Part shown: positions 1 through 64,000 of the stretch, one piece after another
Layout: each line of letters starts with the position of its first letter
Numbering within the stretch: the stretch's first letter is position 1
Assembly: GCF_000303155.1 (NCBI RefSeq)
Contig: NC_018719.1
Coordinates: 1,426,001 to 1,490,000, forward strand
Source of the DNA: Candidatus Nitrososphaera gargensis Ga9.2
Lineage (GTDB): Archaea; Thermoproteota; Nitrososphaeria; Nitrososphaerales; Nitrososphaeraceae
Reading direction: 5' to 3'
DNA length: 64,000 nt
Notes under the pieces: model-generated
What the model saw: the letters and a program-made list of their open reading frames with translations, nothing else
What the model was told of the DNA's origin: nothing
The model's database searches: none
Position numbers and translations under genes: made by a program

Positions 1-1064
1 CTGGCCCTCCATATCTTGGCCATGCTCTGCTCGTCTGAAGCATATTCAAGCACCGAGCACTTGCCGGCAAGCTCCTCCTTGCACGCTTGTAGACGGTCTT
101 CAATCTTCTTGCTGTCGTCGCCGGCAAACTCGACAAACAGTAGGCACCCTGTGCCGCCGGCCCTGCTGCCAAAAGAGAGGACGGTGTGGTCCAGCATTTC
201 AAGAGCGACCGGCGAGAATTTCAGGATAGCCGGGACTGCCGAAACTGCGCCTAGCAGATCTACAAAGCCCAGCACCATTATGCACCGATACTCAGGAATG
301 TCAAGGAGCCGGAGCTTTGCGCAGGTCACTATCCCAAGCGTCCCTTCCGAAGCGGCAAATACCTTGTGCGGCATGAATCTGTCTGACATCACGGTGTCGA
401 GCCTGTATCCGCAAGAATTCTTGCTCACCTTAGGGTAGCCATTCTTGATGGCGTCAGCATGTGGAGACAGCAGCTTGCCAAGTTTTTCCATCCTGCCATC
501 GAATCTGTCGGCGCTTGCAAAGCCCGGCTCCCCGTCAGCGTACACCACGTCCACTCCTTCAAGAAAGTCGATGGTGTTGCCGTAGCCAAGGCAGTGCATG
601 CCGCTAGAGTTATCCGCTATCATGCCGCCGATCGTGCAATAGTTGCTGCTTGCAGGATCCGGCGGCAGGAACTTGTTCCTCTTTTTTAGCTCCCGGTCAA
701 GCACGCCCTTGACGATTCCCGGTTGCACCACCACATAGTCGTCTTCAATTTCGATTATCCTGTTCATGTGCTTTGTAAAATCAAGGATTATGCCTTCAGA
801 GAGCGATTGCCCGAGGAGCCCTGTGCCCGCGCCCCTTGCGGTTATTGGCACCTTTTTTTCAGAGCTGTACTTGCATGCCTGTTCGACGTCATGTGAATCT
901 ACAGGACATATAGCCGCCGCAGGCTGAATTTCATAGTGGCTTGCATCAACAGAATAGGCCTGCCTGCTCCAGCTGTCGCCAAGAACCTCGCCTTTTGCAA
1001 TGCGGAGCAGGTCATCGGCTATGACGTGATGCAATGGCAGGGAATAGCCATACGCGTATAACAA
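1..1064 (-). CDS. FAD-linked oxidase, GlcD-type (3' end cut by window)
   Basis: A flavoprotein of the glycolate/D-lactate dehydrogenase (GlcD) type, expected to oxidise a 2-hydroxy acid with FAD. Seen: an uninterrupted reverse-strand frame from a TTG start at 1064 to the window edge, about 354 codons. It carries the FAD-binding PCMH fold signature: PITARGAGTGLLGQ near residue 75, then DPASSNYCTIGGMIADNSSG near residue 135, and SEGTLGIVTCAKL further on. The C-terminal oxidase cap continues outside the window. The TTG is chosen because no ATG fits the frame ahead of it; the true start could be slightly upstream. Substrate unknown. Confidence 0.85.
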   Translation of the reverse strand, partial: MLYAYGYSLPLHHVIADDLLRIAKGEVLGDSWSRQAYSVDASHYEIQPAAAICPVDSHDVEQACKYSSEKKVPITARGAGTGLLGQSLSEGIILDFTKHMNRIIEIEDDYVVVQPGIVKGVLDRELKKRNKFLPPDPASSNYCTIGGMIADNSSGMHCLGYGNTIDFLEGVDVVYADGEPGFASADRFDGRMEKLGKLLSPHADAIKNGYPKVSKNSCGYRLDTVMSDRFMPHKVFAASEGTLGIVTCAKLRLLDIPEYRCIMVLGFVDLLGAVSAVPAILKFSPVALEMLDHTVLSFGSRAGGTGCLLFVEFAGDDSKKIEDRLQACKEELAGKCSVLEYASDEQSMAKIWRA

Positions 1065-1182
1065 ATTTTTGCCACAAGCGTGGATAAGCAAGAAATGGAG
1101 AATATCTACGGATTAATTTCCCGTAAAAGGATTGGTTAAGACTCCATTATCATTATATTATAGTATATTCAACCTAGAGGAG

Positions 1183-1422
1183 ATGGCTCAGACCGACGTC
1201 CAGAAATGCCCCGTCTGCTCCGGCAAGGGGCTTATAGAAATCACCGATTCTGATTGTCCATTTTGCAATGGCACCGGCGAATTTACAAAGGCAGCCGAGA
1301 GTTACATGAAGTCTCACATCTGCCAATGTGTGTTCCTCGATAGGAAGAACTGCCCGCTGTGCGGCAAAAAGTGCCACCACAATACGCCCAACCGGCCAAA
1401 GATCCTGATTGCGCCGATGTAA
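1183..1422 (+). CDS. Small DnaJ-type zinc-finger protein
   Basis: A 79-residue cysteine-rich protein. It has two CxxCxGxG motifs (CPVCSGKG and CPFCNGTG), as in the central zinc domain of DnaJ, followed by CQC and CPLCGKKC. No J domain is present, so this is a free-standing zinc protein rather than a DnaJ. The ATG at 1183 sits directly after an AGAGGAG-like ribosome site; an upstream in-frame alternative start at 1132 lies inside the AT-rich promoter and is less likely. Role unknown; protein or RNA binding is a guess from the fold. Confidence 0.7.
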   Translation: MAQTDVQKCPVCSGKGLIEITDSDCPFCNGTGEFTKAAESYMKSHICQCVFLDRKNCPLCGKKCHHNTPNRPKILIAPM

Positions 1423-1455
1423 GGTTTAATAGCCATTCCGCCTTTTTCATATTCG

Positions 1456-1623
1456 TTGAAGACAATATCCAAGGCAAATGAAAGTACTGCTACTGCTGCG
1501 GCAGCGTGCGCTTTTTGCAATGCCGAGATCCCTTACGGCCAGAGTGTCTGCCCTTTATGCATGAAGAAATACAACATCAGAACTTTTGACCTCAGCAACG
1601 ACGGCTGCGGATGCGACAAGTGA
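1456..1623 (+). CDS. Tiny zinc-ribbon protein (55 aa)
   Basis: A 55-residue protein from a TTG start, 33 bases after the previous stop. It contains CAFCNAEI, CPLCMKKY and a C-terminal GCGCDK, so two CxxC knuckles plus a Cys pair, typical of a single zinc ribbon. It follows another tiny zinc protein in the same direction and the two may be co-transcribed. No function can be named. Confidence 0.55.
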   Translation: MKTISKANESTATAAAACAFCNAEIPYGQSVCPLCMKKYNIRTFDLSNDGCGCDK

Positions 1624-1704
1624 TAAGAAGAGGAAAAGAGGGGTCAGAGATTGGTATACATAATCATATCTAGGTCATACAGCCACCACATCTTCATCCC
1701 CCAA

Positions 1705-2205
1705 TTAATCGATGCCAATTCTATCCATTAAGTCTTTGGCTTGCTTTTGCTTTGCACTTGTTATTTTGACTATTACCAGCCCCTCAAGAGGCTGACCGTA
1801 GAGGACCGCAGAACCTTCTGGCGCCATTGTAAAGAGCGGAAGGGCAAGCATATCCTCTTCGCCATCTACGAGCACCCGCACAGGAGAAGGCATCCTCAAG
1901 GCGTCCTGCAAAACCTGTACTGCTTCTTTTGAAATTGTGCCGGCGGGGTTGATACAATGCAATTCTTTTGCAGAATAGCTTGCAGAATAGCTCCGCTTTG
2001 ACCGCCTTTCTTTGCCGTCAATGACAGCAATATCCGGTTTTATTCCAAAAGATACAAGGCGTTCAGTGGTCGCGTCGCCAACTGCAATTACTTGCTTGAC
2101 GCCTTTCAGCACCGACGCTACTTTTCGTTTTGTTACCTGCTTGTCTGGAACAAGTGTGCCAAAGGGCTGTTTTAAGAGGCGTGCATCATTTTCGTTTATA
2201 GGCAT
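1705..2205 (-). CDS. GTP-dependent dephospho-CoA kinase (DUF359)
   Basis: Archaeal DUF359 family, the GTP-dependent dephospho-CoA kinase that makes the last step of coenzyme A synthesis. The protein is 166 residues, the usual family size. Visible family features are the N-terminal PFGTLVPD, VIAVGDATTERL (nucleotide site), PDIAVIDGKERR and VLVDGEEDMLALP. It overlaps the end of the Mrp-type gene by one base (stop and start share sequence), so the two are almost certainly one operon. Confidence 0.85.
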   Translation of the reverse strand: MPINENDARLLKQPFGTLVPDKQVTKRKVASVLKGVKQVIAVGDATTERLVSFGIKPDIAVIDGKERRSKRSYSASYSAKELHCINPAGTISKEAVQVLQDALRMPSPVRVLVDGEEDMLALPLFTMAPEGSAVLYGQPLEGLVIVKITSAKQKQAKDLMDRIGID

Positions 2206-3314
2206 TATTCCTTTTTGGCCTGCTCACTTGCTGCTTTTGCTTCTGCCTGTTCCTGCGCCTGCATTTCAGTAGCAATTATACTTATCCTGCCTGCGATCAC
2301 CTTGGCAGCCTTTGTAAACGCGTGCGACTGTATTGATTCCGGTTGTGACATGACTGATGGATTGCCAGTGTCACTTCCTTCCCGAATTTGCGGGTGAAGC
2401 GGGATCTCGCCTATGAAGGGAATCTTGAACTCATCACTTATCTTTTTGCCGCCACCCTGTCCAAAGAGGTAGACCTGTTCGCTGCAGTGTGGACATTGCA
2501 AGTAGCTCATGTTCTCGACAACTCCGATTATCGGGACGTTGAGCTTGTTGAACATGCCTATCGCCTTTACTGCCACGTTCATGGCAACATCCTGAGGCGT
2601 CGTGACTATCAGTATGCCAGTGATTGGTATCGTCTGCGCTATCGTCAGCGGCGCGTCGCCCGTGCCCGGAGGCAGGTCTATGATAAGGTAGTCAAGCTCG
2701 CCCCAGTTGACATCAGTCAGGAACTGCTTGACTATCCCAGAGACAATCGGGCCCCGGTAGATGCCGGCCTGCTGCGACTGCTCATAGAAAAAGCCCATGG
2801 AAATTACCTTGATGCCCTCAACCATAGGAGGTTGGATCTTGTTGTTGACAACCTCCGGCGACGCCTTTAGCCCGAGCATCAGCGGGACACTCGGCCCGTA
2901 AATGTCTGCGTCAAGCAGGCCCACCTTTGCGCCCGTCTTGGCAAGAGCAAGCGCAAGGTTCACAGAAACCGTGGTTTTGCCTACTCCGCCCTTGCCGCTT
3001 GCGACTGCAATAATGTTCTTGACGCCAGGCAAGAGCTCGTCCATCGAAAGCGCCCTGCCTTCCATGACCCGGGCGGTAACCCTCATGTTGAGATCCTTGA
3101 CGCCAAGGCTGGCCATCGCAGTCCGCACATCGCGCTCAATGTCGCTGTTAAACGGGCAGGCAGGTGTAGTTAGCTCAAGAGTAAAGGCGACCTTGCCGTC
3201 GTTTATCGACAGGTCCTTTATCATCCCCATTGAAACAATGTCTTTGTGAAGTTCAGGATCTACAACTTTTTTCAGCGAGTTGAGAACCTGATCGACCGTC
3301 ACCATTGTACCCAA
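2205..3314 (-). CDS. Mrp/ApbC-type Fe-S cluster carrier ATPase with MIP18 domain
   Basis: Scaffold/carrier that loads Fe-S clusters onto client proteins. The 369-residue protein has an N-terminal MIP18 (DUF59) domain at about 5-90 with Cys53 in TPACPF, then a deviant Walker A ATPase: SGKGGVGKTT at 106-115 and IIDLPPGTGD near 211. The cluster-binding CPHC is at 274-277. The C-terminus is an Ala/Glu-rich tail. Start codons at 3314 or three codons later are both possible. It leads an operon with the dephospho-CoA kinase. Family assignment is secure; the clients are unknown. Confidence 0.93.
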   Translation of the reverse strand: MGTMVTVDQVLNSLKKVVDPELHKDIVSMGMIKDLSINDGKVAFTLELTTPACPFNSDIERDVRTAMASLGVKDLNMRVTARVMEGRALSMDELLPGVKNIIAVASGKGGVGKTTVSVNLALALAKTGAKVGLLDADIYGPSVPLMLGLKASPEVVNNKIQPPMVEGIKVISMGFFYEQSQQAGIYRGPIVSGIVKQFLTDVNWGELDYLIIDLPPGTGDAPLTIAQTIPITGILIVTTPQDVAMNVAVKAIGMFNKLNVPIIGVVENMSYLQCPHCSEQVYLFGQGGGKKISDEFKIPFIGEIPLHPQIREGSDTGNPSVMSQPESIQSHAFTKAAKVIAGRISIIATEMQAQEQAEAKAASEQAKKE

Positions 3315-3561
3315 AAATTTGACTTTACCGTATTTAAATCATCGTTTCGCAGGGCAAATAAATTGTAGCGCTCATATAAAGGTCCAGCACAAAAGCACGT
3401 GATTAGACGCAAAAGGAGAAAAAGAATTGGCAGAATTTACTTTGTCTTTTTGTTCTGCTCGATTATCCCAAAGATGTGTTCCCTTCGGTGTCTTGGCAGT
3501 AGGTTGCAAACCATCGGCCCCAGGTATGGGCATTTTTAGCATTAGTATCCTGACAAAAAAG

Positions 3562-4482
3562 TTAGGAGGGGAAAATTTTCCTTACGTCTTGGAACCTTTT
3601 CCTCAGAGTCACGATGCTGATGTCTCCGGCGACTGCAACCTGGGCTTGGCTTACGTTCTCGCCTTCCTTCAGGCACGCTGCATACAACACCGCTACCGCA
3701 AGCGCGTTTGGATCCTTGCCGTGCGAGATCGGATTGTCCTTGATGGTCGACAGCATCTCAAGCGCGTTCCTGTAGGTCTTTTCGCTAACCTTGGCCTTGT
3801 TTGAAATCCTTGCAAGATACTTATTCGAGTCGATCACTGGCAGCCGCAGATCCAGATTCTGGACAAGCAGTCTGTAGCACTTGCCGGCGAATATCGCGTC
3901 TGTGTTTGCTGCAGCGGATATTTCTTCAAGGGTGCGCGGCACAGAAAGGTCCCTGCATGCGGCGTATACCGCCGCTACTATCAGCGCCCGGATTGATCTG
4001 CCCTTGATTATCTTTTTGTCAAGCGCCTTTCTGTAGTTGTATGCCGCCTTTTCAATAAGTGTGTCGCTCAGGGAGAGCTTGTCCTTTATCGTACTCAGTA
4101 TAGCAAACGCGTTCTTCAGGTTGCGGTGGTAGCTGCGGTTGTTGCTCGAGATCTTGTTCCACCTGCGCATCCTCTGCACTTTGCTTCTCTGCTCTGCGCT
4201 TATCGCGACGCCGTTTGCATCAACATTTGAATATGAAATGAATGTTGAAAGTCCCATGTCGTGGAATGCAAGTGAAGATGGCATGCCAGTCCTGCTCTTG
4301 CTTTCAATGTCTTCGCCAGAGTATGACCTCCATTCCGGACCCATCGACTCGATGTTGTCCTTGATAACCATGCCGCATGACGAGCAGACGGCCTCGCTAG
4401 TCTCAGAGTCGAAAACGATCGATTTGCTGTTGCACAATGCGCAGACATCTGCTGCCTGTTCTGACGCAAGTTTGTAACTCAT
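3562..4482 (-). CDS. tfb: Transcription initiation factor B (TFB)
   Basis: Archaeal TFIIB homologue that bridges TBP-TATA and RNA polymerase. The 306-residue product starts with a zinc ribbon (C14, C17, C33, C36) followed by a B-reader region with GPEWRSY. Two cyclin-like repeats follow, with the family sequences KGRSIRALIVAAVYAACR and DPNALAVAVLYAACLK. The ATG at 4482 is preferred over an upstream in-frame codon at 4503, because conserved sequence starts at the zinc ribbon. Thaumarchaea usually carry several TFB copies; this one shows no damage. It is divergent from the gene at 4636. Confidence 0.93.
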   Translation of the reverse strand: MSYKLASEQAADVCALCNSKSIVFDSETSEAVCSSCGMVIKDNIESMGPEWRSYSGEDIESKSRTGMPSSLAFHDMGLSTFISYSNVDANGVAISAEQRSKVQRMRRWNKISSNNRSYHRNLKNAFAILSTIKDKLSLSDTLIEKAAYNYRKALDKKIIKGRSIRALIVAAVYAACRDLSVPRTLEEISAAANTDAIFAGKCYRLLVQNLDLRLPVIDSNKYLARISNKAKVSEKTYRNALEMLSTIKDNPISHGKDPNALAVAVLYAACLKEGENVSQAQVAVAGDISIVTLRKRFQDVRKIFPS

Positions 4483-4635
4483 ATTGCCAGCCTTTGCGTA
4501 CAAATTTCATTTAAGGCCCATGTCTACATCGTGTATTATCATGTTACACTGTACTGCAAGCTGCTACATAACACTCTATTATAACACATATTCGTGCCCC
4601 TTAAACGAGATGCTGTGCCCTAAATAGCAAGATAT
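4483..4635. promoter_or_regulatory. Divergent promoter region between tfb and an RHH-like gene
   Basis: AT-rich 153-base spacer between two outward-facing genes. TATA-like stretches are seen on the right (CTAAATAGCAAGATATATG just before the start at 4636). Both genes could be controlled from here. No clear operator was found. Confidence 0.4.
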
Positions 4636-5190
4636 ATGCCGGTGTTAGCTGAAGACGCGCGCACCTCGATTACCCGGTCGTTCAGGTTCGAGACAGACGT
4701 GTTGAAGATGCTTGACGAGGAAGCCGAACGCATGGGTATATCAGTGAATGCGTTGGTAGGAATCGTGCTGCGCAGGTATACCGAGTTCACCCGCTACCTG
4801 TCCAAGATAGATATGGTAGTCATAAACCGCGAAATCCTGACCTCGCTTCTGGAACAACTCGACGAAGAGGAACTCTGCAAACTGGGTCTGAAGCTGGGAG
4901 AGACTGTAATGTCAGATACTGTCATTTTCTGGAAGAAAGAGACCTCGGAGGCGGCTGTGATGGAATACATCGAGAAGGTGATCTGTAGGTACGGCCACCT
5001 TGGAACGTATGACGAAAAGCAGATGCCCGGTGGGGCAATTGCCATCGTGGTGCGCCACAGGCTTGGCAAAAAGGGCTCGCGCTTTCTAGAAGGCTACCTT
5101 CAAGCAGGGCTGAGAACCATGCTTGGCATAAATGCCATCTTTGAGGTCACAGATTCATCGATCAAGTGTGAGCTTCCTCCCAGAAGGTAG
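4636..5190 (+). CDS. Unrecognised protein with possible ribbon-helix-helix N-terminus
   Basis: A 184-residue soluble protein I cannot name. Residues 10-55 (TRSFRFETDVLKMLDEEAER, then ISVNALVGIVLRRY) look like a ribbon-helix-helix DNA-binding unit: a short strand, then two helices with a GISVNALV turn. The remaining 130 residues are alpha/beta with a conserved-looking GGAIAIVVRHRLGKKGSRF block and no cysteine cluster. It lies between tfb (divergent) and rpo7 (same strand, 64 bases apart). A DNA-binding regulator with a sensing domain is plausible but unproven. Confidence 0.75.
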   Translation: MPVLAEDARTSITRSFRFETDVLKMLDEEAERMGISVNALVGIVLRRYTEFTRYLSKIDMVVINREILTSLLEQLDEEELCKLGLKLGETVMSDTVIFWKKETSEAAVMEYIEKVICRYGHLGTYDEKQMPGGAIAIVVRHRLGKKGSRFLEGYLQAGLRTMLGINAIFEVTDSSIKCELPPRR

Positions 5191-5254
5191 CAGTAGTAGA
5201 CCCCCTTATAAGGCAAAAGTTCATAATGACCTGCCAATCAAGAGTGCGTATATT

Positions 5255-5845
5255 ATGTTTGCCATAGTGCACATGAGCGATGTTGTCAGAATTCCTCCAA
5301 ACAGACTGACTCACTCGCTGAAGGACGCGGCCATACAGATACTCAAAGAAAAATACGAGAGCATGATCAGCCCAGATGTTGGCTATGTCATCATGATAAC
5401 TGACGCTGACACGAGTTCGGTCGGCAAGCTGGTCGCCGGCGACGGCGCGACTTACCACAAGGTCACGTTCAAGGCGCTTACGTTCTATCCCAAGCTTCAG
5501 GAAATAGTTGAAGGCGAAGTTGTCGAAATCACCGACTTTGGCGCGTTTGTCAGGATAGGCCCAACCGACGCCCTTCTCCACCTCTCGCAGATCACCGACG
5601 ACTACCTGAAGAGCGATGTCAAGCAGGGTGTCATTGTCGCGAACCAGACGGCAAGGTCTCTCAAGATCGGGTCAAAGTTGCGGGCAAGGATTACGGCGGT
5701 AAGCCTCGGCAAGGGAGCAGGCATGGGCAAGATAGGCATAACGTGCAGGCAGCCGTTCTTGGGCGCCCTAGAATGGATTGCAGAGGAGATCAAAAAGTCC
5801 AAGGGCGGAGGCGAGAAGGAAAAGAAGGGAGGAGACAAAAAGTAG
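5255..5845 (+). CDS. rpo7: RNA polymerase subunit Rpo7 (RpoE')
   Basis: Stalk subunit of archaeal RNA polymerase, partner of Rpo4. The 196-residue protein has the N-terminal tip domain (MSDVVRIPPNRL) and a C-terminal S1/OB domain beginning at EGEVVEITDFGAFVRIGPTD, the hallmark of the family. A Lys/Glu/Gly-rich tail ends it. The ATG at 5255 is chosen because it starts the conserved strand; an earlier in-frame start would overlap the upstream gene. It is followed without gap by spt4, the usual archaeal order. Confidence 0.93.
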   Translation: MFAIVHMSDVVRIPPNRLTHSLKDAAIQILKEKYESMISPDVGYVIMITDADTSSVGKLVAGDGATYHKVTFKALTFYPKLQEIVEGEVVEITDFGAFVRIGPTDALLHLSQITDDYLKSDVKQGVIVANQTARSLKIGSKLRARITAVSLGKGAGMGKIGITCRQPFLGALEWIAEEIKKSKGGGEKEKKGGDKK

Positions 5846-6034
5846 TTGGCCAAGGAAAAGGCTTGCCGCAGGTGCAAAGTGATAACCACGGGCAAGGTGT
5901 GCCCCAACTGCAAGTCAACAGACCTGAGCCCTGACTGGTCCGGCATCATACTGGTTTTCGATCCTGCCAAGTCCCAGGTTGCTAGGACGCTTGACATCAC
6001 CACCCCCAACAAATATGCCTTGAAGGTCTCGTAG
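5846..6034 (+). CDS. spt4: Transcription elongation factor Spt4 (RpoE'')
   Basis: A 62-residue zinc protein that pairs with Spt5 to keep RNA polymerase processive. It shows CRRCKVITTGKVCPNC (four zinc ligands), then STDLSPDWSGIILVFDPAKS, characteristic of Spt4. The TTG start directly follows the rpo7 stop with no spacer, so the pair is one transcript and probably translationally coupled. Confidence 0.92.
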   Translation: MAKEKACRRCKVITTGKVCPNCKSTDLSPDWSGIILVFDPAKSQVARTLDITTPNKYALKVS

Positions 6035-6035
6035 G

Positions 6036-6902
6036 TTGCAGCGGCAAGATCTGCAGACATTTCTTGACGTCAGGGAAATGCTTGCGAGCTTTTTGCAGGA
6101 AGACATTGGCGCAGGCGATATCACAAGCAACAGCGTAATAATCCCCGGCGACCTTTTTGCCAGAGCTGAAATCGTATGTAAATCGGGCCCGGCAGTAGTG
6201 TGCGGCCTTGAAGAGGCCGCTATCATTTTTGACCTTTGCGGCTGTACAAGCAAGATTCTGGTCAAGGACGGGTCGAGGGTAAAAAAGGGCACGACCGTCA
6301 TGAAGGTATCAGGCAACGCCCGCGCCATCTTGAAGGCAGAGAGGGTTGCGCTCAACATGATAATGAGGATGAGCGGCATAGCAACAGAGACTAGGCGCAT
6401 GGCTGACCTTGCCAAGGGGATAAAGATACTTGCCACGCGCAAGACTGCGCCGGGCCTGCGCTATTTTGACAAAAAGGCGGTAGTCATGGGCGGGGGCGGC
6501 GCTCATAGAATGCGGCTTGACGACATGGTTCTGATAAAGGACAACCACCTTGCGCTTGCCGGCCCTGCGGACAAGTGCGTCAGGCTTGCCAAGAAAAATG
6601 CAGGCTCGTCCATTAAGGTAGAGTGCGAGGCAAAGAACCTGAAAGAAGTAGTGGCGGCAATTTCGGCAGGAGCAGATATTGTCATGCTGGACAATTTTAC
6701 TCCAAAGCAGGCTGCCGACGCTATAAGGCACGTTGCAAAAGCGGGCCTGCGCAGAAAAGTAAAGATAGAGATTTCCGGAGGCGTCAATGCAAAGAACATC
6801 CGCCAGTATGCGCGGGCCAAGCCCGATTTCATTTCGCTTGGCCACATCACGCATTCGCCCAAGGCGGTCGATTTCAGTCTAGAAATAATAATTACGAAAT
6901 AG
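6036..6902 (+). CDS. nadC: Nicotinate-nucleotide pyrophosphorylase (quinolinate PRTase)
   Basis: Converts quinolinate and PRPP to nicotinate mononucleotide, CO2 and PPi in NAD synthesis. The 288-residue protein has family landmarks: QEDIGAGDITS, the central ATRKTAPGLRYFDKKAV, GGGGAHRMRLDDMVLIKDNH, and the barrel end DIVMLDNFTP and IEISGGVNAKNI. TTG start one base after spt4, so it is probably in the rpo7-spt4 transcript. Its 3' end overlaps nadA, on the other strand, by 11 bases. Confidence 0.95.
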   Translation: MQRQDLQTFLDVREMLASFLQEDIGAGDITSNSVIIPGDLFARAEIVCKSGPAVVCGLEEAAIIFDLCGCTSKILVKDGSRVKKGTTVMKVSGNARAILKAERVALNMIMRMSGIATETRRMADLAKGIKILATRKTAPGLRYFDKKAVVMGGGGAHRMRLDDMVLIKDNHLALAGPADKCVRLAKKNAGSSIKVECEAKNLKEVVAAISAGADIVMLDNFTPKQAADAIRHVAKAGLRRKVKIEISGGVNAKNIRQYARAKPDFISLGHITHSPKAVDFSLEIIITK

Positions 6903-7842
6903 CCAGCATGCGGTCGATCGCAAGGCGCGCCCTGTCGGCAACATCCTTTGGCACCTTTACTTCGTAGACGTTGTGCGCAAGCGAGTTGTACACCTTTTCC
7001 AGCGTGATCTTTTTCATGTACTTGCACACCGCGTCACGCTTGATCGGTATGAACTCTTTGTCTGGGTTTTCTTTTTGCATCCTGTACAGTATGCCTGTTT
7101 CGGTAGCAACCACGAATTGTTTCGCATCCGATGCCCGGGCGTGCTTCATCATGCCCTCTGTCGAGAGTATGTGGCCAGTCTTGGCCAAGTCGCCCTTTGA
7201 CATGTGATACATGGCCGAAGAAGTGCAGCTGCACTCAGGGTGCACGAGAAAGTCGGCGTTCTTGAACGTCGCAAGCATCTTGTTGATGTCATCTGCCTTT
7301 ATGCCGGCGTGTACGTGACACTCGCCCGGCCATATGTACATGTTCTTCCTCTTTGTCACTTCTGCGACGTACGAGCCCAAGAACAGGTCTGGCAGGAATA
7401 GCACTTCCCTGTCGCGGGGTATGCTGTTTACCACCTTGACTGCGTTTGAAGAGGTGCAGCAATAGTCGGACAGTGCCTTGACATCTGCAGTAGTATTGAC
7501 GTAGCTTACTACCACTGCGTCAGGGTGCTCTGCCTTCCAAGCCTGCAACTCGTGAACATTGATGGTTGAAGCCAGCGAGCATCCAGCCTCAAGGTCAGGT
7601 ATCAAGACCTTCTTTTCAGGGCACAGGATCGAGGCGGTCTCGGCCATAAAGTGGACGCCGCAAAACACGATAACGTCCGCGTCTGTCGTGGCTGCGTTCT
7701 TGGATAGTGCAAGCGAATCGCCTATAAAATCGGCCACGTCCTGTACTTCTGGCAACTGGTAGTTGTGTGCCAGAATTACTGCGTTCTTTTGCTCCTTCAG
7801 CGCGACTACCTTGCGCTTGTAGTCAAGATCTAGCATCGTCAT
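6892..7842 (-). CDS. nadA: Quinolinate synthase A
   Basis: 4Fe-4S enzyme that condenses iminoaspartate with dihydroxyacetone phosphate to quinolinate. 316 residues; landmarks are ILAHNYQLPEVQDVADFIGD, VFCGVHFMAETA, PDLEAGCSLA, the WPGECHVHAG loop and VHPECS, which together supply the three cluster cysteines. ATG at 7842. It converges on nadC (11-base overlap) and is near nadX, so all steps from aspartate to NaMN lie within 3 kb. Confidence 0.95.
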   Translation of the reverse strand: MTMLDLDYKRKVVALKEQKNAVILAHNYQLPEVQDVADFIGDSLALSKNAATTDADVIVFCGVHFMAETASILCPEKKVLIPDLEAGCSLASTINVHELQAWKAEHPDAVVVSYVNTTADVKALSDYCCTSSNAVKVVNSIPRDREVLFLPDLFLGSYVAEVTKRKNMYIWPGECHVHAGIKADDINKMLATFKNADFLVHPECSCTSSAMYHMSKGDLAKTGHILSTEGMMKHARASDAKQFVVATETGILYRMQKENPDKEFIPIKRDAVCKYMKKITLEKVYNSLAHNVYEVKVPKDVADRARLAIDRMLAIS

Positions 7843-7977
7843 GGCTTTTGATAAACATGAAATGTTATAGAGCTTCTACATTTAAAGTAGTACAATCTAG
7901 GATAACGCTGCCCATGAAGTCAAAATTGCAGGCAATACTTGCCACCATCGGTGCGCACATGCATGTATGCATGCATA

Positions 7978-7992
7978 CAAATATAAATATTC
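7978..7992 (+). promoter_or_regulatory. TATA box of rps30e
   Basis: AAATATAAATATT lies about 34 bases before the S30e start, with a GGGAG ribosome site in between. Immediately upstream is an alternating ATGCATG repeat tract (about 7958-7977) that is self-complementary. Confidence 0.5.
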
Positions 7993-8018
7993 AAACGATA
8001 ATCCACTGAGGGAGATTA

Positions 8019-8201
8019 ATGCCAACACACGGTTCACTTACAAAGGCCGGCAAGGTAAGGGGCCAGACCCCGAAAATCCAAGGCAAGCCACGCCTGAGCC
8101 CGATCGCAAGGATGCGTAACAAGGACAATTTTGTGAAGAGGTTTGAAAAGAAGAGGCTTCCTGGCCAGAAAAAGCCAGAGCGCCGCGGTGGCAGAAGGTA
8201 A
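8019..8201 (+). CDS. Small ribosomal subunit protein S30e
   Basis: A 60-residue, very basic protein with the S30e sequence: [29 protein letters not shown] and a C-terminal RRGGRR. In archaea it is a free protein without the ubiquitin fusion of eukaryotes. The ATG is preceded by GGGAGAT. It lies between the nadA promoter region and nadX. Confidence 0.93.
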
Positions 8202-8237
8202 AAATCCTTCCAACTCTATCTTTTATCCTATATATAG

Positions 8238-9068
8238 ATGCCAAAGAGAAAGATCGGGCTAGTAGGCTGCGGCACAATTGGAAGCCAACTTGCAATGGCT
8301 GTTGACTCGGACAAGATAGCCAATACTTCGCTGGTGGCGCTCTTTGATGTTGTAGAAGGCAACCTGCAGAACCTAAAGTCAAAATTGCAGCGCAGCAGCC
8401 CTGGCACCCATTCCGATTTCGGCGCGTTCCTTGCCTCTGGCGCAGACATTATAGTAGAAGCGGCCTCACAGGATGCGGTAAGGACATTTGGCAGGGCGAT
8501 ACTTGAGGCAGGCAAGGACATGATGGTCATGAGCGTCGGCGCCCTTGCAGACAGGAACCTGCTTGCTGAGCTTCTGCAGGTGGCTGCAAAGAAGGGCTGC
8601 AGGATCTACGTCCCGACGGGAGCGATAGCAGGCATTGACGCGATAAGGAGTGTAAAGCACCTCTTGGATTCTGTCACACTTACTACCACAAAGAGCCCAA
8701 AGGCACTTGCAGGCGCGCCCTTTTTTGAAACAAGCAAGATCAAACTGGACGACGTTACCAAGAGCACGGTCATATACGAAGGCGTCGCGGCAGAAGCAGT
8801 TAGGATGTTCCCAGCAAACGTCAACGTGGCTGCAGTGCTGAGCCTTGCCGGCATTGGCGTCGACAAGACCAGGGTAAGAATTGTGGCCGACCCGCAGGCG
8901 ACCACCAATCAGCACGAAATTCTTGCAACAGGCAGTTTTGGCGAGATAAGAATAACAGTCAACAACGTGCCAAGCCCCGGGAATCCAAAGACGAGTTTCC
9001 TTGCAGTCTTGTCAGCAATAGAATGTCTCCGTTCGATATGTGACGACGGCATGAGAATAGGATCGTAA
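8238..9068 (+). CDS. nadX: L-aspartate dehydrogenase
   Basis: NAD(P)-dependent oxidation of L-aspartate to iminoaspartate, the feed for NadA; it replaces the FAD enzyme NadB. 276 residues with an N-terminal Rossmann motif GLVGCGTIGSQLA at about 7-19, the VPTGAIAGIDAIRS active-site segment and the C-terminal NVPSPGNPKTS family motif. The surrounding nadA and nadC support the role. No nadB is seen in the window. Confidence 0.93.
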   Translation: MPKRKIGLVGCGTIGSQLAMAVDSDKIANTSLVALFDVVEGNLQNLKSKLQRSSPGTHSDFGAFLASGADIIVEAASQDAVRTFGRAILEAGKDMMVMSVGALADRNLLAELLQVAAKKGCRIYVPTGAIAGIDAIRSVKHLLDSVTLTTTKSPKALAGAPFFETSKIKLDDVTKSTVIYEGVAAEAVRMFPANVNVAAVLSLAGIGVDKTRVRIVADPQATTNQHEILATGSFGEIRITVNNVPSPGNPKTSFLAVLSAIECLRSICDDGMRIGS

Positions 9069-9115
9069 ACCGGCTTCTTGATTTATATATGGATATTGCG
9101 TGACCAGGCTTACGT

Positions 9116-9370
9116 ATGAGTTACGGAAGAAGAAACGACAATTTCGGTCCGAAACCAGTAGAAACTGGTAAGGAATACGACGTACAGATCACGGAAATCA
9201 GCCGCAAAGGTGACGGCATTGCAAGGATACAAGGATTTGTTATCTTTGTAAAAGACGGCAAGGTAGGTCAGAATGCAAAGATCCGCATCAGCCAGATCGG
9301 ACCAAGGTTCGCAACAGCCGAGGTCGTCAACGGTTCGGCACCCGCTTCGCAAGACACACCAACAAGTTAA
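9116..9370 (+). CDS. TRAM-domain protein
   Basis: An 84-residue protein consisting almost wholly of one TRAM (OB-like RNA-binding) domain: GKEYDVQITEISRKGDGIAR, then GFVIFVKDGKVGQNAKIRIS. Such single-TRAM proteins are abundant in archaea and act as RNA chaperones. A TATA-like ATTTATATATGG lies about 35 bases upstream. Confidence 0.88.
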   Translation: MSYGRRNDNFGPKPVETGKEYDVQITEISRKGDGIARIQGFVIFVKDGKVGQNAKIRISQIGPRFATAEVVNGSAPASQDTPTS

Positions 9371-9379
9371 GAGAAAAAT

Positions 9380-9416
9380 TACTGCGTTCTGACAAACGTT
9401 CGCAGTACTCTTTTTT
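9380..9416 (+). terminator. Stem-loop with T-run after the TRAM gene
   Basis: A perfect 7-bp stem, TACTGCG (9380-9386) pairing with CGCAGTA (9401-9407), followed by CTCTTTTTT. It lies 10 bases after the TRAM stop and looks like an intrinsic terminator. Confidence 0.55.
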
Positions 9417-9682
9417 ATTCATTCAACATGTACCTTTTCAACAGTTCGCTTTCTAATTATTCGCGTATCCTGCAGCGCCTTGGTCAGTGCACTCAGGAAG
9501 CGCAGGATGAGGTGCACTAGATGCTGGATCAGCGATTCTTTGCGTTTTTGCAATTTGTACTGGCGGTAGCGCCTGGCGGCAAGCTTTGACTCTGATGACG
9601 TACTATCAAGAATACGGATCTTGCTTTTAACGGTTAGTCAGTCCAAAGGAATTTAGGGGAACTCGCTCCAAGAGCATCTTGG
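9417..9682. other. Gene-poor spacer with a start-less reverse frame
   Basis: No good gene. On the reverse strand 9419-9643 stays open for about 70 codons and encodes a basic helix-like stretch (LAARRYRQYKLQKRKESL is part of it), but it has no ATG, GTG or TTG in a sensible place. It may be the tail of a decayed gene. The plus strand carries GGTTAGTCAG near 9630, similar to repeats at 41515 and 42169. Confidence 0.3.
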
Positions 9683-10075
9683 ATGCGCAACAACATAATC
9701 GCCATAGTCGCCATTTCTTTCTTGACCATGGGCGCGTTGTGGGGCATAGGGAACCTGCTGAATCCTCCCCCAGAGGTAGAGCTGCCTGTAGAGGACATTC
9801 TCTTGATAGCGCAGCGAAGCACATTTAATGGCACCAACCCGGACATCCATGTGGCCGTGAATGTACCTACAAAACTTGTGGTGCGAAACGATGATGTCGT
9901 GACGCACGACCTGAGGGTGGATGAAGCAGAGAACGGAGGAATAACGCCGATCAATACGGCACCTCTTCGTGGAGGCCAGGATTTTCTTACTGCCATAGTT
10001 GCAGCAGAGCCTGGTACTTATGAATACTATTGCTGGTACCATCCAGAAATGCGCGGCAGGATAATCGCGCAATAA
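9683..10075 (+). CDS. Membrane-anchored cupredoxin (plastocyanin-like)
   Basis: A 130-residue protein with one N-terminal transmembrane anchor (about 5-25) and a blue-copper domain. The type-1 ligands are visible as His75 (THDL) and Cys117, His120 and Met123 in CWYHPEM. It would face outside and carry electrons, in line with the copper-based respiratory chain of ammonia-oxidising archaea. The partner is not shown by the neighbours. Confidence 0.88.
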   Translation: MRNNIIAIVAISFLTMGALWGIGNLLNPPPEVELPVEDILLIAQRSTFNGTNPDIHVAVNVPTKLVVRNDDVVTHDLRVDEAENGGITPINTAPLRGGQDFLTAIVAAEPGTYEYYCWYHPEMRGRIIAQ

Positions 10076-10113
10076 AATAGTAAGTAATAGTGTCACTGCT
10101 TTGCAGAAAGTTC

Positions 10114-10308
10114 ATGCAGATCGTTTATAGTTGCAATTGCAGTGGTCTGCGTGTGCTATCAGTCTTGAATCCAAAACTGGCGGAAGAAAGACTGGACAGG
10201 ATATATGTTTGCTCGCAGTGCAGGTCGGTTTTCCTGTTCAAGTCAGATGTAGAGGATCACAGAGAAATGTCAGGACATGTAGAAATGAAGGTGCGACCGT
10301 TCACATAG
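10114..10308 (+). CDS. Small C2H2-like zinc-finger protein
   Basis: About 64 residues from the ATG at 10114 (a GTG at 10090 would add eight). It ends with YVCSQCRSVFLFKSDVEDH and a second His five residues on, a C2H2-type finger. Its 3' end overlaps the convergent DRG GTPase gene by eight bases. Role unknown. Confidence 0.6.
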   Translation: MQIVYSCNCSGLRVLSVLNPKLAEERLDRIYVCSQCRSVFLFKSDVEDHREMSGHVEMKVRPFT

Positions 10309-11422
10309 CGCCGGCCAGCTTGATTATCGTCAGCACATCTTCGTCTTCAAGCCGGTGATCCAGCCCCACTTTTTGCCCGTCGAACTTGGCGCTCTTGCCC
10401 CATATCAGCCCGTAGCGGAAGTTCTTGGCCATGTTGCGGTGTATCTTGTTGCACACATCCTGAACTGTCGAGCCGTTCTTCATTATCATAGGCTCTTCAT
10501 AGTCGGTCTCGCCTCCCTTGGGACGCATGTAAATTCTGATAAGGTCGAGCTTTTGGTAGATGGCTTCCTTGAGAGCATCAATGTTGACGCCGGCGTCTGC
10601 AGAGATCGGGATAAAGTTGTTCCCTATCTTTGACTGGACCTCCTGGATAAAGCCCTTGTTCACAAGGTCTATCTTGTTGAGCACGATAAGCGACGGGATA
10701 TAGACGCGGTTGCCGTTCAGCACGTCTATCAGCTGGTCGTCGGTCAGGTTGGGCTCGCGGATTATTATTCTGCCGTTTGGTATGCCATACAGCCGCATCA
10801 TCTCCTTTATCAGCCGCTCCGAAACCTTGATTGGAACCTGCGCGTTAACTCCGATGCCGCCTGTCGACGTTTTTTCGATTACCACGTCTGGCGGCCGCTC
10901 GTCCAGCTTGATGCCGGCCTCTGCCAGCTCTTTTTTTAAGACGCCCAAGTGATGAGGCTGGAAGACGTCAAGAACAATGAGCACAAGGTCAGCGCTGCGC
11001 GCAACAGATAGCACGCGCTTGCCAAAGCCCTTGCCGCTTGAGGCGCCTTCGATGATTCCTGGAAGGTCCAGCACCTGAATCTTGGCGCCGCGGTGGTGCA
11101 GCATGCCGGGGACAGCCGTGAGAGTAGTGAACTGGTAAGACGCAACGCGCGATTTGGCGTTTGTGATCCTGTTGAGGAGCGTGGACTTGCCAACGCTTGG
11201 GAGGCCGATGAGGACTACGGTGGCATCGCCTGTCTTTCTGACGTCAAAGCCGACGTTCTCGCCGCCAGTATGCACCGTCCTACCATGAGTGTTTTCCTCC
11301 ATCTCGCGCTTGAGGCGCGCTATCTTGGCCTTGAGCAGCCCTATGTGGAACTCGGTAGCCTTGTTGATCTGGGTGCGATGTATCTGGTCCTGTATCTCCT
11401 TTATCTTCTCTGGAATGCCCAA
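10301..11422 (-). CDS. DRG-family GTPase with TGS domain
   Basis: Translation-associated GTPase of the developmentally regulated GTP-binding family (Obg superfamily). 373 residues: N-terminal helical region, G1 GLPSVGKST at 73-81, G3 VLDLPGIIEGAS, G4 VLNKIDL, G5 PISADAG, and a C-terminal TGS domain ending EDEDVLTIIKLAG. Length and motif order match archaeal DRG. It is a monocistronic-looking gene facing the zinc-finger gene. Confidence 0.93.
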   Translation of the reverse strand: MGIPEKIKEIQDQIHRTQINKATEFHIGLLKAKIARLKREMEENTHGRTVHTGGENVGFDVRKTGDATVVLIGLPSVGKSTLLNRITNAKSRVASYQFTTLTAVPGMLHHRGAKIQVLDLPGIIEGASSGKGFGKRVLSVARSADLVLIVLDVFQPHHLGVLKKELAEAGIKLDERPPDVVIEKTSTGGIGVNAQVPIKVSERLIKEMMRLYGIPNGRIIIREPNLTDDQLIDVLNGNRVYIPSLIVLNKIDLVNKGFIQEVQSKIGNNFIPISADAGVNIDALKEAIYQKLDLIRIYMRPKGGETDYEEPMIMKNGSTVQDVCNKIHRNMAKNFRYGLIWGKSAKFDGQKVGLDHRLEDEDVLTIIKLAGAM

Positions 11423-11506
11423 AGGCGATCACATCCCTTGTAGTAGGTAAAGCGATAAAAACATTCAGTCATGTGTTCTTTGGAAGAAAGAATTGTTATT
11501 TATCTT

Positions 11507-12141
11507 TAGTCTATCGTCAACATAGATCACAGGGGGCTACCTGCTTACAGAATCAGATGGCATGTTCCAGTCAGCATGGCCGCCATAGAACACGTATTTC
11601 GGATTTTCAGACAGGCTATTTATGATTCTCTTCTGTGCGAGCTTCAGGAAATCAAACTATTTGGTCGTATAGAGCTGGATGAAGCCTTGTTTGGCAGCCG
11701 AAGAAAGGGAGGTAAACGCGGCTGGGGTGTTGAGGGAAAGACTCTTGTATTTGGCATTTACAGAAGAAATGCATGGCAAGGTTATCACGTTTCCTGTATC
11801 GGACAGAAGAAAGGAGACGTTGATTCCGTTGATACGACAGCATACAAGAAAAGGCTCGTTGTATTATTCAGACGACCATACTGCGTATGCCGCTTTGAAT
11901 CTGACTGGCAAACATCAGATCATAGCTCATAGCAGAGTACGTTAGAGTAGAAGACGCTCACATCAAGGGAATTGAAGGATTCTGGAGCTATGCCAAGACA
12001 TGGCTATACCACTGTCGTGGTGTACCGAAACAATACTTCCATTTGTATCTGAAAGAAATAGAATTCAGGTTCAACTACAGGAACGAAAATTTGCATCCAA
12101 TACTGACAAAAATGGTCGTCAGAACTGCTCCAGATCTTTAG
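11507..12141 (+). pseudogene. IS1595-type (ISXO2-like) transposase remnant
   Basis: A transposase of the ISXO2/IS1595 kind, broken into at least three frames. Pieces: GLPAYRIRWHV, then IELDEALFGSRRKGGKRGW (first catalytic Asp), a shift near 11765, YSDDHTAYAALNL (second Asp), another shift near 11945, then IKGIEGFWSYAKTW and the C-terminal part ending at 12141. The N-terminal zinc ribbon is absent and no clear terminal inverted repeats were found. The element is dead. Confidence 0.8.
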
Positions 12142-12455
12142 GTATTACCTTTGACTATTTGCTCGTGTCATTTGACTACTTGATATTGATGCTAGCAAAT
12201 TCATAGGCTCCGCTGCTCTCGTTGAAAATTGACCACAGTACCAATCATATAACAAAAATGCTGGATATGAACAGCTTTTCTAAACATTTGCTTGCTATTG
12301 GAAGAGAACAATAATACCTTCGCATTAAATGGGGCCACCGCGTAATGTCGCAGATTCCAAGACCTAAGCTACATTATATATGGCGTATGGGATGGCGACC
12401 GATAACTGTGCCATGAAGTTGCGTTTATATTTTGTACGTTATCCAGACTGTCCGG

Positions 12456-12531
12456 GCTCCGGTGGTGTAGTCCGGTTAAGCATTTCGCCCTCTCAAGGCG
12501 GAGATCCCGGGTTCAAATCCCGGCCGGAGCA
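12456..12531 (+). tRNA. tRNA-Glu (CTC)
   Basis: A full cloverleaf. The acceptor stem GCTCCGG pairs with CCGGAGC; the T arm has CCGGG-TTCAAAT-CCCGG; the anticodon stem TCGCC/GGCGG holds the loop CTCTCAA with anticodon CTC, which reads GAG. No intron. CCA is not encoded after the discriminator A. Confidence 0.95.
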
Positions 12532-12741
12532 TTCTTTTCTCCCACCAGCACCAATTCTAAATTAGATAGATCCTGAATTGTACAGAAGGCTTGGTTGGGA
12601 TGGTGTCATTTTTTGTTCTGCCAGTAATAAGAAAAGATAGCTTATAAATTCGCATAGGTGCTGCTGACAGATTCAAGAATCTTATAAGCATTTAATTTTC
12701 AATGTTAAAAGGGTTATCTATCTAAATGTTATTTGAGATAT

Positions 12742-12852
12742 GTGAACGCAATCGACTCCTTGGTATTGGTGGCACTTGGGTTTGCTCCGACCTTTGCTGC
12801 TCTAGAGATGTCTTGGAGAATGGGCAAGATGATCGGAAGCGCGGAGAACTAG
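12742..12852 (+). CDS. Possible 36-residue hydrophobic small protein
   Basis: A GTG-started frame encoding 36 residues: a hydrophobic stretch (LVLVALGFAPTFAALEMSW) followed by a basic end. It lies in a long gene-free gap, has TATA-like sequence upstream and a strong stem-loop with T-run directly after. The stem (12819-12893) also overlaps its 3' end, so the transcript could instead be a structured RNA. No family recognised. Confidence 0.4.
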   Translation: MNAIDSLVLVALGFAPTFAALEMSWRMGKMIGSAEN

Positions 12853-12905
12853 TGGCCGTTAAGGCCAAGTAACCACGCGTCAGCTTGCCCATTGTTTTTC
12901 TGTTG
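12819..12905 (+). terminator. Nested stem-loop and T-run
   Basis: AATGGGCAAG (12819-12828) pairs perfectly with CTTGCCCATT (12884-12893), which is followed at once by GTTTTTC. Inside sits a second perfect hairpin, TGGCC-GTTAA-GGCCA (12853-12867). This may be a terminator for the small gene or the 3' part of a structured RNA. Confidence 0.45.
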
Positions 12906-13189
12906 TGCTTTTCTAAATATCTATACATATACATAGACTTGCAGTAAAAAATTACTTTCTATTACAAGCAGGATTTATTATAGCTCTACACCTGTCATGA
13001 TCATGCCTCCAACTTCCATCTATAAAGTATTCTACATGCTTGATATCGTCCTTGTCTGATACTATCCATCCTCTCGTCACCATTCTTTGGCGATCCAGGT
13101 AGCGCACGAATTAGCGATGATAGTGAGGGTGGCGGAGGAGGGTCAAGTTGAGATATGATGCTAATGCACAATATTGTATTTAATAGAGG
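12906..13189. other. AT-rich spacer, no gene seen
   Basis: No supported gene or RNA. It ends with the left 9-base target duplication of the MITE at 13181-13189. Confidence 0.5.
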
Positions 13190-13280
13190 GGCTTTGTTTA
13201 AAAAGTCAACAATCCATGCTTGGATAGCTGTTTGATTGCATGACTTTGTTTTTATGAGTTATTACTTTTTACACAAAGCC
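13190..13280 (+). mobile_element. 91-bp MITE, copy A, IS5/IS903-type ends
   Basis: A 91-bp element bounded by inverted repeats GGCTTTGTTTAAAAAGT and (reverse-complemented) GGCTTTGTGTAAAAAGT, one mismatch in 17. It is flanked by a perfect 9-bp direct repeat TAATAGAGG (13181-13189 and 13281-13289). A second copy of identical length lies reversed at 62061-62151 (85 of 91 bases identical). Too short to code; it must depend on a transposase supplied in trans. The ends resemble those of IS903 (GGCTTTGTTGAATAAATC), which also makes 9-bp duplications. Confidence 0.85.
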
Positions 13281-13301
13281 TAATAGAGGATCTCAGCGTT
13301 T

Positions 13302-14186
13302 TTAGAAGGTCTTTTTCGTCCTGTGTATGAGGTAGATGCCAAAAACTCCCATTATTCCACCGGCCACTGCCAGAGGAATGTTTGCTGGCAGTATGACCTC
13401 CACATTTTGCCAAAGCAAGGCCAATTGAAAGACCACCGTCAGGATTATGGAAAATGAGCCAATGATAGAAGTGAGCGAGGCACCTATCCTTGACAAGCCC
13501 ACTACATAAGTCAGGGCCGCAGTTAACGGAAGAAGCGAAAATAACAATAACACCATCCAATCCTGTGCCGATATCGCCGGAGCTTGCGTCGTCCATAGTA
13601 TCATGGCCAGTATCAGGCCGGAAATGAAAAGAGAAGAGCCTGTAACTGCCTGCGCCGAATGCGTCTTGGCTAGTTTTGTAATGAAAATTATCCCAGATCC
13701 AAATGCTGTTGCAGACAGCATGGCTTCTATATCGCCAAATGTGATCAGCGCGTCAAGACCGCTGCTCATCACTGTTGCAAAGAATCCTGCAAGCGCGATC
13801 ATTACACCAGCGAGCTGGAGCCTGCTCAATTTCTCACTCAAGGCAGCCCTTGCAAGAAGTAGTATGACTACTGTCTCAAGCGGCCCGGCAAGAAGGCCTT
13901 CCTTTGATGCGCCTACCCTGCCAACCGAATCGTACCATGCGAATACTCCTGTAGCAAGAAGTACTGAACCAGGCAACAAGTATTTCCAAGATTGAAAGAC
14001 TGTGATGCTCTTTTTCTTTTCAGACCCAAACGATATCAGGAGCATGACTGCGCCGGCCAAAGGGATGCTGTTTGCCGCTATGACAAGTGGAGCGAGCTGA
14101 ATCTGGGTTGCGAGCATTTCCACAATTATTGACTCTATTGACAGCAGAGCAGCATGAAGAAAGATGATCCAAGAGTGGCGAATCAA
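13302..14186 (-). CDS. EamA-family (DMT superfamily) transporter
   Basis: A 294-residue integral membrane protein with ten predicted helices arranged as two EamA repeats, typical of drug/metabolite exporters. The first half includes FAWYDSVGRVGASKEGLLAG and the second AALTYVVGLSRIGASLTSII, the paired repeat signatures. Substrate unknown. It starts 22 bases beyond the MITE, which inserted just downstream of its stop. Confidence 0.88.
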   Translation of the reverse strand: MIRHSWIIFLHAALLSIESIIVEMLATQIQLAPLVIAANSIPLAGAVMLLISFGSEKKKSITVFQSWKYLLPGSVLLATGVFAWYDSVGRVGASKEGLLAGPLETVVILLLARAALSEKLSRLQLAGVMIALAGFFATVMSSGLDALITFGDIEAMLSATAFGSGIIFITKLAKTHSAQAVTGSSLFISGLILAMILWTTQAPAISAQDWMVLLLFSLLPLTAALTYVVGLSRIGASLTSIIGSFSIILTVVFQLALLWQNVEVILPANIPLAVAGGIMGVFGIYLIHRTKKTF

Positions 14187-14473
14187 GTAGTGGTCACGTC
14201 TTTTCAGATACGCCTATTTCTTTATTATGAGAGAGCCAGCTTCAACATCTGGATGATGGAAGTGCAGGCAACAGCAAGAGATCAGTGCATGTTTGTCCTC
14301 CTACGGATTACCAATACTGTCGGACCTGTTGATCTTGCACTGGCCTTTGTGTTTCTTGTCCTACAATGATTAGAACTATCCTTCAAGAGCTCTTGGGAGA
14401 ACATTATTCCAAATGCAGCAAGCAAGTTTGTCAATACGTTTTTGTATAAAGCTAGTAACAATATACTATAACA

Positions 14474-14734
14474 ATGTCTGTTAAGAAAGTAATATCAAAA
14501 GACAGGGTTAAAGAATACATGATCGTCACACTTGTCAGTCACATTGTAGGGCAGCTCGTCTTTCTACCGTGGAACCTGTATGTCATGAACTTTACGCCCG
14601 AACAGTTTCTGAGAGGTGCGATAGCAAGTATTCCAATAGCGTTCATCTGGAACTATGCAGGAATCAAGGTCAACCTGTATTGTAGCTATAAAGTAAAATC
14701 ATTTGTAGAGAATGTGGCGACCCGAAAGCACTAA
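14474..14734 (+). CDS. Small two-helix membrane protein
   Basis: An 86-residue protein with two hydrophobic segments (about 14-36 and 46-66) joined by a short loop containing FLPWNLYVMNFTPEQFLRGA, and charged ends. It resembles small membrane proteins of unknown function; a distant likeness to alanine-exporter-type halves cannot be verified. The start follows a TATA-like TATACTATA. Confidence 0.65.
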   Translation: MSVKKVISKDRVKEYMIVTLVSHIVGQLVFLPWNLYVMNFTPEQFLRGAIASIPIAFIWNYAGIKVNLYCSYKVKSFVENVATRKH

Positions 14735-14809
14735 AAGTCATGGCTTGGTTCTATAAACGCAAAGATTTATTCAATTTACACTACTACTTTTTTACCAGAG
14801 GTTGCTGAC

Positions 14810-15088
14810 ATGCCGCCGGCTCGAAAGAAGAACAGCAAGGGCAAGAAGCGATGGGTAAGCAAGGTCACCACCGAATCAACCTTTCCCAAAAAAGGCATAT
14901 TCACCAAGGATGCAGAGACGATTGCGCGACACATGGCTTCAAAGAAGGTAAGTCCAAAAGGGATAGGCTCGGGCATACGTATGATACAATACTTCATAAA
15001 CCGCGCAGGCAGGAGCTTGCCTGCTTCACGGAGGCGCGAGCTAGAGAAGGCAAAAAGGATACTGCAGGCCCGACAAAAAAATAGATAA
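14810..15088 (+). CDS. DUF3175 protein
   Basis: A 92-residue, strongly basic protein matching the DUF3175 pattern: KGKKRWVSKVTTES, TIARHMASKKVSPKGIGSG and MIQYFINRAGRSLPASRRR. The function of the family is unknown; its charge suggests nucleic-acid contact. TATA-like sequence lies about 45 bases upstream. Confidence 0.85.
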   Translation: MPPARKKNSKGKKRWVSKVTTESTFPKKGIFTKDAETIARHMASKKVSPKGIGSGIRMIQYFINRAGRSLPASRRRELEKAKRILQARQKNR

Positions 15089-15276
15089 AAATTTGCTCTT
15101 GTGTTTTGCCACCACGATCCAAACGGTTTCTACGGGTTTCCAAATGAAGGCTCAGGATTCGGCAGTCCGGTATATTCTCTTCATTTTTTCGCCCTTGCGG
15201 GCAGATAATAGGGGGACTGTTACTTCGTCATCATCCTGCAGCCTGCATTAGATGGGAAGCAGGCCGGTAAAAATCG

Positions 15277-15426
15277 TTATTCTATTACGTGCACGCTGTG
15301 GAAGCCGGCCTTGCATTTCGGGCAAGCAGAATGAACGCCCATACAGTCCAAGCAAAAATCAGCCGCGGCCAAGAATTCGGATTCGTCACCACGGTAAAAG
15401 CAGTTCTCGCAGAACCTCTTTGCCAA
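15277..15426 (-). CDS. Tiny zinc-ribbon protein (49 aa)
   Basis: A 49-residue frame on the reverse strand from a TTG start at 15426: FCENCFYRGDE, CLDCMGVHSACPKCKAGFH and end. Three CxxC knuckles and no random-coding look make it a likely real zinc protein. It sits between DUF3175 (convergent) and DUF6659 (same strand, 45 bases upstream). Confidence 0.6.
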   Translation of the reverse strand: MAKRFCENCFYRGDESEFLAAADFCLDCMGVHSACPKCKAGFHSVHVIE

Positions 15427-15471
15427 ACTCTCTTATCCTAACCTATCCTAGTTGCAATTTAACTTTTTGCA

Positions 15472-15846
15472 TCATTTCTTCTTCTTTCTGCTTGTTGGTT
15501 TTTTCTTGATCGTCTGCATTACCCTGTCCCGTATCCTGTTTACGTTTGCCCGTGGCGTCACTGACAGGCAAAGAATGCCGTCACCAAGTGGAAAAGTCAT
15601 GAGCGTAACTTTGTCATGCTCGGTAATGCTGTAACGAACCTTGCCCAGCTTGTCGCTATACGATTCGAGCGTGGTGAGGTTCCACAGCGACTGTATGTAC
15701 ATCTGCTGCTCGGCGGTCTCGTCGAGCAGCGGCTCGATCCCCTGCTGGAAGCCACCCTCTATGACTTCGCCCCTGTTGTTTACAATGCCGACAAATCGTA
15801 TGTTGCGGTCAAGCTTGATAATCTTGTCGCACAGGTTGCGTTGCAT
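15472..15846 (-). CDS. DUF6659 family protein
   Basis: A 124-residue protein of a family common in ammonia-oxidising archaea and roadblock/profilin-like in pattern. Landmarks: NIRFVGIVNNRGEVIEGGF, QMYIQSLWNLTTLESYSDKL and DKVTLMTFPLGDGILCLSV. A lysine-rich tail follows. Members of this family are often found near signalling genes; here the neighbours are tiny zinc proteins. Function unknown. Confidence 0.82.
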   Translation of the reverse strand: MQRNLCDKIIKLDRNIRFVGIVNNRGEVIEGGFQQGIEPLLDETAEQQMYIQSLWNLTTLESYSDKLGKVRYSITEHDKVTLMTFPLGDGILCLSVTPRANVNRIRDRVMQTIKKKPTSRKKKK

Positions 15847-15887
15847 GAATGGTAGTGGCTTGTAGGAATATAAATCGTTTACACAAA

Positions 15888-16046
15888 TTATTCGGCAAGC
15901 CGGGTTTCCATGGAGTGGCCGTCTTTGATATGCGCAGAATAGTGCAGGTGGACTAGCTCATTAATGTCCGCGTCGGTAAAGTACTTCGTAGAATACCTTG
16001 CAAGCACAGTCTTGCAGTCAGAGCAATAGATCTCTTTGAACGGCAA
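15888..16046 (-). CDS. Small putative zinc-binding protein (52 aa)
   Basis: A 52-residue frame from a TTG start at 16046, with IYCSDCKTVLARYSTKYF followed by a helix ending HLHYSAHIKDGHS. The CxxC plus spaced His residues give a C2H2-like metal site. It precedes DUF6659 on the same strand. Role unknown. Confidence 0.6.
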   Translation of the reverse strand: MPFKEIYCSDCKTVLARYSTKYFTDADINELVHLHYSAHIKDGHSMETRLAE

Positions 16047-16088
16047 TGACAGTACTACAATGAGCAGCTCCCACTTTTATGCATTGTT

Positions 16089-16700
16089 TTAGCGGCGATA
16101 CCTGTTTTCCGTGAATCGCATCTTGGAAGCCTTGTAATAGATCACTTCGCCACGCCGCTCTATCACTGCTACTACCGCTTCCTTACCCATCCTTTCTATC
16201 TGATCGATTGCGCTTGCAAAGTCCTTGACAGTCGTGTTTGTCCCCTCGTTTATGCCAAAGATCACATACTTGGCAGGCTTTTTCTCGTACTCGCCCCGAT
16301 CGTAGACGCGAAAGTCGTTGCCAAACCCGAACCCCTCTTTTGCGACATAGCCCCTGCTTCGCAGGTCTCGGTAGACCAGAAACTTTGTCATGATGTTCCT
16401 GTCGTATTTGAGCAGTAATTCAAACAGCGGGTCAAACGTCATGCCGGGTTTGTTCTTGAGCGCAAGGCGCTTTGTGTGCATTAGGTACAGCGCCTCGTAT
16501 GGCTTGAGCACATATTCGGCGTCTTCCTTTTCGCCAAAGCCCTTTGTACGGAGCTCATCCTGAAAGCGCGTTTTGTCAACCAGTATCTTTCCGCCTGCTG
16601 CAAGCCGCGCCTCTACTACAGATGGCATCTCGGCCTCACTCATTTTAGAGCCAGAAAATGGCTGCTGCGCGCTCGGCGGAGCTGTTGCTGATGACGACAT
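16089..16700 (-). CDS. endA: tRNA-splicing endonuclease EndA, catalytic His not seen
   Basis: Cuts pre-tRNA introns at bulge-helix-bulge motifs. The 203-residue protein has the C-terminal nuclease fold: VYRDLRSRGYVAKEGFGFG, then FRVYDRGEYEKKPAKYVIFG. Tyr133 and Lys190 (VIYYKASKM) match two of the Tyr/His/Lys catalytic residues. The His expected 9-11 residues after Tyr133 is absent (Pro-Ala-Lys there). An N-terminal Ser/Pro-rich leader precedes it. Start ATG at 16700; longer upstream reading would run into the L10e promoter. It could be one subunit of a hetero-oligomeric enzyme. Confidence 0.85.
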   Translation of the reverse strand: MSSSATAPPSAQQPFSGSKMSEAEMPSVVEARLAAGGKILVDKTRFQDELRTKGFGEKEDAEYVLKPYEALYLMHTKRLALKNKPGMTFDPLFELLLKYDRNIMTKFLVYRDLRSRGYVAKEGFGFGNDFRVYDRGEYEKKPAKYVIFGINEGTNTTVKDFASAIDQIERMGKEAVVAVIERRGEVIYYKASKMRFTENRYRR

Positions 16701-16760
16701 AACGATTAAATCACAGCAAACCTCCACATTTAAGCATTCAAATAAAATTAGTGTATTGAT
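16701..16760. promoter_or_regulatory. Divergent endA / rpl10e promoter
   Basis: A 60-base AT-rich spacer between outward-facing genes, with CATTTAAGCATT and CAAATAAAATTAG as TATA-like elements. Confidence 0.45.
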
Positions 16761-17279
16761 ATGAAGGGAGTCAATTATCGTGAAACTCGTGGAATGCCAT
16801 ATGTCCGGCGCGAATACATAGCTGGCAAGCCCCAGATCAAGATCGCAAGGTTTTCCTCTGGCCAGGCCGGCAACAATTATGATTACAAGCTCGAACTTCT
16901 GGCGACTGAAAAGATCCAGATAAGGCACAATGCCCTTGAGGCCGCCAGGCTTGCGGCCAACAAGAGGATGGCGACAGCAGGCGAGACGAGCTTTTTCTCG
17001 ATGCTCAGGGTCTACCCTCATGTCATCCTCAGGGAGAACAAAATGATCGCGACTGCTGGTGCGGATCGTCTTCAGGAAGGAATGAGGCGAGCCTTTGGCA
17101 AGGCAACGGGCCTTGCAGCGAGGGTCATGCCTGGACAGGTGCTGTTTGAGGCTTATGTGACTGCTGCAAACCTGAACCTTGCAAAAGAGGGATTCAAGGT
17201 GGCTTCAAGCAAGCTGGGCTGCCCGACGACCATAAGGATAACACCGCTGAAAGAGCAAGCAGTGGTGGCAGAAGACTAG
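16761..17279 (+). CDS. Large ribosomal subunit protein L10e (uL16)
   Basis: 172-residue archaeal L10e/L16 protein of the central protuberance near the peptidyl-transferase centre. Landmarks: MKGVNYRETRGMPYVRREYI, TSFFSMLRVYPHVILRENK, RLQEGMRRAFGKATGLAARV. The ATG at 16761 gives the standard N-terminus. It converges on the DUF929 gene five bases beyond its stop. Confidence 0.95.
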   Translation: MKGVNYRETRGMPYVRREYIAGKPQIKIARFSSGQAGNNYDYKLELLATEKIQIRHNALEAARLAANKRMATAGETSFFSMLRVYPHVILRENKMIATAGADRLQEGMRRAFGKATGLAARVMPGQVLFEAYVTAANLNLAKEGFKVASSKLGCPTTIRITPLKEQAVVAED

Positions 17280-17284
17280 GCTAG

Positions 17285-18019
17285 CTAGATCTTTCCAACT
17301 AGATTTTTGATATTTTCAGAATTGCATACGTCCGCTTTGCCGCCTATGCTCTTGCAGATCAGCGCGGTGATATTGTCGATCTCTGTCTTTATTGCCTTTC
17401 CGACCGGCGAAGCAGGGTTTGCAAGCTCGGCCTTGACTTTGGCATGATCCATGCCTTCCAGAATTTGCGGGCTGTAGCCTGCCCCAACTTGCATGAACTG
17501 CCCATCGATCAGCAGGAAGGGGATAATCTGGTCAGGGTTGAACATATCGAGGATCTCAAAGTCCTTTTCGTCGAGCTCTTGCAGCGGCTCAAAATTCCTG
17601 TCGGCAGTCTCGCGCCCAACAAACTCGACATAATCGCTTTCATACTTGGCTCGCGCAAAGCTGAAAGTGGGGATGTTCAGGTATTTCTCGTCATGACCTG
17701 CGCTTGCAGTCTCGACAAGACCCTCCCACCTGCCAAAGTTGGCAAGCGCGTTCACAATGGTCCATCGCTCTGCCGCGCAGAACGGGCAAAAGCCGGCACC
17801 CATAAAGAACACGAGGGACTTGCCACTCTGCCTTTTCAGCGGCTCGTCTGTGACATGCATGAACTTGCCAAGGGCCTTTTTTGGAATAAAGCTGCTCACA
17901 AATACAAGGTTTTCGCTGTTTATTTTATCAACGTTTCTCGCTCGATCTATCTTAATTTGTGCTAAAATAGCGCGACGATCGGCGAAAAACATAAACGCCT
18001 TACTTTTTGCACTTTGCAA
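17285..18019 (-). CDS. DUF929 thioredoxin-like protein
   Basis: A 244-residue protein of the DUF929 family. It has a CPFC redox motif in GKSLVFFMGAGFCPFCAAER at about residue 78, followed by thioredoxin-fold features (VNALANFGRWEGL; FLLIDGQFMQVGAGYSPQIL). Two further Cys occur near the end. A TTG at 18019 is the first start; a downstream ATG at 17992 is possible. A role in disulfide chemistry is inferred from the motif. Confidence 0.85.
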   Translation of the reverse strand: MQSAKSKAFMFFADRRAILAQIKIDRARNVDKINSENLVFVSSFIPKKALGKFMHVTDEPLKRQSGKSLVFFMGAGFCPFCAAERWTIVNALANFGRWEGLVETASAGHDEKYLNIPTFSFARAKYESDYVEFVGRETADRNFEPLQELDEKDFEILDMFNPDQIIPFLLIDGQFMQVGAGYSPQILEGMDHAKVKAELANPASPVGKAIKTEIDNITALICKSIGGKADVCNSENIKNLVGKI

Positions 18020-18194
18020 GTGCGGCGGGCGACATTTGTCGCAGCTGCGCCGCTAATTAACTTTTTGTCGTCGGCGTGTTGCGGCATTCTTGAACGGAGC
18101 CGTTCTGTCCGGTCGAAACTATGGGCGCTGACAATAAATCACGGTCGGCAAGGCGTTCAACTTTGCCATTATTACTATGTAGAAAACAAGCTAT

Positions 18195-18395
18195 GTGAAG
18201 GCGATAAAGGCAAACCGCCAAGCTCAATCGTACAAGAGCGATTTTGAGCAAGAAATGATTAGGCTCATGCGGGAAAATAACAAGTCGCTGCAAGCCATTG
18301 ATGACAATGTTCGCAAGCTAGAAAAGAATAGAAATCCGGCACGAGCGAAGCTCCAAGGAAAAGCAAAGGTTGGCGGCAAAGGCATTTTTATTTGA
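18195..18395 (+). CDS. Small basic coiled-coil hypothetical protein
   Basis: 66 residues from a GTG start. A predicted amphipathic helix (QEMIRLMRENNKSLQAIDDN) is followed by a basic Lys/Gly-rich tail. No family recognised. It is followed 21 bases later by another small gene on the same strand. Confidence 0.5.
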   Translation: MKAIKANRQAQSYKSDFEQEMIRLMRENNKSLQAIDDNVRKLEKNRNPARAKLQGKAKVGGKGIFI

Positions 18396-18416
18396 CAACT
18401 AGCAAGCCTTCGATCA

Positions 18417-18638
18417 ATGGTGAGATTCGAACTTGCAAGGGACGAGTTCAACCGGTTAATTTTGGAAATCTTTGTTGCCGAGGATCAACAGCCGCCGGTC
18501 TTGCTTGACGATCCCACTATTCATGAGACATTGAGACAGTGCGTCCTCATACGGGCGATAAACGATAGGACTGGCGATTTGATTGCAGAATTTGCAAAGG
18601 TTGAAAGGTGGCAGAGGCGCGACGCTATTTTGGCTTAA
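18417..18638 (+). CDS. Hypothetical protein (73 aa)
   Basis: A 73-residue acidic protein, predicted alpha/beta, beginning MVRFELARDEFNRLILEIF. No motif or family was recognised. ATG start with a reasonable codon mix; it may form a pair with the basic protein upstream. Confidence 0.5.
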   Translation: MVRFELARDEFNRLILEIFVAEDQQPPVLLDDPTIHETLRQCVLIRAINDRTGDLIAEFAKVERWQRRDAILA

Positions 18639-19053
18639 GGCGGTCTTGCAATTGCTTGATTGCCCGTCTGTTGAACGGTCGCACAAGAGGGCATCCGGCG
18701 ACAAAACGTCAATGTCGCTCATGTAGGTCATAAAGTTGTCCCGGTATCCTCGTCAAGTTTCGTCGTTTGGCACGGCGTAGGAAAACAAGCGCCGACTAAC
18801 ACTTGAATTCAAGCACACGTTGCGGTTTGTCCTTGGACGTCGCTCGTGTTGAAAAAGCGGCCCTGTCCTTGGTTTTGTTTTGAACGGCAATTCCTTATAT
18901 TGCACGGCGCCCGTGCACCAAATTCAATCTTAAAGAGGTTGTTAAGGTTCTGCTTTCGTTTTACATTGTTTAATTAATGTTCTGAATCCATGGGTTTTAT
19001 GCAAAAAGCTCTTTTTGTTTAAAAACTAACTTATTCTATTGATATCAGATCAA
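18639..19053. other. Gene-free spacer with a perfect short palindrome
   Basis: No supported gene in 415 bases. At 18901-18917 TGCACGG-CGC-CCGTGCA forms a perfect 7-bp hairpin directly after CTTATAT; it could be an operator over a transcription start or a stem-loop. Confidence 0.4.
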
Positions 19054-19920
19054 ATGCAACGATTTGCGATAATAGCCGCTCCTTCATACTACGGCTACGA
19101 CCAATGGGAGTTGAGTATCTTCCAGAAGCAATGAAAGCTGCAGGCTTGCTAAGGAGATTGAACGTTGAATATGTGGCGGAGGTCTCTCCACCAGAGTATA
19201 ATTCAAAGCGTGATGAAGAAACGCTGCTACTGAATCCCAAAGCGATCAGACGATATTCAAAACAGCTTGCAAATGTCGTGGCTAATGTGTTGTAGGGGGA
19301 GACGATTTCCCATAGTGCTTGGTGGCGACTCCAGCATTATCATCGGCAATCTGTTAGCCTTGCGCAGACTGGGAAGATACGGGTATTCTTCATAGACGGT
19401 CACGCTGATTTTTATCAACCAGAGGCATCTCCTACAGGAGAAGTTGCTGATAGGGATCTGGCGATCGTGTCTGGTCGAGGTCCAGATGTTCTTACCAACA
19501 TAGATGGTCTGAAACCGCTTGTTCGAGATGAAGAATCATCTTGATGCCGAACAAGCAAAAAGTTATGGCAGCCAAGACGTAGGCGAGACCGACATCAACA
19601 TTTATGATTTTGATAAGATACAAAAATTGGAATCGCAAAAACTGCTTCAGAGGCTATTAAGAAACTAATGAACAGTGGAATCCAAGGTTTTTGGATTCAC
19701 AGATGTTGATGTATTGAATGATAAAGATATGCCAGCAGTTGATTATCGCCTTTCTGGTGGGCTGAGCTACGGAGACATAAGCCAACTCTTGCAAATCTTG
19801 CTTGGAACTGGAAAAGCAGTTGGAATGGATATCGCTATTTTTAATCCTAAACTAGATTCAGATGGTTCAATAGCACGCAGGTTGGTATCTAGCCTAGCGT
19901 CTGGGTTAGCCAGTCATTAG
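19054..19920 (+). pseudogene. Arginase/agmatinase-family gene, multiply frameshifted
   Basis: Remains of a ureohydrolase-fold protein spread over at least four frames. From 5' to 3': FAIIAAPSYYG; then MGVEYLPEAMKAAGLLRRLN; then VLGGDSSIIIGNLLALRRLG; FIDGHADFYQPEASPTGEVA; and finally DVDVLNDKDMPAVDYRLSGG ending at 19920. The metal-binding motifs (GGDxS, DxHADxY, DxDVxx) can be recognised but are not in one frame, so no active enzyme can be made. Flanks carry no mobile element. Confidence 0.8.
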
Positions 19921-20184
19921 CAGGTATACCTCAAAAAATACCTGTCTAAAAGTTACAGGCTTTAAAAGTATCGACACGAACACAACCGACTTTATACGCA
20001 TACACAAAGACGAATCCTGTCAGGATCAGGCGAGTCTGTGCATATGGCAGCACGGCTGCATCCGATACCAAAGGATGAACAAGATAGATGTGACTCGTCC
20101 TGACCTGATCAGCGTATAACATGACAGCGAGCTCCTTTAAGACTACTGCAAGAATATTCTGGAAAGCATCTCCATACAGATATT

Positions 20185-20424
20185 TTACTCGGTAATAATG
20201 GACTTTCTTCCCCATTGAATCCGATAATAGTGGATCACCATCGTTACAAGAAGTGCAGAGCAAACGATGGTAAAGAACGCGACTAAAAGGCTGTCTTGGT
20301 AGTCTTGGTGATGGTGGTGGAGTCCGGCCGATTTTACCGAAACAATCGCGTCTGCAGCCTGCAGCGAAGAGGCAAGGGCGGCGGCGACCACAGCAAGAGC
20401 CAATGGCAACAGCAGGGTCCTCAT
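20185..20424 (-). CDS. Small membrane/secreted protein with His cluster
   Basis: A 79-residue protein with a signal-peptide-like N-terminus (MRTLLLPLALAVVAAALASS), a His-rich segment GLHHHHQDYQ, a transmembrane helix (LLVAFFTIVCSALLVTMV) and a short basic tail. A longer overlapping frame (19946-20431) in another phase lacks such organisation and is rejected. Metal binding by the His run is a guess; a CDF transporter lies close by on the same strand. Confidence 0.6.
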   Translation of the reverse strand: MRTLLLPLALAVVAAALASSLQAADAIVSVKSAGLHHHHQDYQDSLLVAFFTIVCSALLVTMVIHYYRIQWGRKSIITE

Positions 20425-20598
20425 CCGCCATGTTGAACTATAAAAGATATTAAAGTAATAATCATGAAAAGTGCCGCACCGTATATTCTAACAAATAATT
20501 TGAAAATTATGATATGACAAATGTTCGACGATAGCCTAAATTACTAAAGACTAACAATAATACATCAAGACATAGATGGACAGAGTGTTGTGATCCGA

Positions 20599-21582
20599 TC
20601 AGGCGGCTCCAGACGTATTTCTTCTATCCCCAAAAATTCCGCCGAACCTTCTGGTCGGCTCTGACCTTTGGGCAGGGTACGAGTGAGGTATTGACGAGAT
20701 CCTGCCTATCACAGGGATCTGCGAGCGTATGGCCGCCTCTATGTTGACGAGCAGGAGCTCCACGTCGGCAAGCCTCTTGTTGCCATCGATTTCAAGGTGC
20801 ACTTCGGCTTGGGCAAGCGCGCCGGCGGGACGCAAAAGCACCGACTTTACCCGGATGTTTTCGTCTTTGAACTTCTCTTCTACGATCCTTTTCACCATTT
20901 CTGTTATTCTGGGGTTCTGCCATGAGTCAACCAAGATGAGCGACGACTGCTTGAGTGAAATGTACGATACTGAGAATATGTAGCCGGCAATAATGATGCC
21001 ACCTATTGCATCCATCTGCAGGAATCCAAACTGGGACGCAATGAGAACGCTCACAAAGCCAATAATGGACGCAGAGCCGTCCTTTATCGAGTTCTTCGCA
21101 TCCGTCTTGAGCGAAAGCAGGTTGTACCTGTTGGCAATAGAATTCATCTGGAACGCCCGGTGGAGCGACACTGCGCCGGCGGCCGCCAGCACGATCATGG
21201 TCAGCACCGGCTGCTGGATCACCCGCGGGTGGAGCAATGCCTCGTACGAATGATACAGGATGAACCCACCTATCGCGACCATGCCTATTGCTGCAATGAG
21301 CGCGGCAAAGCTTTCCACCTTGTGGTAGCCGAAGGGGAACTTTCTGTCTGCCGGCTTGTGGGCCATGCGCAACCCTACGAGGACTATGAGCGATATCATT
21401 GCGTCCGAGAGCGAGTCGATGCCGTCTGCGGTCGCCACGACGCTGCCGCTCACCTGCCCCATCAGTATTTCGACAACTCCTATGCTGACCAAGGTTACCA
21501 CAGAGATCTTGGCGATCCTCTGGCCCGCAACTAGGCCTTCGTTTACAAGATCCGCCGGCCTTCCGGCTGGGGGCTTAATCAC
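20599..21582 (-). CDS. Cation diffusion facilitator transporter
   Basis: A 327-residue CDF exporter of divalent metals (Zn, Fe, Mn or similar) in exchange for protons. Six helices; metal-site motifs GIDSLSDA in helix 2 and KTDAKNSIKDG in helix 5; the family motif FGYHKVESFAALIAA; and a cytosolic ferredoxin-like domain with AEVHLEIDG. The divergent pgk promoter lies upstream. A second CDF gene lies at 57614. Confidence 0.9.
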   Translation of the reverse strand: MIKPPAGRPADLVNEGLVAGQRIAKISVVTLVSIGVVEILMGQVSGSVVATADGIDSLSDAMISLIVLVGLRMAHKPADRKFPFGYHKVESFAALIAAIGMVAIGGFILYHSYEALLHPRVIQQPVLTMIVLAAAGAVSLHRAFQMNSIANRYNLLSLKTDAKNSIKDGSASIIGFVSVLIASQFGFLQMDAIGGIIIAGYIFSVSYISLKQSSLILVDSWQNPRITEMVKRIVEEKFKDENIRVKSVLLRPAGALAQAEVHLEIDGNKRLADVELLLVNIEAAIRSQIPVIGRISSIPHSYPAQRSEPTRRFGGIFGDRRNTSGAA

Positions 21583-21661
21583 GATATAGTATATTTTTGC
21601 AGACCATTGTATTTAATGCCGTATGGAAGATGCTTCTGGTATGGAGCTCGTTTATGTAGTT

Positions 21662-21674
21662 CTTATAAAGATAA
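21662..21674 (+). promoter_or_regulatory. TATA box of pgk
   Basis: CTTATAAAGATAA lies about 35 bases before the TTG start at 21706. It is inside the longer possible reading frame, which supports the downstream TTG as the true start. Confidence 0.55.
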
Positions 21675-21705
21675 ATTAAACCCCACCAGATTACCGATCG
21701 TCCAG

Positions 21706-22911
21706 TTGGCCCTGAGAACTCTTTCTGATCTGCCAGACTCGCAATTTGACGGGAAAAGGGTGCTCGTGAGAGTCGATTTCAACGTCAGCGTAAACAACGG
21801 CGCGGTTGGCGAGGACTATAGGATCCGCATGTCCATTCCTACTATCGAATACCTGACAAAGCGCGGCGCCAAGGTGATACTAGCCTCGCACCTTGGAAGG
21901 CCGGAAGGGCGCGACAGACAGTATTCGCTTGCGCCTGTTGCAAAACGCTTGTCAGACATTGTTGGTGGCAAGTCAAGGCCGGCGATACGCTTTGCAGATG
22001 ACTGCGTCGGCGTTGAAGTGGAGGACGAAATAAGCAAGATGAACAAGGGCGACGTGCTCTTGCTTGAAAACCTGCGCTTCCATAAAGAGGAGGAGCTGAA
22101 CGATCCAGAGTTCAGCAAGAGGCTCGCATCGCTTGCAGACATTTACGTCAACGATGCCTTTAGCACTTCTCACAGGAAGCATTCCTCCACCTATGGCGCC
22201 GCCTGGCTCTTTGACATCAGGCTTGCAGGCTTTAACCTGAGCAAGGAGGTCGAATACCTGTCCATGATAAGGGAGAACCCGATCAAGCCCTTCAAGATCG
22301 TAGTCGGCGGGGTCAAGATAAAGGACAAGATAGGTGCGCTTGAACATCTGCTACCAAAGGCTGACAAGGTAATGATAGGAGGAGCTGCTGCGTATACATT
22401 CCTCAAGGCAGAGGGAATCAAGACAGGCAACTCGCTCATAGATGAAGAGCGCCTGCCATGGGTCACAAAGGCTCTGTCAACATACGGCGACAAGATAATG
22501 CTCCCTACAGACCATGTCTGCGCAAATTCGCCAAACGATAATTCAGTCACGATGGTAAGGGGAGACATCCCAAACGGCATGTCCGGCTTTGACATTGGCA
22601 ACGAAACGATAGAACGCTACTCTGCAGAGGTAGGAGGCAACGGCGGAGGCACCATCTTTTGGAACGGGCCGATGGGCATGTTTGAGATCAGGGCATTTTC
22701 AAACGGCACCATAAACATCGCCAAGAGCATGGCGCTTGCGTTCTGGCGCGGAAGCAAGACGCTCATTGGCGGGGGAGACACCCTTGAGGCGATGAAAAAG
22801 TCGGGCGTGGCAGAAAATGAAGTGAGCCACGTGTCTACAGGCGGCGGGGCAACCCTGCGCTACCTTGCAGGCGACGAGATGCCCGGCGTTGTAATTCTGA
22901 ACGGCCATTAA
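21706..22911 (+). CDS. pgk: Phosphoglycerate kinase
   Basis: Interconverts 1,3-bisphosphoglycerate and 3-phosphoglycerate; in autotrophic archaea it mainly serves gluconeogenesis. 401 residues from the TTG at 21706. Landmarks: VLVRVDFNVSV, SHLGRPEGRD, VVGGVKIKDKI, FWNGPMGMFE and the C-terminal TLIGGGDTLEA and VSTGGGATLRYLAG. Its stop overlaps the remains of a DoxX gene by four bases on the other strand. Confidence 0.95.
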   Translation: MALRTLSDLPDSQFDGKRVLVRVDFNVSVNNGAVGEDYRIRMSIPTIEYLTKRGAKVILASHLGRPEGRDRQYSLAPVAKRLSDIVGGKSRPAIRFADDCVGVEVEDEISKMNKGDVLLLENLRFHKEEELNDPEFSKRLASLADIYVNDAFSTSHRKHSSTYGAAWLFDIRLAGFNLSKEVEYLSMIRENPIKPFKIVVGGVKIKDKIGALEHLLPKADKVMIGGAAAYTFLKAEGIKTGNSLIDEERLPWVTKALSTYGDKIMLPTDHVCANSPNDNSVTMVRGDIPNGMSGFDIGNETIERYSAEVGGNGGGTIFWNGPMGMFEIRAFSNGTINIAKSMALAFWRGSKTLIGGGDTLEAMKKSGVAENEVSHVSTGGGATLRYLAGDEMPGVVILNGH

Positions 22912-23345
22912 GCCCTTGGCGGTGCAGCCGGCACGAGCGTTTTGCCCCTAGGCCATATTTCCCTCTTGAGCACATCCCACTCGATAGATATCCTTCCCGG
23001 GCCGGTGATAAGTAGGCTTGCCGCCATCACCAAGAGTAGCGGGTCAACTTCAAAGCCGCCAACAAATTCTCTTGAGAGCTTGATTACAAGCGTCGTGCTC
23101 AACATCAGTATTATGTATAACGCGGCAGTGATCCTCTAATTATGCCGGCGAATATGGCTATTGCGCCGCCAATTTCTGGAGTCGCTATAACAAAGGCGAC
23201 CTCGGGCGGCAGACTAATGCGGCCGACGAATCCCCTGCACCTGTCCAAAGTCTGTAAGGCTGGGCACCCGGTGGGCAAGGAACGTTATTCCCATCATTAT
23301 CCTGAGTGGGAGCGGCCCAAACTGCATCAACCGCAGAGAATTCAC
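22908..23345 (-). pseudogene. DoxX-family gene, frameshifted
   Basis: A DoxX-like small membrane protein read in three frames. First piece MQFGPLPLRIMMGITFLAH, then LPPEVAFVIATPEIGGAIAI after a shift near 23225, then VIKLSREFVGGFEVDPLLL and LLITGPGRISIEWDVLKREI after another near 23120. Together these cover a normal four-helix DoxX protein of about 140 residues. Start GTG at 23345 or ATG at 23327. As read it cannot make the full product. Confidence 0.75.
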
Positions 23346-23418
23346 AGCAAGCGTTCTAGATCGCTAGCCATAGTTTAAGATCATTGGTACAACCACAGAA
23401 CAGACGATGATGATGTCC

Positions 23419-25017
23419 TTAGATAACGTTGACCCTGACTGCCTTCAGGACCGACACGTCATCATTGCCCGCGCCTATCATTATGACATACTGACCTGCG
23501 GCGAGGTCTTCAGCTGGCATGAATACATAGGATACCTGCTTTGAGCCCCCTCCCGATATGGAAACTGATTCTTCGCTGAATATGCCAGTTGAATTACCAA
23601 GCATGCTGTTTGGCGTGAACGTGCCGGCCGCCATCATTTTGCCGCTGAAGTCCCCAGAAGCATCTATCGTGACCCTGATTTCTGTGCTATCGCCCCTTGC
23701 CACTGTCACCTCCCCGTCTGGTGCAGAGACGGAGATTGGAACCTGCTTTGCAGCGTCCAGCCTGCCTATCTTGTTTTCAGTCCATTCTGAGAACCACGCC
23801 TGATTGTCCTGTCCCACTGCAAACTGCAGGACGTTTGCAATGCCGCAAGTGTCTGAGCCTGGAGGACAAGCTGCCCAGTTCTTGTTCTGTGAGGGGATCC
23901 AGTACTCTGTCAGTACAAGATTTTCAGGGTCAAAGCGGGCCATCTTGTTGCCTGTGTGTTCGTTGAACCAGATCGAGCCATCCGGACCTGTCGCCATCCA
24001 GTACGGCCACGTCTGAGCATTTGCAGGTGTTGTTCCGCCGAAAATCTTGGGCGATGCTATGGATGTCACAAACTTTGTTATCTCGTCCGCCACCGGATCG
24101 TACTTGAAGAAGATATTTGTACCATGATCGGTGACCCACAGGTTGCCCGAGTTGTCAAGCGTTGCGCCTACCGGCGAGCTAAGGCTGGCGGGAAGATCGA
24201 CTGTGCGCACAAACGAGTTTGTATCAATGTCATACTGGAAAAGCTGGCCTTTCTGCTGGAAGGAGAGAAGCGAGACCCACAGATCATTTCTTTGCTCGTC
24301 AAGCACAAGCAGACCTGAAGTAACGATGCCAGAAACCCCTTCAAAGCCCTCCAGCGGCAAGGGAATTTCTGTAAAGCCTTCCGAAGTTCCACTCTTCATT
24401 TTTGAAACATCGCCAAAGAAGATTGATTTCGAGTTTATCCCAATGAGATAGATATTGCCGTTTGCATCAAATTCCATGTCCGAAGGATATCTTGCAGGCA
24501 CCCTGAACACGTCAAACGACTCTGATGCCTTGTTGAATCTCCAGATCGCGTTGTTCTGATCCGTAAACCACACGTAGTCACCATTAGCCTTGACTGTCCA
24601 TGACATTTGCCACGACCCTAAGTTTGTAAACGGCTGCTCGCGGGTCGGCCATTCGGGAATGTTGTATTCGTTGAACCTGTTTTCCGCAACATCATAGCTG
24701 CCAAGGAGGCCGCGCTTTGCAGACACGTACCATACCTGACTGCTGCCATCAGCGGCAATCCCAACCGGCATTTCACAGTCTGATTGTAGCACAAATTCAA
24801 TTACGTACGCGTTAGAGTTTGGGCTTGTATCGGTACCACAAAATTGCTCTTGGAACCGTTGCAGCGTATCCTGTTCATTGTTCGGACCGCCGGGAGGCGG
24901 GCGCGCAAACACTGAAACAGAGACCGCGGCAACCGCGACTATCCCAATTATCGCATAAACAATGATCTTTTTAGACGAAGATGACGATGAGCGCGAGGTA
25001 CGAGAGGAACTTGGCAC
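23419..25017 (-). CDS. Secreted Vgb-like beta-propeller protein
   Basis: A 532-residue protein: Ser-rich cytosolic leader, one N-terminal transmembrane segment (about 18-40), then a virginiamycin B lyase/SMP-30-like propeller with recurring W-x-T/N-x blades (VWFTDQNNAIWRFNK; LWVTDHGTNIFFKYD; IWFNEHTGNKMARFD; AWFSEWTENKIGRLD). The C-terminal 110 residues are an immunoglobulin-like domain. Likely anchored outside the cell. Enzymatic activity is not assured; many such propellers only bind. Divergent from the EamA gene 46 bases away. Confidence 0.85.
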   Translation of the reverse strand: MPSSSRTSRSSSSSSKKIIVYAIIGIVAVAAVSVSVFARPPPGGPNNEQDTLQRFQEQFCGTDTSPNSNAYVIEFVLQSDCEMPVGIAADGSSQVWYVSAKRGLLGSYDVAENRFNEYNIPEWPTREQPFTNLGSWQMSWTVKANGDYVWFTDQNNAIWRFNKASESFDVFRVPARYPSDMEFDANGNIYLIGINSKSIFFGDVSKMKSGTSEGFTEIPLPLEGFEGVSGIVTSGLLVLDEQRNDLWVSLLSFQQKGQLFQYDIDTNSFVRTVDLPASLSSPVGATLDNSGNLWVTDHGTNIFFKYDPVADEITKFVTSIASPKIFGGTTPANAQTWPYWMATGPDGSIWFNEHTGNKMARFDPENLVLTEYWIPSQNKNWAACPPGSDTCGIANVLQFAVGQDNQAWFSEWTENKIGRLDAAKQVPISVSAPDGEVTVARGDSTEIRVTIDASGDFSGKMMAAGTFTPNSMLGNSTGIFSEESVSISGGGSKQVSYVFMPAEDLAAGQYVIMIGAGNDDVSVLKAVRVNVI

Positions 25018-25063
25018 AGCGAGAAATCCGATTTTCTACCATATATCTCTAGTGCCATAGGAG

Positions 25064-26011
25064 GTGGCGCATAGGCAGAAATACCACATCAGAAGTAAAA
25101 TATTGTCCCGTTTGGCCGCAGAAAAAGCAGAGGGGCACAGACAGTATGCAGTTGCAGGCTACCTGTCGGTATTGCTTGCCTCCGCGCTGTTCGGCTCCGT
25201 GTTCACGCTGGCAAAAGTCCCCCTCGCCACCATGGATCCGCTTGCGCTGTCGGCCATAATCTACACCATCGCCGGTCTTGGCTTGCTCCCGTTTGCAAAG
25301 GCGTCGTTCAGGCTCGCCACAAGGCGCGAGTATTACTATCTTGCAATAGTAACAATTTTTGGCGCGGTGGCCGCGCCGGTGCTCCTGCTCTATGGGCTCC
25401 AGCAGACAAATGCCGCTGATGCGGCAATACTGGCAAACGGCGAGATCGTGTTTACCATATTGCTCTCTGCGATGTTTTTTGGTGAAAAGCCGCACGGAAG
25501 AGTTGGGCTGTTCGCCGTCATTCTAGTGGTCATCGGGCTCTTCATAGCAACAACAGACCTGAAAGTATCAGAAACCATACTGGAGTTCAACGCTGGCAAC
25601 CTCATGATACTGGTGTCCATGCTCATGTGGGCAATAGACAACAACATCAGCAGGCGGCTGACATCAAATGTGAGCCCAGCCAAGATTGCAATGGTCAAGT
25701 CGCTTTCTGGCGGGCTTGTACTCCTTGCAATTGCTCTGGCTCTCGGCAAGTCAGACTCGATTGCAAGCATAGAGCCCAGCCTCTGGCTCATAATAGCGGG
25801 CATGTCAGTTTCCGGGTTTGGCGGCGCGCTCTTGCTATTCCTACAGGGAATCAAGAGGATAGGAACGGTCAAGACAATGTCAGTGTTTTCCATGACCCCG
25901 ATATTTGGCATAGTCATAGCGGCGATTGCGCTTGGCGAATCGATAAGCGTGTTTCAAGGAATTGCAACCGGTCTGATAATCATGGGCATCCTGCTTGTGA
26001 GCCGCCACTAG
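25064..26011 (+). CDS. EamA-family (DMT) transporter
   Basis: A 315-residue ten-helix exporter of the drug/metabolite superfamily, with a soluble leader of about 25 residues from a GTG start. First repeat contains GSVFTLAKVPLATMDPLALS and LLYGLQQTNAADAAILANGE; second has AIDNNISRRLTSNVSPAKIA and the closing FQGIATGLIIMGILLVSRH. Substrate unknown. Its stop overlaps that of pth2 by four bases on the opposite strand. Confidence 0.88.
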   Translation: MAHRQKYHIRSKILSRLAAEKAEGHRQYAVAGYLSVLLASALFGSVFTLAKVPLATMDPLALSAIIYTIAGLGLLPFAKASFRLATRREYYYLAIVTIFGAVAAPVLLLYGLQQTNAADAAILANGEIVFTILLSAMFFGEKPHGRVGLFAVILVVIGLFIATTDLKVSETILEFNAGNLMILVSMLMWAIDNNISRRLTSNVSPAKIAMVKSLSGGLVLLAIALALGKSDSIASIEPSLWLIIAGMSVSGFGGALLLFLQGIKRIGTVKTMSVFSMTPIFGIVIAAIALGESISVFQGIATGLIIMGILLVSRH

Positions 26012-26361
26012 AGCAGCTTTAGGTCGTTTGTCACCTTGTCGATCAGGTCTGCTGGCGCAGGGCCTATTCCTATGCAAGTGGTCGTGCCCGGTGGTATCTG
26101 TGTCAGCCCGCTGTCCTGCACCTGCACGACAGGCAGCCTGTAGCTTTCTGCCCGCTTTCTTATTTCCATCAGCTCTTCCATGCTCTTTACCTTCACTACG
26201 ACCTTGGCTTGACCACCCTCAAACCACGCGTCAAACCACGCCCGCCTGTGCGCCTTTGTTTTTTCTGCGCCCATCACGGCAGCGTGCGCCACCTGCGCCG
26301 CTATCTTGCCTGTTCCCATGCCAAGGTCCCGCCTGACCACCATCACCTGTTTGAACTCCAC
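26008..26361 (-). CDS. pth2: Peptidyl-tRNA hydrolase, Pth2 type
   Basis: Recycles peptidyl-tRNA released from stalled ribosomes. 117 residues, the archaeal/eukaryotic Pth2 family: KQVMVVRRDLGMGTGKIAAQ, VAHAAV, KVVVKVKSMEEL, VQDSGLTQIPPGTTTCIGIG, all in order. No damage. It converges on the EamA gene with a four-base overlap. Confidence 0.95.
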   Translation of the reverse strand: MEFKQVMVVRRDLGMGTGKIAAQVAHAAVMGAEKTKAHRRAWFDAWFEGGQAKVVVKVKSMEELMEIRKRAESYRLPVVQVQDSGLTQIPPGTTTCIGIGPAPADLIDKVTNDLKLL

Positions 26362-26421
26362 CTGACGCTCTGTGATAGTTTAATTAACAGAGTGAAAAAT
26401 ACATTGCTGGTCTTTTGCGAG

Positions 26422-27588
26422 ATGCCGGGCTATGATGTGATAGTTGCAGGCGGTAGTGTTTCCGGCCTGCTTGCAGCACGCGAGGCCGCGGCTGGCGGCC
26501 TCTCTGTGGCTGTCCTTGAGGAGGACTCGGAGATAGGGACGCCGGAGCACTGCGGTGGGCTTGTGAGCATAGCAGGCATACGGAACATAGGCATCGTGCC
26601 AGACGCAAGTGCAGTAGAAAACACCAAGATCGCGCGGGCTAAGATCCTCTCTCCCTCTAGCGGCTTTGAGATCAGCGCAGAAAAGCAAAAAGTGATGGTG
26701 CTTGATAGGCGGGCTTTTGACAAGCAGATCGCATTTCAGGCGCAAAAGCTGGGTGCCGAAATAAAGGTAAAATGCGCCATGCGATCGTTTTCAAAAAAAG
26801 AAGACGACGGCCCCACCTACATTGTCAAGACCTCTGAAGGCGACCTTGTATGCAAATATTTCGTAGACGCAAGGGGCGTCGCGTCGATAATCGCCAGAAA
26901 CAGAGAAGGCGTCCTCCAGTCAGCACAGTATGAAGTTTATGCGCCGTGGATAGAGCGGGACACCATCGAAGTCGCGTTTGACAACCAGCGTTATCCCGGC
27001 TTTTTTGCGTGGATAATACCTACTGCGCAGGGAAGCGGCAAGGTCGGAGTGGCTGGCAGGGGCATCAATGCGGCAAGCGCGCTCCAGTCATACATTGATG
27101 GCAAGGGTAAATGCTCAATCGTGCGCAAAGTATACGCATCCATATGGGTCAACGGCCCGATGGAAAACCTTGTGTCTGACAGAATGATAATAGTGGGCGA
27201 TGCGGCTGGCCAGAGCAAGCCCACCACCGCAGGCGGCATCTATACCTGCGGCATGGGAGGCGTGCTTGCGGGGCGAGCAGTGGCAGAGGCAGCCAGAAAG
27301 AATGATGACAGGCTTTTGGCCCAGTACGAAAAAGATTGGCGATCGATGTTTGGCGCAGAGTTTGAAAAGATGCTGCTTGCAAGGAAGCTCTTGGAACGAC
27401 TCGACAACAAGGCCATAGACGAGCTCTTTTCAGCTGTGCCGCCAGAAAAGATCGAGGAGGCATCGGCCAGCGGCGACTTTGACTTTCATTCCGCCGCTCT
27501 GGCCAAGATTCTCGGCGCAAAGAGCGCCACCCGGATGGCCAAGGCGCTACTTGGCAACGAGATCAGGCGCCTGATTGACATCAGCTAA
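26422..27588 (+). CDS. Geranylgeranyl reductase-family flavoprotein
   Basis: FAD-dependent reductase of the digeranylgeranylglycerophospholipid reductase family, which saturates isoprenoid chains of archaeal lipids. 388 residues from the ATG at 26422; FAD Rossmann motif DVIVAGGSVSGLLAAREAAA at the N-terminus, GTPEHCGGLVS substrate-site segment, DARGVAS, and the second FAD motif MIIVGDAAGQSKPTTAGGI. Several paralogues usually exist per genome, so the exact substrate (lipid or quinone side chain) is not fixed. Confidence 0.88.
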   Translation: MPGYDVIVAGGSVSGLLAAREAAAGGLSVAVLEEDSEIGTPEHCGGLVSIAGIRNIGIVPDASAVENTKIARAKILSPSSGFEISAEKQKVMVLDRRAFDKQIAFQAQKLGAEIKVKCAMRSFSKKEDDGPTYIVKTSEGDLVCKYFVDARGVASIIARNREGVLQSAQYEVYAPWIERDTIEVAFDNQRYPGFFAWIIPTAQGSGKVGVAGRGINAASALQSYIDGKGKCSIVRKVYASIWVNGPMENLVSDRMIIVGDAAGQSKPTTAGGIYTCGMGGVLAGRAVAEAARKNDDRLLAQYEKDWRSMFGAEFEKMLLARKLLERLDNKAIDELFSAVPPEKIEEASASGDFDFHSAALAKILGAKSATRMAKALLGNEIRRLIDIS

Positions 27589-27627
27589 GCAAGATATAAA
27601 TTCGGTTAACCTTAAGAGAGCACGTAT

Positions 27628-27807
27628 ATGTCCAAGCCATTGCAATTGCCGGTCTGCACATCATGCAGCAGGCCGATTATGCCTAACGATGAATGTGTCA
27701 AGTATTACTGTCCAAACTGTGGCTACGTGCTCATATGGCGTTGTGAATCCTGCCGCGAGTTTGCGAGACCTTACAAGTGCGTAGGGTGTGCTTTTGAGGG
27801 CCCATAG
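27628..27807 (+). CDS. Zinc-ribbon RNA-binding protein (59 aa)
   Basis: A 59-residue protein with four CxxC knuckles: CTSCSRPIMPNDECVKY, CPNCGYVLIWRCESC, CVGCAFEGP. This pattern is that of the small archaeal zinc-ribbon RNA-binding proteins (DUF1610-like) that precede aEF-1beta in many archaea. The stop is two bases before the aEF-1beta ATG, so the two are co-transcribed. Confidence 0.85.
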   Translation: MSKPLQLPVCTSCSRPIMPNDECVKYYCPNCGYVLIWRCESCREFARPYKCVGCAFEGP

Positions 27808-27809
27808 AC

Positions 27810-28091
27810 ATGGCACGGCTAGTAGCCAGAATAAGGATAATGCCTGCAGACGCCGAGTCCAACCTTGACAGCGTCGTCAATTCTATAAAAAGCTCCTTGC
27901 CTGAAGGAATGGAGATGAAGGGCCACGCGATGGAGCCGATCGCCTTTGGGCTAAAGGCCATAGTCGGAGACTTTCTGCTGGAAGACGCAGAAGGGCAGAT
28001 GGACAAGCTGGAGGAGTCGATCAAGAATGTCGAAGGCGTCGGCGAGATCGAAGTGATGAATATCAGCAGGCAATCAGTAAAAATGAAGTAG
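27810..28091 (+). CDS. Translation elongation factor aEF-1beta
   Basis: Nucleotide-exchange factor for aEF-1alpha. 93 residues matching the archaeal form: MARLVARIRIMPADAESNLD, EPIAFGLKAIVGDFLLED, and the final GEIEVMNISRQ. It is directly after the zinc-ribbon gene and before CDC48. Confidence 0.95.
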   Translation: MARLVARIRIMPADAESNLDSVVNSIKSSLPEGMEMKGHAMEPIAFGLKAIVGDFLLEDAEGQMDKLEESIKNVEGVGEIEVMNISRQSVKMK

Positions 28092-28116
28092 TAGCAATGC
28101 AGGAGGCTTTTACAGT

Positions 28117-30312
28117 TTGAAAAAGGTGCGCACTGGGAGCGACGAATCATCTCCCATCCAGCTCAGGGTAGCTGAGGCCAAGCACCGCGACGTGGGCAAG
28201 CGGCGGGCAAGGATAGACGCGCGCTACATGGATCACTTGGGAATTCAAGCCGGCGAGGTCGTCGAGCTTGTGGGCAAGCGCAGCACTGCAGTAACGGCAT
28301 GGCCGGCTGACGAGGAAGAAAAAGAGAGCGACATTATCAGGATAGATGGGCAGACGAGAAAGAACGCCGGCGTAGGACTCAATGATCTCTTGAACGTCAG
28401 AAAGATCGACTGCAAGCAGGCCAAGAGCGTGACCCTCATGCCACTTGGCGACAGTACCATTACTGTCGACAAGGAGTTTTGCGACTTTGTAAAGAACAGG
28501 ATCAAGGGCTACCCCGTGAACGAGGGCGACGAGATTTCAGTAGTCATCTTGGGCAACCAGATGGACTTTAAGGTAGAAAGGGTCTCGCCAAAGGCCATAG
28601 CAAGAATAGAGAGGCAGACAAAGCTCACCATAATGGCCGAGATCACAAGCGACAGAAAGCCGCGCGTGACCTACGAAGAGATAGGTGGCATGAAAGAGCA
28701 GATAAAGCGCCTGCGCGAGATCGTGGAACTTCCGATGCGCCACCCCGAGGTCTTTGCAAGGCTTGGCATAGAGCCACACAGCGGGATCCTGATGTATGGG
28801 TCGCCGGGCTGCGGCAAGACCCTGATCGCAAAAGCTCTTGCGTCAGAGTCTGAGGCGAACTTTTTCATAATCAACGGCCCCGAGATCATGAACAAATACT
28901 ATGGCGAGACAGAAGCGAGGCTGCGCGACATCTTTAAAGAGGCGCGCGAGTCTTCGCCCAGCATAATATTCATCGACGAGATCGACGCCATCGCCCCAAA
29001 GAGAGAGGAGGCATTTGGCGATGTCGAAAAGCGCGTCGTGGCGCAGCTCCTTGCGCTCATGGACGGCATGTCCGAGAGGGGTCAAGTCATCGTACTTGGC
29101 GCCACCAACAGGCCGGAGAGCCTGGATCCTGCGCTGAGGCGTCCCGGCAGGTTTGACAGGGAAATAGAGATAGGTGTCCCAAACGCTGAAGGCAGGCTTG
29201 AGATACTGCAGATACACACCCGCGGCATGCCACTCTCTGACGACATCAACTTGCAAGAGCTTGCGTCAGAGCTCCATGGATACACCGGCGCGGACATCAA
29301 GGCGCTGTGTAGAGAGGCCGCCATGAAGGCGCTCAGGCGATACCTGCCAGAGATAGACCTTGAAGGAGACAAGATATCGCCAGAGATCCTTGAAGGCATG
29401 GTCATAACAAACCGCGACTTTAAGGAAGGCATGAAAGAGATCGTCCCGACCGCAATGAGGGAATTCTACGTCGAAGTCGCGCGCATAAAGTGGAACGACG
29501 TCGGCGGCCTGTACGAGGCAAAGCGCACCCTGCATGACAACCTCATAACGGCCATCAGGGAGCCGGACAAATTTGCCAAGATGGGCATCAGGCCGCCGCG
29601 AGGGGCTCTGCTCTACGGGCCGCCGGGCACCGGCAAGACGCTCCTTGCAAAGGCGCTTGCCACAGAGAGCAATGCAAATATCATCGTAGTCCGCGGGCCC
29701 GAAGTGCTCAGTAAGTGGGTAGGAGAATCTGAAAAGGCAATCCGCGAGATCTTTCGAAAGGCCAAGTCCTCGTCGCCATGCATTGTCGTCTTCGATGAGC
29801 TGGACTCGCTTGCAAGGCCGAGAGGACAAGAAGAGGACATGTCAGGCAACGAGCGGGTCCTCAGCCAGATACTGACTGAAATGGACGATTCAGGAAGCGC
29901 CGGCGTGGTAGTGATAGGCATAACTAACCGGCCTGACCTCATTGATACGTCGCTGCTCCGACCTGGAAGGCTGGACCTGATCTTGTATGTCGGGCCGCCG
30001 GACGAAAAGGCCAGACAGGAGATATTGAGGATAATAACGCAGCCGATGCCCCTTGCAAACGACGTCGATCTGGCAGGCATCGCCCAGTCCACAAAGAGCT
30101 TTAGCGGAGCCGACCTTGTGGCGCTGTGCAGAGAGGCCGCGGTGAACGCCATGCAGAGCAAGTCAGAGATCATATCAAACGCCGACTTTGCCAAGGCAAT
30201 AAGGCTTGTCCGGCCGTCGATAACAAAGGACGTCGAAGACTGGTACGAGTCGATAAAGAAAAACATCACATATGCGATGCCCAAACAGATAGACAAGACA
30301 TTCTACGGCTGA
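28117..30312 (+). CDS. CDC48/VCP-type AAA+ ATPase
   Basis: Hexameric unfoldase of protein quality control. 731 residues: N-domain (about 12-180), then two AAA modules. The first P-loop is GSPGCGKT at 228-235 with Walker [13 protein letters not shown]; the second is GPPGTGKT near 501 with Walker [14 protein letters not shown]. Cys replaces the usual Thr in the first P-loop, a change to note. TTG start 25 bases after aEF-1beta. The C-terminus lacks a long tail. Confidence 0.95.
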
Positions 30313-30529
30313 TTATCACATTATATAGCTGATGATACGGACAGATTGCAAAACAAAAGTTTTTGCTTGCTATAGTAGAAAATGTTTTTCTTGTTCTGTT
30401 GATATAACGCCCAGATGCACGGCCAAGGTGGCAATATGAATATTTATCATATAAGATTTTATAGTAAAACTCCATAAGGATTAAGTAACATAAGGCTCTT
30501 CCATAAACATTGAAGACAATAGGTCCTTT

Positions 30530-31324
30530 TTGGTTGCAACATTCCTGATTGGAATGTTGTTGTCCATTGCAAGGCTAGATTCAGCATACGCGACAACATC
30601 CGCTCCCACTCCAAGCGGAGGATCAGAGACTGCAATACTGGTAATAGGAGACCAAGAGTTTGACATCCAGTACACGATAAACGGCGGTACTTTAGAGGAG
30701 AGGATGACTGCCGACCCAGCGCTGAAAACTTTGCTGGTTACAATTTCTTCCACATCAGACGGCAATCTCACCATCGGGCTTCCAACCGAAGCGATAGATG
30801 CAGAGGACAATGAGTTCTCTGTCTTTGTCGATGGCGAATTCAGGAATTTTGTCGTTGACGAACTAAAGCGAACCGCGGACGCCAGAGTTCTCTATATCGA
30901 ATTTGAGAATGGGACTGAGGAAATTGAAATAGTTGGTACATCCATGGCGAGAGAAGAAGACGAGGAGCCAGAGCCCGCGCCGCAGACGTTCTCTGTGGAA
31001 ATAGAAGACCGTAGCTACGACATTCCTTACAAAGTCACCGGCGGCTTTGTGCAGAGCGTTAGTGCAGACATCGAGTCAAAGAGTCTAACGGTTTCCATCT
31101 CCTCAAATACCAGTGGCATTCTCGCGCTCTGGCTACCAACCGAAATGATAGATGCAGATGATGAATTCTCTGTGCTTATCGATGGTCAAGCCGCCAACTT
31201 CACTGAGCTGGACTCTACTGATGACGCAAGAGTCCTCCAAGTGGAATTCGAAAATGGAAGCGAAGAAATCGAGATCGCAGGTACCTTCATAGTTCCAGAG
31301 TTGGCAGTTTGGCAATTCTGGTGA
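30530..31324 (+). CDS. PEFG-CTERM-type surface protein with two tandem domains, ends out of frame
   Basis: Read as 264 residues: a signal peptide ending DSAYA, then two copies of a ~110-residue beta-rich domain. The copies share I-x-Y-x-(I/V)-x-GG, then LPTEAIDAEDNEFSVFVDG versus LPTEMIDADDEFSVLIDG, and FENGTEEIEI versus FENGSEEIEI. In this frame it ends at VPELAVWQFW. One extra T would restore VPEFGSLAILVTSIAIVGT and a basic end (stop near 31393), the thaumarchaeal PEFG-CTERM anchor. Likewise one more T near 30526 would give a better N-terminus, MKTIGPFLVATF, from a TTG at 30510. Likely substrate of the archaeosortase-like protein at 44610. Confidence 0.75.
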   Translation: MVATFLIGMLLSIARLDSAYATTSAPTPSGGSETAILVIGDQEFDIQYTINGGTLEERMTADPALKTLLVTISSTSDGNLTIGLPTEAIDAEDNEFSVFVDGEFRNFVVDELKRTADARVLYIEFENGTEEIEIVGTSMAREEDEEPEPAPQTFSVEIEDRSYDIPYKVTGGFVQSVSADIESKSLTVSISSNTSGILALWLPTEMIDADDEFSVLIDGQAANFTELDSTDDARVLQVEFENGSEEIEIAGTFIVPELAVWQFW

Positions 31325-31534
31325 CATCAATAGCGATCGTCGGAACAATCGCTGCGACAAGAAGGATCCATAAATTTGGCGGCCTACAAATATAGCAGAG
31401 TTTTTTCTTATCTGCTCCTATACATCCCTTTTCATTTTTAAGACAGAGCATAAAACCGTATGCAGAGGATATTGCAAGCTCAAAAGAATATAACCAGCCG
31501 CGTGCCAATAGCAAGACATTCTACGGGTAACAAC

Positions 31535-31762
31535 ATGAAATATCCCATCCGGAACCTTATGTATGAAAAGATAAGGCAGGCAGGCACGTTGACCGATGCT
31601 GACCTCATGAAAGACCTGTCAAAGGACGGCGTCACGCTTGCCGAGTCAGAGTTTAACAAGACACTTTTAGACCTCGAAATATATGGCCTAGTCAGGGTCT
31701 CGTGGGTGACAAAAGACAAACGCAGGATCGAGCTGGTCGCCGATTCCGGCACTGCTAGCTGA
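31535..31762 (+). CDS. Small winged-helix protein
   Basis: 75 residues from the ATG at 31535 (a longer frame starts at 31460 in AT-rich DNA). Helix-turn-helix pattern: RNLMYEKIRQAGTLTDADL, ESEFNKTLLDLEIYGLVRVS and a wing WVTKDKRRIELV. Likely a small regulator or TFE-like DNA-binding unit. It overlaps the convergent haem O synthase gene by eight bases. Confidence 0.72.
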   Translation: MKYPIRNLMYEKIRQAGTLTDADLMKDLSKDGVTLAESEFNKTLLDLEIYGLVRVSWVTKDKRRIELVADSGTAS

Positions 31763-32660
31763 GAAGCTGGATAGGCAGAGGATAGTAGAACAGCGCGTCG
31801 ACTGCGAGCGCCACGAATATTGCCACAAGATACGGTGCGGTAACCTTGTACGCCTTCCAAGCAAATTCCGGCGTTGGATTCTTTGTCAGCTTGTAATGGT
31901 AGGCAAGCATCAGCGAGCCAGAGACTGCCGCGACTGCGGTGTAGAGCACGCCAGGGCCAAAGAATGCAATTGCCACAGAGTATGGAAGCAGTATTGCAGT
32001 GTTGAGCAGGATGTAGCTTGCAGTCTTTTGGTTGCCGATCAGCACAGGAAGCATGGGCACCCGCACGCTTGCGTATTCTTCCCTTGCCCTTATCGCAAGG
32101 CACCAAAAGTGCGGAGGTGTCCACATGAACACGAGCCACCCCACCAGAAACCCAAGCAGATCCATCGAGCCTGTGACAGCGGCCCATCCAGCCATAGAGG
32201 CGGCGCTCCCGGCGAACCCTCCAATGATAATGTTTGAGGCGTTGCTCCGCTTGAGCCACGCGGTGTAGATTATTACGTAAAAGAATATGCCAAGCGCAAT
32301 CATGCCTGTAGCCACAGGGTTCAGAGTAAACCATGCAATAATGACAGAAACAGCGCTAACTGCAATCCCATAAGCAAGAACGCTCTTTGGCAACAGCCTC
32401 CCTGCAGGAATAGGCCTTCTAGCAGTCCTCTCCATCACCTTGTCGATGTCCCTGTCGTAGTAATGGTTAAGCGCGCTTGCGCCCATCGATGCCAGAGCGC
32501 CGGCAAGCGTGAGAAAGCCCAGCGTGAACCAGTCAACGTCCCATGCCACGCCGGGAGTAGCGTCAAACCGGGTGGCAGCAAGATACGACGTGACTGCCGT
32601 TATCACCAAGACTACCACTATTCGTGGCTTTGAAACCTCGACATAATCGCGTGCAGTCAC
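31755..32660 (-). CDS. ctaB: Protohaem IX farnesyltransferase (haem O synthase)
   Basis: Adds the farnesyl chain to haem B for terminal oxidases. 301 residues, nine helices, UbiA family; the prenyl-diphosphate motifs NHYYDRDIDKVMERTARRP and the second YASVRVPML segment are present. Usual length. Needed for the haem-copper oxidase of aerobic ammonia oxidisers. Confidence 0.93.
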   Translation of the reverse strand: MTARDYVEVSKPRIVVVLVITAVTSYLAATRFDATPGVAWDVDWFTLGFLTLAGALASMGASALNHYYDRDIDKVMERTARRPIPAGRLLPKSVLAYGIAVSAVSVIIAWFTLNPVATGMIALGIFFYVIIYTAWLKRSNASNIIIGGFAGSAASMAGWAAVTGSMDLLGFLVGWLVFMWTPPHFWCLAIRAREEYASVRVPMLPVLIGNQKTASYILLNTAILLPYSVAIAFFGPGVLYTAVAAVSGSLMLAYHYKLTKNPTPEFAWKAYKVTAPYLVAIFVALAVDALFYYPLPIQLLS

Positions 32661-33205
32661 AGGGTTGCCTCAGAGAGAGTGCTGCTCTGCTTGCATTTAA
32701 TTTATTCGTTGAGTCAGTAGACGAAATGTTTCAGATTAGCCACCTGCAGCTTGAAGAATATCATCATCTTACGCCTGAGTAGGGCATGCTCGCCATCCGA
32801 CATGCCACACTTGCACTTCTTCATTCCTGTCGATCGAGCCTCTGCAATGGCACAGAGCTTGGCTATCTTGTTTAGTGCCTGCGAAGTCATAGTATGGGCC
32901 TATCCTGTGGGTGTGCTCGAGCATATCCAACAGGTTGACGGTCGTGAGCCAGGCATCCGATACCGTGCCGCCTTGCCCACTTCAAACAGGTCCGCTACAG
33001 ACACGGCTATGACGCCCCGTACAGGGTATTAAAACATCATACCAATTATTATACACCTATCAAAATAGCTAAAATAGGCTGCTAGTTTGCGCTTCAAAAA
33101 AGTGCATAAACCTATCACGCTATTCGCAGTTGTTGTTGCCCTTCCTTTAGCGGCTTCCCAATATACCTTTGATTTCAGCCAAGCTTCAACTCGTGCTACC
33201 CATCA
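32661..33205. other. Gene-poor spacer with a possible gene remnant
   Basis: No intact gene. On the reverse strand 32769-32990 stays open and reads DAWLTTVNLLDMLEHTHRIG, then PYYDFAGTKQDSQALC and a Cys/His pair, without a start codon; it may be the 3' end of a lost gene. On the plus strand 33087-33200 encodes a signal-peptide-like stretch (KPITLFAVVVALPLAAS) that runs into the antisense of the phasin-like gene. Confidence 0.3.
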
Positions 33206-33862
33206 TTATTTTCTTTTAGTAGACCCTGTCTCTCCCCTAGTGGGACCTTCCTCTCCTCCAGCCGCCGTCTCTGCACCTGCGCCAGCTGCACCAGCAGTGG
33301 TCGGACCACCACCGCCTTCAGTTTGAACCCTTATGGCCTCCTTAGTCATGTGACCCATCGCTCTTGCAGTGTTGGAAGTCATTTTCGACACTTCTTTTGC
33401 ATTTTCTCTTGCGTACCTTGTAGCTGCTCTGGCTGCTTCTGCTCCAGCAAACATCATGTTGGTAGTCATCCTTGTTCCAGCGGCAAAGTTTTCTGCTGTA
33501 CTAGATACCATCCTTGCATACATGTCTGCCATATTTCTTGGCTGTATGCCTCCAGTCCACCAGTTCCAAGGTTGCATCCATTCCATCCAATACCCTGCCC
33601 TGTCTGCCATATCGCGCCAAGCAGATTGCATTGAATTTAGAACATCCTTTTGTGACTCCAGAAATGTATCAGCTATTTCCCTAGTTGCATCGGCTGTCTC
33701 ATTCTGAAGATCTGTTATTGTTTGGGAGAAGCGAGGAACTTCCCTTCTTGTCTCTTCTATCGCCCTTCGAATATTGTCTCTTGTCTCGTCAATAGAGCGA
33801 ATAGTTGCTTCCTGCTGTTCCCTTTGAGTGCGTTCATCCATACGTCTTGTTGATGATGCCAT
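33206..33862 (-). CDS. Phasin-like / PhaE-like protein
   Basis: A 218-residue protein: charged coiled-coil N-terminus (TRDNIRRAIEETRREVPRFS), a Trp-rich middle (YWMEWMQPWNWWTGG), a long helix with Ala repeats (AGAEAARAATRYARENAKE) and a Gly/Ala tail. This resembles phasins and PhaE subunits that coat or build polyhydroxyalkanoate granules, which Nitrososphaera can make. The next upstream gene on the same strand is DUF2795. The PHA link is inference. Confidence 0.65.
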   Translation of the reverse strand: MASSTRRMDERTQREQQEATIRSIDETRDNIRRAIEETRREVPRFSQTITDLQNETADATREIADTFLESQKDVLNSMQSAWRDMADRAGYWMEWMQPWNWWTGGIQPRNMADMYARMVSSTAENFAAGTRMTTNMMFAGAEAARAATRYARENAKEVSKMTSNTARAMGHMTKEAIRVQTEGGGGPTTAGAAGAGAETAAGGEEGPTRGETGSTKRK

Positions 33863-33983
33863 ATTGTCAGAGTTTCAAGACTGATAGCAAAGATAAGGAT
33901 TGCAATTGATTTTATGATGTACCGTTCTTCAGAATCATCTATGTTGATTGTTTTCCTTCCATCTTCGATGATCTACTTCAAGA

Positions 33984-34301
33984 TTAGCCCTGTACCAGCC
34001 GCGCTGCTTCAGCTACTTCAGAGACGTTCTGATACTGGCGCTCCTCTATCTTTTGGACCAGCGGCAGCACCTCATTGCGCTCGAGCTTGTTTGACTGTTC
34101 TACGAACCTGATAATGGAGCTCTTGTCAGCCGGAAAGTCAAGGTCCTTCAAGACCTGTCCAAGGGCTGCTGCACTTGGAAAGTCGCTGACTGTCTTTTCC
34201 CTCTGCCCTCCCTCCACACGGTCCTGCCTCCGTAAAGTCCGCTGGGTCTGCTCCGCGTTGAATTCCGTAGGGATCTGCTCCCGGTTTTCCCTTTCTGACA
34301 T
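33984..34301 (-). CDS. DUF2795 protein
   Basis: 105 residues; charged leader, then a DUF2795 core with PSAAALGQVLKDLDFPADKS and ERQYQNVSEVAEAARLVQG. Helical; function unknown. It lies 121 bases upstream of the phasin-like gene on the same strand and is divergent from the PRC-barrel gene. Confidence 0.8.
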   Translation of the reverse strand: MSERENREQIPTEFNAEQTQRTLRRQDRVEGGQREKTVSDFPSAAALGQVLKDLDFPADKSSIIRFVEQSNKLERNEVLPLVQKIEERQYQNVSEVAEAARLVQG

Positions 34302-34376
34302 GGCAGAAAATGTCCAATATTTCTATTAACGGTTGTAGAACAAGATAAAAGCTATGTCGACATAGTAGTATATGCA

Positions 34377-34844
34377 GTGACCGATTTTAAAGATGCAGAG
34401 GTCTATACAGTTGAAGGAAAAAGAATGGGCAGAATAAAGGAGATCAATGCCAGATACTTTACAGCTTTCAAGCGCGGCCTTGTAACAGACGAGGAATTCC
34501 GGATCCCAATTTCTGCGATCTCGGCGGTTGAAAACTATGACAGTGCAACGACAGTAGTCAGGCTCAGCCTGAAAGAAGAGCAGTTAAAGCACGGCTACGA
34601 GTTTGCAAGGGCCAAGCCCAACTCTGAATTTGCGAGTGGAGTTGCAGAATCCGAGCGAAAGATCCTGTTGGAAAAGCCGATGATCAGGTATGAATCGCCC
34701 CATCCGGTCGAAGAAACCATAATGGCGGAGAGGCCGCCTCCCATTTCAGAATACCTTTGCGACATGTGCAATGAAAAGTTTGGTAGCCCCGGAGAACTGC
34801 AAGAACACAGGGTGGCTCAGCACAAGGCCCCGACTGGCATTTGA
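34377..34844 (+). CDS. PRC-barrel-like protein with C-terminal C2H2 finger
   Basis: 155 residues from a GTG. Residues 1-65 resemble a PRC barrel (DAEVYTVEGKRMGRIKEI; RIPISAISAVENY). The last 35 residues hold a C2H2 finger: YLCDMCNEKFGSPGELQEHR plus VAQH. The fusion is typical of thaumarchaeal accessory proteins; nucleic-acid or membrane-surface role unknown. Confidence 0.72.
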   Translation: MTDFKDAEVYTVEGKRMGRIKEINARYFTAFKRGLVTDEEFRIPISAISAVENYDSATTVVRLSLKEEQLKHGYEFARAKPNSEFASGVAESERKILLEKPMIRYESPHPVEETIMAERPPPISEYLCDMCNEKFGSPGELQEHRVAQHKAPTGI

Positions 34845-34897
34845 CAACTAGAAGAAACGATTAAGTATACCAAACAAACCCCAATTACTTGTATAAC

Positions 34898-36133
34898 ATG
34901 TCTGATTGGGACCTTCTGACCCCCGGGATAGGTCTTACTTCCATAGGCATTGTTGGCGTTGCAATTTCTCTTTCGGGCATTGCCAAGACCTTTATTGACG
35001 GCATGCACGCAGTCTCGCTTTTGACAATGTTTATCGGCATGATCTTCCTTGCCTCAGGACTTTTCAAGGACGGCTTTCCTTCTACAGGGCGGGCCAAGTC
35101 TGCCACCTTTATCACGCTCGGGTTCCTTGTCACCTTTGGCTTTGCAGCCGCAGTCACGGTCAGCACGCAGGTCCCAAGCATTTACGCCTACATTGGCCTG
35201 ATGCTGATAATCTCGATTCCAGCTGCAGTCCTTGCATTTGCTTCATACAAGCAGATCCCGTACATCAAGGCACTGGCAGTTATATTCATCGGAGCTGCGG
35301 TTGTTGGCGGCTCTACGTTCTATGCCTTTGGCCTCGTGACACCTAGGCCACCAGCACCACCAGAAGAAGAGGAGCCGGCTGAAGAGCCTGCACCTCCGGC
35401 CAACATCATCAATGCAACAATACTAGCGGGTGCTTCAGCACAGGGCAATCCTGACTATGAGCCTGATCCTATTACTGTCAACAAGGGCGATGGGGTGCGA
35501 TGGGTCAATGAGGACAATGTGCCTCACACAGTAACGAGCAGGCAAGAGGGCGTATTTGACTCTTCAATAATCAATGCAGGAGGAAACTGGCTCTTGAACA
35601 CAGCAGAGCTTGACTCGGCAGAATATGAGTACTTCTGCACATTGCATCCAAACATGGTAGCCACGCTGACAGTGACGGAAGGCGGAGCGGCGGCCCCTGC
35701 AGAAGGCTCCGGTAATGCAACCGCTCCAGAAAATGCGACAGCTCCAGAAGGTTCGTCCAACAACCAATCATCAACTACAAGCAATGAAACAACAGCAAGC
35801 ACGCCAAATGCTACCACTGGCGGCAGCGGTGCTTCTGTAACCTCGGTGTCTATAGTAGTCGGGTCATCGGTTCCAACAAATGGCGAGTTCTACAACCCCG
35901 AAAACGTAGAGACGACGGTCGGCAGCATGGTGGCTTGGACCAATGACGACAGCGTGCCCCATACTGTAACGTCAGGAGTGGTGGAAAACAACAGCCCCAA
36001 GCCGGACGGCAAGTTTGACTCAAGCATCATGAATCACGGCGCCAGCTTTAGGTTCGTGTTTGACGAAGCCGGCGAATACCCATACTATTGCTCGTTGCAC
36101 CCGTATATGACCGGCAAGGTCACTGTAAACTAA
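34898..36133 (+). CDS. Membrane protein with two cupredoxin domains
   Basis: 411 residues. Four to five N-terminal transmembrane helices (to about 150) are followed by a Pro/Glu linker and two blue-copper domains separated by an Ala/Thr/Asn linker. Each domain shows His (VPHTVTS) and the Cys-His-Met cluster (FCTLHPNM; YCSLHPYM). Likely an electron carrier on the outer membrane face. ATG at 34898; an ATG nine bases earlier is possible. TAATG overlap with the JAMM gene suggests coupling. Confidence 0.88.
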   Translation: MSDWDLLTPGIGLTSIGIVGVAISLSGIAKTFIDGMHAVSLLTMFIGMIFLASGLFKDGFPSTGRAKSATFITLGFLVTFGFAAAVTVSTQVPSIYAYIGLMLIISIPAAVLAFASYKQIPYIKALAVIFIGAAVVGGSTFYAFGLVTPRPPAPPEEEEPAEEPAPPANIINATILAGASAQGNPDYEPDPITVNKGDGVRWVNEDNVPHTVTSRQEGVFDSSIINAGGNWLLNTAELDSAEYEYFCTLHPNMVATLTVTEGGAAAPAEGSGNATAPENATAPEGSSNNQSSTTSNETTASTPNATTGGSGASVTSVSIVVGSSVPTNGEFYNPENVETTVGSMVAWTNDDSVPHTVTSGVVENNSPKPDGKFDSSIMNHGASFRFVFDEAGEYPYYCSLHPYMTGKVTVN

Positions 36134-36528
36134 TGGAAGAAATTTTTCTAACATCAAGACAGATCGACCAGCTCGCCAGCCTTGCAAAAAGCTCGCTTCC
36201 AAACGAGTCCTGCGCTTTCCTCCTTGGCAAAAACGATAGAATCACAGAAATCTTGCCTATGCAAAACGCCGACAGGTCAGCAATATCCTTCAGCATCAAG
36301 CCGCAGCAGGTGCTGCAAGCGTACGACCTTGCAGAAAGCAAAAAGATGCAGATAATCGGGATATTTCACTCGCACCCGGCCAAGCCTGCGCCGTCAAGCA
36401 CTGACAAGAGATTCATGGAGATAAACCCAGTGGTGTGGCTCATTTACTCGACCACCGAGCATAGGTTCAAGGCATACGTCTACGACACCGACGTAAGGGA
36501 AGTTGTCGTAAAGATTATCACGGCGTGA
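36133..36528 (+). CDS. JAMM/MPN+ metalloprotease
   Basis: 131-residue JAB1/MPN+ domain protein. Zinc and catalytic residues are complete: Glu25, His79 and His81 in HSHPAKPAPSSTD, Ser89, Asp91. In archaea such proteins remove SAMP/ubiquitin-like modifiers or act with sulfur carriers. The ATG overlaps the previous stop (TAATG). It converges on aspS with an 11-base overlap. Confidence 0.9.
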   Translation: MEEIFLTSRQIDQLASLAKSSLPNESCAFLLGKNDRITEILPMQNADRSAISFSIKPQQVLQAYDLAESKKMQIIGIFHSHPAKPAPSSTDKRFMEINPVVWLIYSTTEHRFKAYVYDTDVREVVVKIITA

Positions 36529-37807
36529 GCCTATCCGTGTCCCTCGGATACAGGACCACGTCGCGCACGTTTTGCGACCCTGTCAGCACCATCATGAGCC
36601 GGTCGTAGCCAAGGCCCCATCCAGAGTGTGGAGGCATGCCCCAATCAAACGCCTTGAGGTGCTCCTCAAAGCTGGCAGGGTTGAGTCCTTGCTCGGCAAG
36701 CCTGCTCCTCAACTTTGCCGGGTCGTGCAAGCGCCGGCCGCCAGAAACAAGCTCCAGATAACCATACTGCAGGTCAAACGACTTGGACAGTTTAGGGTTG
36801 TCCTCCTTTTCATGTATGTAGAATGGCTTGAGCTTGAGCGGCCAGTCTGTGATAAAGTAAAAACCCCGGTGTATTTCGCCTAGCTTGCGCAATGCGGCAT
36901 CTGACAGGTCGTCGCCAAACTGCAGCTTTTCCCCTTCCTTGGCAAGCTCGTCAAGGCACTGCTCGTACGTCAGCCGATCTATCTTGGAGACCGAAATATC
37001 CTTGCCGCCTGCCAGCTGCAGATCAGCCTTGTGCTTTTCCTGAAATGCAGTGGCAACGTTTCTCACCACCCTTTCCACGATATCCATGACATCTTCATAG
37101 TCGAGAAATGCGGCTTCAATGTCGACGCTTATGAACTCGGTTAGGTGCCTCACAGTGTGCGAGTTTTCGGCGCGGAAATACGGTCCGATCTCAAATACCC
37201 TATCAAGTCCTAGCGTCAGTTGCTCCTTGTACAGCTGCGGGCTCTGGGCAAGGTATGCCTTGCGTTTGCCAAAGTAGTCAAAGCTGAAAAGGTTGGCTCC
37301 GCCCTCGCTTGCGCTCCCGATCACCTTGGGTGTGTTTACCTCGATAAAGCCCTCTCCCAGGAGAGTGTCCCTTACCACTACCAAGCCTGCCGAGCGCAGA
37401 CGGAAAATCGCCGCAACTTTGGGCGTCCTCAGGTCCAGCGCACGTGCGTCAAGCCTCTTGTCGATGGCAGACTCGACGCGCCCCGTAGGGTCTATCGGAA
37501 GCGGGTGGACTGCCTTTGTAAGGACTGTAAATTCGCTGACCTTGACTTCTACCGGGAAATCCTTTGCCTTGCTCTTTTGCACCACCCCGGCGACGACCAC
37601 CGCGCTCTGCCTTGGTGCCTGCACGGCTGCCTGCACGCTGTCGCCAGTTACGATAACCTGGCATGCGCCGGTGACGTCCCTTATTGTTACAAATGCCAGC
37701 TTGCCAATATCGCGGACATCTTCTATCCAGCCGCCGACTCTTACCTGCTGCCCCACCAACTGGTCGTCAAGCTGGCGCGCATAGTGGGTCCTCTTGATGT
37801 TCACCAT
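36518..37807 (-). CDS. aspS: Aspartyl-tRNA synthetase, archaeal type
   Basis: 429 residues, class II. N-terminal OB anticodon-binding domain (VRVGGWIEDVRDIGKLAFVT), catalytic motif 2 (EIGPYFRAENSHTVRHLTEF) and motif 3 (GWGLGYDRLMMVLTG). Length fits archaeal/eukaryotic AspRS. Whether it also charges tRNA-Asn cannot be read here. It is 11 bases from the NusA-like gene on the same strand. Confidence 0.95.
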   Translation of the reverse strand: MVNIKRTHYARQLDDQLVGQQVRVGGWIEDVRDIGKLAFVTIRDVTGACQVIVTGDSVQAAVQAPRQSAVVVAGVVQKSKAKDFPVEVKVSEFTVLTKAVHPLPIDPTGRVESAIDKRLDARALDLRTPKVAAIFRLRSAGLVVVRDTLLGEGFIEVNTPKVIGSASEGGANLFSFDYFGKRKAYLAQSPQLYKEQLTLGLDRVFEIGPYFRAENSHTVRHLTEFISVDIEAAFLDYEDVMDIVERVVRNVATAFQEKHKADLQLAGGKDISVSKIDRLTYEQCLDELAKEGEKLQFGDDLSDAALRKLGEIHRGFYFITDWPLKLKPFYIHEKEDNPKLSKSFDLQYGYLELVSGGRRLHDPAKLRSRLAEQGLNPASFEEHLKAFDWGMPPHSGWGLGYDRLMMVLTGSQNVRDVVLYPRDTDRLTP

Positions 37808-37818
37808 TTTATTATTAC

Positions 37819-38334
37819 CTACCTGTTATTGTTGTTCTCGAATTCAATGAGCAGTTCAATGTTCCTAACTGTCTTGGCAATCTTTTGAACCTTTTCTATA
37901 TTAACCCACGCCTTTCTGCTGTCCCCTGCCACTATGACCTTGGTGAGCTTGTTGCCGTCAGGGAGCCAGAATAGGTTGACCGATAGCACCTTGAGAGGAC
38001 GGAGCAGGCCCTCAATGAAGCGCCTCTCAGAAGATTCTGACTCAACGAACCATACCTTCTGCCCAAACGCGTCTTCGATCTTGTCTGCAAGCTCCGAGTC
38101 TCTCTGAAGGGCAATCACGTCAGGGCTCCGGAGCACTAGCACGAAATCGTCGTCCACCTTTGCGCCGCGCACAAGCGTGAACTTATCGACGTCTTGGTTG
38201 CGATCCGCCAGCCGGGCAAGCTTGATCGCGGCTTCGACATCGTCCCGCGTTATGCTGCCCGATTCAAGCTTGGATTCGCATTTGCTGCAAAGCACGCCGG
38301 ACTTGGCATCGAAAGGGCAGATGGCAGACTTCAA
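37819..38334 (-). CDS. NusA-like KH-domain protein with zinc knuckles
   Basis: 171 residues. N-terminus has two Cys (AICPFD; LCSKCESKL), giving a zinc knuckle, followed by an archaeal NusA-like region: FTLVRGAKVDDDFVLVLRS and LRPLKVLSVNLFWLPDGNKL. The Gly-rich KH loop is degenerate (VIALQRDSELADKI). Probably RNA-binding in transcription or ribosome work. Directly upstream of aspS. Confidence 0.78.
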   Translation of the reverse strand: MKSAICPFDAKSGVLCSKCESKLESGSITRDDVEAAIKLARLADRNQDVDKFTLVRGAKVDDDFVLVLRSPDVIALQRDSELADKIEDAFGQKVWFVESESSERRFIEGLLRPLKVLSVNLFWLPDGNKLTKVIVAGDSRKAWVNIEKVQKIAKTVRNIELLIEFENNNNR

Positions 38335-38622
38335 TGATTATAAACTTCCATTATGCAATTTAATGGGATAAATAAACCATACATTAAAGAAAACCGATAA
38401 CGAAATCGATGTCTAGTGGTATGATCTATTTTTCCTCAGATAGATCCTAACGGGGCGTCAGATTATATCGATTGCAACAAAAAGAAAATGCTTGAAAGCA
38501 ATATTCACGCAAAAAGTGTAGTACGAAACATAATTAGGTAGTCTTTTATTGTAATTGTAGACTAGTTATGTGCCGACTGAAATATTAGGCAGCACAGCAT
38601 GATATATTTCGATTTATAGATT

Positions 38623-39086
38623 TTGTCAGATAAGAATCCCACCAAAAAACAAAAGGTAAAAATCTTGATCGTCGATGACGAGGAAGACATCCTTTGTTTT
38701 ACAAGAAGGTCTGCAAAACGAGGGCTTTAGTGTATATATACTAGCAGTAAACCGAAGGTTTTCTGGAAAATTACAAGGCTGGACAGTACGACCTTCTCTT
38801 GCTAGATATCCGAATGCCGCTTATGAATGGTTTTGAGCTCTTCAAGAATATCAGAAAGATCGATAGAAAAGTAAAGGTGTGCTTTATCACGGCATTTGAA
38901 ATCTACTTTGATGAATTCAGGCGAGTATTCCCAAAAATAGACGTGAGCTGCTTTGTCCGCAAGCCGATAACAATCAACCAACTGGCCAAGATTGTTCGTG
39001 AAGAGCTAGCGCGTCCTATACAAGAAGAAGACAAGCCTGCCATCGAGCAAATTCAGCCCAAAGGAACTGACCCGAAAAATATCTAG
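38623..39086 (+). pseudogene. Response regulator receiver, two frameshifts
   Basis: A CheY-like receiver read in three frames. KILIVDDEEDILCF (acidic pocket) is in the first frame; GLQNEGFSVY in the second; then GFLENYKAGQYDLLLLDIRM (phospho-acceptor Asp), FITAFE and SCFVRKPITINQLAKIV (conserved Lys) in the third, ending at 39086. All key residues survive, so the lesions are young, or are sequence errors. No partner histidine kinase nearby. Confidence 0.8.
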
Positions 39087-39177
39087 TGCGGCCTTATCCA
39101 CATTCTAGATTATTTATATGCATAATATACAAGGTGACAGAATCCTCTTATAATGCGCAAATAATGTTTTTTGTTGA

Positions 39178-40140
39178 TTGCCAAAACTTGTGGTCTCGGG
39201 GCTCAAGGCATATTATGCCACTGAAAGGGGCCCAGTCAGGGCAGTAGACGATGTTAACTTTTCCTTATCAGACAACGAATCGCTGGGCATCGTGGGCGAG
39301 TCGGCATGCGGTAAGAGCACACTTGGCGCGGCCCTCATGCGCTCTATGCAGCCGCCAGGCAAGATAGTCAGCGGTAGCATAGTTCTAGATGGTACCGACG
39401 TTTCAGAGATGCCCGCTTCAGAGTTCAACAGCAAGATAAGATGGAAAAAGATAGCAATGGTCTTCCAAGGCGCAATGAACGCACTTGACCCTGTCTACAC
39501 GATTGAAAGCCAGCTGCATGAGGTGCTCAGGGAGCACCGTTTTGAAGGCAATATGGAAGAAAAGATAGCAGAGTCGCTCCGCCAGGTGGGGCTTGATCTC
39601 TCGGTGGCAAAGCGCTACCCTCATGAGCTTTCTGGCGGCATGAAGCAGCGCGTCGTGATTGCAATGGCGCTTTTGCTCAAGCCGGACCTTTTGATAGCAG
39701 ACGAGCCGACCACCGCTCTTGACGTGCTGGTGCAGGCGCAGATAATAAACCTCCTCAAAAAGTTGCACAGGGAAAATGGCATAACTGTCATCCTGATAAC
39801 GCACGATCTTGCCCTTGTCTCGCAGATAGCAGACAAGATAGGCATAATGTACGCCGGCCAGCTGGTCGAGGTCGGCTCTACAAGCGACATTTACAAAAAC
39901 CCCCGGCACCCTTACACGCAGGCGCTCATAGCTGCAATGCCAAGGCTCAAGTCGAACGACAAAAAGATACACTTTGTCAACGGCAGCCCCCCGTCGTTGC
40001 TCAATCCACCTCATGGATGCCGGTTCTACGATCGCTGCCCACATGCCATGGATGCCTGCAAAAAAGATCCTCCGGAATTCAAGACAGACACAGGCTACGT
40101 GCGCTGCTGGCTGTATGAAAATAACAAGCGCGAGTCTTAA
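39178..40140 (+). CDS. Oligopeptide/dipeptide ABC transporter ATPase (OppD/DppD)
   Basis: 320 residues. Walker A GESACGKST near 40, Q-loop MVFQGAMNALDP, signature LSGGMKQRV, Walker B LLIADEP, H-loop ITHDLALV, and the OppD C-terminal extension with Cys (CRFYDRCPHAMDAC). TTG start. The permeases, second ATPase and binding protein are not in the window, so it looks detached from its operon. Confidence 0.9.
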   Translation: MPKLVVSGLKAYYATERGPVRAVDDVNFSLSDNESLGIVGESACGKSTLGAALMRSMQPPGKIVSGSIVLDGTDVSEMPASEFNSKIRWKKIAMVFQGAMNALDPVYTIESQLHEVLREHRFEGNMEEKIAESLRQVGLDLSVAKRYPHELSGGMKQRVVIAMALLLKPDLLIADEPTTALDVLVQAQIINLLKKLHRENGITVILITHDLALVSQIADKIGIMYAGQLVEVGSTSDIYKNPRHPYTQALIAAMPRLKSNDKKIHFVNGSPPSLLNPPHGCRFYDRCPHAMDACKKDPPEFKTDTGYVRCWLYENNKRES

Positions 40141-40223
40141 AAAGAGCAAATTCAGATGACAAAGTCTACGGCTTGCTGGTGAGAGAATATATACAATGAC
40201 GTTCACAGCAGCTCAGGCAACCA

Positions 40224-41150
40224 ATGGAAGAAAAGCCATCTCTGCCTCGGTCAAAATTGCCCTCGGAAAGAGCTGACGATACAGTTGTTAATATTTTGAG
40301 AGGCATAGTTGGAAGCAGGGCGTTTGACTTTACAATAACGAGTGTAATCCTTCTTCAGGCAGTTGCCCTTGCGCTAGAAGCTACGCCTGCCCTCTATTCT
40401 AACAATAATGGTGAAAGAACAAATGACGCTGCAAGATTGTTTGGCACAGTCCATACTGCAGTAGTCATGGTTTTCATTGTCGAGGCTGGAATGAGGTTAG
40501 GGGCATTATGTCCAAAGCCCCAAGATTACTTCAAAGATGGATGGAATAGTTTTGATTTTGCAGTGATAGTGCTTTCACTTATTCCAGTCACCGGTCCATT
40601 TGCAACCATTGCAAGGCTTATCAGGCTGCTGAGAGTCACCAGGCTAGTTACAAAATCCAAAGAGCTGCGGGCAATTGTATCCACTCTTGTTCGCTCTATT
40701 CCAAGCATCTTTAACATCTTGATTTTGCTTGGCATGCTGTTCTTCATTTATGCAATCATTGGATACCATCTGTTTAGCAATGTAGACCCGCAACGCTGGT
40801 CGTCATTTCTTGCCTCTCTTACAACGTTATTCCAAGTCATTACACTGGAGGGATGGATAGACATAACAGAACCGATAGTATCGCAGCTGGGCCCGCTGTA
40901 CTGGCTCTATTTTGCGACCTTTATTGTGATTGGCACTTTTATAATCATCAACCTGTTTATCTCAGTAATCGTCAGAAAATCTGAAGAAGCGTACAAACAG
41001 CTGCAGCTAGAATCTGGAACTCCTCTAACACAGCAAGAGATCGCAGAGGAGTTGAGGGAAATCCACAGGATCTTGGAGGAACTGGAGAGGAGAATAAGCC
41101 GGCAAGATGACGATTCAAAAAATGGCAGTGATAGAATCGATAAGAATTGA
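40224..41150 (+). CDS. Voltage-gated cation channel, NaChBac/BacNav-like
   Basis: A 308-residue single-domain six-helix channel that would work as a tetramer. S1 near 36-53, S4 voltage sensor with Arg131, 134, 137 and 140 spaced by three, pore loop TTLFQVITLEGWID with selectivity filter at 207-213, S6 near 228-250. A C-terminal coiled coil (EIAEELREIHRILEELERR, 272-290) follows, as in bacterial Nav channels. Asp213 at the outer filter and Glu-Gly-Trp are like calcium-channel filters, so Na or Ca is open. Rare in archaea. Confidence 0.88.
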   Translation: MEEKPSLPRSKLPSERADDTVVNILRGIVGSRAFDFTITSVILLQAVALALEATPALYSNNNGERTNDAARLFGTVHTAVVMVFIVEAGMRLGALCPKPQDYFKDGWNSFDFAVIVLSLIPVTGPFATIARLIRLLRVTRLVTKSKELRAIVSTLVRSIPSIFNILILLGMLFFIYAIIGYHLFSNVDPQRWSSFLASLTTLFQVITLEGWIDITEPIVSQLGPLYWLYFATFIVIGTFIIINLFISVIVRKSEEAYKQLQLESGTPLTQQEIAEELREIHRILEELERRISRQDDDSKNGSDRIDKN

Positions 41151-41154
41151 ACCG

Positions 41155-41439
41155 TCAAGTCATGGCGTTTTTCGGCACTTGGCGTCTCGCCTGTTGGAGA
41201 CATATGCTAACCTTAAAAAGAGCGGTTTTTGTCTCTATTAGCGGAGACGTTTTTCCTCCATCATAGCTGATATTAAAGCCCAGCTGGCGCAATGTTTCCA
41301 GCTTCTTCTTTATCCTATGTCTGGCATTTCTGGCAGCTCTGCCTTCCAGCTGAAGCGTGCCTGTCAGAAATGCCATCTCGTGCTTGGATAACATTGAGGA
41401 TGAGACTGGAAGTTGCGATAAAAGCATATGTAGCTGCAT
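41155..41439 (-). CDS. Small thaumarchaeal basic helical protein, possibly truncated
   Basis: Up to 94 residues (start may be the ATG at 41394). The core MLSKHEMAFLTGTLQLEGRA and ARHRIKKKLETLRQLGF looks like a conserved short helical family of these archaea. The last 30 residues are encoded by the palindrome/TATA repeat module (41175-41252), so the native C-terminus may have been lost. Function unknown. Confidence 0.5.
   Translation of the reverse strand: MQLHMLLSQLPVSSSMLSKHEMAFLTGTLQLEGRAARNARHRIKKKLETLRQLGFNISYDGGKTSPLIETKTALFKVSICLQQARRQVPKNAMT
41175..41252 (+). promoter_or_regulatory. Palindrome-TATA module, copy 1, with an inverted extra palindrome
   Basis: GCACTTGGCGTCTC opens the block. 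An 18-bp palindrome GTCTC-N8-GAGAC is at 41184-41201, followed by AACCTTAAAAAGAGCG (41209-41224), a TATA-like box. A second palindrome GTCTCTATTAGCGGAGAC lies at 41231-41248. The same block occurs ahead of the helicase at 42762-42809. Likely a regulated promoter with operators. Confidence 0.6.
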
Positions 41440-41737
41440 ACTATGAGCTTATTCCAGCGTTCATTGTGTGGTTCTGCTCAATCAGAATTGATCTAAAGCT
41501 ACGGCAACGGCTGACCGTTAGTCAGCAAGTATCAAGTTCAGCGATCAGATCTGGTTCTTTAGAGTAGTCGAGGTTTGAACTAGCAACCGGTATGATGTTC
41601 ATAGATATATAGGATATAATTTTTCTAAATATAAGCTATATATGGCTAAAGAAATGGTTGATTATATAATAATCAAACAACAAAAGCCGGAATATTGTGG
41701 GAAAATAAATAAATCTTTTATCACAAATTTTGTTGTG
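41440..41737. other. AT-rich spacer with a repeated 29-33 bp stretch
   Basis: No supported gene. 41496-41528 (AAGCTACGGCAACGG then CGTTAGTCAGCAA) recurs at 42149-42177 with small changes. The end, 41600-41737, is AT-rich promoter DNA of the next gene. Confidence 0.4.
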
Positions 41738-42025
41738 ATGAGAAAGGGTCTCTTGTTACTTGCAGTCAATATGGCAGCAGTGGGAACACTAGCATTAGCA
41801 GGTCTAGCTGTTTCAACAGCACATGCACAAGAATTTTTTGGATTTTTTGGCGCAGGTCCGAGTTGCCCTCCGGGAGAATGTCCTCTTCCTCCTGATGTAC
41901 CTGACGAACCAACATGTCCTCCTCTTCCTCCGGAGCTCTGCAAAAGGCCACCGCTTCCTCCAAGGTTACCGGAACCACCAGGATGTCCTCCTATCTGTCG
42001 ACCAGAGCCAGAGCCACCGTTTTGA
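41738..42025 (+). CDS. Cys/Pro-rich secreted peptide
   Basis: 95 residues from the ATG at 41738. A clear signal peptide (MRKGLLLLAVNMAAVG, then LALAGLAVSTAHAQ) is followed by a short mature region of about 60 residues built from CPP and PLPP units (GPSCPPGECPLPPDVPDE; CPPICRPEPEPPF), with six Cys and many Pro. Probably disulfide-linked outside the cell. No family recognised. Confidence 0.65.
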   Translation: MRKGLLLLAVNMAAVGTLALAGLAVSTAHAQEFFGFFGAGPSCPPGECPLPPDVPDEPTCPPLPPELCKRPPLPPRLPEPPGCPPICRPEPEPPF

Positions 42026-42223
42026 GTTTAACGGCAGCGGTAGCAGTCAAACCAGCAGAGTATGCGTGTCAGTCAAATAATCAAACAGATCATAGGTAAA
42101 GCAGTTATAGCCAATGCTGGAACTAATGCAGACTATGATCCAATGCTTAAGCTATGGCGACGGTCGTTAGTCAGCAATCAGCAGGTTAACAACAAATAAT
42201 GCTGCTCATCATGCACGAGTAGA

Positions 42224-42415
42224 TTGACGAACAAGATACCATGCAAACAGCATGGTACAGAGAAGATGATGATGGACCGCCTCTACAAGAGAGGCTCTAA
42301 GCAGAATGATCAACAATTTGAGGAAATAGGCGGGTACTGTGAGAAGTGCGGTTATATCGAATATGATAGTGCGCTTTTGAACCACAAAAGAGAGAAACGT
42401 TTGCAAGATTGTTAG
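42224..42415 (+). CDS. Small zinc-binding hypothetical protein
   Basis: 63 residues from a TTG. IPCKQHGTEKMMMDRLYKR and GGYCEKCGYIEYD give a Cx2H/CxxC zinc site. The same frame stays open for 29 more codons after its stop (42416-42520). No function known. Confidence 0.55.
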   Translation: MTNKIPCKQHGTEKMMMDRLYKRGSKQNDQQFEEIGGYCEKCGYIEYDSALLNHKREKRLQDC

Positions 42416-42761
42416 AATGATAGCCAAAGGCTCAACAACATCACGGCAGTGGAACGCTATGAGGTCGTTCTAGCTGAAACAGGTGTGGCTGGCCTGAAGC
42501 TGTATCGTGAAATGCAATAACTAAAGGCTTACACAATCAAGCATTTGGACTAAAGTTCAATGGCATCTATGTCTTAAAACAAATAGTTTGGGCGGACGTT
42601 CATCTGCGCTAATTATTGTTCTAACCTTTGGTATTTTGTTTTCACTGCTTTGCTCTTACAAGCCTAGCACAAAAGCCTAGAACTGTCACTGTCATAATCC
42701 CGAAATACTCCGCCCTATCCACAGAGATCAAGAACTTTCAAGGTTTACTAGAGCGGTTTCA
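42416..42761. other. Spacer, no clear gene
   Basis: The first 105 bases continue the open frame of the small zinc gene beyond its TAG stop (NITAVERYEVVLAETGVAGL is encoded), possibly an older 3' end. The remainder holds nothing supported. Confidence 0.35.
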
Positions 42762-42809
42762 GCACTTGGTGTCTCCGCTAATGGAGACACGCCAACCTTA
42801 AAAAGAGCG
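42762..42809 (+). promoter_or_regulatory. Palindrome-TATA module, copy 2 (helicase promoter)
   Basis: GCACTTGGTGTCTC, then the 18-bp palindrome GTCTCCGCTAATGGAGAC at 42771-42788, then AACCTTAAAAAGAGCG at 42794-42809. The TATA-like TTAAAAAG lies about 35 bases before the helicase start. It matches copy 1 at 41175-41224. Confidence 0.65.
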
Positions 42810-42833
42810 AGTTGTTGAGAAAGCCCTGTTTCA

Positions 42834-44570
42834 TTGACGACAACAACAATACTTGCGCATTTCCCATTCCCAAATATCCGAGAAAAGCAGAGAAGCGTTC
42901 TTGTTGATATCGAATTGGCCATCAAGTCTGGCTACAAGCACATATTCCTTGAAGCGCCCACAGGGTTTGGCAAGACGCCAGTAGCCATAACGCTTGCCCG
43001 CTACCTTGGAAGCTCGCACATTTGCACCGCGACAAAAGACCTGCAAACGCAATACCGGCGCGACTTTCCCTTTGTAGTGGAAGTAAAGGGAAGGGGCAAT
43101 TTTGCCTGCATAGTCAAGGAAGATATGGGTCTTGACGAGAGCTGCGACTATGGTCCCTGCGTCAAGGACGACGCGTACGACTGCACCTACAAGACCCGGC
43201 TGATGGACTACAGGGCAGAAGGCGAGGGCACCATGCACGAGCTGGTCAAGCTCGACTCCTTTGCAGAGCGCAAGTATATTGACAAGATGCGGAGCAAGTC
43301 AAAGCTGGTAGAGCTTGAATGGCGGCCGTGCCACTATTTCCATCAAAAGTGGATCGGGGCCAGATCCAGCCATACTGTATACAACTACCGCTACTTTCTA
43401 TCAGATGTGTTCTATGCCGGCTCGACGCAAAAAAGGAACCTGCTTGTGCTTGACGAGGCTCACCAGCTTGAATCAGAAGTAGGCGACTTTCGAAGTTTCA
43501 CGATTCGCAAGAACATGCTGCCATTTCTAAAGATGCAGATGCCTGATAGCAACGTAGACGACATTGAGACATGGCTTGACTTTTGCATCGAGCTAAAGGA
43601 AAAGTTGTTTGAATTTTCAGAGAAGGCTGAAAGGATAATTGAGCGGAGCAACCAAAAAGTGATGACAGAGCCGTTCACTGAGAAGAACCTGATCGATGCG
43701 CTGGAACGCGAAGCAACCCTGACTGCAATAATCGACGACATGAAGGCCGACAAGGATAATTGGATCGTATCAGGCGTACAGCGCGACAATGCAAACCAGC
43801 TATCAAGGGTGACGCTCATGCCGCTCGAAGTTTCGGGCTACTTTGATTCAATCCTTGACAAGGGCTCGGTATCGCTGTTCATGAGCGCCACTATCTTGAG
43901 CAAGGACTATCTTTGCAAAACAGCAGGGCTTGAGCCAGACAAGGTGAAGTTCATCAGGATAGAAGAATCAGACTTTCCAGTAAAGAATAGACTAATCCAT
44001 ATGAAGAATACTGCATGGCTTAATGCAAAAACAATGAATGAAAGTCTGCCCAAAATTGCAGAAGAAGTTAGAAAAATTATGTCCGATCCCAAGCACAAAA
44101 ACCAAAAGGGCATAATCCATACTACGTCTTATTCTCAGCTTCAGTTCATCAAAGAGTTCCTTAAGAATATCGACCATGAGAGTGCAGACAGACTGATAGA
44201 AACTGGATCAGGTCTTGATAGAAGCGAAGTGTTAGAGAGACACTATTCAAGCAAAAATCCGACAGTTCTGATATCCCCTTCGTTGCATCTTGGAGTAGAT
44301 CTGAAAGATGAATTTTCAAGGTTCCAGATAATAGTCAAGGTCCCTTACCCTGACCTTACCGACAAGAGAATCGCAAAAATGAAAGATAAGGACCCAAAGT
44401 GGTACACATGGAACACAGTCCTTCGCTTGGTGCAGGCTTATGGCAGGAGCGTCCGGAGCAAAGACGATTATGCCACGACCTACATCCTTGACAGCAGCAT
44501 TTCCTATCTGCTGAAAAACGCGCAGGACCTTGTGCCCAAGTGGTTCACCGAAGCAATAGTGCAATCATAG
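42834..44570 (+). CDS. XPD/Rad3-like DNA helicase with Fe-S cysteines
   Basis: 578-residue SF2 helicase of the XPD/DinG group. Walker A APTGFGKT at 41-48, DEAH at 207-210, and between them Cys92, 104, 109, 117 and 166, enough for the 4Fe-4S domain. Helicase domain 2 ends with RLVQAYGRSVRSKDDYATTY. TTG start. Repair or replication-restart role likely; the promoter carries an operator-like palindrome, hinting at regulation, perhaps by damage. Confidence 0.88.
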   Translation: MTTTTILAHFPFPNIREKQRSVLVDIELAIKSGYKHIFLEAPTGFGKTPVAITLARYLGSSHICTATKDLQTQYRRDFPFVVEVKGRGNFACIVKEDMGLDESCDYGPCVKDDAYDCTYKTRLMDYRAEGEGTMHELVKLDSFAERKYIDKMRSKSKLVELEWRPCHYFHQKWIGARSSHTVYNYRYFLSDVFYAGSTQKRNLLVLDEAHQLESEVGDFRSFTIRKNMLPFLKMQMPDSNVDDIETWLDFCIELKEKLFEFSEKAERIIERSNQKVMTEPFTEKNLIDALEREATLTAIIDDMKADKDNWIVSGVQRDNANQLSRVTLMPLEVSGYFDSILDKGSVSLFMSATILSKDYLCKTAGLEPDKVKFIRIEESDFPVKNRLIHMKNTAWLNAKTMNESLPKIAEEVRKIMSDPKHKNQKGIIHTTSYSQLQFIKEFLKNIDHESADRLIETGSGLDRSEVLERHYSSKNPTVLISPSLHLGVDLKDEFSRFQIIVKVPYPDLTDKRIAKMKDKDPKWYTWNTVLRLVQAYGRSVRSKDDYATTYILDSSISYLLKNAQDLVPKWFTEAIVQS

Positions 44571-44609
44571 AACGTTTTTATGCCCAATGAATTCCAAAAG
44601 AAATGAAAT

Positions 44610-45656
44610 TTGTCCGGCGACAAGGCAGTTGCCTCCGGCGAAGCCGCAGGCTATACGATATTTGGCATCAATTCAAGCATAGCGGCCACAATCATACTGA
44701 TTGTGCCCATAATTTACACGATTATTGTATACCCCGATTCATTCAGCCTCTCGTGGAATGAAGGAAGGGGCGGCTTTTTGTTCGCAATGGCGTTTATAGC
44801 GGCCGAGCTCGTAGGGCTGCGGTACCGAATAAGCAAGACGAGGTTCCTTATCGTAGTTGGGCTTGCCGCGCTGACAACCACCTATTTCGTCGCCCTTCCT
44901 TACGGGCTGAGCGAATACATCAAAAATGGAGCAACTTACTACAATGTCTCACTTGAGCTCAGCTGGATATGGATGTGGGACTTTGTCGTAATGTTCGTCT
45001 ATGTAACAAGCTCGCTCGTCATACTGTTTGGAAAAAAGTGGTACAAGATAGCGCCTGCCGGCGCCATTTACCTGGCAGGCAGCGCGGTGATACTGGCGCT
45101 TGACGCGTTCTTTCCGTTTGATTCGCTGGGCCCGCTCCAGTTCATAGTCCCGATATACCTGATAATTGATGAAGCGACAATCAATTTCATTGACGATTAC
45201 GTGACTAACGTAGGACCAGAAGACCCGAACCATCCGGCAAATCCGGTCAGAGCTACAGGAAATCTTTTAATTCTCAACGGCCTCCACGGGCCGTTTGCGC
45301 TGCAGGTGTTCTGGCCGTCTGCAGGCGTGCATAGCATGATAATCTACACCCTTGTGATGCTTGCGTTCCTGCTCAAGATGGACCTTCCGCTCAAGAGAAA
45401 GCTGATCTACTTTGCCATAGGCACGTTTGGCACAGTGGCCGTGAACGTGATCAGGATAACTTCGCTTTCGCTTTATGCTCTGGTGGTGACTACAAACGTG
45501 CGCGAATGGGAAGCTTTCCACTCTGTCGCCGGGGAGATAATGTTCTTACCGTGGCTTGGCATCTACCTTGGGATAGTAATGTTTGTCGAGAACAAGAGGA
45601 TGCGCAGGATGCAGGCAGAAAGCGCGACCCCTGCTAGTAGTCGCCCGAACTCATAA
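44610..45656 (+). CDS. Archaeosortase/exosortase-family protein (thaumarchaeal)
   Basis: 348 residues, about eight membrane helices. Active-site landmarks of exosortase relatives are in order: VFWPSAGVHSM (Ser237 where the nucleophile Cys is expected), VNVIRITSLS (Arg282) and FHSVAGEIMF (His304). It would cleave and modify PEFG-CTERM proteins such as the one at 30530. Ser in place of Cys may be a branch trait or a loss of activity. TTG start. Its 3' end overlaps dpo4 by 23 bases on the other strand. Confidence 0.82.
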   Translation: MSGDKAVASGEAAGYTIFGINSSIAATIILIVPIIYTIIVYPDSFSLSWNEGRGGFLFAMAFIAAELVGLRYRISKTRFLIVVGLAALTTTYFVALPYGLSEYIKNGATYYNVSLELSWIWMWDFVVMFVYVTSSLVILFGKKWYKIAPAGAIYLAGSAVILALDAFFPFDSLGPLQFIVPIYLIIDEATINFIDDYVTNVGPEDPNHPANPVRATGNLLILNGLHGPFALQVFWPSAGVHSMIIYTLVMLAFLLKMDLPLKRKLIYFAIGTFGTVAVNVIRITSLSLYALVVTTNVREWEAFHSVAGEIMFLPWLGIYLGIVMFVENKRMRRMQAESATPASSRPNS

Positions 45657-46770
45657 AGTCAAGCATTGTATTCTGGCCCTCGCTGCTCTGGAGATCTGAC
45701 AATCTGACCCCTAGCCTCCTCACCTTTACCGGGCCGGCTTCCCTCATCGTCTCGTCCAGAGCAGACCTAGCGGCGGAATGAAGCGATTCAAAGTTGGTCG
45801 AGTGCACCTTTAGGCTCTTTGACCTTGTGATGTTATCAAGGTTGTCCAGTATCAAGAGCACCCCCACCGTCTTGAACGATAGTCTTCTATCAGTTGCGGT
45901 TTGGAAAACAGACCGGCATATTTCGTAGAGGTCGCCAAGCATCTCTGAGCTGCTTGTCGCGTCACTCTTGAGCGTAGCGATACGCATTATCTGCTGCTTT
46001 TCGCCCGATTCGACAACGGGCTCGTCGTCAATGCCTTTGGATGCATTGTGCATATAAGTGGCATTCTTTTTGCCAAACTCTTCAATCAACCTGAAAAGGT
46101 CAAACTTGGCAAGGTCACCGATCGTCTTTATGCCCAGCTCTCCTAGCCGCTCGCACGTCTTGGGGCCGACGCCCGGTATCCTACCAACGTCCATGCCGGC
46201 GATGAACCTGGCTGCGTCGTCGGGCTCAATCACCGTCAGGCCGTCGGGCTTGTGCAGGTCCGACGCGATCTTGGCAAGCATTTTGTTTGGTGCAACGCCA
46301 ACCGAGCATGTCAGGCTTGCCTGCTTTTTAACGTCCTGCTTGATGTTCTGAGCGAGACCTTTTGCAACGTCAAAGCTGCCAGCTGCCCTCTGTGAGACGT
46401 CAAGGTAGCATTCGTCAATGCCGACGTGCTCGAACATGTCGGCATACGAACTTATGATCGACATAGCAGACTCGGATACCTGCGAATAATACGCAGAATC
46501 CAGCGGCAGAAACACTGCGTCTGAAACCTCTGCCAGTTTTGATTTTGCAACCCTGATCGGGATGCCGGATTTCACTCCGTACTTTCTGGCTACATAGTTT
46601 GCCGTGCTGACGACGCCGCTGTCCTCTGTCCTGCCGGAAAAGACGCAAACCACGACTGGTTTGCTGCGCAGCTCCGGCCGGCGTATCTCTTCGCACTGCG
46701 CAAAAAAGTAGTCAAAATCGACATGTGTTATGATCCTTGAAGTGTTACTTTTCGGCCCTTCAATGATCAT
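45634..46770 (-). CDS. DNA polymerase IV (Y-family, Dpo4)
   Basis: 378-residue translesion polymerase. Palm metal motif HVDFDYFFAQCEEI, YSQVSESAMSIIS, the second acidic centre HVGIDECYLDV, and the helix-hairpin-helix GIPGVGPKT-like sequence (GRIPGVGPKTCERLGELG). The little-finger domain is present. Full length. Confidence 0.95.
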   Translation of the reverse strand: MIIEGPKSNTSRIITHVDFDYFFAQCEEIRRPELRSKPVVVCVFSGRTEDSGVVSTANYVARKYGVKSGIPIRVAKSKLAEVSDAVFLPLDSAYYSQVSESAMSIISSYADMFEHVGIDECYLDVSQRAAGSFDVAKGLAQNIKQDVKKQASLTCSVGVAPNKMLAKIASDLHKPDGLTVIEPDDAARFIAGMDVGRIPGVGPKTCERLGELGIKTIGDLAKFDLFRLIEEFGKKNATYMHNASKGIDDEPVVESGEKQQIMRIATLKSDATSSSEMLGDLYEICRSVFQTATDRRLSFKTVGVLLILDNLDNITRSKSLKVHSTNFESLHSAARSALDETMREAGPVKVRRLGVRLSDLQSSEGQNTMLDFMSSGDY

Positions 46771-46926
46771 GCTGATTGTTTTGCTGGTGCATGCTTAAGT
46801 TTTTCGATACAGCATATAATACATTGTACGTACACATATCATCAGTATTTCATTGAACTTGAAGGGAACATCCATTTGTCGAGCCGATTGGAACTAAATA
46901 AATAACCTTTTTCCAAGTTACTGTTG

Positions 46927-47175
46927 ATGGCAGCAGGCGGCGACGACTACCCTGTGGTGGCAGGTCAGGACGGGATCAAGCTCAAGACAGAAAAGATGGT
47001 GACGGACCAGCTGTACTACTGCATCTACGACAACAAGGTGTTCCTGTTCTACAAGGACGAAGAAGGCCTCCTGCACTGCTATGAGGTAGAGAATCCCGAC
47101 GCCGTCAGGGAAATTGCCCAAAACCCTTCAGAAATAGAGAGCATACTCAAAAGATATGCTGCCCAGTCAGGTTGA
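46927..47175 (+). CDS. Conserved hypothetical protein (82 aa)
   Basis: 82 residues from the ATG at 46927, just behind a TTG. Seen: MVTDQLYYCIYDNKVFLFYK and LLHCYEVENPDAVREIAQ; beta-rich start then a helix. No named family. It precedes alba by 57 bases on the same strand and may share its promoter. Confidence 0.68.
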   Translation: MAAGGDDYPVVAGQDGIKLKTEKMVTDQLYYCIYDNKVFLFYKDEEGLLHCYEVENPDAVREIAQNPSEIESILKRYAAQSG

Positions 47176-47232
47176 TGACCGGAAGGAGCCAGAATAAACG
47201 TTATATTCTAGCGTGCTGAATACTCTCGCACC

Positions 47233-47559
47233 ATGTCTACAAACACTGCAAACGCTGCAAACACCAACACAGTCAGGTCGGGCAAACCAAGCAACGAGAT
47301 ATTTATTGGGAAAAAACCGCTCATGACATATGTCACTGCAACGCTGGTTCAGCTGGCAAATGAGCCAACGGTTGTGATAAAGGCCAGAGGAAAGAGCATC
47401 ACAAGAGCGGTAGACGTGGCCCAGATTATTGTCAAGCGCATGGATACGCTTGGATACAAGATCGGACCTATCAAGCTGGGCTCCGAGACCGTGCAGTCGG
47501 AGGACGGCAGGACAAGGAATGTCTCCACCATAGAAGTCCCGATTTCTCGCGCTAGGTAA
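47233..47559 (+). CDS. alba: Chromatin protein Alba
   Basis: 108-residue DNA/RNA-binding Alba. An Asn/Thr-rich leader precedes the fold: NEIFIGKKPLMTYVTATLVQ, VVIKARGKSITRAVDVAQII (with the DNA-contact Lys region) and GSETVQSEDGRTRNVSTIEV. Full length. Confidence 0.94.
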   Translation: MSTNTANAANTNTVRSGKPSNEIFIGKKPLMTYVTATLVQLANEPTVVIKARGKSITRAVDVAQIIVKRMDTLGYKIGPIKLGSETVQSEDGRTRNVSTIEVPISRAR

Positions 47560-47670
47560 TTACTACGACCGATCATCATTCACATCGGTCGGTACACGTG
47601 CACACCACAGTCTAGACGCAACAAGCGAGCCTTGACGAGAATTTAATACGTCAATAGCCAGATTCTTTGC

Positions 47671-47877
47671 TTATGCCCGGCACAGTCTTTGTCTGCTTCC
47701 TTGCAATTCTGAACGATGGACTTCGTCTCTATGCTTTTTCAATTCCTCGTCAGAAGCAAAGGTTCTTTCATCTGGACAGTCGAGGTACTTGAAACCGCCA
47801 CCAAGTTCCGCAGGCATGTACGGCGGCTGGGCAGTGCTACTTGTAGACCCTGTCGGTCCAGTTGATGTAGAGGCCAT
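47671..47877 (-). CDS. Small C2H2-like hypothetical protein
   Basis: 68 residues; Ser/Thr-rich start, then GGFKYLDCPDERTFASDEEL with a following HRDEVH. It looks like a C2H2 finger in which the second Cys has been lost (CPDE in place of CPxC). The Arg-rich end may be unreliable. Confidence 0.5.
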   Translation of the reverse strand: MASTSTGPTGSTSSTAQPPYMPAELGGGFKYLDCPDERTFASDEELKKHRDEVHRSELQGSRQRLCRA

Positions 47878-47929
47878 ATAGTGTGCTGTTGGAATACATC
47901 AAAATATATCGATTGCAAACAAATGCTAA

Positions 47930-47951
47930 ACATACATACATACATACATTC
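47930..47951. repeat. CATA microsatellite
   Basis: About five tandem CATA units (ACATACATACATACATAC). Too short and simple for any system; a slippage tract upstream of the small gene. Confidence 0.7.
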
Positions 47952-48157
47952 ACCCATTCTTGCCTTACATTACTAGTAGTAGAGATTTTATTGTCTCCAC
48001 ATATGCGTATATAGGAATCAGATTTCTTCCTTGCGATGTCTATAAGGCTTGTTAATATTATATTGTATGATTGGCTAGTTGTTCTTTTCCTGTAGCAGCA
48101 GAGCCATCATCATCTACATCTTTTACTGGATAAATATGATGTTATGCTGTTTCTACC

Positions 48158-48340
48158 ATGTCAAGTTTTGGAGCGACATCACCATTGTTCCGTCCCCGCT
48201 CTGGACCTCCAAGGAACAGAGACGAGAGAGTAGTAACAGATAGGAATGGCAATAACCATTTGGAGTATTTCATGAACGGAAGCTGGCGGCATAGCCGAGA
48301 ACGATGCAGGGCCAGAGTGAATCCGCAGTGCGATAGATAG
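48158..48340 (+). CDS. Hypothetical basic protein (60 aa)
   Basis: 60 residues from an ATG, Arg-rich, with TDRNGNNHLEYFMNGSWRHS. No family recognised. It lies eight bases before the stop of the convergent LysE gene. Confidence 0.4.
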   Translation: MSSFGATSPLFRPRSGPPRNRDERVVTDRNGNNHLEYFMNGSWRHSRERCRARVNPQCDR

Positions 48341-48348
48341 ATGGATAG

Positions 48349-48987
48349 CTACATGTCTGCAAACAGCGATGACAGCACAAATGTTGTGCCATAGTATAGA
48401 AGGACTGCTGCAAGTGCTATGAGCAACAGAGGATAATACTTCGACTTGATCACCGAGCTACCCTTTGACGCAAGGTAGGCAGTGCCGGCAAGCCACGCAT
48501 AGTCCATCCATATATGGAGAGCAAAGAGGATCATGATGCCAGCAGCAAGCCCGAATGCTGCAGAGTCGGCTATTAGCTTCAGCCCCACCGTGAACCACCA
48601 GACAAGAAAGAAAGGGTTGAGCGCAGACAGCGCAATGCCTGCTACAAAGGGGCTCTTGCCGCTTGCCATGACCGGCGCAGCCTGCACGTCTTTTCTTCTG
48701 GCAACAACGCCGGCGATCTGCAAGCTGGCAAATCCAAGGATGCCGATCCCGCCTATAAGACCTATTGCGCCGGCATACTGGCTTATGGCAGCAGACGTGA
48801 ATAGCCCCGCAGCAAGCAGTATAATGAGCGGCAGCTCTACCACAGTGTGTCCGTATGCCACCTTGATGCCCGACCTCATCCCCTGCCGGGTGCCATAGAG
48901 CAGGTTCGTGAAGAACAGAGGACCGGGCGCAAGCACACCGGACGCAGAGATGGCTATCACTTCCACCCCAAAGTCCAGCACGCTCAT
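48349..48987 (-). CDS. LysE-family translocator
   Basis: 212 residues with six helices of the LysE/RhtB amino-acid exporter family: ISASGVLAPGPLFFTNLLYG, GMRSGIKVAYGHTVVELPLI and ALNPFFLVWWFTVG. Substrate unknown. Divergent from the radical SAM gene. Confidence 0.9.
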   Translation of the reverse strand: MSVLDFGVEVIAISASGVLAPGPLFFTNLLYGTRQGMRSGIKVAYGHTVVELPLIILLAAGLFTSAAISQYAGAIGLIGGIGILGFASLQIAGVVARRKDVQAAPVMASGKSPFVAGIALSALNPFFLVWWFTVGLKLIADSAAFGLAAGIMILFALHIWMDYAWLAGTAYLASKGSSVIKSKYYPLLLIALAAVLLYYGTTFVLSSLFADM

Positions 48988-49090
48988 TGCCTTTGTAACA
49001 ATGCTGTTCCGCTGTTAAGGTTTTTTGCACCCCTACTACACGTAGAATCGCTTAAAAGGGCGGCCGCTGCAAAGACACGGCGTATAATAT

Positions 49091-50167
49091 ATGGTGGACA
49101 CGATCCGCACCATCAAGCTCTTGGGCAAGTGGTCTACCAACAGGGCAATTGGAAGGAGGCGCCCCATCATCGCAGTGTTTAGCATGACTCACTATTGCAA
49201 CTTTTACTGCCCAATGTGCCCCTTTGGCGACTCTGACAAGGAGGGCCAGATGAAGCTTGTCCGCAGTCGCGACCTGACGACCGAGCAGTGGAAAGCGATA
49301 TTTGACAAGGTTTCAAAGCACTGCGTCTGGTCAATAATAGAGGGTGGCGAGCCCACCAGCAGGCCCGACTTTATGGAGCTAGTGAAATACCTGCACAGCA
49401 TCAAGATGCCGGTAACGCTCATCACCAACTGCTCGCTCCTGCATACAATTGACCTTGACGAGCTGAAAAAATACATCCAGTTTATCACATGCAGTGTAGA
49501 CTCGACCTATGAGGAGCCTTACTGCAAGGTGCGCGGCGTGACGCCCCAGGTGTTCAAGCGGGTTACTGACAATGTGCGCCTGCTTACAGATCACAAGGTG
49601 CCGCACTATTTCAACAGCGTGATAACTAAGTACAACACGCAGGAGTTCATAGACCAGACCTATTTTGACAGGGCAAGAGAGCTTGGTGCAAACGCAGTGT
49701 CGCTGACGTTTGTCGAGGATAGATCAGATGTCAACTATTCGCTCCTGCCGGACAGCAAGACCATGAAAGAGGTTTGCGAAAGTGTCCTTGATTACATGAA
49801 AAAACCCGGCTCGCTTCCGCTCATGATACCGCCGGAATATTTCCAGCAGATAATAGAGCACGGCCAGACCCTGTTTGACGAGTGCGGCGTATGGAAGAGC
49901 GTCTTTGTCAACGGCAACGGCACCGTGATGGTTCCCTGCTGGAAGTTCAACTCGCCAGAGAACGTTTACAGCCTGCTTGAAAAGAGCGTGGACGAGATAT
50001 GGGACGCGCCTCAGTGGGACATTGCAAGGACGTGCCACGACTGCAAGGTGCTCGGCTGCATCTGGTACTCGTCCCAGCCGGTCATCACGTTTGCAAAGAA
50101 CTACATGCGCGGCCTGGGCAGGATAATAGGTCAAAAGAGTCCCGAGCTGGCCGAAGCAGTATCATAG
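49091..50167 (+). CDS. Radical SAM protein with SPASM-like C-terminus
   Basis: 358 residues. CNFYCPMC at 36-43 (CxxxCxxC) binds the SAM 4Fe-4S cluster; IIEGGEPTSRPDFM is the GGEP SAM site. The C-terminal half has further Cys (DECGVWKS; VPCWKF; TCHDCKVLGC), a SPASM/Twitch-type auxiliary cluster region. Substrate unknown; such proteins modify peptides or make cofactors or lipids. ATG about 11 bases after a TATA-like AATATATGG, so probably a short or absent leader. Confidence 0.85.
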   Translation: MVDTIRTIKLLGKWSTNRAIGRRRPIIAVFSMTHYCNFYCPMCPFGDSDKEGQMKLVRSRDLTTEQWKAIFDKVSKHCVWSIIEGGEPTSRPDFMELVKYLHSIKMPVTLITNCSLLHTIDLDELKKYIQFITCSVDSTYEEPYCKVRGVTPQVFKRVTDNVRLLTDHKVPHYFNSVITKYNTQEFIDQTYFDRARELGANAVSLTFVEDRSDVNYSLLPDSKTMKEVCESVLDYMKKPGSLPLMIPPEYFQQIIEHGQTLFDECGVWKSVFVNGNGTVMVPCWKFNSPENVYSLLEKSVDEIWDAPQWDIARTCHDCKVLGCIWYSSQPVITFAKNYMRGLGRIIGQKSPELAEAVS

Positions 50168-50234
50168 CTTCTTGCGAGAAAAAATGGAAGATTTCTTCAT
50201 TCGTCTTATATAGTAAATTATCAGTCATTTCCTA

Positions 50235-50510
50235 GTGGGATCCTCACTGCTAAGCTCGGACAATTATGAGAGGTTTCTGCACAACGTACAGGAGCAGATT
50301 GACAACGCAGACAAGGAGATGAAGAAAAACGCAGAGAAAACCCTAAGGCTCATTGCAGACAACTACCACAAGCTTGTTTCAGAGAGGCTGGCTATAGAGC
50401 TTGGCTTGATAGACGACGCGCTGGCGACTGGCAACGACGCTGCAGCCCGACACCACAGAGTGCTGGCAGACGTGTACAGGTCCATGCTTGACGGTTGTCA
50501 GGCTGCGTGA
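50235..50510 (+). CDS. Helical hypothetical protein (91 aa)
   Basis: 91 residues from a GTG, highly helical and charged (QEQIDNADKEMKKNAEKTL), likely coiled coil. It stands just upstream of the CysRS-like gene; a TATA-like CTTATAACAT lies between, so they may be separately transcribed. No family known. Confidence 0.6.
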   Translation: MGSSLLSSDNYERFLHNVQEQIDNADKEMKKNAEKTLRLIADNYHKLVSERLAIELGLIDDALATGNDAAARHHRVLADVYRSMLDGCQAA

Positions 50511-50517
50511 AAACAAG

Positions 50518-50529
50518 GCTTATAACATC
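50518..50529 (+). promoter_or_regulatory. TATA box of the CysRS-like gene
   Basis: GCTTATAACATC centred about 29 bases before the GTG at 50552. This fits a leaderless transcript and supports that start over one at 50495. Confidence 0.5.
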
Positions 50530-50551
50530 ATTTTTCGCCACCGGCAGCAAC

Positions 50552-51676
50552 GTGCAACAACTTTATGACACATTATCTGGAAGAAAGGAGAGGTTTGTCG
50601 TCAAGGGCAACCAAGTTAGGATGCTCTTGTGCGGCCCGACGGTGTACGACTACGCTCACATCGGGCACGCAAGAATGCTTCTCTTTTACGATCTGATGGC
50701 AAGATACTTTAGATCCAAAAAGATAGGCGTCAGCGTCATAGTCAACATCACGGACATTGACCAAAAGGTATTCAGCAAGGCGAGGGCAGCAGCAACGGGG
50801 CCGGCCGAGCTGGCCAGCAAATTCATTGATGAATTGCTGCGCGACCTATCGTCGCTTGGCATCGACGGCTTTATGCTTGCACGCGTGTCAGATCACGTTA
50901 CCACGGCGCGGCAGCTGGTTGCAGGGCTCTTGCAGAGCGGCAAGGCATACTCTGCCGGCGGAAACGTCTATCTCGATACTGCTGCCACACTGTCGCTTGG
51001 CATGATGGCAAAGATGACAAAGAAAGACTTGGACGACTGCAGGCTGGACATTTCGCCAGCCAAAAAGTCGCCGTCAGACATACTGATGTGGAATGCAAGT
51101 GAAAGTTTCGACGTCTCTTTCCGCGACGATATCCTTGGCAGCGGCATACCTTGGTGGCACATGCAGGACGCATCTGTGGCGATGGCCAACTACGGTGGTT
51201 TATACGACATACACGGCGGGGCAAGCGAGCTTGTATACCCGCACCATGAATCACACCTTGCCCAGCTGCAGGCGCTGACGCTGCGGGACAGACCTGTAAG
51301 GTTCTGGACGCACGTGGGGCTGGTGCGCACAAAGGGCAAGAAAATGAGCAAGTCTCTTGGCAACACGGTTGCAGTGCGCGACCTGCTCAAGAGGTACAGC
51401 GCAAACGCGCTGAGGCTATACTTTTACTCAAGGCACTACAGAGACGACTTTGACTTTTCAGAAAGCGACCTTGGCAGGTTCCAACGGATCGACGACATGA
51501 TAGCGTCGGCGATGAACAGCCGCCGACTTGATGGAAGAAAGATGGCAGAGAGATTTTTCGATCGCATCGAGGACGATTTTGACACACCAGGCGCGATAAG
51601 TGTATTGATCGAAGGGGCCAAATCACGTAGCGCAGACCTTGGCACGATGGTGAGCGTCTTCGGACTGCGATATTGA
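50552..51676 (+). CDS. CysRS-like ligase lacking the anticodon domain, altered zinc ligands
   Basis: 374 residues from the GTG at 50552 (VQQLYDTLSGRKERF fits the CysRS N-terminus). Class I signature HIGH at 36-39, KMSKS at 264-268. Only about 106 residues follow KMSKS versus about 190 in E. coli CysRS, so the anticodon domain is missing or tiny, as in the mycothiol enzyme MshC. Aligned zinc ligands: Cys27 kept, Cys209 becomes Asp206, His231 kept, Glu238 becomes His235. It may be the genome's CysRS in divergent form or a ligase for another amine. A GNAT gene follows after seven bases. Confidence 0.8.
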   Translation: MQQLYDTLSGRKERFVVKGNQVRMLLCGPTVYDYAHIGHARMLLFYDLMARYFRSKKIGVSVIVNITDIDQKVFSKARAAATGPAELASKFIDELLRDLSSLGIDGFMLARVSDHVTTARQLVAGLLQSGKAYSAGGNVYLDTAATLSLGMMAKMTKKDLDDCRLDISPAKKSPSDILMWNASESFDVSFRDDILGSGIPWWHMQDASVAMANYGGLYDIHGGASELVYPHHESHLAQLQALTLRDRPVRFWTHVGLVRTKGKKMSKSLGNTVAVRDLLKRYSANALRLYFYSRHYRDDFDFSESDLGRFQRIDDMIASAMNSRRLDGRKMAERFFDRIEDDFDTPGAISVLIEGAKSRSADLGTMVSVFGLRY

Positions 51677-51683
51677 AAGGACG

Positions 51684-52418
51684 ATGGAGGACAACGAGTG
51701 GTCCTTCTGTTCGATGTGGACAGAGCGGATCAGGTCGGGATGCGCCACCGCTCTACTTAACAGCAAGCTTGAAGGCGACTATTTCTTCAGCAGGGCAAGC
51801 GTATCTGGCTGTTCCGATACTGCTGCAGTAGCCGTCCAAGTTGCAAAAGTGTTCTGGAAAAAAAGATTGGACTGCTATTTGTATGACGCTGACGGCAGTC
51901 TAACCGGAAAAGGTCTTGATCAGATAGACACCATGTATGTGCTAAAGGCTGGTAAGGCCGGCGGCCGCACTATCAAGACGAGAGTCCTACAGATTGATCG
52001 CCCGTTGCTGCCTGTCTGGATAGACGTATTTTGCAGATCCTTTGCAGTGCCTGAATGGAAGGAAGAAGTTGAAAGGATAATGGACGTCAACTTTGACAGG
52101 CTAGAGCTGTTGCTCTCGTACAGGGACAAGGTGCCTGCAGGATGTGCCGCGCTTTATAGTAAGAACGGCGTAACGGGTCTCTACTGCCTCGGCACGATTT
52201 CGCAGCTGCGCAGGAAAGGCTTGGCCAACGACATACTTGCGACCGCAGCCCAGCGCTCCGACAACCTGTTTCTCCAGACGCTTGGCAGCGAGGAGCTTCT
52301 GCCATTCTACAAAAAAGCAGGCTTTGTGGTTGCTTATACCAAGAAAATCTACGTGCTTCGGCGCGCAAATAAATTAAAGAGTTTGAAAAAACCATGCAGT
52401 GAAATAAATCTAGACTAA
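51684..52418 (+). CDS. GNAT-family acetyltransferase
   Basis: 244 residues. The C-terminal half has the GNAT acetyl-CoA site: VPAGCAALYSKNGVTGLYCL, QLRRKGLANDILATAAQRS and the final EELLPFYKKAGFVVAYTKKI. The N-terminal 110 residues may be a degenerate second GNAT, as in MshD. Seven bases after the CysRS-like gene, so one operon. The substrate is unknown; an acceptor made by that ligase is an attractive idea. Confidence 0.82.
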   Translation: MEDNEWSFCSMWTERIRSGCATALLNSKLEGDYFFSRASVSGCSDTAAVAVQVAKVFWKKRLDCYLYDADGSLTGKGLDQIDTMYVLKAGKAGGRTIKTRVLQIDRPLLPVWIDVFCRSFAVPEWKEEVERIMDVNFDRLELLLSYRDKVPAGCAALYSKNGVTGLYCLGTISQLRRKGLANDILATAAQRSDNLFLQTLGSEELLPFYKKAGFVVAYTKKIYVLRRANKLKSLKKPCSEINLD

Positions 52419-52489
52419 AATTTCTAAACACAATTCCCTACAGACAGAAATAACCTGTAAATATTAAATTTTGAATTACGTTTTAGAAC

Positions 52490-52804
52490 ATGCTATATGA
52501 CGGTGATGACGGCGAGGGCTTGGGGCTCTCTTCTATCCAGCATCCAGCATGTCAGGTGGCAGGGTGTTTTGAGCCTGCTTCCGTATATGTGGTCATCAAG
52601 GAAAGCGATGTCAACGTTCTGAACCTTGACGCGCAGGAAAGGCAGATGATAATGGAAAAGGATGCTCCAGCCGCCGACGTCAATGCTTTCAAACTCATAC
52701 TGTACCTATGCGCGCGACATGACTATGACCTGAAGTATCTCCTCAAGGAAAACGAGCTAGAGATAACCAAGCGGCGGCACCTTGTGCTCAAGGAAACAGA
52801 GTAG
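52490..52804 (+). CDS. Conserved hypothetical protein with Cys/His site
   Basis: 104 residues; PACQVAGCFEPASVYVVIK and YLCARHDYDLKYLLKENE give CxxxC and a CxxH pair that could bind zinc. Unrecognised. It lies between the GNAT gene and ino1, same strand, with its own AT-rich upstream DNA. Confidence 0.62.
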   Translation: MLYDGDDGEGLGLSSIQHPACQVAGCFEPASVYVVIKESDVNVLNLDAQERQMIMEKDAPAADVNAFKLILYLCARHDYDLKYLLKENELEITKRRHLVLKETE

Positions 52805-52841
52805 ATTTATTACTCTGCGTTTGATGCCCATATTACATCAT

Positions 52842-53930
52842 ATGGGGAGAAAGGTCAAGGTTGCCATAGCTGGCGTCGGCAACTGCGCATCAGCTCTTAT
52901 CCAAGGCACCCGGTATTACCGCGACAATTCAGACGCTCACAAGACAGACAAGGATTGGATAGGCCTGACGGCCTACAACATCGCCGGGATCGAGCCGTCA
53001 GACATTGAGTTTGTAGCAGCGTTCGACGTGGCAGACACCAAGGTGGGCAAGGACCTCTCTGAGGCGATCTTTGCCAAGCCAAACAACACAGTCAGAATAG
53101 TCAAGGAAATGGACAAAATGGATGTCAAGGTGATGAAAGGCGAAGTACACGACGGGGTCGGGCGCCACCTTTCGCAGAAAGTCAAGATTGCAAACACCCC
53201 GGCCGTCAATGTCGCGCAGGTCCTCAAGGACACTGGCGCAGAGATGCTGCTCAGCTACCTGCCGGTCGGCAGCAGGCGCGGCACCCAATATTATGCCGAA
53301 GCTGCACTTGACGCAGGCTGCGGCTTTATCAACGCCATTCCAGTTTTCATTGCGTCAACTCCAAAATGGCAGCAGGCGTTTGCCAACAGGGGGCTGCCTT
53401 GCGCCGGTGACGACGTGATGAGCCAGCTTGGAGCAACAGTGCTCCATAAGACACTTGTGAAGTTGTTTGTCGATCGTGGCGTCAAGGTTGACGAGACGTA
53501 CCAACTGAACATCGGAGGCGATATGGACTTTTACAACATGCTTGACGAGGAGCGCCTAGAGGACAAGAGGATAAGCAAGACAAGTGCGGTGGCTGCAATG
53601 GCTCCGTACGAAATCCCTATGCGCATCGGCCCATCAGACTTTGTGTCGTTCCTTGACAATGACAAGATATGCTACATTTCGATAAAAGGCCAATACTTTG
53701 GAGGTATACCGGTCGAGCTTGACCTGAAGCTAAAGGTGGTGGACGCATACAATAGCGCAGGTGTCATGATAGATGCCGTGCGTGCGACCAAGATAGCCAT
53801 CGACAGGGGCATTTCAGGCCCGCTTGAGAGCATTTCGGCGTACTGCTTCAAGCACCCACCTGTGCAGATGCCCTACTCGGTTGCCAAGGCGAACTTTTTA
53901 GAGTTTGTCGAAGGCAAGCGCGAGCGCTAG
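52842..53930 (+). CDS. ino1: Inositol-3-phosphate synthase
   Basis: Converts glucose 6-phosphate to 1L-myo-inositol 1-phosphate with NAD. 362 residues; NAD motif VAIAGVGNCASALIQGTRYY, SYLPVGSRRGTQYYAEAALD, NIGGDMDFYNMLDEERLEDK and the catalytic KTSAV. In archaea the product feeds archaetidylinositol lipids; its nearness to a MshC-like and a GNAT gene also invites a thiol link. ATG at 52842. Confidence 0.94.
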   Translation: MGRKVKVAIAGVGNCASALIQGTRYYRDNSDAHKTDKDWIGLTAYNIAGIEPSDIEFVAAFDVADTKVGKDLSEAIFAKPNNTVRIVKEMDKMDVKVMKGEVHDGVGRHLSQKVKIANTPAVNVAQVLKDTGAEMLLSYLPVGSRRGTQYYAEAALDAGCGFINAIPVFIASTPKWQQAFANRGLPCAGDDVMSQLGATVLHKTLVKLFVDRGVKVDETYQLNIGGDMDFYNMLDEERLEDKRISKTSAVAAMAPYEIPMRIGPSDFVSFLDNDKICYISIKGQYFGGIPVELDLKLKVVDAYNSAGVMIDAVRATKIAIDRGISGPLESISAYCFKHPPVQMPYSVAKANFLEFVEGKRER

Positions 53931-53940
53931 CGTTAGCGCT
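53923..53940 (+). terminator. Hairpin at the ino1 stop
   Basis: AGCGCTA-GCGT-TAGCGCT, a perfect 7-bp stem starting inside the last ino1 codons. It is not followed by T but by an A run, so termination is uncertain; it may be a processing site. Confidence 0.35.
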
Positions 53941-54037
53941 AGAGCAATGAGATAAAAAAATTTCACCAAAAGGAGCTGGATTGGACGCTACAACGCATAA
54001 TTAGCTCCTTGGAAAACTCAATCCGATAGATGTCACA

Positions 54038-57000
54038 TTGGTTCATATAAAAAAGCTCGAAGTGTACGGGTTCAAGTCGTTCGGCTTCAAGAACACCGTA
54101 GTGCACTTTGAGAAGGGTCTCATCGCCGTGACGGGCCCAAACGGCTCGGGCAAGTCCAACATCCTCGACGCCATCATGTTTGCTATAGGCGAGAACAGCC
54201 CAAAGGCTCTCAGGGTGGACAAGTTCCAGTCGCTCTTCCACGATAGCCACAACAGCAGCCACCGGCTCATCCGCGTCAGCCTCACATTTGACAACACAGA
54301 TAGGGGCATCCCGGTCGACGAGGACAGCGTAACTCTCACCCGCGAGATGGAGGGGCAGAATGGCGAGAGCCAGTATTCGCTCAACGGCAAGAAGGTGAGC
54401 AAGACTACAATAATGGAGCTCCTCGAGGTAGTGCTTGCCGCGCCAAACAAGCTGAACATCGTCCAGCAGGGCATGATAACCAGAATATCAGAGCTCAACT
54501 CTGAGGAGCGCAGGAAGATAATAGAAGACATTGTCGGGCTATCATACTTTGACGAGAAAAAAGCCGAGGCGATGAAGCAGCTTGACGAGGCCGATAGGAG
54601 GCTTGAAGTGGCGTTTGCAAGGATGGGAGAAATCCGAAAGCGCATAGACGAGCTTGAGGCAGAGAGGAACGACCAGCTGAGGTACGACCAGATAGGGTCT
54701 GAGCTAAAGAGGTTCAAGGCCGTGCAAATCTCCAACACCATACGGACGGTGAGACACAAGCTGGCCACGAGCACCCAGATCCTAGAATCCAACAACATGA
54801 AGTCGTCCCAGCTCTCAAAGAAGGTCGATGAGCTCAGGCTAGAGATCGAAAAGCTGGATGCCGAAAAGACAAAATTCATCCAAGAGGTGGACGCGGCCAC
54901 CCGGGCAAAGGCTCAGGTGGCAAGCAGGATATCAAGCGTTGTCCACGACTCTGAACGCACAAAAGCGATGCTTGGCGAGTCAGAGCGGCGCATTGTAGAA
55001 ATAGAAAGGAGGTTGCCGGCCATCGACAGTGGTAAGCAGGTGGTTGCCCAGCGCATGGAAAGCGCCCGCGCAGAGGCAGAGAAACTAAAGGTGGCAGTCG
55101 AGCAGAAAAAAGCGACCATGGCCGAGCTCAGGACAAAGCTTGATGCTCTTGACGCTGAAATTGAAAAGATAACTGCCAAGGTCGCAAAATACGCCGCGTT
55201 TAGGAACAAGCTGGGAAAAAGGCACGCAAGGATGTCTGCACTGAAGGGGCAGATCGAGCTTGCTGCAACAAGAGTTGAAGAAAAAATCAAGACGATCAAC
55301 TACAAAAAGAGTTCCAATGATGCTGCTCTTGGCGCGCTCCAGTCTGAAATTTTAGCCGCAAAACACAGGATTGCAGAAATGGAAAAATCGCTTGAAAACG
55401 ACAAGAAAAAGCTGCAAGAAACGTCCGGGCTCGTTGCCGAGCTTGCAGAGGCAAAGGCAGGGCTTGAAAAAGAGCTTGCCGGCTCTGCCAGCCTGCTTAT
55501 CAGAGCAGAAAGCCTTGCTACCAAGTTTGAGGAGCGTGCAAGCGTCGCCAAGAACGCCATGAACGAGGATTTTGCCATTGCAGAGCTGATGAAGGAGAAA
55601 GACAAGTTTGGCATCAGAGGGCTCGTGCACGACCTGATAATGTGGGACAAGAACTACGAGCGGGCGGTGCTTGCGGCAGGCTCTGAATGGATGAAGGCAT
55701 TTGTCGTTGATGACATTAAATCGATGATCTTGATAGCCGCCTATGCCAAGGAGCGCAGGCTACCACGTCTTCGCATAATACCGTTTGACGTAGTCATGCG
55801 GTTCAAGGAAAACCGCGATATCCCGGACGACGATGTCAACGTCATTGGGAAGCTGTCAGACTTTGTGCAGTCAGACTATCGCAAGCTGCCCGAATTCCTC
55901 TTCTCAGACACACTGCTTGTGAGGAATTCGTCCAGCGCATTCATGCTGGCAAGGCAGGGTTACCGGACTGTGTCGGCAGAGGGCGAGTTGTTCGAGCCGG
56001 CAGGAGGCTCGATGGCGCTTGACTTTGGAGGCAAGATAACCGACATGACCAAGGCGATACTGTTTGGCGACTCTGTCGAAGAGCTTCGCGGAATGCTTGC
56101 CAAGCTGTCAAAGACGGTGGAGAAAAAGAACGCGCAGTTGCAGGAAATTGCCGAGCGAATAGCCTCAAGCGAGGCCGAAAAGGTAAGGCTGGAACTTGCC
56201 ATCGGCAATCTGGAAAGCAGGATTGCGGCCGAGCACGAAGCAGTAAGCGCAAAGGAAAAATCAGTGTCGCAGTTTGTTTCGGGTAATCAGATTCTCCAAT
56301 CAGAGGCCGACATGCTGGCCGCAGAACTTGGCAAATATTCAAGGAGGCTCGAGCTCTTGGTCCCTGCCATCGGCAGGCTTTCGTCAAGGCTGCAGAGCAT
56401 CGGTGACGAGCCTTCCAGCAAGAGCGAGCTTGCAGCCAAGAATCTAGAGCGTAACCAGATAATCAAAGCCATAGACACGGTCAACATCGAGCTTGGGCAG
56501 GCTACTTCGATGCTTGCAGGGCTTGAAGGTAGGCTCGAGCTTGACACTCGGCAGCTGGGCGAGATGGACAATGAAAAAGAGCGGCTTTCACTCGAGCTCG
56601 AGCAGCGTAGGCGCCAGATGGAAGAGCTGAAGACAAAGTCGCAGTCGCTTGAAGCAGAGCTGAAGGGGCTTAGAGACCAGGAACAGCAGATAATCGACTC
56701 TTCCGGCAGCGCCTACAGCGTGCTTCAGGAATACGAACGCAAGATAAAGGCGTTTACAGAGAATGAAAGAAAGCTGTCAAAAGAGCACAACATTATAGAG
56801 CGTGAATCCGCGCTGCTAAGAAAAGACATCGCAGACCTTACCGCAGAGGAGTCGCGCCAGACAAACGACCTTGTGTGGCTTGGCTACAAGAACCTGCTTG
56901 ATGAAATGGATGTTGGCGCCGCAATCAAAGAGCTGACTGACGAGTATGAAAACGTCAAGTCAAGGATCAACCTGCGCGCCGACGAAGCGTACGTGCAGGT

Positions 57001-57586
57001 GATGGACGGCTACCGCGGCATGTCTACTCGACGCAACCAGCTTGAAAGCGAGCGCAATTCCATCGTTTCGTTCATCGAGGAGATAGTGAAGGAGAAGGAG
57101 AAGGTTTTCATGGAGGCGTTCCAGAAGGTCGATAGCGACATCCGCATCACATTTGAAAGGATGACTGGAGGCGCCGCGTGGCTCGAGATAGAGAACCCAG
57201 CAGATGTTTTTTCCAGTGGCGTGATGTTGCTTGTCCGCTTCCCAAACAAGACCGTGCCCCGCGAGTCTACTGCGCTGTCTGGCGGCGAAAAGACGATAGC
57301 AGCAACGGTGTTCCTGCTTGCGCTCCAGTCGCTCAAACCCTCGCCGTTCTATCTTATGGACGAGGTCGATGCGCACCTTGACGCGCAGAACACGGAGCGT
57401 CTGTCAAAGGTCCTGTTAGAGCGCTCAAAGGACAGCCAGATAATCATGGTCACCCTGAAGGACTCGACCGTGGCAAAGGCCGCCCTCATTTACGGCGTAT
57501 ATCCGAAGGAAGGAGCTTCGCAGGTGGTGAAATACAAGAACCCTGCACAGATCCCGCTTGCGCAGATAAGCGAAAACAAGATGTAA
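54038..57586 (+). CDS. smc: Chromosome segregation ATPase SMC
   Basis: 1182-residue SMC. N-terminal Walker A GPNGSGKSN at 33-41; long coiled coils to about 500 and from about 670; hinge with GIRGLVHDLIMWDKNYERAV; C-terminal signature ALSGGEKTIAA near 1080 and Walker B FYLMDEVDAHLD. Full length and without breaks. TTG start. Works with kleisin partners (not seen here) in chromosome folding. Confidence 0.96.
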   Translation: MVHIKKLEVYGFKSFGFKNTVVHFEKGLIAVTGPNGSGKSNILDAIMFAIGENSPKALRVDKFQSLFHDSHNSSHRLIRVSLTFDNTDRGIPVDEDSVTLTREMEGQNGESQYSLNGKKVSKTTIMELLEVVLAAPNKLNIVQQGMITRISELNSEERRKIIEDIVGLSYFDEKKAEAMKQLDEADRRLEVAFARMGEIRKRIDELEAERNDQLRYDQIGSELKRFKAVQISNTIRTVRHKLATSTQILESNNMKSSQLSKKVDELRLEIEKLDAEKTKFIQEVDAATRAKAQVASRISSVVHDSERTKAMLGESERRIVEIERRLPAIDSGKQVVAQRMESARAEAEKLKVAVEQKKATMAELRTKLDALDAEIEKITAKVAKYAAFRNKLGKRHARMSALKGQIELAATRVEEKIKTINYKKSSNDAALGALQSEILAAKHRIAEMEKSLENDKKKLQETSGLVAELAEAKAGLEKELAGSASLLIRAESLATKFEERASVAKNAMNEDFAIAELMKEKDKFGIRGLVHDLIMWDKNYERAVLAAGSEWMKAFVVDDIKSMILIAAYAKERRLPRLRIIPFDVVMRFKENRDIPDDDVNVIGKLSDFVQSDYRKLPEFLFSDTLLVRNSSSAFMLARQGYRTVSAEGELFEPAGGSMALDFGGKITDMTKAILFGDSVEELRGMLAKLSKTVEKKNAQLQEIAERIASSEAEKVRLELAIGNLESRIAAEHEAVSAKEKSVSQFVSGNQILQSEADMLAAELGKYSRRLELLVPAIGRLSSRLQSIGDEPSSKSELAAKNLERNQIIKAIDTVNIELGQATSMLAGLEGRLELDTRQLGEMDNEKERLSLELEQRRRQMEELKTKSQSLEAELKGLRDQEQQIIDSSGSAYSVLQEYERKIKAFTENERKLSKEHNIIERESALLRKDIADLTAEESRQTNDLVWLGYKNLLDEMDVGAAIKELTDEYENVKSRINLRADEAYVQVMDGYRGMSTRRNQLESERNSIVSFIEEIVKEKEKVFMEAFQKVDSDIRITFERMTGGAAWLEIENPADVFSSGVMLLVRFPNKTVPRESTALSGGEKTIAATVFLLALQSLKPSPFYLMDEVDAHLDAQNTERLSKVLLERSKDSQIIMVTLKDSTVAKAALIYGVYPKEGASQVVKYKNPAQIPLAQISENKM

Positions 57587-57613
57587 ATACAAAAAGCGAC
57601 CACTATTCATATA

Positions 57614-58510
57614 TTGTTGTTGGCGATCAACCTCCAGCAGCCAAAAAAGCTGCTGACGCTGTCGCTTGTAGTCACTGCCTCGCTAGCAGTAGTCGAGGTC
57701 GTAGGCGGCATTTTGAGCGGCAGCATTTCACTCGTGAGCGACTCTGTGCACATGTTCACAGACGTCATGGCAATTGCACTGAGCCTCTTTGCCATAGCGC
57801 TGGCTGCAAGGAGTCATGCAGGAGCCATGACGTTTGGCTATCACAGGGCAGAGGTTCTGGCGGCGCTGGCAAACGGAGTCGCCCTGTCTGTCATTTCGAT
57901 CTGGGTGCTGTACGAAGCGTTTCTGCGTGTCATGTCGCCCCGCCTGATAGATACGCCGCTGATGCTAGCTGCAGCAGGCATTGGTCTTGCAGGCAATCTG
58001 GCAGTGATGTTCCTGCTCAAGCACCACGCAGGCAAGAGCATCAACATCCAGAGCGCGTTCGTGCACGTGGTCTATGACGCAGTGTCGTCTGTTGCAGTCA
58101 TTATCACAGGATTCATTGCCATGTACATGGGCATCACCATAGTCGACCCGCTGGTGGCGTTTCTGATTGCCGGCTTGGTAGCAAGGAGCGCCTACACCAT
58201 CGTAAGGAGCAGCACCCACATACTACTCGAGGGTGCTCCTCGCGAGCTTGACATACAGCAGATCATCTCCACCCTGAAGCAGCTGGACGGGGTGGTCGAC
58301 GTCCATGACTTGCACGTCTGGACAATATCGACTGGCATGGACGCGCTGAGTGGCCACGTAGTGGTGCGCGACCAGATGCTGAGCCAATCAAGCAAGCTCT
58401 TGGATGACATAAACAAAGTGCTTGCCGATCGCTATAACATCACGCACACGACCATACAACTGGAGAACGAACAAAAGGTGTCCTTCAAGCGGACTCTGAC
58501 AAAAAGCTAG
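57614..58510 (+). CDS. Cation diffusion facilitator, CzcD/ZitB type
   Basis: 298 residues, six helices. Helix 2 SDSVHMFTDV and helix 5 FVHVVYDAVSS give the His-Asp / His-Asp zinc site; FGYHRAEVLAALANG is the family motif; the C-terminal domain has VHDLHVWTISTGMDALSGHV. A zinc/cadmium exporter is most likely. Independent of the CDF at 20599, which has Asp-Asp sites. Confidence 0.93.
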   Translation: MLLAINLQQPKKLLTLSLVVTASLAVVEVVGGILSGSISLVSDSVHMFTDVMAIALSLFAIALAARSHAGAMTFGYHRAEVLAALANGVALSVISIWVLYEAFLRVMSPRLIDTPLMLAAAGIGLAGNLAVMFLLKHHAGKSINIQSAFVHVVYDAVSSVAVIITGFIAMYMGITIVDPLVAFLIAGLVARSAYTIVRSSTHILLEGAPRELDIQQIISTLKQLDGVVDVHDLHVWTISTGMDALSGHVVVRDQMLSQSSKLLDDINKVLADRYNITHTTIQLENEQKVSFKRTLTKS

Positions 58511-58555
58511 CTAGTTTAGTTCTGACTATTCAGGGCGTATGCCGCTATCGCAGAC

Positions 58556-58729
58556 CTACAGTTCGTCTATGTGAAATTTGGACATGCAGCCGGTGCATTC
58601 ATAGATCTCGTCTCCGACTGGGCCGGACACATTGAACTTGACAATTGTGGTGCATTTTGGACAGCGCCCGTCTACCCTGCGGGATTTTCTTGCCGGCCTT
58701 GCAAGCGTTTTTCTCCTTCTGCTACCCAT
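58556..58729 (-). CDS. Tiny zinc-ribbon protein (57 aa)
   Basis: 57 residues from the ATG at 58729. A basic leader (MGSRRRKTLARPARKSRRVD) is followed by CPKCTTIVKFNVSGP and ECTGCMSKFHIDEL: a single four-Cys ribbon. An AT-rich TATA-like stretch lies just upstream (GTTTTATAAATT strand). Likely nucleic-acid binding; unnamed. Confidence 0.65.
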   Translation of the reverse strand: MGSRRRKTLARPARKSRRVDGRCPKCTTIVKFNVSGPVGDEIYECTGCMSKFHIDEL

Positions 58730-58839
58730 ATACGGGCAAGAAAAGACCCTACCGTTTTATAAATTAAGGCTAGAAATGAGTTTACAAGGCAGCAAGAAAG
58801 AATTTTTCTAACAAAAAAGGCCGATGTGGACTCCAAATA

Positions 58840-59250
58840 TCAATTTGGTATACATATGTCGAAAATAAAGCCTACGAGCACCAGATATCCATAGTTGAAG
58901 CTTGGTGCTAGATTCACTGCTATGGGCGCAATGAATTCACCGCTTGCAAAACCTGCAGATGCTGCTACAACCATATCGATGTGCTTGATTGTTCCTTGTT
59001 CTTCAGCTGGCACCGTGACTGTCATGGGTATCTTTTTACTGGTCGATGTTTCGCTTGGTGCGAGTGTCGGAGCGAATGGCGGCGAAGGATCTATTGGGAA
59101 TCATTCCTGCATTCTCAGAATCGAATCTCTATGATGACTACCTTTGTTGCTCCTTGCTACTCAATTGTCACATCAACATTTGTAGAGGTCCCCAGTGCGA
59201 CAAAGACAGGCTGCGCATAGACTTTGAGGCGAAACGAAGCAAGGAATGTT
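58840..59250 (-). pseudogene. Degraded secreted-protein gene
   Basis: Pieces of one protein in different frames: VYAQPVFVALGTSTNVDVTI, then a stop, KVVIIEIRF, a shift, then PFAPTLAPSETSTSKKIP and AAEEQG-like MTVTVPAEEQGTIKHIDMVV to the stop at 58840. The order and the beta-rich/anchor-like end (NYGYLVLVGFIFDI) suggest a surface protein. Weakly supported. Confidence 0.4.
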
Positions 59251-59387
59251 AATAGAATAATTCAACGCAATATGGGAACGGTATATCTAAGCAAGTCGCC
59301 TAGCTCGCTGTTGCAGAAGAACTCCAATTGCGTAACGATAGACATAACGAAAGAGATGACGTCCCTACCGGACGATACTCTCATATA

Positions 59388-60042
59388 TTAATAATTTAAC
59401 GCTCTCCTCTCAAAAGGACTGTCTGTCATATTGCTATTTTCTTTCTGATCTACATGATATACCCCATACTCGCCTTTTACACCAATGAGTCTCTCTTTAG
59501 ATGGGACAAACTCATATTCATCCCTTTGTCAAAGAGGGCCTCGCCAATAACTAGCCCGTTTGGTTTGGCTTTGGAGTTGATTTTTGCACAAATATTCATT
59601 GCAGAGCCAAAGAGATCTTCGCTCTGAGATGATGCGGATCTAGCAACTGAAACCTCGCCATAATCTGCACTTATCCTATATTGTATTGGCGGCAATTTTT
59701 CACTGAGCATTTTAGCATTGAGCATAATGCTTGCTATTCCCATTGTGAGGCCGCAGTCCAGCACATTCTTGAATTTCATGATGTTATTTGGATCATTAGT
59801 GTTATTAAAGTAAAAGATGAGTGCATCACCGGCATCTTTGCTCCAAAATTCCTCGCGATAAGGGCAATCACATTTAGGAATAGCTCATAATATCTACTTG
59901 AGTAGGCGTAAGATCGGATGATACTTTCGTAGAACCTATAATATCAATAAAGCATATGCAGTAGTTTTGTACTTCTCCTGAAAAGGAAATCTCTTTTGTT
60001 CCAACATTCCAGTTCGTTCTTACTCTCGTTGACAATCCTATT
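59388..60042 (-). pseudogene. Class III nucleotidyl cyclase, 3' part, frameshifted and cut by IS
   Basis: Most of an adenylate/guanylate cyclase catalytic domain. CFIDIIGSTKVSSDLTPTQV holds the first metal Asp, GDALIFYFNNTND the second acidic site, then RISADYGEVSVARSASSQ, LFGSAMNICAKINSKAKPNG and a tail IGVKGEYGVYHVDQKE. At least three frameshifts separate these. The first codons lie beyond the ISH3-type element, at 61376-61435. Without the element the frame FAKFP-IGLSTRVRTNW is restored. Confidence 0.8.
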
Positions 60043-61375
60043 ATCAGTACTTGGCAATAACGAGTTTGTGAGCAGCTTTTTAGTCGATTGTTGAAGGGCG
60101 TCCCTGGCAACAGCTAAAGCTGCCACCAGAGACGCATGGTTTGTGAGAACCCTGCCAATCCAGTGCGGTACATTTACCCAAGAACCTACCGACAAACATT
60201 TTTTGACACATGAGAGAGTACTTGGTAATGCAGTAAACGTACTGCTGCCAGTCTTCAGGCCAGCCGATTTCAGAAAAAGGCGGTATTCAGTAGTCGATAT
60301 AGCAAATTCTGTGGTCTATGCCTGTACCGGTGGGACATCCATAACACAAGCCTGCTGTACTCTGGCCAGCACCCCGTCCAGGAGGGATGTCCAGTACCAC
60401 GTGTCCAAGATTGACATTTCGTGGATTCAGTCGGCCGCCAACAGGCTGCTGCAGAAAAGGGTGGCGGAGACCCTGCACAATCGAGCTGTCGACATAGCCA
60501 TCGACATGACAGACGTTCCCTACCACGGCGAGCCTGAGAATGAGGGGGATGTCAGACGCGGCAGGGCCAGGAGCGGCACGACCCACTTTTTCACGTACGC
60601 CAGCGCCTACGTGATGCTCCATGGAAGGAGGTTCACCTTGGCCACCAGGTACATCCGGGAGGGGGAAGCACTGGTTGGAGTAGTCAGGTACCTGCTTGCA
60701 GAGGTACAGAAGGCGAGCATCGTGATAAAATGCCTGTTCCTTGACAAGGGGTTCTTTACAGCAGCTGTAATGAGCTACCTCAATTCCATGCGTATCCCGT
60801 ACATCATAGCCGCTTTTCCAAGAGGCAGGAAAGGCGGCACGTTATCCAGACTGACCCGGAAAAGAAGGGATAGTTTCGTCGTACCGGACTGCGAAATGAC
60901 AGATTCTGCCACCGGCGAGAAATGCACATTCAGGCTGTATGCCGTTGCCAAATACCGGAAGAAAAGGTACAGGAAGAAACGCGGCGTCCAGTACATGTAC
61001 TATGCCGCAGGCCTTGTCAATATCCCGGTAGGGCGGATGTTTGACGAGTACCGGAGGAGATTTGGCATAGAATCGTCATACAGGGCGATGGGAAAGAGCA
61101 GGGCCAGGACGTCATCCAGGAGTCCAGCACTGCGCTTCCTCTATGTTCTGGCATCGCTTGTTATACAGAATGAGTGGGTGTACATCAAGTGGCAGTACCT
61201 CAGCAAGGCGACGCGCGGAAGGTACGGGAGAAGATACGATGCAGAATTTACGTACTTTCATATGCTGCTTTTTCTGCGGCTGGGACTGGAGCAGAAATAC
61301 GGCGCGGTGTACTCGGTACAGATCAAAAACAGCAGGTCAGTTATAATTGATGGTGGCTAATTGCCAGGTACTGAT
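60043..61375 (+). mobile_element. ISH3-type insertion sequence
   Basis: A 1333-bp element bounded by inverted repeats ATCAGTACTTGGCAAT (60043-60058) and ATTGCCAGGTACTGAT (61360-61375), 15 of 16 matching. It encodes one intact transposase. ATA is found on both outer sides, a possible short target duplication. It sits inside a nucleotidyl cyclase gene. Confidence 0.85.
60143..61360 (+). CDS. ISH3-family transposase
   Basis: 405 residues from a GTG, or slightly shorter from a later start. DDE-type; VDIAIDMTDVPYHG is the first Asp region of ISH3 transposases, IKCLFLDKGFFTAAVMSYLN the second, and FGIESSYRAMGKSRART the Glu region. Unbroken, so the element may still be mobile. Its stop lies at the right inverted repeat. 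Confidence 0.88.
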   Translation: MRTLPIQCGTFTQEPTDKHFLTHERVLGNAVNVLLPVFRPADFRKRRYSVVDIANSVVYACTGGTSITQACCTLASTPSRRDVQYHVSKIDISWIQSAANRLLQKRVAETLHNRAVDIAIDMTDVPYHGEPENEGDVRRGRARSGTTHFFTYASAYVMLHGRRFTLATRYIREGEALVGVVRYLLAEVQKASIVIKCLFLDKGFFTAAVMSYLNSMRIPYIIAAFPRGRKGGTLSRLTRKRRDSFVVPDCEMTDSATGEKCTFRLYAVAKYRKKRYRKKRGVQYMYYAAGLVNIPVGRMFDEYRRRFGIESSYRAMGKSRARTSSRSPALRFLYVLASLVIQNEWVYIKWQYLSKATRGRYGRRYDAEFTYFHMLLFLRLGLEQKYGAVYSVQIKNSRSVIIDGG

Positions 61376-61435
61376 TATGGGAAACTTGGCAAATCTAGTG
61401 TAATCGTCATCGTAGTCGCACATTGAATCGCTCAT
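61376..61435 (-). pseudogene. Nucleotidyl cyclase, 5' fragment
   Basis: The first 20 codons of the cyclase: MSDSMCDYDDDYTRFAKFPI, ended by the IS. The ATG shares ATGA with the stop of the repeat-protein frame upstream (61432-61435), a typical translational-coupling overlap. Confidence 0.6.
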
Positions 61436-64000
61436 CTTTTTTCTTTTTCAAGAGGCGATCTCTCAAGATATGGAAATTTCGCCGCCAAACCCTTTATTCT
61501 TTCTCTCATCTGTAGTGACAGGTATGTAAGATTCTTCTGGATCCTATTAGCAAATGTTCTTGAGAAATCGTTATCCCTTTGAAGAGCATCAAGAATCCAG
61601 GATTGCTTCCATTCATCTAGGGATGCAAATTTTTCTGTAAGACCTTGTCCTAGTACTTTGCCGTATCCATGATTAAGGCCGACGTATTCAAGCATTCCAA
61701 GCACCTCAGCAAGGTTTAGGTATGTAAAACTCTCTGTGAGGCCTCTAGCAAGATTCACAGAACTTATGCATAATCTCTTCAACATGACGACTACCTATTG
61801 ATGAGATATAATGGCCAAGGCCTTCTCCAAGGCCAGCAAGAAAGTCTTCGTCATTCTTCATTATTTCTAAAATGTCTTTTATCGCTATCTAGTAGTGAAA
61901 TAATATGTCCGACTCCAAAGCCGAAATTCTCTGCAAAAGATTCATTCCTTTTCCCCTCAGATAGAAGGCTTTCATGCAATAGATCTTTAGATAGGTTTGC
62001 AGCAACACTTCCAATTCCAATTGCGAATCCTTTGTCAAATTTATCACTTTTGGTAAAGGCGGCTTTGTGTAAAAAGTAATAACCCATAAAAACAAAGTCA
62101 TGCAATTAAATAGCAATCCAAGCGTGGATTGGTGACTTTTTAAACAAAGCCAACCAAATGCAAAACTCTTAATGCTCACCTTGGAAGATAACAATCTTTT
62201 GTAACTTGTGACAAATATGGAAACATAGTTCCGCATCCTTCCTCAAGACCTGTTGCAAGCAAGGAATTGCTTCTTGCTAGTTCAAATATCTTGAATGCCT
62301 CTAGCTCAGATAGATATGAGATATGCGCTGCAAGGCCTGAGCCTAGACCCAATGATAGCTGCCCATTATGCCTAATATGTGAAAGTATGCCTTTTTTTAC
62401 CTTATCTTCAAAGTATGAAAATGCTGATCCAAAACCTATGCCGAGACCTCTTGAGAAGCCACTGTCTCCGTCATTTATGTAAGACATAACAAGCTTCTTC
62501 TGTGAATTTTCAAGATGGGGGTATACTCTACCCATACCTTCGCCAAACCCAATTGCAAATTCCACATCCTCTTCTGATATGCGCAATGCTTGTAGCTGGG
62601 TGTCCTCTGATAGATACTTGTACGCCCTCCCCATTCCGATGCCAAGACCCCTCCTAAAGTTTGGATCCATTTTGAAAATATGCTTATAGGAATCATGGTC
62701 CAATTCATTCTTTGAATAGGAATACAAAAAACCAAGGCCAACGCCAAGCCCGCGTGCAAAGTCATTATTTGAATTTGCAAAGGTAATTGCCCTTTGCCTT
62801 AAGGTTTCGCCAATGTATTGCCACGTATACCCAAGGCCATAACACAAGCCAGCTGCAAAACCATCACTGGTGAAAGCTTAACTAATGAACCTTTCCTGTA
62901 CTTCTGTGGGAAGATACTTCATCACCATGCCTATCCCTGACCCAAGACCATCATCTAGTTTAACATTGCTTTTTATGAGAAGATCGAGCTCTGATTGAAA
63001 TTGTTCTGGAAGGTAGAAAAAGATGGTCCCAAAACCTAACCCAAGCCCATAAGCGAGCTCTGCATTTGTATGTAGTAATATGAACAGGTCCTTAGGATAT
63101 GCTTCTTTGTGAAAGTGTGCAGCATATATTCCAGCTCCAAACGCAAATTGACAATCTGTAACCGCTCTATTGAGTACAAACTTACGCAGTACATCTGGAA
63201 GATTCGGATAGCTTAGCGCCAGCCCCATTCCAAAGCCGACATCAATTTAGAAGTTCCTGTCTGCCATTGATACTATTTTTTAGCGTCATCGTCTTGCAAC
63301 AATGCAAATGTAAGACCAACCCAAATCACAGACCTCGCGAGAGGTCATAACTCTTTTGCTTTCTGCATTACTTCATGCTGCAATGTAGGCTCTAGTGTTG
63401 CATACACATAACCAACTCCCATCCCCAACCTGTCTGCAAACTGGGCGTTCTTTTCTACATGACACATAACAACTGACCGCAGATCATCAGACATCTTACC
63501 GTATAGGCGACCGACACTTTGTCCAAAATACCTGGAAAACAGCATACCATGGTAGGTCTTCTTTAGAACCCTTTCCCTGTTGCTATAACCTAGCTCCATG
63601 AAGCGCTCCCCCAAGCTATCAGCCAACCCCACACCAAATTCTATATGAGTGTCCAACATGTTCAAGAATCAACATCTGCAGGGCTTCGTCAAGTAATTCG
63701 AAATTTTCTCCAACTCCGCGCCCAAATGCTCGTTCAAAGACTGCATTTTTCTTCATAAATTCGTGAATTTGATCGGGAACTATTGCTCTTCCAGTATCAT
63801 TTGGAATGAATTGTATATTCTTCCCAAGAAAAAGACCTAGAGAATGAAGTTCTCCATTGCCGTTAGGAATAATCTCGGAAAAATGATCAGTCAAGTACGA
63901 AGTGATCATCGTTGAATAGTCAGTAAGTTTAACGGCATTCTTCGCTGAATCATGCATGGCATAATTCTGGTCTAAAAGATAGCCCATGTTCCCATATTTC
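61432..64000 (-). pseudogene. Large GLGxGxG repeat protein, broken (5' end outside window)
   Basis: Unrecognised protein made of about 33-residue repeats, F-x2-GLGxGxG-x2-Y-x-YL-x15-19. Clear units: FARGLGVGLGFLYSYSKN, FRRGLGIGMGRAYKYLSE, FAIGFGEGMGRVYPHLEN, FSRGLGIGFGSAFSYFED, LSLGLGSGLAAHISYLSE, LAYGLGLGFGTIFFYLPE. More than 20 units would fit. Breaks: a shift near 63660, stops and shifts at 63230-63345, TAA at 62878, a shift near 62190, the MITE at 62061-62151, and shifts near 61851 and 61760. It overlaps the cyclase start by four bases. Confidence 0.7.
62061..62151 (-). mobile_element. 91-bp MITE, copy B
   Basis: Same element as 13190-13280 in reverse orientation, 91 bp, six differences. 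It lies inside the repeat-protein gene right after the codons for KSFAFG. Its flanks (GGTAAAGGC and AACCAAATG) show no clear target duplication, unlike copy A. Confidence 0.85.

Follow-up and report, generated by a model that had tools for sequence, protein, structure and literature searches.

In the literature searched, CavMr of Meiothermus ruber, a member of the AnclNav group, was the one native prokaryotic calcium channel that had been measured. This bacterial channel carries the filter TLEGWVD and is calcium selective, with a PCa/PNa of 218 ± 38, and a ratio of 215 was obtained when its filter was moved into the Na-selective channel NavPp of Plesiocystis pacifica (PMC7041947). The calcium determinants of CavMr are Gly4 and Val6, while Asp7 is dispensable, the PCa/PNa of the mutants being 7.7 for G4D, 11.9 for G4S, 40 for V6T and 144 for D7M (PMC7041947). 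By the "beacon" rule, one-domain channels with Gly at HFS+1, the position next after the ring glutamate, are calcium selective (PMC10120453). In animal Cavs, domains I and III obey the Gly4 rule too. The rest of the scaffold can affect selectivity as well, since the filter of NavPp resembles those of artificial Cavs, yet the channel is not calcium selective but Na selective with calcium block (PMC7041947).

The channel described here is encoded in the window, the 64,000-nucleotide stretch of Candidatus Nitrososphaera gargensis DNA that was analysed. It shares with CavMr the single 6TM domain and the filter pattern TLEG-W-[V/I]-D, with Gly at position 4 and an aliphatic residue at position 6. 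It differs in its archaeal host, in Ile6 and in pore loops without Cys, whereas the L6 loop of CavMr holds a disulfide (PMC10120453), the comparison with CavMr covering domain layout, filter and pore loops. With NavPp and the bacterial relatives of TLEDWTD type (Nitrospirota, Gamma- and Zetaproteobacteria, Acidobacteriota) it shares the architecture and the C-terminal helix, and the nearest bacterial sequences retrieved were 37 to 46% identical to it; the filters of this group, however, have Asp4 and Thr6. Among channels of solved structure, NaChBac (Bacillus halodurans BH1501) and NavAb/NavMs gave the best matches by Foldseek and by single-domain sequence; their filters are of the canonical TLESW type. 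The filter stretch FQVITLEGWVDI is shared, but for one residue, with domain I of eukaryotic T-type Cav3 (FQVITLEGW[I/V]DI against Cav3.2), a four-domain protein, and this likeness may be convergent.

Ancestor-like BacNavs have already been reported "even in archaea" (PMC7041947), and a search of open-licence papers found no channel of this kind in ammonia-oxidizing archaea (AOA). The earlier note's remark that electrical or calcium signalling is hardly known in the group is therefore fair for AOA within the literature searched, but has to be read beside that report. The kind itself is known; the apparent novelty is that a conserved clade of AOA channels has the CavMr-type filter. With such a clade, the link between Gly4 and calcium selectivity could be tested on an independent set of proteins.

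Anatomy of the archaeal channel

The coordinates of the features are collected in Table 1. The reading frame claimed for the channel was borne out to the nucleotide, being complete from an ATG start, and residues 32 to 260 matched Pfam Ion_trans (PF00520) at E=1.3e-49 (169 bits against a cut-off of 25). This profile spans S1 to S6, which places the protein in the voltage-gated ion channel superfamily, and no other Ion_trans gene was found in the 2,833,868-base genome. An NCBIfam search assigned no family. A chance match was excluded because 172 distinct PDB sequences matched at E<=1e-3 and because dN/dS was 0.04 to 0.17 in close orthologous pairs; from these same dN/dS values it was deduced that the protein is maintained under purifying selection. 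The host was confirmed as an ammonia oxidizer by an archaeal amoA in the genome (E=2.1e-120).

Table 1. Positions of the channel gene, its parts and its surroundings (window coordinates, except for genes at other loci, which are given by locus)
Feature	Position	Strand	Basis or remark
Single-domain voltage-gated cation channel gene, CavMr/AnclNav-like, 308 aa	40224..41150	+	ORF, Pfam, PDB relatives, AF2/Foldseek
S4 voltage sensor, aa 128-144	40605..40655	+	R131, R134, R137, R140 at three-residue spacing
Selectivity filter TLEGWID, aa 207-213, between P1 and P2 helices	40842..40862	+	Sequence, AF2
C-terminal helix, aa 270-306, coiled-coil heptads	41031..41141	+	AF2 and heptad positions; expected tetramer holder
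TATA-like sequence, ~28-40 nt 5' of ATG	40184..40196	+	Read from sequence
Lineage-specific insert of ~2.7 kb carrying the channel	40141..42833	.	Flanking ABC ATPase and helicase genes adjacent in five congeners
ABC ATPase gene, insert flank	39178..40140		
Helicase gene, insert flank	42834..44570		
Thaumarchaeosortase gene	44610..45656		NCBIfam TIGR04297, E=3.9e-112
MASE3-histidine kinase-receiver genes	L044 3820-5949, L045 3970-5961, L157 9150-11279	Same as channel	

The AlphaFold2 (AF2) monomer (mean pLDDT 84, pore about 95) showed S1 to S6, a P1 helix at residues 195 to 206, a P2 helix at 211 to 222, a long S6 and the C-terminal helix. Foldseek ranked NaChBac first for this model (40% identity over 230 columns), followed by NavMs, NavAb and CavAb. 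The S4 sequence, TIARLIRLLRVTRLVTKSK, has K144 further along from the four arginines, of which R131, R134 and R137 were invariant among 54 relatives and R140 was kept in at least 90%. The heptad a/d positions of the C-terminal helix (I273, L277, I280, L284, L287, I291) are all hydrophobic from 273 to 291, and I273, I280 and L287 were invariant among AOA channels. The complete four-arginine S4, the filter with Glu209 and Asp213 correctly numbered (T207-L-E209-G210-W-I-D213) and the C-terminal coiled coil that the earlier note had described were thus all recovered. In the broad sense the protein is a BacNav: one 6TM domain with regularly spaced S4 arginines, a T-x-E/D-x-W filter between P1 and P2, and a C-terminal coiled coil, the last as seen in the predicted monomer helix and its heptads. 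It is not a canonical BacNav of the NavAb-like kind, as its filter is TLEGWID and the TLESWSM sequences did not fall in the group that includes the AOA clade. The TATA-like sequence may serve the channel as a promoter of its own, in which case the leader would be very short; upstream of the orthologues no such sequence was found at the matching place.

The selectivity filter and ion preference

The archaeal filter TLEGWID differs from the CavMr filter TLEGWVD by a single residue, V to I at position 6, and G210 and I212 supply the Gly4 and the uncharged aliphatic residue 6 of a CavMr-type calcium filter. Gly4 together with Val or Ile6 was found in 21 of 23 AOA copies and in none of the 65 closest copies retrieved from bacteria. 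Among the latter, which are the nearest relatives reached by the search rather than a census, 54 have Asp4 (53 being of TLEDWTD type) and 10 have Gly4, all with Thr6. As the archaeal filters and those of the nearest bacterial relatives differ at two residues, they form a clean natural experiment.

From the filter, the channel likely prefers calcium. The earlier note had reached calcium through Glu209 plus Asp213, and this reasoning was half right: the conclusion is likely, but the D7M mutant of CavMr retains a PCa/PNa of 144 while G4D, G4S and V6T cut the ratio, which shifts the weight from Asp213 to Gly210 and Ile212. On these other grounds the case for calcium is stronger than the note had made it. 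The strongest alternative is that the voltage-gated channel passes Na+, or cations with little selectivity, like NavPp or NaChBac, the filter Gly having no calcium effect on the archaeal scaffold. NavPp, whose TLEDWTD filter predominates among the nearest bacterial relatives retrieved, is Na selective, and among single-domain channels of solved structure NaChBac comes closest. However, the archaeal residues at positions 4 and 6 are exactly those that separate CavMr from NavPp, they are conserved in nearly all AOA copies, and the transplanted CavMr filter turned NavPp calcium selective. This alternative was therefore judged unlikely.

The protein probably forms a homotetrameric, calcium-selective channel that opens on depolarization and is, like CavMr, of the ancestor-like BacNav type. 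The four subunits would join through the C-terminal coiled coil, and membrane depolarization would move S4 outward and open S6. Glu209 would form the high-field-strength ring, with Gly210 widening the entrance and Ile212 being uncharged, and the filter would pass Ca2+ over Na+ and K+.

Other filters were observed as well. An orthologue from Nitrosocosmicus, a carrier of the channel, reads TLEGWVE. The deepest-branching AOA copy (L009/L151 8622-9437, genome G056) has the aberrant filter TLEEWSN, which is neither CavMr- nor NavPp-type. The Gly4 copies with Thr6 are Chloroflexota channels (TLEGWTD, TLDGWTN and similar; L048, L051, L055, L077, L078, L079, L084, L088, L097, L101), for which the V6T data of CavMr predict an intermediate calcium selectivity.

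Phylogeny, distribution and the genomic insert

Relatives' loci were recovered with an alignment as the query; a single-protein query of genome contigs gave none. The best 80 named loci comprised 15 from AOA and 65 from bacteria (Nitrospirota, Gamma- and Zetaproteobacteria, Chloroflexota, Acidobacteriota). All AOA channels formed one clade on a long branch, with support of 95/100 in the first tree and 100/100 in the second, from which the plasmid outgroup rows L147 and L149, misframed in the first, were left out. The clade spans two families and groups with the TLEDWTD-type bacterial relatives, away from canonical TLESWSM sequences (100/97, in a tree without CavMr and NavPp). The earlier note's "bacterial-style" channel was accordingly upheld as a single-domain voltage-gated channel of Nav/Cav type in AOA, but the style is not simply bacterial, since the AOA channels form a clade of their own. 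On the tree, Gly4 needed at least three changes, and a tree constrained to join AOA with Chloroflexota was not rejected (AU p=0.28); Gly4 may thus have arisen either once for the two groups or separately in each.

The distribution across AOA is patchy. Any match at E<=1e-3 was obtained in 29 of 400 sampled genomes of the class, several being weak and distant, and the convincing homologues in this sample lay in Nitrososphaeraceae and one Nitrosopumilaceae genus. By the alignment-based search the channel was present in 22 of 70 Nitrososphaeraceae genomes, in 3 of 18 from the genus of the window, and in a few genomes of Nitrosopumilaceae. Among 300 genomes of the phylum, no convincing match was found outside these two families.

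In the window the channel lies on an insert flanked by genes for an ABC ATPase and a helicase, and these two genes directly adjoin in five congeners without the channel. The GC content of the insert is 43.6%, versus 49.5% for the window. Exactly three copies of the 12-mer CTTAAAAAGAGC are present in the 64 kb (40136, 41212 and 42797): one at either edge of the insert and one that separates the part with the channel from a further part of 1.6 kb. Congeners have a related TTAAAAA motif where the two flanking genes join. This arrangement fits insertion at that junction site with site duplication, or repeated recombination there. The sequence before the helicase gene (42765-42809) has a diverged copy at 41182-41224, and a thaumarchaeosortase gene adjoins the helicase gene.

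Such an insert, missing in five congeners, and the patchy occurrence would suit a gene that came in laterally, has become dispensable and yields little or no functional channel in its host, as would the decayed copies found in genomes G070 and G259. On the other hand, the window ORF is intact with every functional residue present, close orthologous pairs bear the mark of purifying selection, and a well-supported clade over two families points to several lineages having kept the gene for a long time; dispensability is thus very improbable. As to the decayed copies themselves, G070 has two broken loci (L024/L132 and L031/L134-L137), one with the filter TLANWTD and the coiled-coil end missing and the other broken in several frames, while G259 (L025/L114-L116) has a frameshifted copy with the filter TLEGWVD.

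Cellular context and proposed role

Two genes of the Na/Ca-exchanger family (PF01699) are present in the genome. Neither an EF-hand pair (PF13499) nor Cation_ATPase_C (PF00689) was found there, which leaves a Ca2+ sensor without a candidate. We hypothesize that brief changes in membrane voltage would give rise to Ca2+ transients, the two exchanger-type antiporters then removing the ion. AOA may in this way admit calcium upon a change in membrane voltage, and the clade would prompt one to ask whether nitrifiers abundant in soil signal by Ca2+ and voltage.

A role in motility or chemotaxis regardless of the ion, modelled on the voltage-gated Na+ channel of alkaliphilic Bacillus (Ito et al. 2004, as cited in PMC7041947) and on the archaellins of the window genome, has scarcely any probability, since archaellin (PF01917) was found in 9 and the channel in 22 of the 70 Nitrososphaeraceae genomes with only the window genome having both, so that channel carriers mostly lack archaellin and a motility role is unlikely to be shared by all, and since no motility neighbour is conserved. 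A more specific account, put forward tentatively as a possibility, is that of an old calcium-channel clade proper to AOA, in which the CavMr-type filter would have arisen separately from the bacterial ones and would serve voltage-driven Ca2+ signalling unrelated to motility. When 24 AOA loci were compared, no gene neighbour was common across genera. A single small group of Nitrososphaeraceae has a gene for a MASE3-histidine kinase-receiver protein 34 to 112 nt upstream of the channel gene, in the same orientation.
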